Part shown: in pieces, positions 1-38,923 of the stretch
How the letters are laid out: the number at the start of each line of letters is the position of its first letter
How positions within the stretch are numbered: position 1 is the stretch's first letter
Assembly: GCA_021414115.1 (NCBI GenBank)
Contig: JAIOPD010000078.1
Location: 1 to 38,923 of the forward strand
Direction: 5' to 3'
Length of the DNA stretch: 38,923 bases
Source of the DNA: Planctomycetia bacterium
GTDB lineage: Bacteria > Planctomycetota > Planctomycetia > Pirellulales > UBA1268
Program-made: the position numbers and the translations under genes
Notes under the pieces: model-generated
The model's database searches: none
What the model saw: only the letters and a program-made list of their open reading frames with translations
Told to the model about the DNA's origin: nothing

Positions 1-110
1 CCTGCGCCGCCGCCAACCGTGAGATTGACACCGCGTACGGCGGCGACCGCCGCCTCGCCGCCGGCGCCGCCGAAGGTCTTCTCGAGTGCTTCTGTACGGA
101 GGATCGACAC
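1..110 (-). CDS. ABC transporter ATP-binding protein, N-terminal fragment (cut by window edge)
   Basis: Only the first ~36 codons lie in the window. They read VSILRTEALEKTFGG, then a Gly/Ala-rich turn and AVRGVNLTVGGG. This is the beta-strand pattern found before the Walker A loop in ABC ATPases of the LolD/MacB type (L..L.K.FG...A..GVNL.V). The start is taken as GTG at 110; no in-frame ATG was seen in the ~40 nt upstream that were read. The Walker motifs would lie outside the window, so the substrate and partner permease cannot be told. It runs in the same direction as the lipoprotein gene at 252-1346, 141 bp downstream of that gene's stop. Confidence 0.6.
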   Translation of the reverse strand, partial: MSILRTEALEKTFGGAGGEAAVAAVRGVNLTVGGGA

Positions 111-204
111 TGGCCGTCTCGCTGGTGAAGGGGCCGCGCTCGATGCAGCCCGCGGAACACCATCGTATCCGTGAAGGCATTTTCATGGCGCCACCATGGC
201 AATG

Positions 205-220
205 GCTTTCCGCCGAAAGC
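205..220 (-). terminator. Possible hairpin 3' of lipoprotein gene
   Basis: A perfect 6-bp stem with a 4-nt loop (GCTTTC / GAAAGC) lies 31 bp past the stop of the lipoprotein gene. No T-run follows on the minus strand, so it is at best a weak or Rho-assisted terminator, or a chance palindrome. Confidence 0.22.
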
Positions 221-251
221 GGTCAAGCCCGGCCAATGCGTGGCAGCCGCG

Positions 252-1346
252 TCAGCGGCCCGCCTGCTGCGGTACGGCCTGACGGCTGACCTCGAGAGGC
301 AGGGTGGCCCGAGCAGTCGTCCCGGCGAGGGTGTCGACGACGGCGATCTCGATGCGACCTGCACCGGCACGAATCGATTCGGGAAGTCTGATCACGTACC
401 TCGCGAAATAATCCCGCCGCTGCGTCCGGCACGTTTCGGCAATCGGTTCGAAGCTCCATTCATGCTCGACACGGCCGTCGGCCGCCACGAATGAGAGCGT
501 CGCGTCGATGCAGGTCGTATGACCGGCGGGCGATTCACCCGCGGAGAGGTTGTCGAGTTCGAAGTAGACGATCACTTCCTGCCCCGGCTCGAAACTGCTC
601 TCGGCAAATCGATCAACCACGCCCCAGCCCTGAACCCGCGAGGCGAAGCAGGCGTTGTGGAGGGCGAGCGCCGGCGGTGAGGCGGCAGCGATGCGGGACG
701 TGACGTCCGGATCGGCAGAGGGCACCGTGACGAGCGGCAGTGCGCCCGCGTGGTCGGAGTGGACGTCTTCGGCGTCGCTGGTCTCCGGGGGGGCGGGTGC
801 GACGGCAGCCTGCGGCGCTGCGGGAGGCTCGGTCGCGGCGTTATCGAGATCCGCCTTCGCGACCACGTGAGATGCGGCAAGGATGGGTGGCACCGCTCGA
901 CCCACGACGTCCTCGGCAGCCGCCTGCAAGGCATCGGCCTCTTGGAGCGTTGAAGCGAATGCCTCGACGACCACCGGCCAGTCCTCCTGCTGGGTTTTTT
1001 CGAGTGTTTCGATGAGCGTTCTCCGGGTGGCGTCGTCGATCGGGCCGAGTCGCTTGACTCGGGCCACTGCTTCATCGATCGCCGCCTCGCGGCGTTCCGC
1101 ATCGATCACCTCGTCGGCACCGGACGCGGGCTTCGTATCCGGCGAGTCGGTGGCGACAGAGGATGCTTTCGCGTCGGCGGCCGGCGGCTCCGGATCGGTT
1201 TCCGACGCATGCTCGGAGAAGTCCCAGAGGGTGTCGCGAAGGTAAGCCGTGCTGATGGCCGACGTGCAACCGCTCGCAAGCGACAGAAGCATGGCGCCGA
1301 GGGCCAGCCTGCCGCCGCCGCGGATCGACCAGAAGATGCCGTTCAT
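252..1346 (-). CDS. Putative lipoprotein of unknown function
   Basis: A 364-aa protein starting at [12 protein letters not shown]. It has a hydrophobic signal ending in LSLASGC, a good lipobox, so it is predicted to be lipid-anchored after export. Residues ~40-70 and ~150-220 are Ala/Pro/Asp/Glu-rich and low in complexity. The C-terminal ~130 residues look like a compact beta-rich domain ([15 protein letters not shown], then [10 protein letters not shown], ending in a strand-rich stretch) with about four Cys. The frame stays open upstream to 1565, but the signal peptide fixes the start at 1346. I do not recognise a characterised family. pyrB is transcribed divergently from the same 221-bp gap. 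Confidence 0.75.
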
Positions 1347-1406
1347 GGTTGTCGTACCCGAATGCCGCCCGGCCCGAGAAACAGAGATCCGTTCGTTTCG
1401 AGGGGG

Positions 1407-1436
1407 AAGGTAGGGACCGTCCGGCGAACGGGGCAA
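1407..1436 (-). promoter_or_regulatory. Candidate sigma70-like promoter for the lipoprotein gene
   Basis: On the minus strand TTGCCC, an 18-bp spacer and TACCTT lie about 60 bp upstream of the lipoprotein ATG. The fit to consensus is partial, and no other candidate in the gap was clearly better. Confidence 0.28.
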
Positions 1437-1481
1437 GGTCAACCGCCAAGGGCGACGAGACGCCGCGAATCTGCGGGAGTC

Positions 1482-1490
1482 TGGTAAACT
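1482..1490 (+). promoter_or_regulatory. Candidate extended -10 element for the pyrBC operon
   Basis: TGGTAAACT (extended -10 form TGn plus TAAACT) lies 77 bp upstream of the pyrB ATG, with no clear -35. The transcript would have a leader of about 70 nt. I see no obvious attenuator hairpin with a U-tract in it. Confidence 0.3.
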
Positions 1491-1567
1491 CCGCCGCCGA
1501 TCGCAGCCCCTGCGAACACCCCTCACGGGGGATGATCGCGGCCGGTCCAGCCCCGGAATCGCCACGC

Positions 1568-2584
1568 ATGACCATCCCTTCGCTCGTCCAGCAAGACGTG
1601 CCTCCCCACTGGAAGCACCGCCATCTCCTCGATCTCGAGCGGCTTACGCCGGATGAGATCCGCACGTTGCTCGACACGGCGACGCTGTTCAAGGAGGCCA
1701 CCGACGGCTGCCGCCGCAAGCTCTCCGTGCTCAACGGCACGACGGTCGTGACCCTGTTCTTCGAAAACTCGACGCGGACCAAAACCAGCTTCGCGCTGGC
1801 CGCTCGACGGCTCGGTGCCGATGTGGTCGACTTCTCCGCGTCGTCGAGCAGCCTCTCCAAGGGCGAGTCGTTCATCGACACGGCAAAGAATCTCGAGGCG
1901 ATGGGGATCGATGCCGTGGTCGTGCGGCACGTCACGCCGGGCACGCCCCACCTGCTCGCCCAGCACCTCTCGGTCGGCGTGATCAACGCCGGCGACGGCC
2001 CCCACGAGCATCCCACGCAGGGGTTGCTCGACATCTTTTCGATCCGCGAGCGACTCGGTGACCTCACGGGCGTGACGGTGGGCCTCGTGGGCGACATCGC
2101 CCACAGCCGTACGGCCCGCTCCAACCTCTGGGGCCTGATGAAGCTCGGCGCGAAGGTGATCGTCTGCGGTCCGCCCACGCTCGTCTCCGACCGCTGGCGG
2201 GAGATCGGCGTCGAGGTCTCGCACGATCTCGACGCGATCGTGCCCCGGTGCGACGTGCTCAATCTGCTCCGCATCCAGTTCGAACGGCAGAACACCCGAC
2301 CCTTCCCGTCGGTCCGCGAATACGCCCATCTCTACGCCATGACCCGTGAGCGGCTGAAGCGGGCGAAGAAAGACCTCCTGATCCTCGCCCCTGGGCCGAT
2401 CAACCGGGGCGTCGAGGTGACGGCCGAGGTGGCCGACTGTCCGCAGTCGCTGATCCTCAGCCAGGTCGCCAACGGGCTCGCCGTACGGATGGCGGTGCTC
2501 TGGCTGACCTGCGGCCCCCGGGCCGCGGATGCCGGGCCACGGCCGGGACGCGACGACAACTCTCACCCTGCGAGGATCATCTGA
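1568..2584 (+). CDS. pyrB: Aspartate carbamoyltransferase catalytic subunit
   Basis: 338 aa; condenses carbamoyl phosphate and aspartate, the committed step of pyrimidine synthesis, in the cytoplasm. Visible motifs are the carbamoyl-phosphate loop [12 protein letters not shown] (about 65-75), HPTQGLLD, and [16 protein letters not shown], which binds substrate in the second domain. The start at 1568 (MTIPSLVQQ) places [13 protein letters not shown] where the family begins; the frame is open further 5'. The C-terminus carries ~25 extra Pro/Arg/Asp-rich residues beyond the usual end. The stop overlaps the pyrC ATG (ATGA), implying translational coupling. No pyrI regulatory subunit is present nearby. 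Confidence 0.96.
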
Positions 2585-3873
2585 TGGCCACCCTCCTGAT
2601 CCGCGGCGGCCGGGTCGTCGACCCGTCGCAACACATCGACCGCATCGACGACGTCCTCGTCCGCGACGGCCAGGTGGTGGCGATCGGCCACGGCGGCGGC
2701 CAGCCGATCGGCAAGGCCGACGAGACGATCGACGCAGCAGGTCTCGTGGTCGCTCCGGGCCTCGTCGACATGCACGTCCACCTCCGCGAGCCCGGCCGCG
2801 AGGAAGACGAGACGATCGAGACCGGCACGCAGGCCGCGGTGGCCGGGGGCTTCACCAGCGTCGCCTGCATCCCCAACACCGAACCGCCGATCGACACGCA
2901 GGCCGCCGTCGAGTTCATCCATCAGAAGGCGGCCCGCGCCGACACCTGCAACGTGTTCGTCGTGGCGTGCGTGAGCCGCAACCGCGAGGGCAAGGAGCTC
3001 GCCGAAATCGGCCAGCTCGTGGAGGCGGGCGCGGTCGCGTTCAGCGACGACGGCGCTCCGGTCTACGACGCGGAACTGATGCGGCGGGCGTTTGAATACT
3101 GCCGGATGTTCGACAAGCCGATTCTCGCCCACGAGGAGGTGCTCGAGCTCTCGCGCGGCGGCGTGATGAACGAGGGACTCGTGTCGCTCGTGCTCGGCCT
3201 GGGCGGCATGCCGGCCGCCGCCGAGGAGGTGATGATCGGCCGCGACATCGCGCTGGCCGACATGACCGGCGGCCGACTCCACGCCATGCACGTTTCCACG
3301 GCGGGCGGTGTCGCCCTGATCCGCGAGGCCAAGAAACGTGGCGCCCGGGTCACCGCCGAGGCCTGCCCCCATCACTTCACGCTCACCGACGAGAGCCTCC
3401 GCGGGTTTGATTCCAACTTCAAGATGAGTCCTCCGCTGCGGACGCAGGCCGACGTCGAGGCGATCATCGACGGTCTCGTCGACGGCACGATTGACTGTAT
3501 CGCCACCGATCATGCCCCGCATGCTCGCGAGAAGAAGATGCTCGAACTCGACCGGGCGCCATTCGGTATTCTCGGCCTCGAGACGGCGGTGGGCCTGTCC
3601 GTGACGCGACTGGTGAACACCGGCCGAATCGGATGGCCGCGGCTGATCGAGGCGATGAGCACGCTGCCCGCGCGGATTCTCGGCATCAATCGCGGCACGT
3701 TGCGGCCCGGCGCCGTGGCCGACATCACACTGATCGATCCCAACCTCTCGTGGCGGGTCGACGTGGCGTCGTTCCGCTCCAAGAGCGTCAACTCGCCGTT
3801 CGACGGCTGGACGCTCCAGGGCAGGGCGGTGACCACGATCGTCGGGGGGCGGGTGAAATACCGGCTGCCGTAG
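2584..3873 (+). CDS. pyrC: Dihydroorotase
   Basis: 429 aa, the full length of class I (long-form) dihydroorotases. It cyclises carbamoyl-aspartate to dihydroorotate, the third pyrimidine step. The amidohydrolase metal ligands are visible: DMHVHLREPG (H64, H66), the HEE segment after PILA, CPHHFTLTDE, and the catalytic DCIATDHAPH. PNTEPPID marks the substrate loop. It is coupled to pyrB by a 4-nt overlap and is followed 1 nt later by the NYN-domain gene. The 5' overlap fixes the start. Confidence 0.96.
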   Translation: MATLLIRGGRVVDPSQHIDRIDDVLVRDGQVVAIGHGGGQPIGKADETIDAAGLVVAPGLVDMHVHLREPGREEDETIETGTQAAVAGGFTSVACIPNTEPPIDTQAAVEFIHQKAARADTCNVFVVACVSRNREGKELAEIGQLVEAGAVAFSDDGAPVYDAELMRRAFEYCRMFDKPILAHEEVLELSRGGVMNEGLVSLVLGLGGMPAAAEEVMIGRDIALADMTGGRLHAMHVSTAGGVALIREAKKRGARVTAEACPHHFTLTDESLRGFDSNFKMSPPLRTQADVEAIIDGLVDGTIDCIATDHAPHAREKKMLELDRAPFGILGLETAVGLSVTRLVNTGRIGWPRLIEAMSTLPARILGINRGTLRPGAVADITLIDPNLSWRVDVASFRSKSVNSPFDGWTLQGRAVTTIVGGRVKYRLP

Positions 3874-3874
3874 G

Positions 3875-4360
3875 ATGACCCTCATCATCGACGGCTACAA
3901 CCTGCTGCATGCCTCGGGTATCTTCGGAGCGGCGCGAGGCCCGCGGGGTTTCGAGCAGTCGCGGATCGCGCTGCTCGACATGCTTCTCGACGTGCTCGGC
4001 GACAAGGCGGCCGACACGATCGTGGTCTTCGACGCGGCGCGGGCCCCCGACGGCCTGCCCGCGCGGCTTTCGCACGGCGGCATCCGTGTCTGGTTCGCCC
4101 GGGAGTATCCCGACGCCGATTCCCTGATCGAGGAGCTCGTCGAGCACGACACATCCCCGGGCCATCTCGTCGTCGTGTCGAGCGACCGCCGCCTGCAGGT
4201 CGCCGCCCGCCGCCGCCGGGCCAGGGCCGTCCCCTGCGAGGAGTGGCTCGCTGAAGCCCGCGAACTCCGCCGCGCCCGCGGCCGCCCGGCGGCCGACGCC
4301 AAGCCTCCGGAGCCGGGCCCCGAGGGCGTGGACGAGTGGAAGCGTTACTTCGGCCTCTGA
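3875..4360 (+). CDS. NYN-domain (YacP-like, PIN-fold) putative ribonuclease
   Basis: 161 aa. The N-terminus LIIDGYNLLHASG is the hallmark acidic strand of NYN/YacP proteins. Further acidic positions follow at IVVFDAARAPDG (about 50), YPDADSLIEELV (about 83) and VVSSDRRLQVAARRR (about 105); together these form the PIN-like metal site. Relatives such as Bacillus Rae1/YacP cleave mRNA on the ribosome, but the substrate here is unknown. The C-terminal ~40 residues are basic and Pro-rich. The ATG is 1 nt after the pyrC stop, so it is almost certainly co-transcribed with pyrBC, with no known pathway link. Confidence 0.82.
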   Translation: MTLIIDGYNLLHASGIFGAARGPRGFEQSRIALLDMLLDVLGDKAADTIVVFDAARAPDGLPARLSHGGIRVWFAREYPDADSLIEELVEHDTSPGHLVVVSSDRRLQVAARRRRARAVPCEEWLAEARELRRARGRPAADAKPPEPGPEGVDEWKRYFGL

Positions 4361-4433
4361 GAGGCTCCCCGTGATCCTCGCCTGCCCGAGCGAGCGCGGG
4401 AAAGACGGCCCGTCTCGGGACGGTGCCGTATGG

Positions 4434-4537
4434 GGAAGCCCCAAGCGAGCGCGGGGAATACGCTCTCCACCCCAACTCGCTCCGCATCACGCTCACGACG
4501 GCCGCCCGTATACCCGTCGCTCGCGCTCCGGGCTTCC
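4434..4537 (+). repeat. Module A repeat, copy A1 (imperfect inverted ends)
   Basis: A 104-bp element bounded by GGAAGCCCCAAGCGAGCGC on the left and, as its reverse complement on the right, GGAAGCCCGGAGCGCGAGCG. The arms pair imperfectly over ~30 bp. Copies lie at 18055-18158 (same orientation) and 8415-8521 (inverted). The flank just left (GACGGTGCCGTA) is also present beside A3. A further arm-like fragment lies at 4385-4414 and a half-copy at 4742-4771 (CGTATACCCCGCGC, then GCTTGGGGCTTC). With B1, these fill most of the 442-bp gap between convergent genes; no gene is seen there. Confidence 0.8.
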
Positions 4538-4567
4538 CCGGCAACGAGCACCATCGAGAACCCGCGA

Positions 4568-4700
4568 GGGGCTGCCCGTGCCCCGGAGCCGGCGTATGCC
4601 GCCAAGCGCAGGCAGGATGCCGAAGCACAGGCGGCATCCGAGTGAGTGGAGCCCAGGATGGGCGGAACGAACGTCCGGCTCTCGGGGCACGGGCAGCCCC
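4568..4700 (+). repeat. Module B repeat, copy B1 (18-bp perfect terminal inverted repeats)
   Basis: A 133-bp element starting GGGGCTGCCCGTGCCCCG (4568-4585) and ending in its exact reverse complement (4683-4700). Pairing continues inward (GAG with CTC, then CCGG) with one bulged T. Inside are an 8-bp stem, ATGCCGCC (4596-4603) with GGCGGCAT (4630-4637), capped by GGCA-GGA-TGCC, and a second hairpin GCCCA-GGA-TGGGC. There is no coding capacity of note. It sits exactly 30 bp after A1, as in the copy at 18055-18320. Confidence 0.85.
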
Positions 4701-4802
4701 GACCCTCAACCAGCCAATCGGGCCCCGTATGAGAGGCAACCCGTATACCCCGCGCTGGCGCTTGGGGCTTCAACAAAGAAACCGCGGCTCGGGCGGTGGA
4801 GG

Positions 4803-6755
4803 TTATGCCCGCGCCCACTTGGCGAGCTTGCGGTCGAGGGTCGACCGCTCGATGCCGAGGATCGCGGCGGCCTTCGTCTTGTTGGCCCCCACGGCCTCGA
4901 GGGTGGCGAGAACGTGTCGCCGCTCGACCTCCTCGATCGTCATCGGCACGAACGGCCCCGAGCGGGCCACGCCCGACTTGTCGGTGTCGCCTGGCACGGC
5001 GAGATGGCTGAGGCTGACGTCGTGCACGTCGATCCATTCTTCCTGCGAGAGCACGACCGCCCGCTCGACCACGTTGCGGAGTTCGCGGATGTTGCCGGGC
5101 CATTGGTAGGCCCGCATCGCCTCGAGGGCCTCTGGCGTGAAGCCGCGGATCTTGCGGCCCGTCTCGGCGGCGAACCGGCCGAGGAAGTGCTCGGCGAGAG
5201 GCTCGACGTCTTCGGGCCGGCGTCGCAGGGGCGGCACGAGGATCTCCACGACCTTGAGGCGGAAATAGAGGTCGCGGCGAAAGCCGCCGGACGCCACCGC
5301 CTTCTCCAGATCGCGATTGGTGGCCGCCACCACGCGGACGTCGACCTGCACGCGACCGCTGCCGCCGACACGCTCGAAGGGGTGGCCCTCGAGCACCCGC
5401 AGGAACTTCGCCTGAATCGCGGGGCTCATCTCGCCGATCTCGTCGAGCATCAGCGTGCCCCGGTGGGCCGCCTCGAACTTGCCGATCTTCCGCTCTGTGG
5501 CGCCGGTGAAGGCGCCTTTTTCGTGCCCGAAGAGCTCGCTTTCCAGGAGCGTTTCGGAAAGGGCGGCGCAGTTCAGGCAGACGAAGGCCGCGGCATGCCG
5601 GTCGCTCGACTCGTGGATGGCCCGGGCGATCAGCTCCTTACCCGCCCCGCTCTCGCCGCGCACGAGGACCGTGGCCTTGGTGGCCGCAACCCGGTGCATC
5701 TGGCCGAGGATTCCTTGCAGGGCCGGACTCGCGCCCACCATGCAGGTCTCCTGACCGAGCCTGCGGCGGAGCCGTTCGTTTTCGTCGGAGGCGTTGGCCA
5801 GCCGCGTCGACAGGGCCTCGCGGGCCGTGAGGTTTTCGATCGCGACGCCCACGGCATCGCAGACGGCCATCACGAACTCCAGATCGTCAGGTGTCGCGTC
5901 GCCGCAGCCGGATTCGACCTCGAGATGCATCACGCCGACGGGTCGGCCTGCGGAACGGATCGGTGCGGCCAGCGTTGCAGCGGGCCCGTTCGTCTTCGTG
6001 TCACCCGCCGCGAGCGCTGCCTCGTTGCTGGCCAGGACGGTGGCGGCCACGCCGGTGGGCAGCGCGGCGGGCCAGGGATCGGGAGTCGACGCGGTCAGCG
6101 TCAGTGCCTCGGCCGTGATACCGTCATGGGCCGCATCGCCGGGGCGGGCCGCCAAGAGAACCACGCCGCGAGTCGCCGCCGTCCCCTGGAGCACCGACTC
6201 GAGCGCCAGCCGGGCGATGGCCGGCGTCGCGCTCGCACTGGCCAAAGCAAACGCGAGCCGGCAGAGTTCGGCCGCCGCGCGACCCACGCGGGGCACGCTC
6301 CCTGCCGACTGACTGATGTCCTCGAGCAGACTGCTGCGGGCGCGGCGATGCGTGATCGAGGCCTTCCACGCCGCCGCGTCGGCGGGCATGTCGCCGGCGA
6401 TGGTGCCGGTGGAGGCGATGACAGCCGTGCCGACGCTAGTGGGAGGATCTCCGAGGCCGAACGTCGCCTGCACTTTGCCGATCCTGATCGTGTCGCCCGC
6501 GGTCAACGGACGGTCGCCCACGAGCGGCTCCTCGTTCACGGTGGTGCCGTTGCGGCTCTGCAGATCGCGGATGATCCAGTCACCGGCGCCGGCAAGAATC
6601 TCGGCGTGGACGCGGCTGGCCCGCTCATCGTGAAGGACGATGTCGTTGGTGGGGGCACGGCCGAGCGTGATCAGCCGGCCGGGCACGAGTCGCACCACGC
6701 TCTCCCCGACGACGGGGTCCACCACGGCGAGATGGGATGGGGGGGCCGACTGCAT
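4803..6755 (-). CDS. FHA-GAF sigma54-dependent transcriptional activator
   Basis: 650 aa. Residues ~22-98 are an FHA phosphothreonine-binding domain (LGRAPTNDIVL, SRVHAEI, DLQSRNGTTVN). ~155-312 is GAF-like. ~335-570 is the AAA+ core: Walker A GESGAGKE (367-374), sigma54-contact loop GAFTGA (414-419), Walker B LMLDEIGE, and WPGNIREL (552-559). ~612-648 is a Fis-type helix-turn-helix (NKTKAAAILGIERSTL). There is no receiver domain, so the signal is likely a kinase-written phosphothreonine read by FHA, plus a GAF ligand. Target promoters are unknown. It diverges from the DUF1598 gene. The ATG at 6755 is followed closely by the FHA fold; no strong ribosome binding site is seen. Confidence 0.9.
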   Translation of the reverse strand: MQSAPPSHLAVVDPVVGESVVRLVPGRLITLGRAPTNDIVLHDERASRVHAEILAGAGDWIIRDLQSRNGTTVNEEPLVGDRPLTAGDTIRIGKVQATFGLGDPPTSVGTAVIASTGTIAGDMPADAAAWKASITHRRARSSLLEDISQSAGSVPRVGRAAAELCRLAFALASASATPAIARLALESVLQGTAATRGVVLLAARPGDAAHDGITAEALTLTASTPDPWPAALPTGVAATVLASNEAALAAGDTKTNGPAATLAAPIRSAGRPVGVMHLEVESGCGDATPDDLEFVMAVCDAVGVAIENLTAREALSTRLANASDENERLRRRLGQETCMVGASPALQGILGQMHRVAATKATVLVRGESGAGKELIARAIHESSDRHAAAFVCLNCAALSETLLESELFGHEKGAFTGATERKIGKFEAAHRGTLMLDEIGEMSPAIQAKFLRVLEGHPFERVGGSGRVQVDVRVVAATNRDLEKAVASGGFRRDLYFRLKVVEILVPPLRRRPEDVEPLAEHFLGRFAAETGRKIRGFTPEALEAMRAYQWPGNIRELRNVVERAVVLSQEEWIDVHDVSLSHLAVPGDTDKSGVARSGPFVPMTIEEVERRHVLATLEAVGANKTKAAAILGIERSTLDRKLAKWARA

Positions 6756-6900
6756 GCGTGCTGCCGCGGGACGGTGGCCGATCTGCGGGCGCCCTCGTTT
6801 CGGCGTGAGCCACCCGCTGCCAGACTTCCTGCATCATGATCGAGCCTCGGCCGGTTGGCGAGAGGCTGTGAAAATGCCGGATCAGCGGCCGGAACCGGGT

Positions 6901-6929
6901 TTGCTGAATTCCGCCGCCGGGACTAGCAT
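6901..6929 (+). promoter_or_regulatory. Candidate sigma70-like promoter for the DUF1598 gene
   Basis: TTGCTG, a 17-bp spacer and TAGCAT lie 61 bp upstream of the ATG at 6990, in the 234-bp divergent gap with the sigma54 activator gene. No GG-N10-GC sigma54 box with good spacing was recognised in the gap. Confidence 0.4.
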
Positions 6930-6989
6930 CGAACCCGGTTTTCGAGCGGTTTCGTGCCGCTCTTCGTTCTTGCCACAGCGAGGGTTCCC

Positions 6990-8372
6990 ATGTTCGCCAT
7001 GCATCCGCTGACCACCCTTTGGCGCGGGCGTCTCCTGGTGCCGGTGGCTGTTGCCATGGCCATGCTCAATCCCCGATGCGCGCTCGCCCAGGGCTTCGGC
7101 GGCTTCGGCGGTCAGGCGGTGGGCGGCATCTCGGTCGATGCCGCCGGCATCGTCGGGAACCTCGAGCCCGGGGCGCTCGAGTCGCTCGCGGCCGATCGGA
7201 CCAAGGCGCTCGCCGATTCGAAGTGGTCCGGCAAGGCCGGCGATGCCAGGAAGGTGTCGCTCAGGGCCGTCGCGGCCGCGGTGCAGGAGTCGGTGACGAA
7301 GTCGGTCGCCCTGCCGCCCGACGTGGTTTTCCTCGGCGGGCTCCAGCGGGTCGAGCACGTATTCGTCGATCCCGATCATCATGACATCGTGCTCTCGGGA
7401 CCGGCCGAGCCGCTCGCGGTGGATGCGACCGGTACGGTGGTCGGGGCCACGAGCCGGCGGCCGCCGCTGCATCTCGAAGATCTCGTCGTGGCGCTGCGTG
7501 CCATCGACGCCGCCCGCGCCGGCGGCATGACCTGCTCGATCGATCCGACCCCCGAAGGCATCGCGAAGCTGCAGAACATGCTGCGGCGCCAGACCACGAT
7601 GGCCGCCGACCCGAAGGCGACGTTCGCGGCGATGGAGGAGGCCCTCGGCCCGCAGCGGGTGACCGTCGCCGGCGTGCCGGCCGACAGTCGATTTGCACGA
7701 GTGCTCGTGGCGGCGGACTACCGCATGAAGCGGATCGGAATGGGCCTCGAAGCGTCGGGGCTGAAGGAACTGCCGAGCTATCTCGCCATGGTGCCCGCCG
7801 GGGGCAAGGCCACGTCGTTGCCGCGGTTCTGGCTGGAGGCGGCCTATGATCCGATCGCCCGCGATGCCGACGAACTCGCCTGGCGGCTGTCGGGCCGGCG
7901 GATGACCTGCCTCACTGAGAGCGACGTCGCCGGTGCCAACGGCATGAAGCGGGCCGCGGCTCCGGCCGACGCGGTCGCCCGCAAGTGGTGCGATGCGATG
8001 ACGGCCAACTACGAAACCCTGGCGGCGAAGCAGCCGATTTTCGCCGAACTGACCAACTGCATCGATCTCGCCGTCGTGGCCGCGCTGATCCATGGCCGGC
8101 AACTCGACAAGCGGGCCGGGTGCGATCTCGCAGCGCTCGTCGATCCCACCACACTGCCGCTGCCGAAGTACGACGTGCCCACGACCGTCCCGACGGTCGC
8201 AACGGGCGTCAAGAAGGGCTCCAACTGGGTGCTCTCGGCGTCGGGTGGCGTGAAGTTTCAACCCTGGCAGTTCGCCGCCAACACGGCCGTCGCCGCCGAC
8301 GTGGCCGCCATCCGTACGCAGTCGCTCGCGGCCCGACCGGCCGACATCGCCGCAGGATGTTTCTGGGACTGA
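6990..8372 (+). CDS. Secreted DUF1598-type protein
   Basis: 460 aa. The N-terminus has a signal peptide (LLVPVAVAMAMLNPRCALAQG) with a probable AxA-like cleavage before QGFGGFGG. Next come VGGISVDAAGIVGNLEPGAL and a long domain with ALPPDVVFLGGLQRVEHVFV, DIVLSGPAEPLAVDATG and GGMTCSIDPTPEGIAKLQ. These phrases match the DUF1598 family, which is abundant in planctomycetes and functionally unknown. The start at 6990 follows AGGG by a suitable distance and begins the signal peptide; the frame is open 12 codons upstream. The gene stands alone, between the activator and the A3 repeat. Confidence 0.8.
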   Translation: MFAMHPLTTLWRGRLLVPVAVAMAMLNPRCALAQGFGGFGGQAVGGISVDAAGIVGNLEPGALESLAADRTKALADSKWSGKAGDARKVSLRAVAAAVQESVTKSVALPPDVVFLGGLQRVEHVFVDPDHHDIVLSGPAEPLAVDATGTVVGATSRRPPLHLEDLVVALRAIDAARAGGMTCSIDPTPEGIAKLQNMLRRQTTMAADPKATFAAMEEALGPQRVTVAGVPADSRFARVLVAADYRMKRIGMGLEASGLKELPSYLAMVPAGGKATSLPRFWLEAAYDPIARDADELAWRLSGRRMTCLTESDVAGANGMKRAAAPADAVARKWCDAMTANYETLAAKQPIFAELTNCIDLAVVAALIHGRQLDKRAGCDLAALVDPTTLPLPKYDVPTTVPTVATGVKKGSNWVLSASGGVKFQPWQFAANTAVAADVAAIRTQSLAARPADIAAGCFWD

Positions 8373-8414
8373 TACGGGTCACCCGTGAAGCTCGCGCGAG
8401 TCTCATCGCGCTCA

Positions 8415-8521
8415 GGAAGCCCGGAGCGCGAGCGACGGGTAGACGGGCGGCTAGGCGTGAGGGCACCGCGGAACGAGGCGAGGTGGAGAACGTATTCCCC
8501 GCGCTCGCGCTTGGGGCTTCC
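8415..8521 (-). repeat. Module A repeat, copy A3 (inverted orientation)
   Basis: A 107-bp copy of module A running opposite to A1 and A2. Its left end is GGAAGCCCGGAGCGCGAGCG and its right end reads CGCGCTTGGGGCTTCC. The outer flank at ~8557 (TACGGCACCGTC) matches the flank of A1 in the corresponding position. It lies between the convergent ends of the DUF1598 gene and the mfnE-like gene. No module B follows. The remaining ~95 bp to 8619 hold a weak arm-like fragment (GTATTCCCCGCGG) and nothing else recognisable. Confidence 0.75.
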
Positions 8522-8619
8522 CGACCGGAGGCAGCGCCGAGGGGCATTACGGCACCGTCTTGAGGCTGTTCGTATTCCCCGCGGTCGTGCGAGGCTCAAG
8601 TGGGGGCCGCATGCCCCCA

Positions 8620-9234
8620 TTACGAGGCGGCCTCTAATCCCTTCGCCGGTGCGGCCCAGTGGATCACTGCCACCGGCAGAGCGGCGACAGGGAACTGCCG
8701 ATCCACCCAACCGGCCGCGGAGAGGTCGACAAGCCGCGGGGCAGGGCAGGGAGGGGCCACGCTCTTCGCGAGCAGGAGCTGGGCGGCGCACGAGGCCGCG
8801 ACCACCGCGGCGATCGAGTCGCTGGTCACGTGCCAGCCTGCTGGAAGTGCTGACAGGCGGCCACCGCGACCGAGCCAGGCTGGTGCATCGAGCACCACCG
8901 GCATCCCTGTTCTGGCCGGCTCCGCGTTGACGCTCCAGCCGATCGCGTCCGCGACGAGCCGGGCAGTCAACCCCATGGCGTCGATCGCCAGTCGATGCAT
9001 CAGTTCCGCCGGACGTGGGTTCGCTTGGTCGATCGACCGCAACCCGTCGACCATCGCACCACCCCCGACGACGACCGTCGCCGGCCCCGGCACCTCGGCG
9101 AGCAGCACGCGGAGTTCATCAGGCCACCGCGGTCGCGCGAGCAGGCTGCCGCCGAACTTGACGATCCACGAGGCTTGGTCGTCCACGCGACCAATCGGCC
9201 CGCGAATCACGCCCCGGTTCCAGGCAGGCGTCAT
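8620..9234 (-). CDS. mfnE: Amino-acid-kinase-fold protein, MfnE-like (methanofuran biosynthesis kinase)
   Basis: 204 aa, short like the MfnE/uridylate-kinase-like branch. Motifs: WIVKFGGSLL (about 23-32), the nucleotide/substrate Gly loop VVVGGGAMVDGLRSID, AELMHRLAIDAMGL, and WHVTSDSIAAVVA, corresponding to the conserved DS.A segment before the ATP site. In methanogens and methylotrophs MfnE phosphorylates aminomethylfuran-methyl phosphate to the diphosphate that MfnF couples to glutamyl-tyramine. The ATG overlaps the preceding mfnF stop by 4 nt. The assignment rests on fold plus the mfnD-mfnF neighbours; alone it would only be called an amino acid kinase. Confidence 0.7.
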   Translation of the reverse strand: MTPAWNRGVIRGPIGRVDDQASWIVKFGGSLLARPRWPDELRVLLAEVPGPATVVVGGGAMVDGLRSIDQANPRPAELMHRLAIDAMGLTARLVADAIGWSVNAEPARTGMPVVLDAPAWLGRGGRLSALPAGWHVTSDSIAAVVAASCAAQLLLAKSVAPPCPAPRLVDLSAAGWVDRQFPVAALPVAVIHWAAPAKGLEAAS

Positions 9235-10271
9235 GGCAGGTCCTCCCGCGCGATGAGGGCGAGTGCATGCGCCGGAGCCGAACGCGACACCGCGGCACCG
9301 AGCGTCGTCGGCAGGGAGAGCGTGTCGACGGTCCAGCCCAGGCGGGCAAGGGCCATCCGCGCGAGCCGCTCGCCGTGCCCCGAGATGACGATCTCCCGGG
9401 GCCGCCAGCCGCGTGTGCGGGCCACACGATCAATCGCCCGCGCGATCGCCCGACTCTGCACCTCGGCGCACCAGCGGGCGGCGCACACCGCGTCGCCGAC
9501 AGTCAGCTCGGCCGGCTCCACGAGCATCGAACGGGCGATCCTGATCCGGGCCGCATCGACGGTGAGCGGCCCGCCGTCGGCCGTGTCGCAAGGCTTACCC
9601 GACTCGGTCAGTTCACCGAGCAGCAGCCACACGTCTCGCGAATCCGCAAATCGCTCGCTCGCCACCGGCCGCCGCAGCCGCCCGTGGGGCAGCGACCGCA
9701 CCAGCGCCGGCAGGGGTGTCCGTTCGATCCCGGTGTAGACGAGTTCTCCAGACAGCATGCGGCCCGGATCATCACGGGCCAGTGGGGCCGGCCTGCGATC
9801 CAACAGAGGCACGACGTCGGTGGTCGTCGAGCCGATGTCGATGAGCACGCCACAGTCCTGCGTCACGTGTGCGGCGGCCAGCCGCGCCAGCGCGTGCCAG
9901 TTGGATGCGGCCGCCTCGAGGGGGCGTGCTCCCGCCTCCGACGGCGGCACGATCCTGCCGGAAGTGAGGTAGATGCCCGGCTCACCGCAGTCGCACGCCT
10001 CGGCGGCCGCGACGATGGCCGACACAATGTGGTTCACGCCCGCCGCCCGCGAGACAAAGCAGTCGGCGATCTCGCCCGTCATCGTGGCGACGACGCGGCG
10101 TGGCGACGCCGCGCCGATGATCTGCGTGAGCGCATCGGGAAGTCGCTGCCACTCCCGCCACATCGCGAACGGCTCGCTGTGCGTCCACCCCCGACCATCG
10201 GCCGCCTTGAGGTTGGCTCCGCCCACGTCGAGCGCGAGCACGTCGGGTCGGGGCCGGTCAGGCTGAGGCAT
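9231..10271 (-). CDS. mfnF: Hydantoinase/oxoprolinase-like protein of the H4MPT-linked C1 pathway, MfnF-like
   Basis: 346 aa with an actin-like ATPase fold: LALDVGGANLKAAD (phosphate 1 loop, about 12-25), GVLIDIGSTTTDVVPL (phosphate 2 loop) and VISGHGERLARMAL (adenosine region). The pattern matches the TIGR03123 type 'probable H4MPT-linked C1 transfer pathway protein'. The methanogen member is MfnF, which joins the furan moiety to glutamyl-tyramine. The start at 10271 (MPQPDRPRP) puts the phosphate loop at the N-terminus; the frame is open 36 codons further inside mfnD. It overlaps the end of mfnD by 14 nt and mfnE by 4 nt, a tightly packed operon. Confidence 0.75.
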   Translation of the reverse strand: MPQPDRPRPDVLALDVGGANLKAADGRGWTHSEPFAMWREWQRLPDALTQIIGAASPRRVVATMTGEIADCFVSRAAGVNHIVSAIVAAAEACDCGEPGIYLTSGRIVPPSEAGARPLEAAASNWHALARLAAAHVTQDCGVLIDIGSTTTDVVPLLDRRPAPLARDDPGRMLSGELVYTGIERTPLPALVRSLPHGRLRRPVASERFADSRDVWLLLGELTESGKPCDTADGGPLTVDAARIRIARSMLVEPAELTVGDAVCAARWCAEVQSRAIARAIDRVARTRGWRPREIVISGHGERLARMALARLGWTVDTLSLPTTLGAAVSRSAPAHALALIAREDLP

Positions 10272-11298
10272 CTTCGGTAAGCGAGAAGGCGGCGGGAGAC
10301 ACATCGGGCACGACGGCGCCGCGGCACATCGCCACGTCGACGATCGCCCGCACGAGGCTGGCGTCACCGCCGCTGCCAAACCCCACGAACGACGTCGTCA
10401 ACCGCGGGTTGACCTCGAGCACGCGATCATCGAGCCCGTCAGCGCGGTCCCCGAGGATCATATCGACTCCGACCCAACCCGCCTGCGTGCCCCCGCCGGC
10501 ACGGGCGACGGCCGCCACTGCCCGGGCCGCCAGTCGCTCGGCCCGCCGCGCAACCGCCGGTTCGACGAGCGGCTCGCCGCCCAGATACCTCGGCCGAGGC
10601 CCGCTGGAAAACCGCTGCCGCACCGCCGGCAACGGGAGGATGCCGGCCGCCCCGACGAGACACGACACGCCGACGGCCAGCCCTTCGACAAATGCCTCGA
10701 GCCGCGCGGGCTCCACGGCCGGCGGAGGTGGAACATCGCCATGCCGGACGACGACGAGGTCGTCGCACCCCGTGCTCCCCCGGGCCTTGCGAACCGCGGG
10801 AAGGTGAAACCACCGCGGCCATGACTCGCCGGCCGTGAGCGGCCGGCCCGCCGGCACGGGCACGCCGGCCGCGGCGAGCGTGTCGATCGTGGCCTGCTTG
10901 TCGGAGGCGATCTCGATGAAGCCGTTGCTCGGTGCCAGCACCTCGCCGCCCGCCGCGCGAACGGCCGTCACCCGGTTCGCGAGGATCCCCGCCGTCTCGG
11001 GTGCCACGATCAGCGTCGCATCGGCCCGCCGCGACTCGTCGATGAGTACCTCGATCTCGTCGCCAGCGGCCACGGATCGCACGCGGACGCCAGCGGGCAC
11101 GTCGATCCGACATGCTTCATCGACGAGCGCCGTCACCTCGAACCCGCCATCCCGCACGGCATCGGCGAGCAGGCCACGAAACATCACCCGTCCCTCGCGG
11201 GCCAGCGGCTCGACGTCATCCCCATTGCCGACGACGTGCCACCGATCGTGCCCCGCGAACCCTCCGGAGCAGCACCATTCGTGGATCACGAGTCGCAT
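10258..11298 (-). CDS. mfnD: ATP-grasp ligase, MfnD-like (tyramine-glutamate ligase)
   Basis: 346 aa. It opens with MRLVIHEWCCSGGF, the E...SGG start of this ATP-grasp branch, and continues with APSNGFIEIASDKQATIDTL. It ends in an ATP-grasp metal site, QAGWVGVDMILGD and VLEVNPRLTTSFVGFGSGG; the E and N of EVNPR would bind Mg. MfnD adds the first gamma-glutamate to tyramine in methanofuran synthesis. Close relatives occur in methylotroph C1 clusters. It begins 32 nt after the Rieske-SufT stop with no strong ribosome binding site, so it is probably part of the same transcript. The exact amine substrate is inferred. Confidence 0.72.
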   Translation of the reverse strand: MRLVIHEWCCSGGFAGHDRWHVVGNGDDVEPLAREGRVMFRGLLADAVRDGGFEVTALVDEACRIDVPAGVRVRSVAAGDEIEVLIDESRRADATLIVAPETAGILANRVTAVRAAGGEVLAPSNGFIEIASDKQATIDTLAAAGVPVPAGRPLTAGESWPRWFHLPAVRKARGSTGCDDLVVVRHGDVPPPPAVEPARLEAFVEGLAVGVSCLVGAAGILPLPAVRQRFSSGPRPRYLGGEPLVEPAVARRAERLAARAVAAVARAGGGTQAGWVGVDMILGDRADGLDDRVLEVNPRLTTSFVGFGSGGDASLVRAIVDVAMCRGAVVPDVSPAAFSLTEDASA

Positions 11299-11330
11299 GG
11301 CACGCTTCGGGCCTCCCGGGAGCGGGAGCG

Positions 11331-12110
11331 TCAGAAGATCCCCAACTGGTCACGGGCCGCGTCGGTCATGCGGTCGGGCGTCCATGGCGGCTCCATCACG
11401 ATCCGCACTTCCACCGCTGCGACCTCCGGGCTTGCCCCCACGCACCGCTTCGTGTCGGCGATCAGCTGCGGGCCGGCCGGACAGGCGGGGCTCGTCATCG
11501 TCATGTCGATGGCGACGTGCTGCTTCCCCGGCACGTCGGCTGATGGCGAGAGCGTGACGCCGTAGATGAGCCCGAGATCGACGATGTTGACGAAGAGTTC
11601 GGGATCCTTGACTTCCTTGAGTATCTCGCGGACGCGATCCTCGCAGAGCGGGCCGGCCTCACCGGCGGCGACCGCGGCCGCGGACCCCGCGGCAGCCGCC
11701 GGCCCCGCCGCCGTTGGAGTGGCGGGCGTCGCGGGCGGCGCTGCGACCGCCGGTGTTGCGATGGTGCCGTGCAAAGGGGGACCACCAGCGCCCGCTTCGG
11801 CTCGCAGCCGAACCCAGACACCACCGTCCTCGACCTTCACGTCATGGGCCCGCGTCGACCGCACGGCCGGCATCGAGAGCGCCGCGCCCGTGCGGATGTC
11901 GAACTTGGCACCGTGACGGGGGCAGGCAATCTTGTGATCGCGGAGTTCGCCGTCGGCAAGCGGCCCGCCATCGTGCGTGCAGACGTCGTCGATCGCGTAG
12001 AAAACGCCCTCGACGTGAAAGAGCGCCACCATGTCGCCATCGACCTCGACGAGCGTCTTGCCCGGATCGGGAATCTCGGCGACGTCGGCGACCCGGTGAA
12101 AACTGGCCAT
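11331..12110 (-). CDS. Rieske [2Fe-2S] - SufT (DUF59/MIP18) fusion protein
   Basis: 259 aa in two parts. Residues ~1-105 are a NirD-type Rieske ferredoxin with both ligand pairs intact: C44-T-H46 and C63-P-R-H66, in VCTHDGGPL and CPRHGAKFDI. Residues ~108-152 are an Ala/Pro/Thr linker. Residues ~155-259 are a SufT/MIP18 domain: KDPELFVNIVDLGLIYG, MTSPACPAG (conserved Cys 210) and PPWTPDRMTD. SufT-type proteins help mature or insert Fe-S clusters. The Rieske part could give redox sensing or electron supply, which is inference. The gene follows sufD by 109 bp in the suf operon, supporting a role in cluster assembly. Confidence 0.9.
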   Translation of the reverse strand: MASFHRVADVAEIPDPGKTLVEVDGDMVALFHVEGVFYAIDDVCTHDGGPLADGELRDHKIACPRHGAKFDIRTGAALSMPAVRSTRAHDVKVEDGGVWVRLRAEAGAGGPPLHGTIATPAVAAPPATPATPTAAGPAAAAGSAAAVAAGEAGPLCEDRVREILKEVKDPELFVNIVDLGLIYGVTLSPSADVPGKQHVAIDMTMTSPACPAGPQLIADTKRCVGASPEVAAVEVRIVMEPPWTPDRMTDAARDQLGIF

Positions 12111-12219
12111 GCTTCAGGGGTTCCAGGTGTGTCGGACGTTGAGGAACGGTGTGTCAGGAACGCCAGCCGGAGCCCCGTCGCTCACGCAGCGGACGTCCTG
12201 CGGATGAAGGAGTCGGTGG

Positions 12220-13614
12220 TCAGGTGATCCGGCGGATGCGGCTGCCGATCGCGCGGGCGAGCGCCTCGCGCACCTGCGGGATCGTGATCCGGTCGAACAC
12301 CTGCTGGAAAAACCCGGCGACCACGAGCCGGGCCGCCTCGTCGGCCGAGAGGCCACGGGCCTGGGCATAAAAAATCTGTTCTGCATCGACGCGACCACTG
12401 GTCGCACCGTGGGTGCAGCGGACATCGTCGGCCTCGATTTCGAGGCCGGGAATCGAGTCGGCCCGCGCCTCATCGGAGAGCATGAGGTTGTCGTTGCGCT
12501 GGTAGCCATCGGTCTTCTGGGCGGCCTTGTCGACCTTGATCATGCCCCGCCAGACGAGCCGACTGCGATCCTGGAGGGCGCCCTTGTAGAGCAGGTCGCT
12601 CCGGCAGGAGGGGGCCTCGTGATGCTGGAGCGTGTTGTAGACGAGATGTTGGCGGCCCTCCGTGAACATCACACCGTTGACCTGCGCGTCGGCCCCACGG
12701 CCGACGAGCGCGACATCCTGGGCGACCTGCGAAAGCCGGCTGCCGAGGGCCCCGAGCGTCCACTGAAGCCGGCCGTTCTCATGCACGAGGGCCCGCTGCC
12801 GGGCGACATGCCAGACGCCGGTGTTCCAGTTCTGGAGGTTGACCATCCGCAGCAAGCCGCCCCGGCCCACCACGATCTCGGTGCCGCCGCAGTGAAAGCC
12901 GCCGGCGCCGCCGGCCGGGCCGCCACCGGCCGTCTCCGTGAGCACCGTCGCCTCGGCGCCCTCGCCGAGCACGACGAGCACGTGCGACGTGTCGACGCCC
13001 CCCTCGCTGATCCCGGAGATCACGTGCAGCGGCGCGGCGATCTTCACGCGGGGCGGCACATAGAGCACGGCGCTCGCGGCGTGGAACGCGGCGTGCAGTG
13101 CCGCGAACCAATCGCAGCCGGCATCGATGACGGAGAACCAGTGCGGCCGGAAGAGCTCGGCGTGCGCCGCTAGCAGCCGGTCGGAGGAGCCGAAGACGAC
13201 GCCCTGGGCGGCAAGGGCAGGATCGAGTTCGTCACGGACGACGTGCCCGTCGACCGCCGCGAACCGGCCACCGAGGGTCGCGGGCCCGACGGGACTGGCA
13301 GCTGCCTCGAAGTCGGCATATGACTCGCTGGCGAGGTCGCCCGAGAGGATCGCAGGGGCGAGCAGCCCTTCGTCCGCCACTCCGGCCCGAATCGGGGCAG
13401 GGCGGGGCCCCCAGGCCTTCGGCTTGAAGAGCCTGAGATCGGTCCGCATCCAGTTTTCATCGCGACGATCAGGGAGCGTGAGCGACTCGAGCCGCTCGAA
13501 CGCCTGCCGGCGGGCGGCAATCGCCCATTCCGGGAGCGCGGATGCGCCGACGAGCCTGTCGAAAGATTCACGGTCGAACGCCGGAGCGGAAGGAGTGACG
13601 GTGGAGGTGCTCAT
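12220..13614 (-). CDS. sufD: Fe-S cluster scaffold subunit SufD
   Basis: 464 aa, typical for SufD. The C-terminal half shows the SufB/D beta-helix fold with RSDLLYKGALQDRSRLVWRG, KTDGYQRNDNLMLSDEARA and SIPGLEIEADDVRCTHGATS. The last includes the conserved Cys-Thr-His near the SufB-SufD interface. The N-terminal part carries FDRLVGASALPEWAIAARRQ, usual for SufD. It works with SufB and SufC as the SufBC2D scaffold. It starts 10 bp after the sufB stop with little ribosome-binding sequence, suggesting coupling. Confidence 0.93.
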   Translation of the reverse strand: MSTSTVTPSAPAFDRESFDRLVGASALPEWAIAARRQAFERLESLTLPDRRDENWMRTDLRLFKPKAWGPRPAPIRAGVADEGLLAPAILSGDLASESYADFEAAASPVGPATLGGRFAAVDGHVVRDELDPALAAQGVVFGSSDRLLAAHAELFRPHWFSVIDAGCDWFAALHAAFHAASAVLYVPPRVKIAAPLHVISGISEGGVDTSHVLVVLGEGAEATVLTETAGGGPAGGAGGFHCGGTEIVVGRGGLLRMVNLQNWNTGVWHVARQRALVHENGRLQWTLGALGSRLSQVAQDVALVGRGADAQVNGVMFTEGRQHLVYNTLQHHEAPSCRSDLLYKGALQDRSRLVWRGMIKVDKAAQKTDGYQRNDNLMLSDEARADSIPGLEIEADDVRCTHGATSGRVDAEQIFYAQARGLSADEAARLVVAGFFQQVFDRITIPQVREALARAIGSRIRRIT

Positions 13615-13624
13615 GGTCGTCGCG

Positions 13625-15052
13625 TCAGCCCACCGAGCCTTCCATTTGCAGTTCGATCAGCCGGTTCATCTCGACGGCGTATTCCATCGGCAGCTCCTTG
13701 ACGAGCGGCTCGATGAAACCGCCGACGATCATCGTGCTCGCCTCGGCCTCGGAAAGGCCGCGGCTCATGAGATAGAAGAGCTGCTCCTCACCGATCTTCG
13801 AGACGCTCGCCTCGTGACCGATCGAGACGTCCTGCTCCTCGATTTCGATATACGGATAGGTGTCGCTGCGGCTCCGGTCGTCGAGAATGAGGGCGTCGCA
13901 GACGACGCTCGACTTGCTCTTCTTCGCCCCCGGTTCCACCCTCACGAGGCCGCGGTAGCTCGCCCGACCACCGTTCTTGGAAATGCTCTTGGAGACGATC
14001 CGGCCGCTCGTGTGCGGGGCCGCATGCACGAGTTTCGCGCCGGCGTCCTGATGCTGGCCGGCCGAGGCGAAGGCGATCGAGAGGATCTCGCCGCGGGCCC
14101 CCGGCTCCATCATGTAGACCGCCGGATATTTCATCGTCAGGTGGCTGCCGAGATTGCCGTCGATCCACTCCATCATCGAGTCGCCGTAGGCCATGGCCCG
14201 TTTGGTGACGAGGTTGTAGATGTTGTTGGCCCAGTTCTGGATCGTGGTGTAACGGCAGCGGCCGCCCCGCTTGACCACGATCTCGACCACCGCCGAGTGC
14301 AGGCTCTCGGTGGAATACATCGGGGCCGTGCAGCCCTCGACGTAGTGCACCTGGGCCCCCTCGTCGACGATGATCAACGTCCGCTCGAACTGGCCCATGC
14401 TCTCCGCGTTGATGCGGAAATAGGCCTGGAGGGGAAACTCGATCTTCACCCCCTTGGGCACGTAGATGAACGAGCCTCCCGACCAGACGGCCGAGTTGAG
14501 GGCGGCGAACTTGTTGTCGGTGGGCGGGATGATCTTTCCGAAATACTCCCGCAGCAGATCGGGATGCTCGCGGACGGCGGTGTCGGTGTCGGTGAAGAGC
14601 ACGCCCTTCTTGGCGAGATCCTCCTGGAGCGACCCATACACCACCTCGCTCTCGAACTGCGCCTTCACCCCGGAAAGGAACTTCCGCTCCGCCTCGGGGA
14701 TGCCCAGCCGGTCGAACGTCTTCTTGATGGCGTCGGGCACCTCCTCCCAGGTCTTGCCCTGCTGCTCAGCCGGCTTGAGGTAATAGAAGATGTCCTGAAA
14801 ATCGATGCCGACATGGCCGCCCCAGTGGGGCATCGGCTTCGACTCGAAGATCTCGAGCGACTTGAGGCGGAAGTCCCGCATCCAGGCGGGCTCGCCCTTC
14901 ATCTCCGAAATCTGCGAGACGATCGACGCATCGAGGCCCCTCCGGGCCTTGAAGACGGCGGGAGAGTCGGTGCGGAAGTCGTATTTGTTGATCTCGCCGA
15001 GCTGCGAATGGACAGCCGCGAGCGTCGAGGATTCGTCGAATCCGGTGGACAT
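13625..15052 (-). CDS. sufB: Fe-S cluster scaffold subunit SufB
   Basis: 475 aa, the expected length. Signature segments: [67 protein letters not shown] and [20 protein letters not shown]. The Cys in VEGCTAP and in SSVVCDALI are among those conserved in the family. Builds [4Fe-4S] or [2Fe-2S] clusters in the SufBC2D complex. A good AGGAG ribosome binding site precedes the ATG at 15052, 51 bp after the sufC stop. SufS and SufE/SufU are not in the window, so the sulfur donor must be encoded elsewhere. Confidence 0.96.
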
Positions 15053-15103
15053 GATGCTGCTCCTGCGTTAACCGACACGTGTGACCCGCTACACCGACAT
15101 CCG

Positions 15104-15952
15104 TCAGACCGATACGGCCCGCGCCGACTCTTCCATCGCCTTCTCCGCCGCCGCCGCCTCCGGATAGGCCGCGCGGATCCGCTCATAGCCCCGCTTGTGA
15201 AGCTCCTGGGCCAGTTCCGGCCCGCCCGACTCGACGATCTTGCCGCCGAGCATGACGTGCGTCTTGAGCGGAATGTTGTGCTCGAGCAGTTGCTCGTGGT
15301 GGGTGATGATCAGGATCCCCATCTCGGCACCGCCGATCCGGGCGATGCTCTCGCTTGCCAGCCGGACGGCGTCGGCGTCGAGGCCGCTATCCGTCTCGTC
15401 GAGGACCGCAAACTTCGGCCGCAGCATCGCGAGCTGGAGGATCTCGGCCCGCTTCATCTCGCCGCCGGAAAACCCGTCGTTGACATAACGGCGGGCAAAC
15501 TCGGTGTCCATCGAGAGCTCGCCCATTTTGCTCTTGAGCTCCGTGCGGAAATCCCGCATCGGCATCAGTTCGTGCCCCTCCTTGCGGTCGGGGTTGCGGA
15601 CGTTGGTCACCGCATGCCGCAAGAAGTCGGCGAGGCGGACTCCGGGAATCGACATCGGCCTCTGGAAGGCGAGAAACACGCCGGCGCGGGCCCGCTGATC
15701 GGGCTCCATCGCGAGGATGTCGTGCCGAGTGCCGTCGGCATCGACAAGTTCGATCGTGCCCGAAGTCACTTCGTACGAGGGATGCCCCATGATTGCGTAA
15801 CCGAGCGTGCTCTTCCCGGAGCCGTTGGGCCCCATGAGCGCGTGGATCTCGCCGCGGCCAATCTCGAGGTTGACGCCCTTGAGAATCTCCTGACCATCAA
15901 CCGAGACGTGAAGGTTGGAGACGACGAGCGTTTCTTTCGCGGCGTGGGTCAT
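15104..15952 (-). CDS. sufC: Fe-S assembly ATPase SufC
   Basis: 282 aa, with ~30 residues more at the C-terminus than the usual 250. ABC ATPase motifs: Walker A GPNGSGKST (41-49), Q-loop AFQRPMSIPG (~95), signature FSGGEMKR (161-168), Walker B FAVLDETDSGLD (181-192) and switch His in ILIITHHEQLL. The signature with GE in place of GQ and the FQ.P..IPG segment are typical of SufC rather than transporter ATPases. Powers conformational change of SufB-SufD. Its order before sufB and sufD is the common non-enterobacterial suf layout. Confidence 0.96.
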   Translation of the reverse strand: MTHAAKETLVVSNLHVSVDGQEILKGVNLEIGRGEIHALMGPNGSGKSTLGYAIMGHPSYEVTSGTIELVDADGTRHDILAMEPDQRARAGVFLAFQRPMSIPGVRLADFLRHAVTNVRNPDRKEGHELMPMRDFRTELKSKMGELSMDTEFARRYVNDGFSGGEMKRAEILQLAMLRPKFAVLDETDSGLDADAVRLASESIARIGGAEMGILIITHHEQLLEHNIPLKTHVMLGGKIVESGGPELAQELHKRGYERIRAAYPEAAAAEKAMEESARAVSV

Positions 15953-15993
15953 GGATGTCGTCAGGTGGTGAAGGGGGGGAAGGCGAACGGGAA

Positions 15994-16626
15994 TCAGGAC
16001 TGGATCTTCTGGTGGTCGAACACGAGTTCGTCGGCAGCGACCGCGGGAGCCACGTAGCCGGAGTGGTGCGGCACGGGGAGTTCGTCGGCGATCTTGCCGA
16101 TCCCGCCCTTATGCCTGGCGATCCGCTGCCCCTGAATCTTGTCCTGGATCCGCATCAGCCCCTCCAGCAGGCTCTCCGGACGCGGCGGACAGCCGGGCAC
16201 GTAGACATCGACCGGCACGACGAGATCGACGCCCTTGACGACGTGATAGCCCCACTTGAAGTACGGTCCGCCACCGGTCGTGCACGCGCCCATGGCGATC
16301 ACGTATTTCGGATCGGGCATGAGGTTGTAGAGGCGGCGAACGCGACTGGCCATCTTGTAGGTCACGGTGCCCGCCACGACCATCAGGTCGGCCTGCCGCG
16401 GGGTGGCTCGGAACGCGCCGGCTCCAAAGCGATCCATGTCATAGCGGCTCGCCCCGGCGGCCATCATTTCGATCGCGCAGCACGCCAGGCCGAAGGTCAT
16501 CGGCCAGATGCTCGACTGACGGGCCCAGTTGATCGCTTGCTCGACCGTCGTCAGCACGAGATTTTCCTCGAAGCGTCCCTCGATCCAGGGCGTCGACGGA
16601 CTGGGCTGGGCGGCGTTGATGGTCAT
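15994..16626 (-). CDS. nuoB: NADH-quinone oxidoreductase subunit B (NuoB), isolated from other nuo genes
   Basis: 210 aa. All four ligands of the N2 [4Fe-4S] cluster are present: C49 and C50 ([13 protein letters not shown]), C115 (MGACTTGGG) and C146 (PGCPPRPE). [20 protein letters not shown] and [20 protein letters not shown] are standard NuoB text. It transfers electrons to quinone in the peripheral arm of complex I. A GGAG motif precedes the ATG. It lies between the SufR-like regulator (30 bp upstream) and sufC, with no nuoA, C or D beside it, which is unusual. Confidence 0.93.
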
Positions 16627-16656
16627 TGGGAGGGCTCCGGGTCTGTCTGGTGCGGC

Positions 16657-17379
16657 TTACAACCGACCGGCATTCGATGATGGAATGGGCTTTCTTTCAA
16701 GCCCTTGCGGCAGTGGCGGCAGGCTGGCCGCCGCATCGGGCGGGCCGGCATCGCCCGCGGCCGTGAACCGGCAGCAGGCCGCTCCATCGAGGCGGCACTC
16801 CGACAGTTGCACAGCCGCCCCGACGAGATCCTGAAGCATCAGTCGCTCGGCCGCGCAGATCGAGCGATCCTGTTCGGCCAGATCAGGGTAGGGGCAGGAA
16901 TAGCTGGTCAGCACCGGCAGGGCCGCCCCCTGCTCGACGACGCATGAGACGCCGCGCTCGCCGAGAATGGCCGCGACACTGGTGAGCCGTTCGGTGGGAG
17001 TCTGCCCTGAAACCTGCTCTCGGTAGACGTCGGCCAGCGAGCCGGCGATGCGGTTGAGCAACCCCTGTCGAACCGATGGCTCCCGCACGGATCGGATTTC
17101 CCGCCACAGCACCATCGCGAGATCGCGGAAATTGTCGCCGCCGAGCCGGCGACCGGCAGCCGTGAGGCTGTAGACATGCGCCGGGCGACCGCGGGGCCTT
17201 GATTCGGCCTTGCGCTCGACGATTCCGGCACGCATCAGCCGATCGAGCCGCTGGCGGACCGCCGTCGCGGTCACGCCGAGTTGGCCGGCCAGTTCGCCAA
17301 TGCCGAGCACCGCATCCCCGCGGAGCAGGTCCACGACGGCCGCGTCAGAGTCTCGAAAACTGGGGAGCGAATCGGACAT
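16657..17379 (-). CDS. sufR: SufR-like Fe-S-sensing transcriptional regulator
   Basis: 240 aa. Residues ~15-75 are a winged helix (AVLGIGELAGQLGVTATAVRQ, then RGRPAHVYSLTAAGRRL). The C-terminal part carries Cys at 146, 162 (SCPYPDL), 175 (SICAAE), 195, 202 and 203 (ECRLDGAACCRF). This matches the CPY...C..E...C...G..C.F pattern with which SufR binds a [4Fe-4S] cluster and represses suf. The Pro-rich tail (~212-240) is an extra. The frame is open to 17457, but a promoter lies in that stretch, so 17379 is taken as the start. It heads the suf-nuoB-mfn run and probably autoregulates it. Confidence 0.85.
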   Translation of the reverse strand: MSDSLPSFRDSDAAVVDLLRGDAVLGIGELAGQLGVTATAVRQRLDRLMRAGIVERKAESRPRGRPAHVYSLTAAGRRLGGDNFRDLAMVLWREIRSVREPSVRQGLLNRIAGSLADVYREQVSGQTPTERLTSVAAILGERGVSCVVEQGAALPVLTSYSCPYPDLAEQDRSICAAERLMLQDLVGAAVQLSECRLDGAACCRFTAAGDAGPPDAAASLPPLPQGLERKPIPSSNAGRL

Positions 17380-17386
17380 ACACCCT

Positions 17387-17414
17387 AATTTACGCTTCTC
17401 GTCATTTTTGACAA
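17387..17414 (-). promoter_or_regulatory. Promoter with overlapping dyad, sufR operon
   Basis: On the minus strand TTGTCA (17409-17414), a 16-bp spacer and TAAATT (17387-17392) form the best sigma70-like promoter in the window, in a locally AT-rich patch. A dyad GTCA-TTTT-TGAC (17401-17412) overlaps the -35, a natural operator position. The predicted start of transcription falls within 1-2 nt of the sufR ATG at 17379, so the message may be leaderless or nearly so. Confidence 0.55.
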
Positions 17415-17539
17415 CTCGATGTGCGAAAAGTTCCTTGGGGTGCGGTTTTGCCGACATCGGGGCGATCGCGTCGTTCCCTGTTTGGCTGAGACGTGGCTAC
17501 AGTGAACGGTGAAGTGCTCTCACACGCGGGTTTTCCTTG

Positions 17540-17869
17540 ATGTCGTCGGGTCCGCCACTCACCGACAGCGGCTGGTTTTGGGGAGCGGTGTTTTCCGTGA
17601 TGGCGCTCGCCGGCATCGGCCTGATTGCCGGAAAGTTCGACGTCCGGCAGCGGCAGATCGAGGGTCGATTCCTCGGTCGTCAGCGGGCCCACGAAGAGCG
17701 GGAGCGGCGTGCAGCGGGGCAGGAACCGATCGACCTCGCGGACACAGCCCGCGAACGGGAACAGGTCGCCCCCGGCCGCATCGTGCCGCTCTGGACGCTG
17801 GCCGCCGTCGCTGCTGCCGCAGCGGCGGGCTCGCTCACCATGCTCGCCCGCGAACGCCGCGGGGGGTGA
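17540..17869 (+). CDS. Small two-helix membrane protein, unknown function
   Basis: 109 aa. A transmembrane helix at ~12-32 (WFWGAVFSVMALAGIGLIAG) and a second at ~80-104 (VPLWTLAAVAAAAAAGSLTM) flank a charged stretch rich in Arg, Glu and Gln. The termini would be on the same side, with the C-terminal RERRGG favouring the cytoplasm. The start is ATG 17540; a TTG immediately before it is also in frame. It is transcribed away from the SufR-like gene. No family is recognised; amino-acid composition and two clean helices support a real gene. Confidence 0.6.
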   Translation: MSSGPPLTDSGWFWGAVFSVMALAGIGLIAGKFDVRQRQIEGRFLGRQRAHEERERRAAGQEPIDLADTAREREQVAPGRIVPLWTLAAVAAAAAAGSLTMLARERRGG

Positions 17870-17894
17870 CGTGATCGGCTGCGTCTCTCCGTCA

Positions 17895-17930
17895 GGAAGC
17901 CCCACGCACCAGCGCGGAGACTCCCCCTCC
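17895..17930 (+). repeat. Module A left-end fragment (A4)
   Basis: GTCAGGAAGCCCC, then an AGCGCGG-containing arm, resembles the left end of A2 (GTCAGGAAGCCCCAAGCG) but lacks the right arm. It is part of the 501-bp convergent gap 17870-18370, which otherwise holds C1, A2, B2 and C3 and no gene. Confidence 0.45.
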
Positions 17931-17954
17931 ACGCCGCCTGAATCTGATCGAGAG

Positions 17955-18034
17955 CGCATCCGACTTGGGCTTGGCGCCGGCTCGGGGGCGGCAAAAGTCG
18001 CCTCGCGGCGGCAAGATCGTCGAGCGTTCGCCGC
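17955..18034 (+). repeat. Module C repeat, copy C1
   Basis: Begins CGCATCCGACTT and continues through GCCGGCTCGG and GGCGGCAAAAGTC, CTCGCGGCGGCA and CGTCGAGCGTTCGCCG. Copy C2 at 30061-30154 has the same blocks in the same order. Confidence 0.65.
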
Positions 18035-18054
18035 CCCCCTCCGCCTCCCCGTCA

Positions 18055-18158
18055 GGAAGCCCCAAGCGAGCGCGGGGAATACGTCCACCACGTCGGACGG
18101 CCCCCCGTCATCAACACGGTCGCGGCGCGTCTACCCGTCGCTCGCGCTCCGGGCTTCC
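18055..18158 (+). repeat. Module A repeat, copy A2
   Basis: 104 bp, same length and orientation as A1, from GGAAGCCCCAAGCGAGCGCG to CTCGCGCTCCGGGCTTCC. It is followed by a 30-bp linker that resembles the A1-B1 linker (GCAACG, CACCATCGA, AACCCGCG shared) and then by B2. Confidence 0.82.
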
Positions 18159-18188
18159 CAAGCAACGGACACCATCGACAACCCGCGC

Positions 18189-18320
18189 GGGGCTGCCCGT
18201 GCCCCGCGAGCCGGCGTTGGTGGCCAGCGCACGCAGGGTGCCGAAGCGCAGTCAGCATCGAGTGAGCGAAGCCCAGGATGGGCGAAGCGAACGTCCGGCT
18301 CCCGGGGCACGGGCAGCCCC
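18189..18320 (+). repeat. Module B repeat, copy B2
   Basis: 132 bp with the same 18-bp perfect inverted ends as B1 (18189-18206 and 18303-18320). The GCCCA-GGA-TGGGC hairpin is intact. The inner 8-bp stem is degraded (TTGGTGGCC against GTCAGCATC). Confidence 0.83.
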
Positions 18321-18346
18321 GACCCACCACTCGGGCCGCCGTCAGG

Positions 18347-18370
18347 CGTTCCACCACAGTCGGATGCGCT
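18347..18370 (-). repeat. Module C head (C3), directly after the VWA stop codon
   Basis: On the minus strand the VWA stop TAG is followed at once by AGCGCATCCGACTGTGGTGG. Over 27 positions including the stop, 24 match the sequence from the stop codon of the gene ending at 30060. Confidence 0.6.
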
Positions 18371-20098
18371 CTAGCCGATGATCGACCGGCGGCGGGCGCG
18401 GTAGTCCCACACGACGAATCGCTCGAGTTCCTTGCCGGCGGTGAAGAACACCCGGCCGTGCGCGGCCTCCGCGAGTCGATAGGCAAACTTGATGTCTTCT
18501 CTCGACTGCGACCAGCCCGAGAGCAGAAACACGTTCACCGTGATTCCCTCGCGGCGACACAGCTCCGCCTCGCGCATCGTCGCCTCCTCCGTGCGGCGGT
18601 GCGGTGGATAGAGCAGGTAGAGTTCGCTGCCTTCGAAGTGCGCCGTCGGCAGCCCGTCGGTGATGATGATCACCTGCTTGTTGGGCGTGTCCTGCCTGGC
18701 GAGATGCTGCCGCGAGAGCGAGAGCGCGTGCTGGATGTTGGTGAAGTGAGGCGGAACGTCCGACTCGGAGATTGCCGGATCGGCCATGTCGGCCCGGAGG
18801 CGGACGACCGAGTCGAAAATCGTGACGGGCTTCGGCAGCAGCTTCACGACCTCCCCGACCGTGCGTGGCTTCGCAAACGACGCCATCTCGATGAACTGCA
18901 GGAAATCCCCCGGGTACTCGCGGAGCACGAGCCCCTGCAGCGCCAGCGCCATCCGCTTCACGCTGACGTACTGGCCGCCGTAACGCATCGACCCGCTCAT
19001 GTCGAGCACCACGGTCGTGGCGCATTTGGGGTTGTTGCGGGTGCGATGCACCTCGATGTCGCGGGCGTCGAGCCGCAGCCGCCGGGAATCACCCGCGCCG
19101 GAGGCGGGGGCCTCGCCGGCCTGCCGGAGCATCGCGTTGACCAACGAACCAGGGATGTCCATGTGAGCGACCGAGTCACCGAACTCATAGGGCCGCGTGG
19201 GCACGAGTTCGACCGCGCCGTCGCCCACGATTTCGCCCTGGTGACGCCCGGTCCGGGACGGATCGAGCGCGGAAAAGATCTGCTCGAGCAGTTTTCCCTG
19301 GAAGATTCGCAGGGCCTGCGGGGTGAGTTCGTATCCGTCCTTGGTTCGCTGCAGGCCCTGTTCGGCAGCCTGCTGCTCCACGATCTCCTGAATCTGCCGC
19401 CGTAGCAGATCGAGCTCGTCGCGATCGCCCTGCTCGACGTACTGGCCGAGCGCCTCCATGTCGATGAGGAACACCCGGGCGTTCTTCCGGGCCTCTTCGA
19501 CCTGCCGCAGGAGTTCCTCGATCTCCTCGAGCCGCTCCTTCACCTCGAGCGCCTCCGCCACCGTGAGCTTGTCGCGGCCGGTAAACGTCCACTTCGCGGC
19601 GAGTTCGTCGATCTGATAGACCTCCCCGAGCGTCTCGATCAGCCCGGCAAGCTGCCCGGCGAACCGAGATTGGTCGTCTTCCTGCGCGTACCACAGCCGC
19701 TCGAGCTGCCGCAGCTGCTCTTCGCGGACCGCCTTGGCGAATCCTTCCCGCGACCTCGTCGGTGGCTGGATCCGCTGCGCCGCATCGTGGAACCCCCGCC
19801 GGGCCTTCTTGCGAACGCACTCGGTCTCGTACCGCTCGAGAATCTCCCGCCGCGCCTCCTCGAGCTTCCGGCGGATCGAGTCGAGCGACGGCCCGAGGCC
19901 TTTGATCTGCTCGGGGTCGAGCATCACCGCCGCGGCGAGTTGCTCCTCGGTGAGGTCGCTGATCTCGCCGAACTCGAGCAGATGCTCCATCGCCGGCGAG
20001 ACGAGATCGATCGCCGGCGGCCGCGGCGGCGGAATCCGCGCCGGATCGTACCGCTGGTAGGTGTGCACGATGCCGCCGAGCGTGTCACGAGTGGGCAT
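18371..20098 (-). CDS. VWA-domain protein, partner of the adjacent AAA+ ATPase
   Basis: 575 aa. Residues ~60-270 are strongly helical and charged (probable coiled coil: VEEARKN, RRQIQEIVEQQAAEQG). The C-terminal ~225 residues are a von Willebrand A domain with the MIDAS metal motif DMSGSM (366-371) and a later IIITDGLPTAHF. In the AAA+/VWA partnerships of MoxR, RavA-ViaA and Mg-chelatase I-D types, the VWA protein links the ATPase to its substrate. No signal peptide, so cytoplasmic. AGAGGAG precedes the ATG. The ATPase gene lies 159 bp upstream on the same strand. Confidence 0.82.
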   Translation of the reverse strand: MPTRDTLGGIVHTYQRYDPARIPPPRPPAIDLVSPAMEHLLEFGEISDLTEEQLAAAVMLDPEQIKGLGPSLDSIRRKLEEARREILERYETECVRKKARRGFHDAAQRIQPPTRSREGFAKAVREEQLRQLERLWYAQEDDQSRFAGQLAGLIETLGEVYQIDELAAKWTFTGRDKLTVAEALEVKERLEEIEELLRQVEEARKNARVFLIDMEALGQYVEQGDRDELDLLRRQIQEIVEQQAAEQGLQRTKDGYELTPQALRIFQGKLLEQIFSALDPSRTGRHQGEIVGDGAVELVPTRPYEFGDSVAHMDIPGSLVNAMLRQAGEAPASGAGDSRRLRLDARDIEVHRTRNNPKCATTVVLDMSGSMRYGGQYVSVKRMALALQGLVLREYPGDFLQFIEMASFAKPRTVGEVVKLLPKPVTIFDSVVRLRADMADPAISESDVPPHFTNIQHALSLSRQHLARQDTPNKQVIIITDGLPTAHFEGSELYLLYPPHRRTEEATMREAELCRREGITVNVFLLSGWSQSREDIKFAYRLAEAAHGRVFFTAGKELERFVVWDYRARRRSIIG

Positions 20099-20116
20099 GG
20101 GGCTCCTCTGGCATGC

Positions 20117-20232
20117 GCCGGCTGCCGCAACGGCAGAAGTCTCCTCGCGGGGATATTTCGCGCCGCGACCACTGGCAGTTCCCGAGCCCCGTGAGCGAAA
20201 TCTCCGATGCTCGTCGAGCTTCCGCCGATTGC
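20117..20232 (+). repeat. Possible degraded module C copy (C4) with hairpin
   Basis: Between the ATPase and VWA genes, GCCGGCTGCCG and GGCAGAAGTCTCCTCGCGG resemble module C. GATGCTCGTCGAGC, ~60 nt later than expected, resembles its second block. It contains a perfect hairpin CTGCCG-CAA-CGGCAG (20122-20136). Low certainty. Confidence 0.3.
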
Positions 20233-20257
20233 GTCAGCCTTTTGCCTCGGAGTGATC

Positions 20258-21685
20258 TCATCGGAAGCCTCCGGTGTCGTAGGTGGTGCGGCCGTGGGAC
20301 TGGATGCGGCTGACCCGCTCGGTGGCGTAGAGCCCGGCGAGCACGAACTCGATGCAACTGGCCCTGACGGCCGGATCGCGGGCGGCATTGACCTCGAACG
20401 CCTTCTCCCAGACCGCTGGCACCTCGGCCACGAGCTGCTCATAGGCGGCTGACGGCACCATGTCGCCCACTTCGATCTTCACACCCTGGCCGAAGACCTT
20501 GGCGATCTCGTCGAGGCCGTGCTCCTCCACGTATTCCTCGAATACCGTCGCGATTGCCTCGGCGATCACGGCGTCGAGCACCTGCCGCTCGTTCATCTGG
20601 TGGCTCCCCATCATGTCGAGCTCGAGCTTGCCGAGACTCGATGAGTAGAGATGCCCGAGGTCGCTGATCCGCGGGACGGCCGGCTGCTCACCGAGCCGCA
20701 CGCCCCGCTGCCGGGCGCTCGCCACCATGGTCTCGTAGTTGGCGATGGAAAACCGCGCGCTCACGCCCGACTGCTGATCGATGAACTTGCTCTTCCGGGC
20801 GGCGATCGTGATCTGTTCGACGATCTGCTTCATGAAATACGGCACGACGACCGGCCACTCGCCCCCGAGGTCGATCCCCGCCTCCTGCTCGACCATTCGG
20901 ATGCCGAGGTCGCGGTCGCGGGGGTAGTGGGTGTGGATCACCGACCCGATCCGGTCCTTGAGTTGCGGAATCACCTTGCCGGAGCGGTTGTAGGTCGAGG
21001 GATTGGCCGAGAAGAGGAGCATCACGTCGATGTCGAACTTCACCGGATAGCCGCGAATCTGCACGTCGCGTTCCTCGAGAATGTTGAACATCCCCACCTG
21101 CACGAGCTCGTCAAGCTCCGGAAGCTCGTTCATCGCGAAGATGCCGCGGTGCAGCCGCGGGATGAGTCCGAGGTGGATCGCCTCCTCGCTCGACATGCTC
21201 GTGCCGCCGGCCAGCTTCGCCGGGTCGATCTCGCCGATGATGTCGGCAAACTTCGTGCCCGGCGCGAGCCGCTCCGCATACCGCTCCGCCCGAGGCCACC
21301 AGGCGATGGGCACCTCGGCCGGATCACGCCCTGCCACGAGCCGCCGGCCGGCCGACGTGATCGGGGCGGAGGGATCGTCATGGAGCGGGATCGCAGGATC
21401 GTCGAGGTAGGGGAGGTGCTCGTCGAGAAACCGTACGAGCAGCCGCATCACCCGACTCTTCGCCTGCCCCTTTTCGCCGAGGAAGAGCATGTCGTGCCCG
21501 GCGAGCAGGGCGATGCTGATCTCGGGGATGACCGTCTGGTCGTAGCCGACGATCCCAGGAAAGAGTTCGTCGCCGTCCCGGAGCATCCGCAGAAAGTTTT
21601 CCCGCACCTCGTCCTTGACGCTGCGGCTCCTCCAGTCGCTGGCCTTCAGTTCGGCAAGAGTGGTGGGCAATCGCTGGCTGCTCAT
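20258..21685 (-). CDS. MoxR/Mg-chelatase-like AAA+ ATPase
   Basis: 475 aa. Walker A is [12 protein letters not shown] (~68-79). The Walker B region reads [16 protein letters not shown], with Asn where most AAA+ proteins have the first acidic residue, although Glu follows. Sensor 1 is [13 protein letters not shown]. Such proteins work as chaperone-like remodellers with a VWA partner, here the gene immediately downstream. The start at 21685 ([13 protein letters not shown]) follows AAAGGAGA; the frame is open 16 codons further. It may be annotated as sigma54-related, but it lacks GAFTGA and a DNA-binding domain. Confidence 0.85.
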
Positions 21686-21804
21686 GCGGACGAGTCTCCT
21701 TTGGTGTCCTCCGATTGTAGGCGGCTCGAGCACACGGGCACCACGCGCGGGTACGGCGGGGATGCGGCGATTCGAGAAGTGTCGAGAGGAATGGGGTGGC
21801 GGGC

Positions 21805-22512
21805 TCAGTACGCGGCCGAACCGGTCGCCGGCCTGCCGTCGAGGATCGCGGCCGCGTCACCCACGCCGATCCGCGTGCAGCCCATGTCGAGGTAGCGGAC
21901 GGCGTCGTCCCAGGTGCGGATGCCGCCCGACGCCTTCACCTGCAGGCGGCCGCCCACCGTGTCGAGCATGATCTTCACGGCTTCCGGCGTCGCACCCGTG
22001 GGCCCCGAACCCTTCACGCCGAATCCGGTCGAGGTCTTCACGAAATCAGCACCGGCCGACTCGGCGAGCCGACAGGCGGAGGCGATCTCGGCGGGAGAGA
22101 GGTAGCAGGTCTCGAGAATCACCTTCACGACCACGCCCTTCGGCCTGGCCTCGGCCACGACCGCTGTGATCTCGGCACGAACGGCCGCCTCATCGCCTGA
22201 CTTGAGCGCGGCCACGTTCATCACCATGTCGAGTTCGCGGGCCCCGTCGGCAATCGCCAGCCGCGACTCGACCGCCTTCACCTCGGGCCGCTGCGCCCCG
22301 TGAGGAAACCCGATCACGCTCGCAACCACGACCGGACTGCCGGCCACGAGCCGCGTCGCTTCGGCGACATCGCACGACCGCACGCAGAGGCAGCCCACGC
22401 CGCGGGCCATACACATCGCCGCGTGCTTCGCGAGGTCATCGCGGGAAAACTCGGGCTTGAGAACGGCGTGATCGAGCGTCTTGGCGACGTCGGCCTGGGT
22501 TCGGGCAGTCAT
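21805..22512 (-). CDS. deoC: Deoxyribose-phosphate aldolase
   Basis: 235 aa. Splits 2-deoxyribose 5-phosphate to glyceraldehyde 3-phosphate and acetaldehyde in deoxynucleoside salvage. The Schiff-base lysine is in FVKTSTGF (K159), with the supporting Asp in ELDMVMN (95) and Lys in QVKASGGIR (193). The GGAGG site 5 nt before ATG 22512 decides this start over the in-frame GTG at 22524. No deoA, deoB or pup genes are adjacent; the next minus-strand gene, 119 bp downstream, is the AAA+ ATPase. Confidence 0.95.
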
Positions 22513-22619
22513 GAGATCCTCCACACAAAACTGTCGACGCGAGAAGTCTAATCGAGCAGCGCACCTCTGGCGCCCGCGGCCTCACGGCCGGCCGGCCTTC
22601 ACGGGCACGAACTCAGCGA

Positions 22620-22751
22620 GGGGCTGCCCGTGCCCCGTCGCCGGCGTATGCCGCCCAGCGCAGCCAGGATGGCGAAGCGCAGGCGGCATCCGAGTGAGTG
22701 AAGCCCAGGATGGGCGAAACGAACGTCCGGCGACGGGGCACGGGCAGCCCC
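22620..22751 (+). repeat. Module B repeat, copy B3 (25-bp perfect inverted ends)
   Basis: 132 bp. Here the terminal arms pair perfectly over 25 bp (22620-22644 with 22727-22751): the 18-bp core, then TCG with CGA and CCGG. The inner stem ATGCCGCC (22648-22655) with GGCGGCAT (22682-22689) is capped by GCCA-GGA-TGGC. The second hairpin GCCCA-GGA-TGGGC is at 22703-22715. It lies in the 390-bp gap between the deoC start and the aminotransferase stop, whose first ~100 bp (22513-22619) hold the deoC ribosome binding site and nothing else recognised. Confidence 0.87.
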
Positions 22752-22874
22752 TCGCCCCGCGAGCCGCCGTATGACACCGAGCGCACGCGGGATGCCGAAG
22801 CGCAGGCGGCATCCGAGTGAGTCGAGCCCAGGAGGGGCGAAACGAACGTCCGGCGACGGGGCACGGGCAGCCCC
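22752..22874 (+). repeat. Module B repeat, copy B4 (tandem 123-bp duplicate of B3)
   Basis: Repeats the B3 sequence at a 123-bp period (GAAGCGCAGGCGGCATCCGA at 22674 and at 22797). It shares the right-hand arm (22857-22874) and the same TCGCCCCGCGAG that follows B3. Its own left arm is replaced by a CCCCGCGAGCCG sequence like that of B2, so its outer stem cannot form. Confidence 0.8.
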
Positions 22875-22902
22875 TCGCCCCGCGAGGATGCTGTGCGCGG
22901 CG

Positions 22903-24042
22903 TCAGCCGTTGCCGGAGAGCCGCACGAGCGCCGCGATGCCGCGGTCGAGCGTCCGCTCGCTGACGGTGTAGGCGATCCGGAAGTGACTGTCGGCCCGGC
23001 CAAACACGCTGCCCGGCACCACGATCAGCTTCTCCTCGGCCGCCGCCCGCTCGGCGAACGCCTTGCCCGAGCCGCCGGGCGCCTTCGGGTAGAGGTAGAA
23101 GGCACCGCCGGGCTGCACGAAGTCGTAGTGGCCGCGGAGGCCGTCCATGAGTTTGTCTCGCTTGCGGCGGCACTCGGCGAGCGGCACGTCCATGGGGCAA
23201 TCGAGGGCGGCGATCGCGGCCCACTGGCCCGGCTGCGGCGCGCAGACGAAGGTGTATTGCTGCATCATCGTCACCGCGTCGATGATCGGCTTGGGGCCGT
23301 GAATCCAGCCCACCCGCCAGCCCGTCATGGCATGCGACTTGGAGAAGCCGTCGATCACGACGACCTGCTCCGAGTGCAGGGCAGGGGAGTGGAACGGGGC
23401 GTCATAGCAGTAGGAGCGGTAGAGCTCGTCACTGACGAGCGTGACCCCACGCTGTTCTGCGAGCACCGCCAGATCGCGGACCGTGTCGGCATCCGCGACG
23501 AAGCCGGTGGGATTGGCCGGTGTGTTGAGAAGGATCACTCGCGTGGCCGGCGTGATCGCGGCGGCGACCTGGTCGACATCGATGCGGAATGAGGGCGAGG
23601 TGTCGATCGGCACCACCCGGCCCCCGAGAAACTCGACGAGCGGCCGATACATCACGAACGCGGGCTCGAAGACGATCACCTCGTCGCCGGGATCGACGAG
23701 CGCCATCAACGCGAGCACGAGCGCACCGCTCGAGCCGCTCGTCACGCAGAGCCGTCGCTCCGGCTGGCCCGTCTCGCGGCGGGCGAGGGCCTCGAGCCGT
23801 TCGCGGAGCGCCGGAATGCCCTGCGTGGGTGTGTAGCCGTTTTTGCCGGCGTCGGTCGCCGCCTTGGCCGCCTCGCGGGCCGCGACGGGCATCTCGAAGT
23901 CGGGCTGGCCGATCGAGAGGTTGATCGGATCGTCGAGCTTCGCCGCGAGGTCGAACGCTTTGCGAATACCAGAGGAGTCGAAGGCTGCCGCCCGCCTCGA
24001 CACGCTCCACCGCGGCCGAGCGGCCGAATCAGGCTCGTGCAT
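22903..24042 (-). CDS. Class I PLP-dependent aminotransferase
   Basis: 379 aa of the aspartate-aminotransferase Ib type. The PLP lysine is K235 in DGFSKSHAMTGWRVG. LNTPANPTG (172-180), VSDELYRSYCYD (203-214) and the C-terminal FRIAYTVSE, which carries the substrate-carboxylate Arg, are all present. It transfers an amino group between an amino acid and a 2-oxo acid; the substrate cannot be read from sequence. The ATG at 24042 is preferred to the GTG just before it. It begins 19 bp after the stop of the TlpA-like gene, so the two are probably co-transcribed. Confidence 0.9.
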   Translation of the reverse strand: MHEPDSAARPRWSVSRRAAAFDSSGIRKAFDLAAKLDDPINLSIGQPDFEMPVAAREAAKAATDAGKNGYTPTQGIPALRERLEALARRETGQPERRLCVTSGSSGALVLALMALVDPGDEVIVFEPAFVMYRPLVEFLGGRVVPIDTSPSFRIDVDQVAAAITPATRVILLNTPANPTGFVADADTVRDLAVLAEQRGVTLVSDELYRSYCYDAPFHSPALHSEQVVVIDGFSKSHAMTGWRVGWIHGPKPIIDAVTMMQQYTFVCAPQPGQWAAIAALDCPMDVPLAECRRKRDKLMDGLRGHYDFVQPGGAFYLYPKAPGGSGKAFAERAAAEEKLIVVPGSVFGRADSHFRIAYTVSERTLDRGIAALVRLSGNG

Positions 24043-24061
24043 CACGAAAGCGCCCCGGCGT

Positions 24062-25246
24062 TCAGCCGGCGTCCTTGAAGAGCTCGGCGAGCCGTTCGGC
24101 GAGCTTCTCGCCCCGCGCGTTGAGCGTGATCACGTTGCCGTCGCGGCCGATCAGGATCAACTGTGGAATGCCGGAGATGCCGTAGAACTGCGCGGTCGGA
24201 TCCTGCCAGCCCTTGCCGGCATAGATGATCGGCCACGGGATCTTGTTCTCGGCCACGAAGGCGTCGACCTTGTCCTTCTCCTCGTCGAGGCTGATGCCCA
24301 CCACCTCGAAGCCCTTGTCGTGATACTTCTCGTATTGCTCGAGCATGTTGGGGATCTCGGCGATGCAGGGACCGCACCAGGTGGCCCAGAAATCGACGAG
24401 CACGACCTTGCCCGCGAGTCCCTTCTGGTTGAACGGCTTGCCGTCGAGCAACTCGCCCTTGATCTCCATTGGCTTGCCGGGAAGCGACAGGAGACGCAGC
24501 TTGCCCGCGAAGCTTTCGCCGAGCTCCTTGATCTTGGGATCCTTGCTACCAGCCAGGATCGGGCCGAACGTCATCAGGGCGTCGGCGGCGACCTTTTCGC
24601 CATCGGGGATCTGCTCGAGCGCGCCGCAGAACTGCATCACGAGCCCGGCGGTCTTCTGGTCGTCGGGGTCCGCGGCGAGCAGGGCGGCGACCTGCTTCAC
24701 GAGCGCCGGGGCCGTGTCGAACTTCTCCTCGGCGAACATCTTCTGGGCCGCGGAGACGACCGCGAGCCGCTTCGCCTCCGTCGCGAGTTCTTTCACGGGG
24801 CTGTTCGCGAGCGTCGCCGCGAAGGACGCCATGTCTTCGCCGGCCTGCTTGTCGCCGAGCTGGGACAGCCGCATCAGGCTCTCGAGCTTGAGCTTCGCGG
24901 CTTTCGCGTAGATCGGATCGTCGGCCTTCACCTTGGGAAGGATCGCGTCGGCGGCCTCGACCGACACCCGTGACACGTCGCTGATGTACTTCATCATTTC
25001 CTTCCGCGACCGCGGCTGGGTCTTCGGCGGCAGGAGCCCCTCGACAAACTCGAGCATCTGCTCGGGCGTGCCCTGCGGGAGCGGCGGCACGCTCAGTTCG
25101 GTGCCTGCCTCGGGTGCGGCGGTCGTAGCGGCCGGCTGCCTGGCATGCAGGGAGGCGACGGGAATCGCCACCCCGGCCACGACGGCGAGCACCGTCGAAA
25201 CGAACGGAAGGAGCGACGAGCGGAGGCCGGCGGGGCGATGCGACAT
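24062..25246 (-). CDS. TlpA/ResA-like thioredoxin with N-terminal helical domain, exported
   Basis: 394 aa. A signal peptide or anchor (LLPFVSTVLAVVAGVAIPVA, ending ASLHA) directs export. Residues ~60-250 are an all-helical, Lys/Glu/Leu-rich region unlike plain TlpA. Residues ~255-394 are a thioredoxin fold with the redox motif WCGPC (290-294), VLVDFWATW before it, GISLDEEKDKVDAF, and the cis-Pro in GISGIPQLILIG. It likely reduces disulfides outside the cytoplasmic membrane. The Cys-rich lipoprotein encoded just upstream (25343-26776) is a plausible client, but that is inference. Confidence 0.88.
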   Translation of the reverse strand: MSHRPAGLRSSLLPFVSTVLAVVAGVAIPVASLHARQPAATTAAPEAGTELSVPPLPQGTPEQMLEFVEGLLPPKTQPRSRKEMMKYISDVSRVSVEAADAILPKVKADDPIYAKAAKLKLESLMRLSQLGDKQAGEDMASFAATLANSPVKELATEAKRLAVVSAAQKMFAEEKFDTAPALVKQVAALLAADPDDQKTAGLVMQFCGALEQIPDGEKVAADALMTFGPILAGSKDPKIKELGESFAGKLRLLSLPGKPMEIKGELLDGKPFNQKGLAGKVVLVDFWATWCGPCIAEIPNMLEQYEKYHDKGFEVVGISLDEEKDKVDAFVAENKIPWPIIYAGKGWQDPTAQFYGISGIPQLILIGRDGNVITLNARGEKLAERLAELFKDAG

Positions 25247-25342
25247 GGGAACCTCGAGGAGAGAAAACCGGAGCCCGACGGCTCCGTTGAGTTTCGGGAT
25301 GCTACCCGCGGCAATGGGGTGGCGGCAACCGCGGGGTGCGGT

Positions 25343-26776
25343 TCACTTCACGACCGTGCGGAATCGCACGAAACCGCTTTCCCCGGGCTGGAGCGTGCCC
25401 TCGAGACGCCAGGTGAGGACGACGGATCCATCGTCACCCGTCTCGGTCGTGAAGTCGGCCGGCACGCTCGCGGCCGCGGAGTCGGGGATGTAGTCGAGCC
25501 GCGTCGGCAGCGCGTCGGCGAGCACGACTCCCGTGAGCGGACGGTCGCCCGAGTTGAGCATGAAGATCGTGAAGTCGAGCTCCTCGCCGGCCCGCGCCGT
25601 GTCGCTGCCGGCCCGCTTGCAGAGCGTGAGTTCGGCGCGACCGGGCTCCTCGAACCGGAGCGTGGCGGTGCCCCGGTCGACCGCAACCACTGCGGCCGCC
25701 TGATCGTTGACGAGCACGTTGGCCGCCTTGATGCAGGTCCAGGCGATCGGCACATCGAAGCCCACCTGCACGAGCGGTCGTTGCCGTAGCCGTTCGAGTT
25801 GCGGCGCCTCGTCGCGAACCCGTGCGACCGGGCCTTCGAGGCCGTCGTCCTCGCGGGGCATGTCGCCCTGGTCCACCGCAAGCGGACCGAGCCGCTCCTG
25901 CACGGCGACACCTGGCAGCGACTTGCGGGCCGCCTCGAGCGCCACGCTTTGCGTCTTGCCGCAGACCGGCTGCAGCTTTTCCTCCAACTCCACGCCGGCG
26001 TCGAGCGCGAGTCCGCGAGGTCCCTCCGGACGTGCGCCTTCGAGGGGCCGCGTGACCTCACGAACGGCGCCGAACCGCGGCGCGAAGACGCAGGCACAGT
26101 TCGATGCCACGAGCCGCACGTCGACCGAGTCGGGCATCTCGTCGGCGGGACGGAACCGGGCGACCGTGTCGCCCGCGGTCAGGTTCGCGAGCCGATCGTC
26201 GCCCACCGCCCGCGCCGGCCGGCAGGCGTCGCCGCCGTCACAGACGAGATACGGACCGACGACGGGAGGCATCACCTCGCATGCCATGCAGGCAGCCGGC
26301 TGACACTCGGGGCCGCAGTTTCCGCTCGGACAGTTCGCTTGACCTGCTCGCGACCGCACCGCATGGGCCCCGCACCTCGGGCCGCAGCCACCACCGATTC
26401 GCGGCAGGGCAGGGCAGGGGGCCTCGAGACCGGTCCGAGTCACCCGGGCGTCGCGGATCGCGGCCGCTTCCGCCGCCACGAGCCGCACCTCACTCTGCCA
26501 CCGCGCCGGCTGGGCGATCGTCTGGACGGCGGCATCGTCGCCCGCGGATTCCTCGACCGCCGCACGACGCGCAGCGGTGTCCGGCGCGGCGGCACCATCT
26601 TCGATGAGCGTCGCGGCATCCGAGACGGCGGCGGTCGACACGACGGCCGTCATCGGCAGCCCGCGGCACGACGCGAGCAAGAGCGCCGTCGTCGCCACGG
26701 CGAGCATCCGCAGCCAGCGGAGCCGCACGGCGGCCGGGGCCGCGCCGCCACAACGAGGATTCGAGGCATCGTTCAT
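25343..26776 (-). CDS. Cys-rich lipoprotein with DUF11-type C-terminal domain
   Basis: 477 aa. The signal ends in ALLLASC, a lipobox. Residues ~120-185 hold more than a dozen Cys (GGGCGPRC, NCPSGNCGPEC, ACMACEV), suggesting disulfides or metal. The C-terminal ~90 residues (AELTLCKRAGSDTARAGEEL, IFMLNSGDRPLTGVVLAD, LDYIPDSAAASV) are a DUF11/CARDB-like beta-sandwich found in surface proteins. The ATG overlaps the stop of the upstream gene (ATGA). Probably part of the envelope or an extracellular layer. The frame continues 5' to 26887, but the lipobox fixes the start. Confidence 0.78.
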   Translation of the reverse strand: MNDASNPRCGGAAPAAVRLRWLRMLAVATTALLLASCRGLPMTAVVSTAAVSDAATLIEDGAAAPDTAARRAAVEESAGDDAAVQTIAQPARWQSEVRLVAAEAAAIRDARVTRTGLEAPCPALPRIGGGCGPRCGAHAVRSRAGQANCPSGNCGPECQPAACMACEVMPPVVGPYLVCDGGDACRPARAVGDDRLANLTAGDTVARFRPADEMPDSVDVRLVASNCACVFAPRFGAVREVTRPLEGARPEGPRGLALDAGVELEEKLQPVCGKTQSVALEAARKSLPGVAVQERLGPLAVDQGDMPREDDGLEGPVARVRDEAPQLERLRQRPLVQVGFDVPIAWTCIKAANVLVNDQAAAVVAVDRGTATLRFEEPGRAELTLCKRAGSDTARAGEELDFTIFMLNSGDRPLTGVVLADALPTRLDYIPDSAAASVPADFTTETGDDGSVVLTWRLEGTLQPGESGFVRFRTVVK

Positions 26777-27540
26777 GGCACGCTCCCGGGCGCGGGCAGC
26801 CGGTTGCCGATCACGAGTTCCGCAACCGGGTCGCCGAGCGTGCGGGCGACGTCGAGGGCGTCGTCGCCGGGCTTGACGTCGAACCATCCGGCAGGCACCG
26901 GATCGGGCTGCTCCGATTCACAGGAGGCATAGACCACTCGGCGGACGTGCGCGCCGGTCGCGGCGGAATCGAGGTCGTCGATGTCGATCACGACCTCGAC
27001 GGGAAATCGCCAGGCCATGCCGGGAGGCGCGGCCAACTTGGCCAGCACGCGGACCGAGGGAAAGAGTTCCTCCCCGTCGCGGCCCGGGATCCCGCCGACT
27101 CTCAGCCGGTAGGGCTGGCCCACCACGAGCCCGATCCGGAGCGGCCCCGACCGCAGCGGCGACCAGCCCTCGGCCGTTTCGATCGCCAGTTCGAGGCCCG
27201 CCGGTCCGCGGATCTCGACCGGCTGCACGCTCACCGGAAGCAACGATTCCGGACAGGGACCGGGCTGCGGCCGCCGTGAGGCGCCAATCGCTCCCGGTAT
27301 AGAGGTGTTGGCGAGTGTGTCCGCCGGACTCGACGCGGCAGCCTCGGGAGAAAAGCCCCCAGAAGATGCCGAAACGAGAACGGCGGTCGCCAGCAGCCCG
27401 CGGGCAAGCCGCAGCACGGTCCCTGGACGGAAAGTCCGAATGCTCCTCGTGAAGATGATTCTGGTGTGGATGATTCTGGTGCGTATCTCGTGCCGCCTCA
27501 CCGGCGTGACTGTCGCAGTTTGAATGCCGGCGGCGGTCAT
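26773..27540 (-). CDS. Exported protein sharing a domain with the lipoprotein at 27600-28874
   Basis: Up to 255 aa. A signal peptide reads RLARGLLATAVLVSASSG. Ahead of it the ATG at 27540 adds ~40 odd residues with a repeat (RIIHTR, RIIFTR); a GTG at 27417 right before the signal peptide, with AGGG close by, is a credible alternative start. Residues ~125-215 (YRLRVGGIPGRDGEELFPSV, VEVVIDIDDLDSAATGAHVR, VVYASCES) match the downstream-lying lipoprotein segment YRLKLTDIPGREGIELYPSL. The last residues PVAELVIGNRLP also echo its ILAIIRIGNKDL. Function unknown, envelope-side. Confidence 0.68.
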   Translation of the reverse strand: MTAAGIQTATVTPVRRHEIRTRIIHTRIIFTRSIRTFRPGTVLRLARGLLATAVLVSASSGGFSPEAAASSPADTLANTSIPGAIGASRRPQPGPCPESLLPVSVQPVEIRGPAGLELAIETAEGWSPLRSGPLRIGLVVGQPYRLRVGGIPGRDGEELFPSVRVLAKLAAPPGMAWRFPVEVVIDIDDLDSAATGAHVRRVVYASCESEQPDPVPAGWFDVKPGDDALDVARTLGDPVAELVIGNRLPAPGSVP

Positions 27541-27599
27541 GGGTGCGGTGCCGAGTGGGACGAGGTCGATCTGCCTGGGAACGTGGTGTCGATCGTCTC

Positions 27600-28874
27600 C
27601 TACTCCATCGGCTCGGGCGGGCAGGGCAGCTCGTCGGCTCCACCACCGTGCATCATGCGGGCACCGGCGTTGATCGTGTCGGGGTCCATGCCGCCGTTGT
27701 CGACGAACCGCGTGCGATCCTCATGCGGCTGCTTGAGGTGGATCTTGGGCACGTCGTGCCGCTCGAGCACGTAGGCGTGCCGCGCGGGCTTCGGATAGCT
27801 GAGGCCCGGGGATTCCTGGACGTGCAGGCCGACCGACCGCGACGGAGGCGGGATGTGCATCTTGGTGTGGTTCGTGATCGTGTGCTTCTGCAGACCGGCG
27901 GGGATCCCGAGCGGGATGTGCGCCGGACCGGGCAGGCCGATCGGCGTGCCGACGTAAGGCATGCCGTATTGCGGCGCGGTCATGCCGGCGAGGAAGGCGG
28001 GAGGGAGCTGCGACGCATCGCCGCCGCAGGGCATGCCGAGCGGAGCCGCCATGCCCGCGGGCGTGGCGGTGCCTGCACCACCCGCGGCGAGGCCGCCGGC
28101 GGCGGCACCGGCGGCGCCCGGTGACTCGAGGTCTTTGTTGCCGATGCGGATGATCGCCAGGATCGAGCCGCGGCGATCGGCCTCCACGACCGGATCACAA
28201 CCGGGGTCGAGCCGGGTGCTGACGAGCGTTTCCACGCCCGCAACGGCGAGTTCCTGATACTCCGCGTCGGGAAGATAGACGACCTTCGTCACGAAGTTTC
28301 CACTCGTTACCTGGTCGAGGTCTTCCTCGGTGAGCTGGAACGGCACCGCGTTGTGCGCGAGATACGCCGCGGTTCGCGGCGTCACGGGCGCGACTTCGAG
28401 CGACGGATAGAGTTCGATGCCCTCGCGGCCGGGGATGTCGGTGAGCTTGAGGCGGTAGATGGCGCCCTGCGGGAAGTCGTAGCGGCCCGGGCTGACGAGC
28501 GGCTCGGAATCGAAGCCGCCCGGCATCGAGATATCCCAGCGGACCTGCATCCCGTCGGGGCCGACGAAACCGACCTGCGACGTGGGGGCCATCCCATACA
28601 CGCCGCCGGAGCCACCGCCGCCGTCCATGCCGACGCCAGCCGCCTCGAGAGAGGCTTCGTACGAGGCAGGGTGGATGATGCCCGGGCCGGGGCCGTCCAC
28701 ACCGGGGCCCGGATGCTGGAGCATGGCCGCGGGAGGCAACACGTTGGTGTGCGGGGTCGCGACCGGACGGATCTGAGCCAGACCGGTGAACGGCGAGTTC
28801 GCCGGAATGGTGCAGCCCGTCAGCGTGGCCGCAATCGACATGCCGACGAAGCGGTGAAGACGTCGCTTCAGCAT
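27600..28874 (-). CDS. Lipoprotein, Gly/Pro/His-rich, with the shared 'PGREG' domain
   Basis: 424 aa. SIAATLTGC is the lipobox (Cys 21). Residues ~40-95 are Pro/Gly/Met/His-rich. ~95-240 form the shared domain (WDISMPGGFDSEPL, YRLKLTDIPGREGIELYPSL, FQLTEEDLDQVTSGNFVTKV, VVYLPDAEYQELAVAGVETL). ~245-424 are low-complexity with many Gly, Ala, Pro and His, ending CPPEPME. A strong GGAGG lies 7 nt before the ATG at 28874, fixing the start. It is the first gene of a minus-strand run of envelope genes and TlpA. No function is known. Confidence 0.75.
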   Translation of the reverse strand: MLKRRLHRFVGMSIAATLTGCTIPANSPFTGLAQIRPVATPHTNVLPPAAMLQHPGPGVDGPGPGIIHPASYEASLEAAGVGMDGGGGSGGVYGMAPTSQVGFVGPDGMQVRWDISMPGGFDSEPLVSPGRYDFPQGAIYRLKLTDIPGREGIELYPSLEVAPVTPRTAAYLAHNAVPFQLTEEDLDQVTSGNFVTKVVYLPDAEYQELAVAGVETLVSTRLDPGCDPVVEADRRGSILAIIRIGNKDLESPGAAGAAAGGLAAGGAGTATPAGMAAPLGMPCGGDASQLPPAFLAGMTAPQYGMPYVGTPIGLPGPAHIPLGIPAGLQKHTITNHTKMHIPPPSRSVGLHVQESPGLSYPKPARHAYVLERHDVPKIHLKQPHEDRTRFVDNGGMDPDTINAGARMMHGGGADELPCPPEPME

Positions 28875-28894
28875 TGCAGTACCTCCAGGATCCG

Positions 28895-28942
28895 ATGCCG
28901 GAACCGTCGTTCGCGGCCGCTTCGGAGGGCTGGTTCCGGCAT
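28895..28942 (-). promoter_or_regulatory. 11-bp perfect inverted repeat in leader of lipoprotein gene
   Basis: ATGCCGGAACC (28895-28905) and GGTTCCGGCAT (28932-28942) are exact inverse complements with a 26-bp spacer, in the divergent gap 28875-29022. On the minus strand the second arm ends 20 bp before the ATG, next to the GGAGG. It could be an operator or an mRNA leader hairpin affecting ribosome access. Confidence 0.45.
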
Positions 28943-29022
28943 GGGCCGGAAAGAGCCGATTCCGTAGACTCACCACCGGCGACGAAGCCGGAGGACGGCC
29001 CCGTCGGGACCATCCACGAAGG

Positions 29023-30060
29023 ATGTTTCGACGCTTGGCCGGTGGTTTCTTTGGCAAAATCCTCAAAGTCGACCCGACCGTGACGATCCGCACCCACGCC
29101 AAACCGCCCGTCTTCCCTCGCCGCACGGCGGCGGCCCCCCTGGTCATGGCGGTCCTCGCGTGCGCGATGCCGCGGACCGTCGGCGACGAGCCCGCAGCGA
29201 GCGTCTACAGCCGGCGGCCCGACGGCGCGGCCACCGCGGCATCGGCGGCGCCGGCGGAGGATGCCGCCGCCCAGGCGGAGCGGATCGTCGCCAGCTCGTT
29301 GGCGGTGTTTACCCGCGCCTCCGCGGTGTCGCTCAAGATCCGCCAGAAGGCCCGCGTGGGCGACCGCGTGCTCGTGGGCACGGGCCGCTACCTCCAGTCG
29401 GGGAAGGGGGAGGAGCAGCGGTTCCGGTTCGACTCCACGCTCACCTGCGACACCGAGACGTTCGAACTCACGGAGGTCTCCGACGGACTCTTCTGCTGGA
29501 CGCACCGGCACAACGGCGAGGAGCCGGCGACGCTGCAGCGGGTCGATGTGCGACGCGTCCGCGGCAAACTGGCGACGCTCAAGGCGGCGGATGCCGCCGA
29601 TGGCACGGCCTACCTCGGGGGCCTGCAACGGACACTGCGACTGCTACGTCATTGGTTTCGGTTCTCGGCGGCCACGCCGGGCGATCTCGACGGCACACCC
29701 GTATGGGTCGTCGAGGGCCACTGGGATCCCCTCTATCTCCTGATCGTGCTGCCCGACCTGAAAGACCGCGCCACGCAGCCCGGCGGCCTGAGTCCGGCCG
29801 ACCTGCCGGACGGTGTGCCGTGGAGCATTCGGCTTTCGATCGGCAAGGCAGACCTGGTGCCACGTCGCATCGAATGGCTGGCGATCCCCGGCAAGCGTCC
29901 CGTCGCCGCCGCGGCTCCCGAGCCGATCGGCGTGATGGACCTCCACGACGTGGAGCTGAACGGGGCCGTCGATGCCACGACGTTCTTCTATCAGCCCGCC
30001 ACGGAAGGACTGATCGACATCACCGAGATGTACGTCAACGGCCTCAGCCTGATGCGGTAG
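29023..30060 (+). CDS. Exported protein, possibly LolA-like fold
   Basis: Up to 345 aa. After a basic start comes a hydrophobic stretch TAAAPLVMAVLACAMPRTVG, a likely signal peptide. The body (AAQAERIVASSLAVFTRASA, VSLKIRQKARVGDRVLVGTG, GEEQRFRFDSTLTCDTETFE, VSDGLFCWTHRHNG) has the pattern of alternating strands with a 'did you write the test outcome' Trp/Cys turn common in LolA/outer-membrane-sorting-like planctomycete proteins; this is a loose likeness. The ATG at 29023 lacks a well-spaced ribosome binding site, and a GTG at ~29080 is possible. It is followed at the stop codon by repeat C2. Confidence 0.65.
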   Translation: MFRRLAGGFFGKILKVDPTVTIRTHAKPPVFPRRTAAAPLVMAVLACAMPRTVGDEPAASVYSRRPDGAATAASAAPAEDAAAQAERIVASSLAVFTRASAVSLKIRQKARVGDRVLVGTGRYLQSGKGEEQRFRFDSTLTCDTETFELTEVSDGLFCWTHRHNGEEPATLQRVDVRRVRGKLATLKAADAADGTAYLGGLQRTLRLLRHWFRFSAATPGDLDGTPVWVVEGHWDPLYLLIVLPDLKDRATQPGGLSPADLPDGVPWSIRLSIGKADLVPRRIEWLAIPGKRPVAAAAPEPIGVMDLHDVELNGAVDATTFFYQPATEGLIDITEMYVNGLSLMR

Positions 30061-30154
30061 ATCGCATCCGACTTTGGTGGATCGCCGGCTCGGAGGCGGC
30101 AAAAGTCTTCTCGCGGCGGCAGGGTCGCCGACGCTCGTCGAGCGTTCGCCGACC
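30061..30154 (+). repeat. Module C repeat, copy C2, with dyad
   Basis: Starts right after the TAG of the upstream gene with ATCGCATCCGACTTTGGTGG, then GCCGGCTCGG, GGCGGCAAAAGTC and CTCGCGGCGGCA. Its end holds a perfect 7-bp dyad ACGCTCG-T-CGAGCGT with GGTCG/CGACC further out. It lies between the convergent stops of this gene and pdxA, so a bidirectional transcription end is plausible. Confidence 0.6.
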
Positions 30155-30162
30155 TCCTCGCC

Positions 30163-31215
30163 TTACCTTCTCGCTGCGACGAGCTTCTCGGCGGCGTCGA
30201 TGGCCGAGAGCATGCTCGACGGATCCGCGAGCCCGCGGCCGACGATGTCGAAGCCGGTGCCGTGGGCGACGCTCGTGCGGACGAGCGGCAGACCGAGCGT
30301 AATGTTCACCGCGCGGTGCATGCCAAGCAACTTGACGGGAATGTGGCCCTGGTCGTGATACATCGCGACGACGCCGTCGAACTCCCCGCGGCTCGCCCGC
30401 AGGAAGAGCGTGTCGGCGGGCAGGGGGCCCGTCGCGGCCACGCCGGCGGCCGCGAGCCGCGCCACGGCGGGGGCCACGATCCGCGACTCCTCGTCGCCGA
30501 ACAGTCCGCCTTCGCCGCCGTGCGGGTTGACCGCAGCCACGGCGATCCGCGGCGGGCGGCCGAGCAGCGCCGCGAGCAGGCCCGCGAGCCGTAATCCTGC
30601 GGCCTCGATGCCGGAGGACGACAGCCGCTCGACGGCCGACCGCAGCGATTCGTGGAGCGTGGCGTGAACGACCCCGAGGCCCGCCGCGCGTCCTGCTCGA
30701 GGGTCGGCCGGCAGCCAGAGCATCATCGATGCGGCCGCATCGGGCAGGCCGCAGGCCCGTGCGAGCAGTTCGGTGTGCCCGGGCACGTCGTAGCCGGCGG
30801 CGTGCAACGCTTCCTTGTGCAGCGGACCCGTCACGATCGCGTCGGCCAGCCCGCGCCGGGTGGCGGCAAACGCCGCCTCGACGGCCCGCGCCGCCGCCGC
30901 GCCGCCGGCAGCCGAAATCACACCCGCGTCGATCGACCCCTCGCCGCCGGCAGCGGTTCCGGAATCGACGACGAGCAGCGTGCGGCTGTCGGAGGGGCGA
31001 GGGTCGTCGGCGGCCACCCGCTCCACGGCGAGTGCGGGCATGCCCCGACGGTGGGCGAGGACATCGGCCAGGAGCCCCGGTTCGGCGAAGATCCGCAGCC
31101 GCGCGGTGGCGTGTGCGGGAGTGGCGGACCACGCCAGGGCGACCACCTCCGGACCGATGCCGGCAGGGTCGCCACAGGTCAGCGCGAGCACGGGAGGAAG
31201 ATTTGTCTGCGTCAT
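30163..31215 (-). CDS. pdxA: 4-hydroxythreonine-4-phosphate dehydrogenase
   Basis: 350 aa. Oxidises 4-phosphohydroxy-L-threonine in the DXP-dependent route to pyridoxal phosphate. GDPAGIGPE (15-23), the metal-binding His in VPGHTELLA, AVNPHGGEGGLFGDEE, and MYHDQGHIPVKLL with NITLGLPLVRTSVAHGTGFD are all classical PdxA motifs. It is slightly Ala-rich but full length. No pdxJ is nearby. The gene is divergent from the small membrane protein gene at 31342, with which it shares a 126-bp gap. Confidence 0.94.
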   Translation of the reverse strand: MTQTNLPPVLALTCGDPAGIGPEVVALAWSATPAHATARLRIFAEPGLLADVLAHRRGMPALAVERVAADDPRPSDSRTLLVVDSGTAAGGEGSIDAGVISAAGGAAAARAVEAAFAATRRGLADAIVTGPLHKEALHAAGYDVPGHTELLARACGLPDAAASMMLWLPADPRAGRAAGLGVVHATLHESLRSAVERLSSSGIEAAGLRLAGLLAALLGRPPRIAVAAVNPHGGEGGLFGDEESRIVAPAVARLAAAGVAATGPLPADTLFLRASRGEFDGVVAMYHDQGHIPVKLLGMHRAVNITLGLPLVRTSVAHGTGFDIVGRGLADPSSMLSAIDAAEKLVAARR

Positions 31216-31341
31216 CGCGGGAGGGGTTTGTGGTGCCGGTGGTGTCCGTCAGCCTATAACGTCTGGTGAGCCCACGCATGGGCCACCCGGCATGGTGCAG
31301 GGCGGACCGAAAAACAAGACACGCGAGGAGATGCTGCCGAC

Positions 31342-31938
31342 ATGGAGCGGGTGTTCACGCGGGCGGTGATTTTTGCCCTGACCCTTTTGGCGGCAACGGC
31401 GGCCCTGGGGCTGTGGCTCGGGGATCTGCATGGCGTGACCGAACCCGCCGTGCTCCGCTGGGGCACCGTCCATCGCCTGTCGGGCGTCTTTGCGGCACTC
31501 GCCGTGGTGCTGGTCAACAGCCTGACGGTGACCTACTTCATCGGAACAGGACGCTGGTGCCGCGAGGTGGTCGAGGCGTATGGGCTCGATGCTGAGTTCC
31601 TCGCCCGCAGCGGTCGGCTCAAGCGGGCCGCATTTCCGTTCGCGCTTGCGGGCATGCTCGCCGTGGTGGCGATCGTGGCGCTGGGCGGCGCGGCCGATCC
31701 TGCGGCGGGCCGCCGAGGAAGCCGCGACTGGGTGACGCCTCACCTCATCGGAGGCCTCGGCCTCGCGGCGGCGATCGCCTGGTGCTTCCAGGCGCAGATG
31801 CCCGGCATCCGCGGGCAGCAGCGGCTGATCGACGACATCGTCGAAGAGGTACGCCGGGAGCGGCTCGCGCGCGGACTCGACGTCGAACCGGCCGGCCACG
31901 GTGCGGCCGCGGCCGCAGGCTCGGTTCAGCGGTCCTGA
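31342..31938 (+). CDS. Four-helix membrane protein, unknown function
   Basis: 198 aa. Hydrophobic helices at ~7-27 (RAVIFALTLLAATAALGLWL), ~43-68 (VHRLSGVFAALAVVLVNSLT), ~96-116 (AFPFALAGMLAVVAIVALGG) and ~134-150 (LIGGLGLAAAIAWCFQAQ). A conserved-looking loop VTYFIGTGRWCREVVEAYGL follows helix 2. The N-terminal half carries several charged/Trp turns but no known motif. GAGGAG lies 11 nt before the ATG. The last 13 nt overlap the end of the convergent ZIP transporter gene. Confidence 0.7.
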   Translation: MERVFTRAVIFALTLLAATAALGLWLGDLHGVTEPAVLRWGTVHRLSGVFAALAVVLVNSLTVTYFIGTGRWCREVVEAYGLDAEFLARSGRLKRAAFPFALAGMLAVVAIVALGGAADPAAGRRGSRDWVTPHLIGGLGLAAAIAWCFQAQMPGIRGQQRLIDDIVEEVRRERLARGLDVEPAGHGAAAAAGSVQRS

Positions 31939-32876
31939 GCGGGAGCGGCGGCCGGTACCGCGCCCCGCTGCGCATGAGCACCATGGGCATGCGATGACCG
32001 CTCCAGGGCCGTGATCCCCCAGGCGATCGCCAATCCCATCGCCAGCGCGGTGGTCAGCAGCACGCGGTCGTGACTGTGAAACTGCACCTCCGGGAGGAGG
32101 TCTGCCGCGGCGATGCACAGAAACGCACCGGCTGCCATCGCCATGGCGATGCCGAGCACCGCGTCCTGCCGACCGCCGAAGAGCGTGAGGCTCGTGAGGA
32201 AGCCGAAGGCGCCGATGGGCACGACGGCCGCATAGAGCGCGTTGACCACGAGCCTCGTCCGTGGCGACGCGCCTGCGTCGATCATCAGCGTGGCGATGAT
32301 GCCCGCGTCGAACGGCTTGTGGAGCAGGATCGCGAGAAAGGTCGCGGAACCCGCGAGGAGACCGACGCCGTGGGCCGCATCCGACCCCACCGAGGCCGCC
32401 AGGGCAGCGCCATCGGCGAGGCTGTGCAGGGCAAGGCCGGCGAACGCGCCACACCAGGCGAACGACCGACCGGCGGGGGCGGCGGTGTGCTGATGCCCGT
32501 GACTGACATCATGGCCGTGATGGTCGTGATCATGACCGTGATTGCAGCCGCCGTCGGCGGCGTGGTGCGCATGCCCGTGAAACGCTCGCTCGAGCAGAAA
32601 CATCAGAAAGAAGCCGGCCAGCACCCATCCCATCGTTTTTTCGATGTCGCGGTCGAGCTGCATCCAGGCATGGGGCAGCAGATGGAGCATTCCGACACCG
32701 AGCAGCACGCCCCCGGTCAGCGAGAGGAGCACCTGCATCGGCCGGTGGCCGAGGGACAGAAATGCCAGCGACGATCCCCCGATGAAGGCGGCCGCCGCGA
32801 TCAGCACCAACTCCACCACGAGGCTGGCAAAAGCCGTCGCGTCAGGCAGCGTGGTGGCGAGGAGCATGGTGCACAT
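31926..32876 (-). CDS. ZIP-family metal transporter
   Basis: 316 aa with about eight predicted helices. The long loop at ~100-130 is dense in His and Asp (HGHAHH, NHGHDHDHHGHD, HGHQH), the usual metal-gathering loop between helices 3 and 4. Helix 4 carries HSLADG (151-156) and helix 5 LHKPFD (185-190), the ZIP binuclear metal site in its usual His-x-x-D/E forms. Likely imports zinc or another divalent metal across the cytoplasmic membrane. ATG 32876 has a second ATG 3 codons later. No Zur-like box was recognised. Confidence 0.88.
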   Translation of the reverse strand: MCTMLLATTLPDATAFASLVVELVLIAAAAFIGGSSLAFLSLGHRPMQVLLSLTGGVLLGVGMLHLLPHAWMQLDRDIEKTMGWVLAGFFLMFLLERAFHGHAHHAADGGCNHGHDHDHHGHDVSHGHQHTAAPAGRSFAWCGAFAGLALHSLADGAALAASVGSDAAHGVGLLAGSATFLAILLHKPFDAGIIATLMIDAGASPRTRLVVNALYAAVVPIGAFGFLTSLTLFGGRQDAVLGIAMAMAAGAFLCIAAADLLPEVQFHSHDRVLLTTALAMGLAIAWGITALERSSHAHGAHAQRGAVPAAAPAQDR

Positions 32877-32945
32877 GGCGGGGATTCGGACGAAGGCGGA
32901 GTCATGATCCCGTCGCCACCGCCACGAAACAAGGGCCGACGTGTG

Positions 32946-33680
32946 CTATCGCCGGAACTGCCACTGCGGGTATTGCTGCTGTTGCTGCTGCTGTTGGAAC
33001 GTGCGGGTGGCGTGCTGCATGTGCTGGCGGGCGTTGGCCATCCGCTCGGTCCACGACGCATCGGCGGCGGCGATCGCACCGAGCACGATCACGATCGCGT
33101 ATGAAAGCAGGTTGGGCCAGAGTTCCGGGCCGGCAAACTTCATCGCCGTCCCGAACGATTTCTTCACCTTCGGCCCAAAGAGCCCGAGCCTGGCGGCCCA
33201 GATCTCGTCGAGCACGAGATGGGAGAGAAAACCGAGCAGCACGCCGCTGGCGACGAAGTAGCGGTGCAGCGGCTCCTCGGAGGAGAACGCGAGAAACGTC
33301 ACCTGGCCTGCGATCGCCGCCGCAGGCAGGCTGTGAAGCATGCCGCGGTGCGTCGCATGGTTTTCGAGCAGCCATGTCAGGCCGAAACGGACCGCCATGT
33401 AGATCGCCACGCCGGCGAGAATCATCGCCTCGAGCGGCAATCCCCACTGCTGAAAACGGTGGATCATCAGCAGCGGGATGATGGCTGCCGCAAACGCCAC
33501 GCTCTCGCGAAGGGAGACGCCCGGCCCGCTGTCGAGGTCGGGAAGCATGCCGGAAGCCGCGCAGAGCCCGGCACCGAGGGCGCAGGTCATGGGCGGCATA
33601 TCGCCCAGATACCAGGCGGCCGCGCCATAGCCGGCGCCCACCATGGACGAACCGATGATGTGCTCGCGAAAGCCGGGCAC
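32946..33680 (-). CDS. YdjM-like membrane-bound hydrolase family protein with poly-Gln tail
   Basis: 244 aa, start GTG 33680 (PGFREHIIGSSMVGAGYG), the only start giving the family's N-terminus. Features of the DUF457/YdjM 'metal-dependent hydrolase' family: a His in the first helix (REHIIGS), SGMLPDLDSGPG (metal-binding Asp region), ATHRGMLHSLP and LGFLSHLVLDE. Four or five membrane helices. The C-terminus (~220-244) is hydrophilic with FQQQQQQQQYPQWQF, not part of the family. Molecular activity of the family is uncertain. Confidence 0.8.
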   Translation of the reverse strand: MPGFREHIIGSSMVGAGYGAAAWYLGDMPPMTCALGAGLCAASGMLPDLDSGPGVSLRESVAFAAAIIPLLMIHRFQQWGLPLEAMILAGVAIYMAVRFGLTWLLENHATHRGMLHSLPAAAIAGQVTFLAFSSEEPLHRYFVASGVLLGFLSHLVLDEIWAARLGLFGPKVKKSFGTAMKFAGPELWPNLLSYAIVIVLGAIAAADASWTERMANARQHMQHATRTFQQQQQQQQYPQWQFRR

Positions 33681-34075
33681 TACGAGATTCCCCTAAAAGC
33701 GGCCGAGCGGACTCCCTTCCGACCGGCGCAGACAATCGTTCGTATCGACGTTTGCCCCACAAAGGGACAGCCGACACCGCACTGCATCCCCTGCACCGCC
33801 GAAAGCAAACGGTCGGAACTTTCGCCATTGATGCAGACCGAGACGGCAGGGGGCAAAAACAGGAATCTGGGAGCCATGGGCAATATGCACTGACTCAATC
33901 GCAGCTCGCCGCAGAGCTTGAGGCAAATGAACGGCCTAGAGAAGATGCGCAGTCTGCGATGCCTCTTGCGGCATAACCGCTCCAAAAGGACCTCATTTCT
34001 GGGCTTCTTCGCCCGGCGACTCGACCCCTACACTTCGCCTCCCGCACATCCGCGGGGCCCAGGAGATGCTGCTCG
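33681..34075. other. 395-bp gap, no convincing gene
   Basis: Lies between the starts of divergent genes. It looks less GC-rich than its surroundings and has short open frames (for example 33680-33985 minus, 33752-33976 plus) with no recognisable domain. A weak promoter candidate for the cvpA-like gene is TTCTTC (34005-34010), 18 bp, TACACT (34029-34034), with AGGAG before the ATG. It may hold regulatory sequence or a decayed gene. Confidence 0.4.
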
Positions 34076-34912
34076 ATGGCGATCGAAGGCTACGACCTTG
34101 TGATGCTCGGCATCCTCGCCGCCGCAGCAGTGCTGGGCTACTTCAAGGGGATTGTCTGGCAACTGGCCTGGATCGCCGGCATCGCCGCCAGCAGTTTCCT
34201 CGCCCTCCGGTTTAGCGGCTCCCTGGCCCCTCTCGTCGGCCAGCAGGCGCCCTGGAATCGGCTGATCGCGATGCTGGCGATTTACGTCGGCACCTCGCTG
34301 GCCGTCTGGCTCGTCTTTCGCGTGATCTCAGGCGCGATCAGCGCGGTCCATCTCTCGGCTTTCGATCATCAGCTCGGCCTGGTCTTCGGCCTGGCGAAGG
34401 GAGCGCTGATCTGCGTCGTGGTCACCTTCTTCGCCGTTACTCTGGCCCCTGCGTATCGCAACCAGATCGTCAGCAGCCGCAGCGGCCGGTTCGTGGCCGA
34501 GATCATCGTCCGAGCCGACGAGCTGCTTCCTCCAAACATCGCCGAGCCGGTGCAGCCCTTCGTCAAACAGTTCGAGGACCAGTTTCGGCAGCCGGCCGCC
34601 GGGCTCGCGGCGCCGCCGCCACCGGCCGGTCTGGCCCAGCCGTCCGCTTTCAAAGCCATCTGGGAGAGTGTCACCTCGCCGACAGCGTGGACGGGCAACG
34701 CCAGCGCACCAGCGGCATTGGGGCAGGGGGGACAGCAGGCTGTGCCCGCCGGCTTCGCGGCGCCGACCGCCTGGGGCGGCCCGGCGTCCGCACCAATGCA
34801 GCCAGCACAACCGACACCGCCGGCGACCAGCGGGTTTCAGAACCGGCCGCAGTACCAGCAGCCGCCGGGGCAGTTTCCGGTCGGCGCGCAGACGCCGCTT
34901 CCCATCCGCTGA
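34076..34912 (+). CDS. CvpA-family membrane protein with Pro/Gln-rich tail
   Basis: 278 aa. Residues 1-140 hold four hydrophobic helices (VMLGILAAAAVLGYFKGIVW, LAWIAGIAASSFLALRFSG, LIAMLAIYVGTSLAVWLVF, LVFGLAKGALICVVVTFFAV) with the FKG and GLAKG turns of the CvpA colicin V production family. Residues ~180-278 are Ala/Pro/Gln-rich and probably unstructured, ending QPPGQFPVGAQTPLPIR. CvpA proteins affect envelope homeostasis in other bacteria, mechanism unclear. AGGAG precedes the ATG. The following 243 bp have no gene. Confidence 0.82.
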   Translation: MAIEGYDLVMLGILAAAAVLGYFKGIVWQLAWIAGIAASSFLALRFSGSLAPLVGQQAPWNRLIAMLAIYVGTSLAVWLVFRVISGAISAVHLSAFDHQLGLVFGLAKGALICVVVTFFAVTLAPAYRNQIVSSRSGRFVAEIIVRADELLPPNIAEPVQPFVKQFEDQFRQPAAGLAAPPPPAGLAQPSAFKAIWESVTSPTAWTGNASAPAALGQGGQQAVPAGFAAPTAWGGPASAPMQPAQPTPPATSGFQNRPQYQQPPGQFPVGAQTPLPIR

Positions 34913-35155
34913 TGAGTTGCCCGCATGTCGCACCAGCACCCTCGGCAACGTTCCGCGAGTGACCATCCGCACGGCCGTCGATGCAGCATGGAGCACAGGG
35001 CCGCGACGACACGCGAGCCCTGACGAGCGACAGGGGAGCAGGGCGAATGAGCCTGGAAAACAAGGCCTCAACGCCTAGGGCCAAACGGACATAAGAGACA
35101 TTATCGGACGTTGGGGAGAGGGGCGGAATCGAGACTGATTGGCTATCCTCATCGC

Positions 35156-35536
35156 ATGTCTCACCTCCCTGCCACCGTCACACTCGCCGACCTCGTGGCG
35201 GCCGTCTGCCGGTTTCGCGATGCCCGCGACTGGGCGCAGTTTCACACGCCGAAGAACCTTGCCGCGGCGACCGCCATTGAGTCGGCAGAACTCCAGGAGC
35301 GGTTTCTGTGGAAGACCGACGCCGAAGTTGATCAGGATCTGGCCGACCCGGCCAAGCGGGCCGGCGTGGCCGACGAGATCGCCGACGTCGTGATGTTCGC
35401 GATGCTCCTCGCCGACCGGCTGGGTATCGACCTCGCCGAGGCGATCACCGCCAAGCTCGCGGCCAACGAGCAGAAATACCCCGTCGAGCTCGCCCGCGGC
35501 AACGCCCGCAAGTACACGGCTCTTCGCGGGGGCTGA
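35156..35536 (+). CDS. MazG-like nucleotide pyrophosphohydrolase
   Basis: 126 aa, single all-alpha MazG domain of the RS21-C6/dCTPase-like type. The metal-binding acids are IESAELQE (E42, E45) and ADEIADVVMF (E74, D77). FHTPKNLAAATAIESAEL and KYPVELARGNARKY are typical. It hydrolyses nucleoside triphosphates, often non-canonical dNTPs, to the monophosphate and so cleans the nucleotide pool; the exact substrate is unknown. The start 35156 is chosen because ~15 upstream codons are not family-like. The stop is 18 bp from the convergent HEPN gene. Confidence 0.85.
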   Translation: MSHLPATVTLADLVAAVCRFRDARDWAQFHTPKNLAAATAIESAELQERFLWKTDAEVDQDLADPAKRAGVADEIADVVMFAMLLADRLGIDLAEAITAKLAANEQKYPVELARGNARKYTALRGG

Positions 35537-35554
35537 GCCGGCGAGGCCGGCCGC

Positions 35555-35935
35555 TCAGCGAATCAACGGCTCCGCGAACGCCCGCAGGCCCCGGACCTGA
35601 TCGAGCCACTTCGCCCGTTCACCTTCGGCGACAGACTGGAGGGCGTCATAGCGGAAAGTCGTTCCAAACTGAGTCATTCTGGCGATCTGCGAGAGGTCCT
35701 CAGGCAATTGGATGCCGTCTTTGGCGAGTAACTCGATCAGAACGCGGAGGTTGTGCGTCCTGGGATACTCGACACCACGCGATGCCAAAACAGCTTTGAG
35801 CAACTTCTCAACTGCTTGCTGGGCATGGAAACCCAGCGTGTCGTCATCGACTTCCTGATCATCGAGCAAGCGCTCGAGCACAAGTTCGTCCTGCCGCGCC
35901 TTCCGCAACAGGATTTCTGGCCGGTCAGGCGGCAT
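35555..35935 (-). CDS. HEPN-domain protein (probable toxin/RNase of an MNT-HEPN pair)
   Basis: 126 aa starting MPPDRPEILLRKARQDE. The HEPN core is DDTLGFHAQQAVEKLLKAVL with GVEYPRTHNLRVLIELL; the R-x-H in PRTHNL corresponds to the conserved HEPN HxxH/RxxxxH region, here in the PF05168 form. In MNT/HEPN pairs the HEPN protein is an RNase or growth inhibitor silenced by the nucleotidyltransferase. It starts inside the end of the MNT gene (11-nt overlap), so the two are coupled. The frame is open to 36019, but the overlap region makes 35935 the likely start. Confidence 0.8.
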   Translation of the reverse strand: MPPDRPEILLRKARQDELVLERLLDDQEVDDDTLGFHAQQAVEKLLKAVLASRGVEYPRTHNLRVLIELLAKDGIQLPEDLSQIARMTQFGTTFRYDALQSVAEGERAKWLDQVRGLRAFAEPLIR

Positions 35936-36266
35936 AGAGCACTCGGCCTTCCTGGCGTGCGGCTCGCTCAACCGTGCCGGGCTGGTTGGCTCGCTCTTCG
36001 AATTCAGATTCGCTGACAAGGAGAATGTCTACCGGCATCAGAATTCCGGCCAGCGATCGGTCGAGCTCGATGATCTCCTCGTAGCGATCCCTGACGTGCG
36101 GCTTGATCACGAGCAGATCGACGTCGCTGCGATCATCGGCATCGCCGCGGGCCTGCGACCCGAAGAGAATGATCTTCGTCGGCTGCGCTACCGCCACGAG
36201 CCGCTCGACGGCGGCCTGCATTTTCTCGGGCGTCGGTGCCCAGATGGGCGTGTTCACCGTGGCCAT
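35925..36266 (-). CDS. Minimal nucleotidyltransferase (MNT), antitoxin-like partner
   Basis: 113 aa. The DNA-polymerase-beta-like motif FGSQARGDADDRSDVDLLV (residues 35-53) has the complete GS-x10-DxD pattern (G36, S37, D48, D50) that binds Mg-nucleotide. Its size and the adjoining HEPN gene are typical of MNT/HEPN modules, in which MNT can AMPylate the HEPN toxin. It begins 44 bp downstream of the CopG-like antitoxin stop on the same strand. Whether this pair is a toxin-antitoxin, a stress module or part of a defence island is open. Confidence 0.85.
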   Translation of the reverse strand: MATVNTPIWAPTPEKMQAAVERLVAVAQPTKIILFGSQARGDADDRSDVDLLVIKPHVRDRYEEIIELDRSLAGILMPVDILLVSESEFEERANQPGTVERAARQEGRVLYAA

Positions 36267-36309
36267 TCTCTCATGCTACCCAGGGGCATCGCGGCAAACC
36301 ACGTCAGAC

Positions 36310-36597
36310 TCACGCCGAAGTCGGCCGCGGCCGCTCGACGAGCCGGCCAGCGATGTACTTGTGCAAGATGCTCGAAATAAACGTTTGATAGGGAATCCCT
36401 TCCTCCACGGCGGCCCTCTGCAAGTGCGCGAGATCCCGGGCGGTGATCCGGATGTTCACACGCTTGTCCTTCCGCACGGTCGCCCGCGCGGCCGCCTGAA
36501 GTCTCGCCATGTCTTTGGCGGCAGTCGTGGGCCGCTTCCAATCTCCCCGTTCCACGGATGCCAGAAGCCGGGCTTCGTCACGATCGAGTTTCTTCAT
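36310..36597 (-). CDS. CopG-like antitoxin (COG5304 type), without its toxin
   Basis: 95 aa. Typical segments: KKLDRDEARLLASVERGDWK at the N-terminus and RVNIRITARDLAHLQRAAVE followed by EGIPYQTFISSILHKYIAGR at the C-terminus, a ribbon-helix-helix-like DNA-binding antitoxin. GGAG precedes the ATG at 36597. Its ATG overlaps (ATGA) the stop of a toxin remnant, the usual toxin-first order. The toxin is truncated, so the antitoxin is an orphan that may regulate or protect against related toxins. Confidence 0.85.
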   Translation of the reverse strand: MKKLDRDEARLLASVERGDWKRPTTAAKDMARLQAAARATVRKDKRVNIRITARDLAHLQRAAVEEGIPYQTFISSILHKYIAGRLVERPRPTSA

Positions 36598-36677
36598 TGC
36601 CTGTCTCCCAAATAACGTTTTGTCATTTTCCTGCTGGGGATGATCGTCTTCAAGAACAGCACGTTGCCGGAGCGCCG
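36594..36677 (-). pseudogene. Toxin C-terminal remnant (partner of the CopG-like antitoxin)
   Basis: Directly after the methyltransferase stop, the same frame encodes NVLFLKTIIPSRKMTKRYLG plus DRQ and a TGA that overlaps the antitoxin ATG. FLKTIIPSRK.T.YL is the C-terminus of the small (~90 aa, BrnT-like) toxins paired with this antitoxin family. Only ~25 codons remain; the upstream part, including any catalytic residues, is gone and replaced by the methyltransferase end. The codons (AAA ATG ACA AAA CGT TAT TTG) are much more AT-rich than the surroundings. Confidence 0.75.
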
Positions 36678-38923
36678 TCATGCCGGGGCGTAGCCGGAGT
36701 CGGTGCGGCGGGCGTGGCCGAGGGCCACGAGGGTGGCGAGGATTTCTTCGACCCGCGGCACCTTGGCGTTTTTGAACTGCCGGGCCACGTCGGCGGTCGT
36801 CACGAGGCCGCCCGCGGCTGCGAGCGCGGCACGCACGGCCCGTGTCTGCTCGGCGAGATCCTTGGGCCAGGCCTGCTTGGCCGCCTTCGCCACCTTCGCC
36901 GGTGGTGCCGCCCTGCCCGCTGACTTCTTCGCAGCCCCCCTGCCGCGGCGCGGTTTCGTTTCGGCGGCTGCGGCATCGGCTTCGTCGTCGCCGTCGCTGG
37001 CATCGTCGCTCGCATCAAGGACGTCGAGCTCCTGCTGGACGGCGCCGCTGCCCCCCTTGGCCTGAAACTCGGGTCGCAGCCAGCGGATGAGGCCCCGCTT
37101 CTCCTCGGCGGCCCGCTCGTGATTCAAAGCCACCAGCCGCTCCAGAATCTCGTCGTCCGAAAGCGACGTCGGCCAGTTGTAGGCGTCGAACACCGCCGCA
37201 TCGAGATCGTCGTGAATCTTTTTGAGCACGCTCACGAGGCCCCGCCTGCCGTGCCTTCCGATGGGCGTCGAGAACCTCGCCGAGTTCGCGGATGCGTTGC
37301 TGCTGGGCCTCGGTCGCGACCGGGAATGGAAACTTGGCAAAGCAGTCGGCGTGGTTATAGTTCGGCCGATCCTCAAGAAATGCGCCCGTCCGAAGTGCCC
37401 AGTCAGTATGAATCCGGCCCGAAAGCGTTCCGAGCATGAATACGTCATCGCTGGCAATGCTGATGATTTTCGCGTCGGGCAGAATATCGCCGTCGAGAAA
37501 CAGGAACACGCGATGAGCCGCTGTGCGGCACGTCCCGATTTATCGCGCCAAGCCCTCAACGGCTCGACGAAACCCAGCCACCGTCTCGCCAAACAGCCAG
37601 TACCGCTCGCGGCGATGGGCCCGCTTTTGCTGATCGCGAACAGGCTTCACGCGATCCAGCACGACCTGAAACGCCTCGGGGTGCGTCCCTCGTGCCTCCG
37701 GCTCTGTGAGGCCAAAGAAGTCGATCACGGAGACGCCACGGCTCACCTGCGTGATGTCTCGGCCATTTAGATACCGTCTGATGACCGCGGATTCCGGGCG
37801 AGCCTTGCGCAAACTAGCTGCTTCGCTTTCGGACAGCACAAACCCATCGCCGCACAATGCCATGCCTTGGAATGAAAGCGACGAGTTCCCCTTCAACGGA
37901 ACGAGCGTCGTCACCGACGTGCCCACAGTGAGTTCCGGGGTGATATGGCCTTGCTGCGTCTCGAACTGACAGACGACGGATCCGTCCGTTTCCTCATCGC
38001 TCAGCATCTCGGCAAAAACCTTCGTCAAGCTGCCGCCGAGTTGTCCTGACGCCCCCGATGTCATGGCAACGCGAACAGCAGCGCCATCAGCCGAATCCAC
38101 CCATGGATGGTCCGGAATCGCGAACGTGACGGACAATGGTTCATTTTTTTCTTGAATGTGCTCAGCAACTATCGCTCGATTGAGTGTTTGCGTGATCGAG
38201 TTCGTCGTGATCAGCCCGAATCGCTGCAGCCCCCCTGCTCTCGCGATTCTCGCGGCCTTGTCCCACCAATACATGACGTAATCTGCTGTGTCAGGCACTT
38301 CCTCGTACGTTGCTCGCAGCGTGGCTGTGTACTCATCTCCGAGCACCGTCCGCATTCGCTTGTTGCCAATGAACGGCGGATTGCCCACCACAAAATCCGC
38401 CTGCGGCCATTCGGCCTTCCGCGGGTTCACGTAGCGGTCGACGGCCACGCGGGCCGTGTCATCCGGCACGTCCTCGCCCGTCACCGGATGCTTTTTCGTG
38501 GTCACGCCGTCCCACCGCGTGACAGGTTTTCCGTGCTCGTCGCGGACGAGCTCCTTCTTGTCGTATTCAAGCAGCGCGTCGCGGCATTCGATGTTGCCGT
38601 AGGCCTGCAGGATCGGCTCCGAAAAACTCTCCGGGCTCTTGCGGTCGCGCAAGTGCCACTGGAGCCAGCCGATCCAGAGCACGACTTCCGCGATCGCGAC
38701 GGCCCGCGGGTTGATCTCGATCCCGAGGAACTGCTTGGGATCGACCGTCCGCTCCATGTGCTCGAGATCGGTCTGCGTTTCGCCCAGCTGCGCGAGCCAG
38801 TCGCGGGCCTCGGCCTCGATCTCCTTGAGCTTGACCATCGACACATAAAGAAAGTTGCCGGTGCCGCAGGCGGGGTCGAGCACCTTCGTGGCCGTGAGCC
38901 CGTCGAGAAACTTCCGGGCCTCC
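36678..38923 (-). pseudogene. N6-adenine DNA methyltransferase (large, Eco57I/MmeI-like), disrupted; 5' end outside window
   Basis: Reads in from the window edge with EARKFLDGLTATKVLDPACG (SAM-binding motif I DPACGTGNF) and later VVGNPPFIGN (catalytic NPPF), FGLITTNSI, VSVIDFFG. An in-frame TAA at 37540-37542 replaces the Tyr expected in LAR-Y-IGT; the same frame resumes as HRVFLFLDGDILPD. A second lesion is a C4 run at 37240-37243: dropping one C restores QAGLVSVLKKIHDDLD and the tail AVFDAYNWPTSLSDDEIL, LIRWLRPEF. The C-terminus (~60 aa) looks winged-helix. It belongs to a class I SAM-dependent methyltransferase family often in restriction or defence loci. The toxin remnant abuts its stop. 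The lesions could be sequencing errors. Confidence 0.82.

Follow-up and report, generated by a model that had tools for sequence, protein, structure and literature searches.

A Rieske ferredoxin domain fused to SufT at the end of a planctomycete suf operon and its possible role in cluster delivery

Introduction

In ISC operons, a ferredoxin (Fdx) of the four-cysteine adrenodoxin type without a DUF59 fusion is encoded together with the cluster assembly machinery. About half of the SufT genes are found near sufBC. The SufT of S. aureus aids the maturation of Fe-S proteins at high demand, and among 761 SufT homologs Mashruwala et al. 2016 counted three whose N-terminal domain is a Rieske iron-oxygenase ferredoxin (modular structure S7), besides fusions with carriers or scaffolds, namely U-type (S5) and Nfu (PMC4982691). 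The S7 tally drew on genomes available in 2011 and, in the accessible part of that paper, it stands as a bare count with neither a fusion-versus-separate phylogeny nor biochemistry. SpFdx4, a Rieske ferredoxin of the suf cluster of Streptomyces peucetius, was purified, was raised upon inactivation of sufR and, together with a ferredoxin reductase, delivered electrons to the P450 DoxA in vitro (PMC12979805). The chemistry of SufT and the electron source of SUF systems are open questions, and a natural fusion of SufT with a ferredoxin is a genetic pointer to a partner.

Such a fusion is encoded in the 38,923-nucleotide stretch of planctomycete DNA analysed here (hereafter the window). It differs from the Fdx of ISC operons in being of Rieske type and fused to DUF59. 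With its N-terminal Rieske domain and C-terminal DUF59 domain in a single chain it has the S7 architecture as defined in PMC4982691. SpFdx4 resembles the Rieske domain of the window in being a Cys2His2 Rieske ferredoxin of a SufR-controlled suf operon, but it is stand-alone and its demonstrated partner is a P450 and not SufT or SufBCD (PMC12979805). The architecture is thus not new, having been counted in 2016, and it is its wide occurrence in one planctomycete group that is documented here; the gain is a well-defined, testable object within a kind of system already listed. In line with the first-pass annotation, which knew of no experimental study of such a fusion, the open-access literature yielded no functional study of a Rieske-SufT fusion, subscription journals being mostly outside this coverage.

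Organisation of the suf operon

The fusion gene had been placed at 11331-12110 within a suf operon by the first-pass annotation, and both the position and the setting were correct, the gene lying on the minus strand (Table 1); the plus-strand frame of the same interval is interrupted by a stop. The operon runs from the SufR-like regulator through the NuoB-like protein, SufC, SufB and SufD to Rieske-SufT with intergenic gaps of 30, 41, 51, 10 and 109 bp, so that sufC, sufB and sufD all precede the fusion on one strand. The region around the start of the fusion gene showed no promoter-like site, and a terminator-like hairpin seen inside sufD was not counted as evidence. Directly downstream of the operon, genes at 8620-11298 on the minus strand resemble those of methanofuran/H4MPT cofactor synthesis (an MfnD-like ATP-grasp protein, an MfnF-like/one_C_unchar_1 protein and an MfnE-like kinase, all scoring under curated cut-offs), and the MfnD-like and MfnF-like genes hold the suf-adjacent position in many relatives.

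Table 1. Genes of the suf operon and domains of the fusion protein in the window.
Feature	Position	Strand	Residues	Basis or remark
SufR-like winged-helix regulator	16657..17457	minus		TIGR02702 SufR_cyano 1.8e-10, under cut-off
NuoB-like protein, N2-type cysteines intact	15994..16626	minus		nuoB_fam TIGR01957 1.6e-69
sufC	15104..15952	minus		TIGR01978 2e-91
sufB	13625..15052	minus		TIGR01980 1e-213
sufD	12220..13614	minus		TIGR01981 7e-76, above cut-off
Rieske-SufT fusion gene	11331..12110	minus (12110→11331)	259 aa	one ORF
Rieske ferredoxin-type domain	11796..12110	minus	about 1-105	Pfam, closest solved structures
Linker, Ala/Pro			about 105-154 (about 50 residues)	joins Rieske domain to SufT domain
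SufT (DUF59/MIP18) domain	11334..11648	minus	about 155-259	Pfam, closest solved structures

Domains and predicted structure of the fusion protein

The domain-architecture search proposed in the first-pass annotation returned both expected Pfam families above their gathering scores. PF00355 (Rieske) matched residues 5-86 (6.1e-16; 58.6 bits against a gathering score of 20.3) and PF01883 (FeS_assembly_P) matched residues 157-235 (3.5e-14; 53.3 bits against 23.5), while the NCBIfam SufT models also matched with scores under their whole-protein cut-offs. The intact Rieske site that had been read from the letters was confirmed, with the ligand boxes CTHDGG (C44/H46) and CPRHGA (C63/H66), and so were the linker, which consists of 88% Ala, Pro, Thr, Gly and Val, and the SufT domain with its Cys 210, which stands in the motif TSPAC210P and aligns with TTPMCP of TM0487. 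The bc1-type extra cysteine pair is absent from the Rieske domain, in which C44 and C63 are the sole cysteines; judged by its sequence, the domain would not be a high-potential bc1/b6f Rieske protein, which has a disulfide pair beside the ligands. Dioxygenase ferredoxins are of low potential, and a low potential would be expected here because of this family knowledge and the absence of the extra cysteines.

The AlphaFold2 model showed two confident domains and pLDDT below 50 at residues 115-151, and the linker is predicted to be disordered. The closest solved structures of the Rieske part were the naphthalene, nitrotoluene and biphenyl dioxygenase ferredoxins (2qpz, 5bok and 1fqt), Foldseek giving a TMt of 0.96 for 2qpz and 0.89 for 1fqt with the N-terminal part. 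Fold and ligand boxes are common to these ferredoxins, 2e4q (BphA3) included, and the window protein (TMt 0.88-0.96, 32-35% identity), whereas the latter is SufT-fused, suf-operon-encoded and from a genome in which no BphA4-type reductase was found. For the SufT part the closest solved structures were TM0487 (1uwd) and 3lno, and Foldseek matched the DUF59 structures 3lno and 3cq2; sequence profiles concurred with the Foldseek assignments for both halves. The DUF59 fold, the conserved Cys and the association with a suf operon are shared with SufT/DUF59 proteins (TM0487 1uwd, 3lno, S. aureus SufT), and the N-terminal Rieske domain and long linker are extra in the fusion.

A redox or oxygen sensor that switches the activity of SufT or the operon could be imagined from just such a redox cofactor domain beside a maturation factor, and oxygen sensing had been suggested in the first-pass annotation. 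Nothing specific for it was found: the domain is similar to the ferredoxins that serve oxygen-using dioxygenases, it has no DNA-binding part and the operon is headed by a separate SufR-like regulator, which makes a sensor very improbable.

Conservation and selection

A full-length open fusion was present in 34 of the 37 genomes of the family of the window (genera g1-g12), and the remaining three (G003, G004 and G009) had short paralog-like matches only. C44, H46, C63, H66 and C210 were invariant in all 33 aligned proteins, down to 53% identity. Against twelve relatives, dN/dS (Nei-Gojobori) was 0.06-0.19 for the Rieske domain, 0.04-0.16 for the SufT domain and, where computable, 0.135-0.51 for the linker, with the reading frame open in all fusions. 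Both domains are under strong purifying selection, and the linker is relaxed yet never broken. The linker was mostly 35-79 aa long among fusions and its sequence was poorly conserved.

Separate Rieske and SufT genes in other families of the order could suggest that a frameshift or assembly artefact had joined two genes, which the first-pass annotation had named as a possible refutation. A full-length open fusion is, however, present in the 34 genomes of the family and recurs in other families in genomes assembled as a single contig, and the linker is open in every fusion with dN/dS below 1 where computable; an artefact was thereby ruled out and its probability is negligible.

Fused and separate genes across planctomycetes

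In most other families of the order, Rieske and SufT were two adjacent genes ending the same operon (e.g. Blastopirellula marina DSM 3645, L122), with a gap between the separate neighbours of often 6-160 bp, and in the relatives examined the fusion terminated the suf operon, after SufD. A class-wide sample showed an uninterrupted fusion in 14 of 148 genomes: two from the family of the window (its own genome and G032), one other relative from the order (G047), nine from family f22 and two from family f21. No fusion outside the class was found in a phylum sample at E ≤ 1e-45. The spread that the first-pass annotation had proposed to check is 34 of 37 genomes in the family and 14 of 148 in the class-wide sample. 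A common, already described architecture, which it had named as a further possible refutation, is partly the case, since the architecture is listed as S7 with n = 3 (PMC4982691).

A tree of both domains, with the linker left out, showed about eight changes of the fusion state, at least three of which were forced by well-supported branches; the tree is unrooted, so gain of the fusion is indistinguishable from loss in these counts. A single fused clade was rejected by the AU test (p = 0.0003) for a group that was named after the tree had been seen, and with two outlying families left out (within the order) one fused clade was not rejected (p-AU 0.066). A frame link between the separate genes was considered and dropped: 14 of 14 loci were in frame, but these had been ranked by their joint tblastn match, and the other loci gave 12/7/10, which is no signal.

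Beyond the phylum, a Paraburkholderia megaplasmid carried the order regulator-sufB-sufC-sufD-cysteine desulfurase-sufU-SufT-Rieske, a Cupriavidus megaplasmid had Rieske directly after SufT downstream of SufB-C-D, and the actinomycete Nonomuraea had SufB-SufD-Rieske-SufC with SufT downstream. None of the plasmid records covered 80% of the fusion query in one place. Since a Rieske ferredoxin occurs in the suf clusters of Paraburkholderia, Cupriavidus, Nonomuraea and Streptomyces, it is a recurrent accessory of suf operons, of which the fusion is one form.

The fusion might also be a by-product of adjacency, with no chemical step shared by the two domains, the Rieske domain being a general or stress-induced spare ferredoxin under SufR, SufT acting independently and the linker holding the domains apart. 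The genes are adjacent in most non-fused relatives at the short distances given above, so that little beyond the loss of a stop codon would be required, the linker is of variable length, poorly conserved and predicted disordered, and SpFdx4 serves a P450 (PMC12979805). Against this, the same pair in suf operons of three phyla and the repeated changes of fusion state exceed one adjacency accident, and we consider this explanation rather unlikely. The alternation of fused and separate states points to a step that the two proteins may share.

Two loci of family f22 (L169 and L171) had a suf operon with NuoB and SufT and without a Rieske gene, and they are natural absence cases for whether the ferredoxin is needed. 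A relative from the order (G038) encoded, at L043:6933-7817 on the minus strand, a SufT-only protein of 294 aa in which two stretches match DUF59, with no Rieske domain in its suf operon.

Iron-sulfur and redox genes of the genome and proposed function

The genome of the window is a MAG of about 95% completeness in 144 contigs, and gene absences are therefore provisional. SufS was encoded elsewhere, outside the operon of the window, and an A-type carrier and two more DUF59 genes were present. A gene for an A-type carrier stands beside a cysteine-desulfurase-like gene on both of the contigs C139 and C4, with identical A-type scores, and the assembly perhaps contains one contig twice. Searches of this about 95% complete genome for a U-type scaffold (PF01592), for Nfu (PF01106) and for the BphA4-type reductase domain (PF14759) gave no match, and no oxygenase was found among the annotated suf operon members. 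The partners of a dioxygenase ferredoxin component, a BphA4-type reductase and a terminal oxygenase, were thus not seen, the oxygenase being judged from operon members.

The best reading, which is held tentatively, is that a low-potential Rieske ferredoxin is tethered to SufT and would act as electron donor where SufT takes part in cluster delivery. A supply of electrons for cluster assembly or reductive transfer had also been suggested in the first-pass annotation, and it is compatible with the ferredoxin type of the domain and with its recurrent pairing or fusion with SufT inside suf operons. Here we infer cluster occupancy, potential, electron flow and the reaction concerned. A dioxygenase-ferredoxin-like Rieske [2Fe-2S] domain belonging to the suf operon would be tied covalently, through the flexible Ala/Pro linker, to a SufT that with its reactive Cys210 would cooperate with the SufBCD scaffold during the late steps of cluster maturation and delivery. 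The Rieske domain may feed electrons there into a reaction such as reductive [2Fe-2S]-to-[4Fe-4S] coupling or the reduction of persulfide or iron, in a role that would parallel the dedicated Fdx of ISC operons, and the tether would raise the local concentration and fix expression at 1:1. As no U-type scaffold or Nfu was detectable in the genome, more may be left to SufT. The main difficulty of the electron-donor reading is that ferredoxins of this kind usually receive their electrons from a BphA4-type reductase, and none was found in the genome. The Rieske-free suf operons of L169 and L171 also speak against it, since SufT can evidently do without Rieske there, and so does SpFdx4, for which feeding a P450, and not a role in cluster assembly, was what was demonstrated (PMC12979805).

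Alternatively, the Rieske domain would be a cluster carrier or acceptor, either passing on to SufT or a client its His-ligated [2Fe-2S] cluster, which SufBCD would have loaded, or being matured by the SufT to which it is attached. Such a handover has been proposed for 3Cys-1His NEET proteins. The missing PF14759 reductase suits a carrier, extra carrier capacity would be useful where no Nfu and no U-type scaffold was found, and the other SufT fusions join carriers or scaffolds (PMC4982691). Yet the genome has an A-type carrier and the nearest relatives of the domain are electron-transfer ferredoxins, so that a carrier is improbable. Extending the electron-donor reading, suf operons of several phyla would own a dedicated donor, a Rieske ferredoxin at the SufT step, that was repeatedly hard-wired into SufT in planctomycetes, and the NuoB-like protein could join that redox route; this wider proposal is doubtful.

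NuoB-like protein of the suf operon

The NuoB-like protein encoded between the SufR-like regulator and SufC kept all four N2-type cysteines (C49, C50, C115 and C146) and was conserved inside the suf operons of several planctomycete families with 65-87% identity to the copy of the window. A canonical nuo operon is encoded apart from it in the same genome (subunits A, B, C, E, F and H confirmed by Pfam), and the NuoB of that operon shared 42% identity with the suf-operon copy. No paper on a suf-operon NuoB-like protein was found in the open-access literature, and this gene may be the less explained and more interesting feature than the fusion. No NuoB match was found in the suf operons of three f21 loci (L174, L176 and L182). 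At L182, rhodanese and SufE genes (Pfam-confirmed) lay between SufD and Rieske-SufT, and a similar rhodanese-like ORF was found at the same place in L174 and L176.
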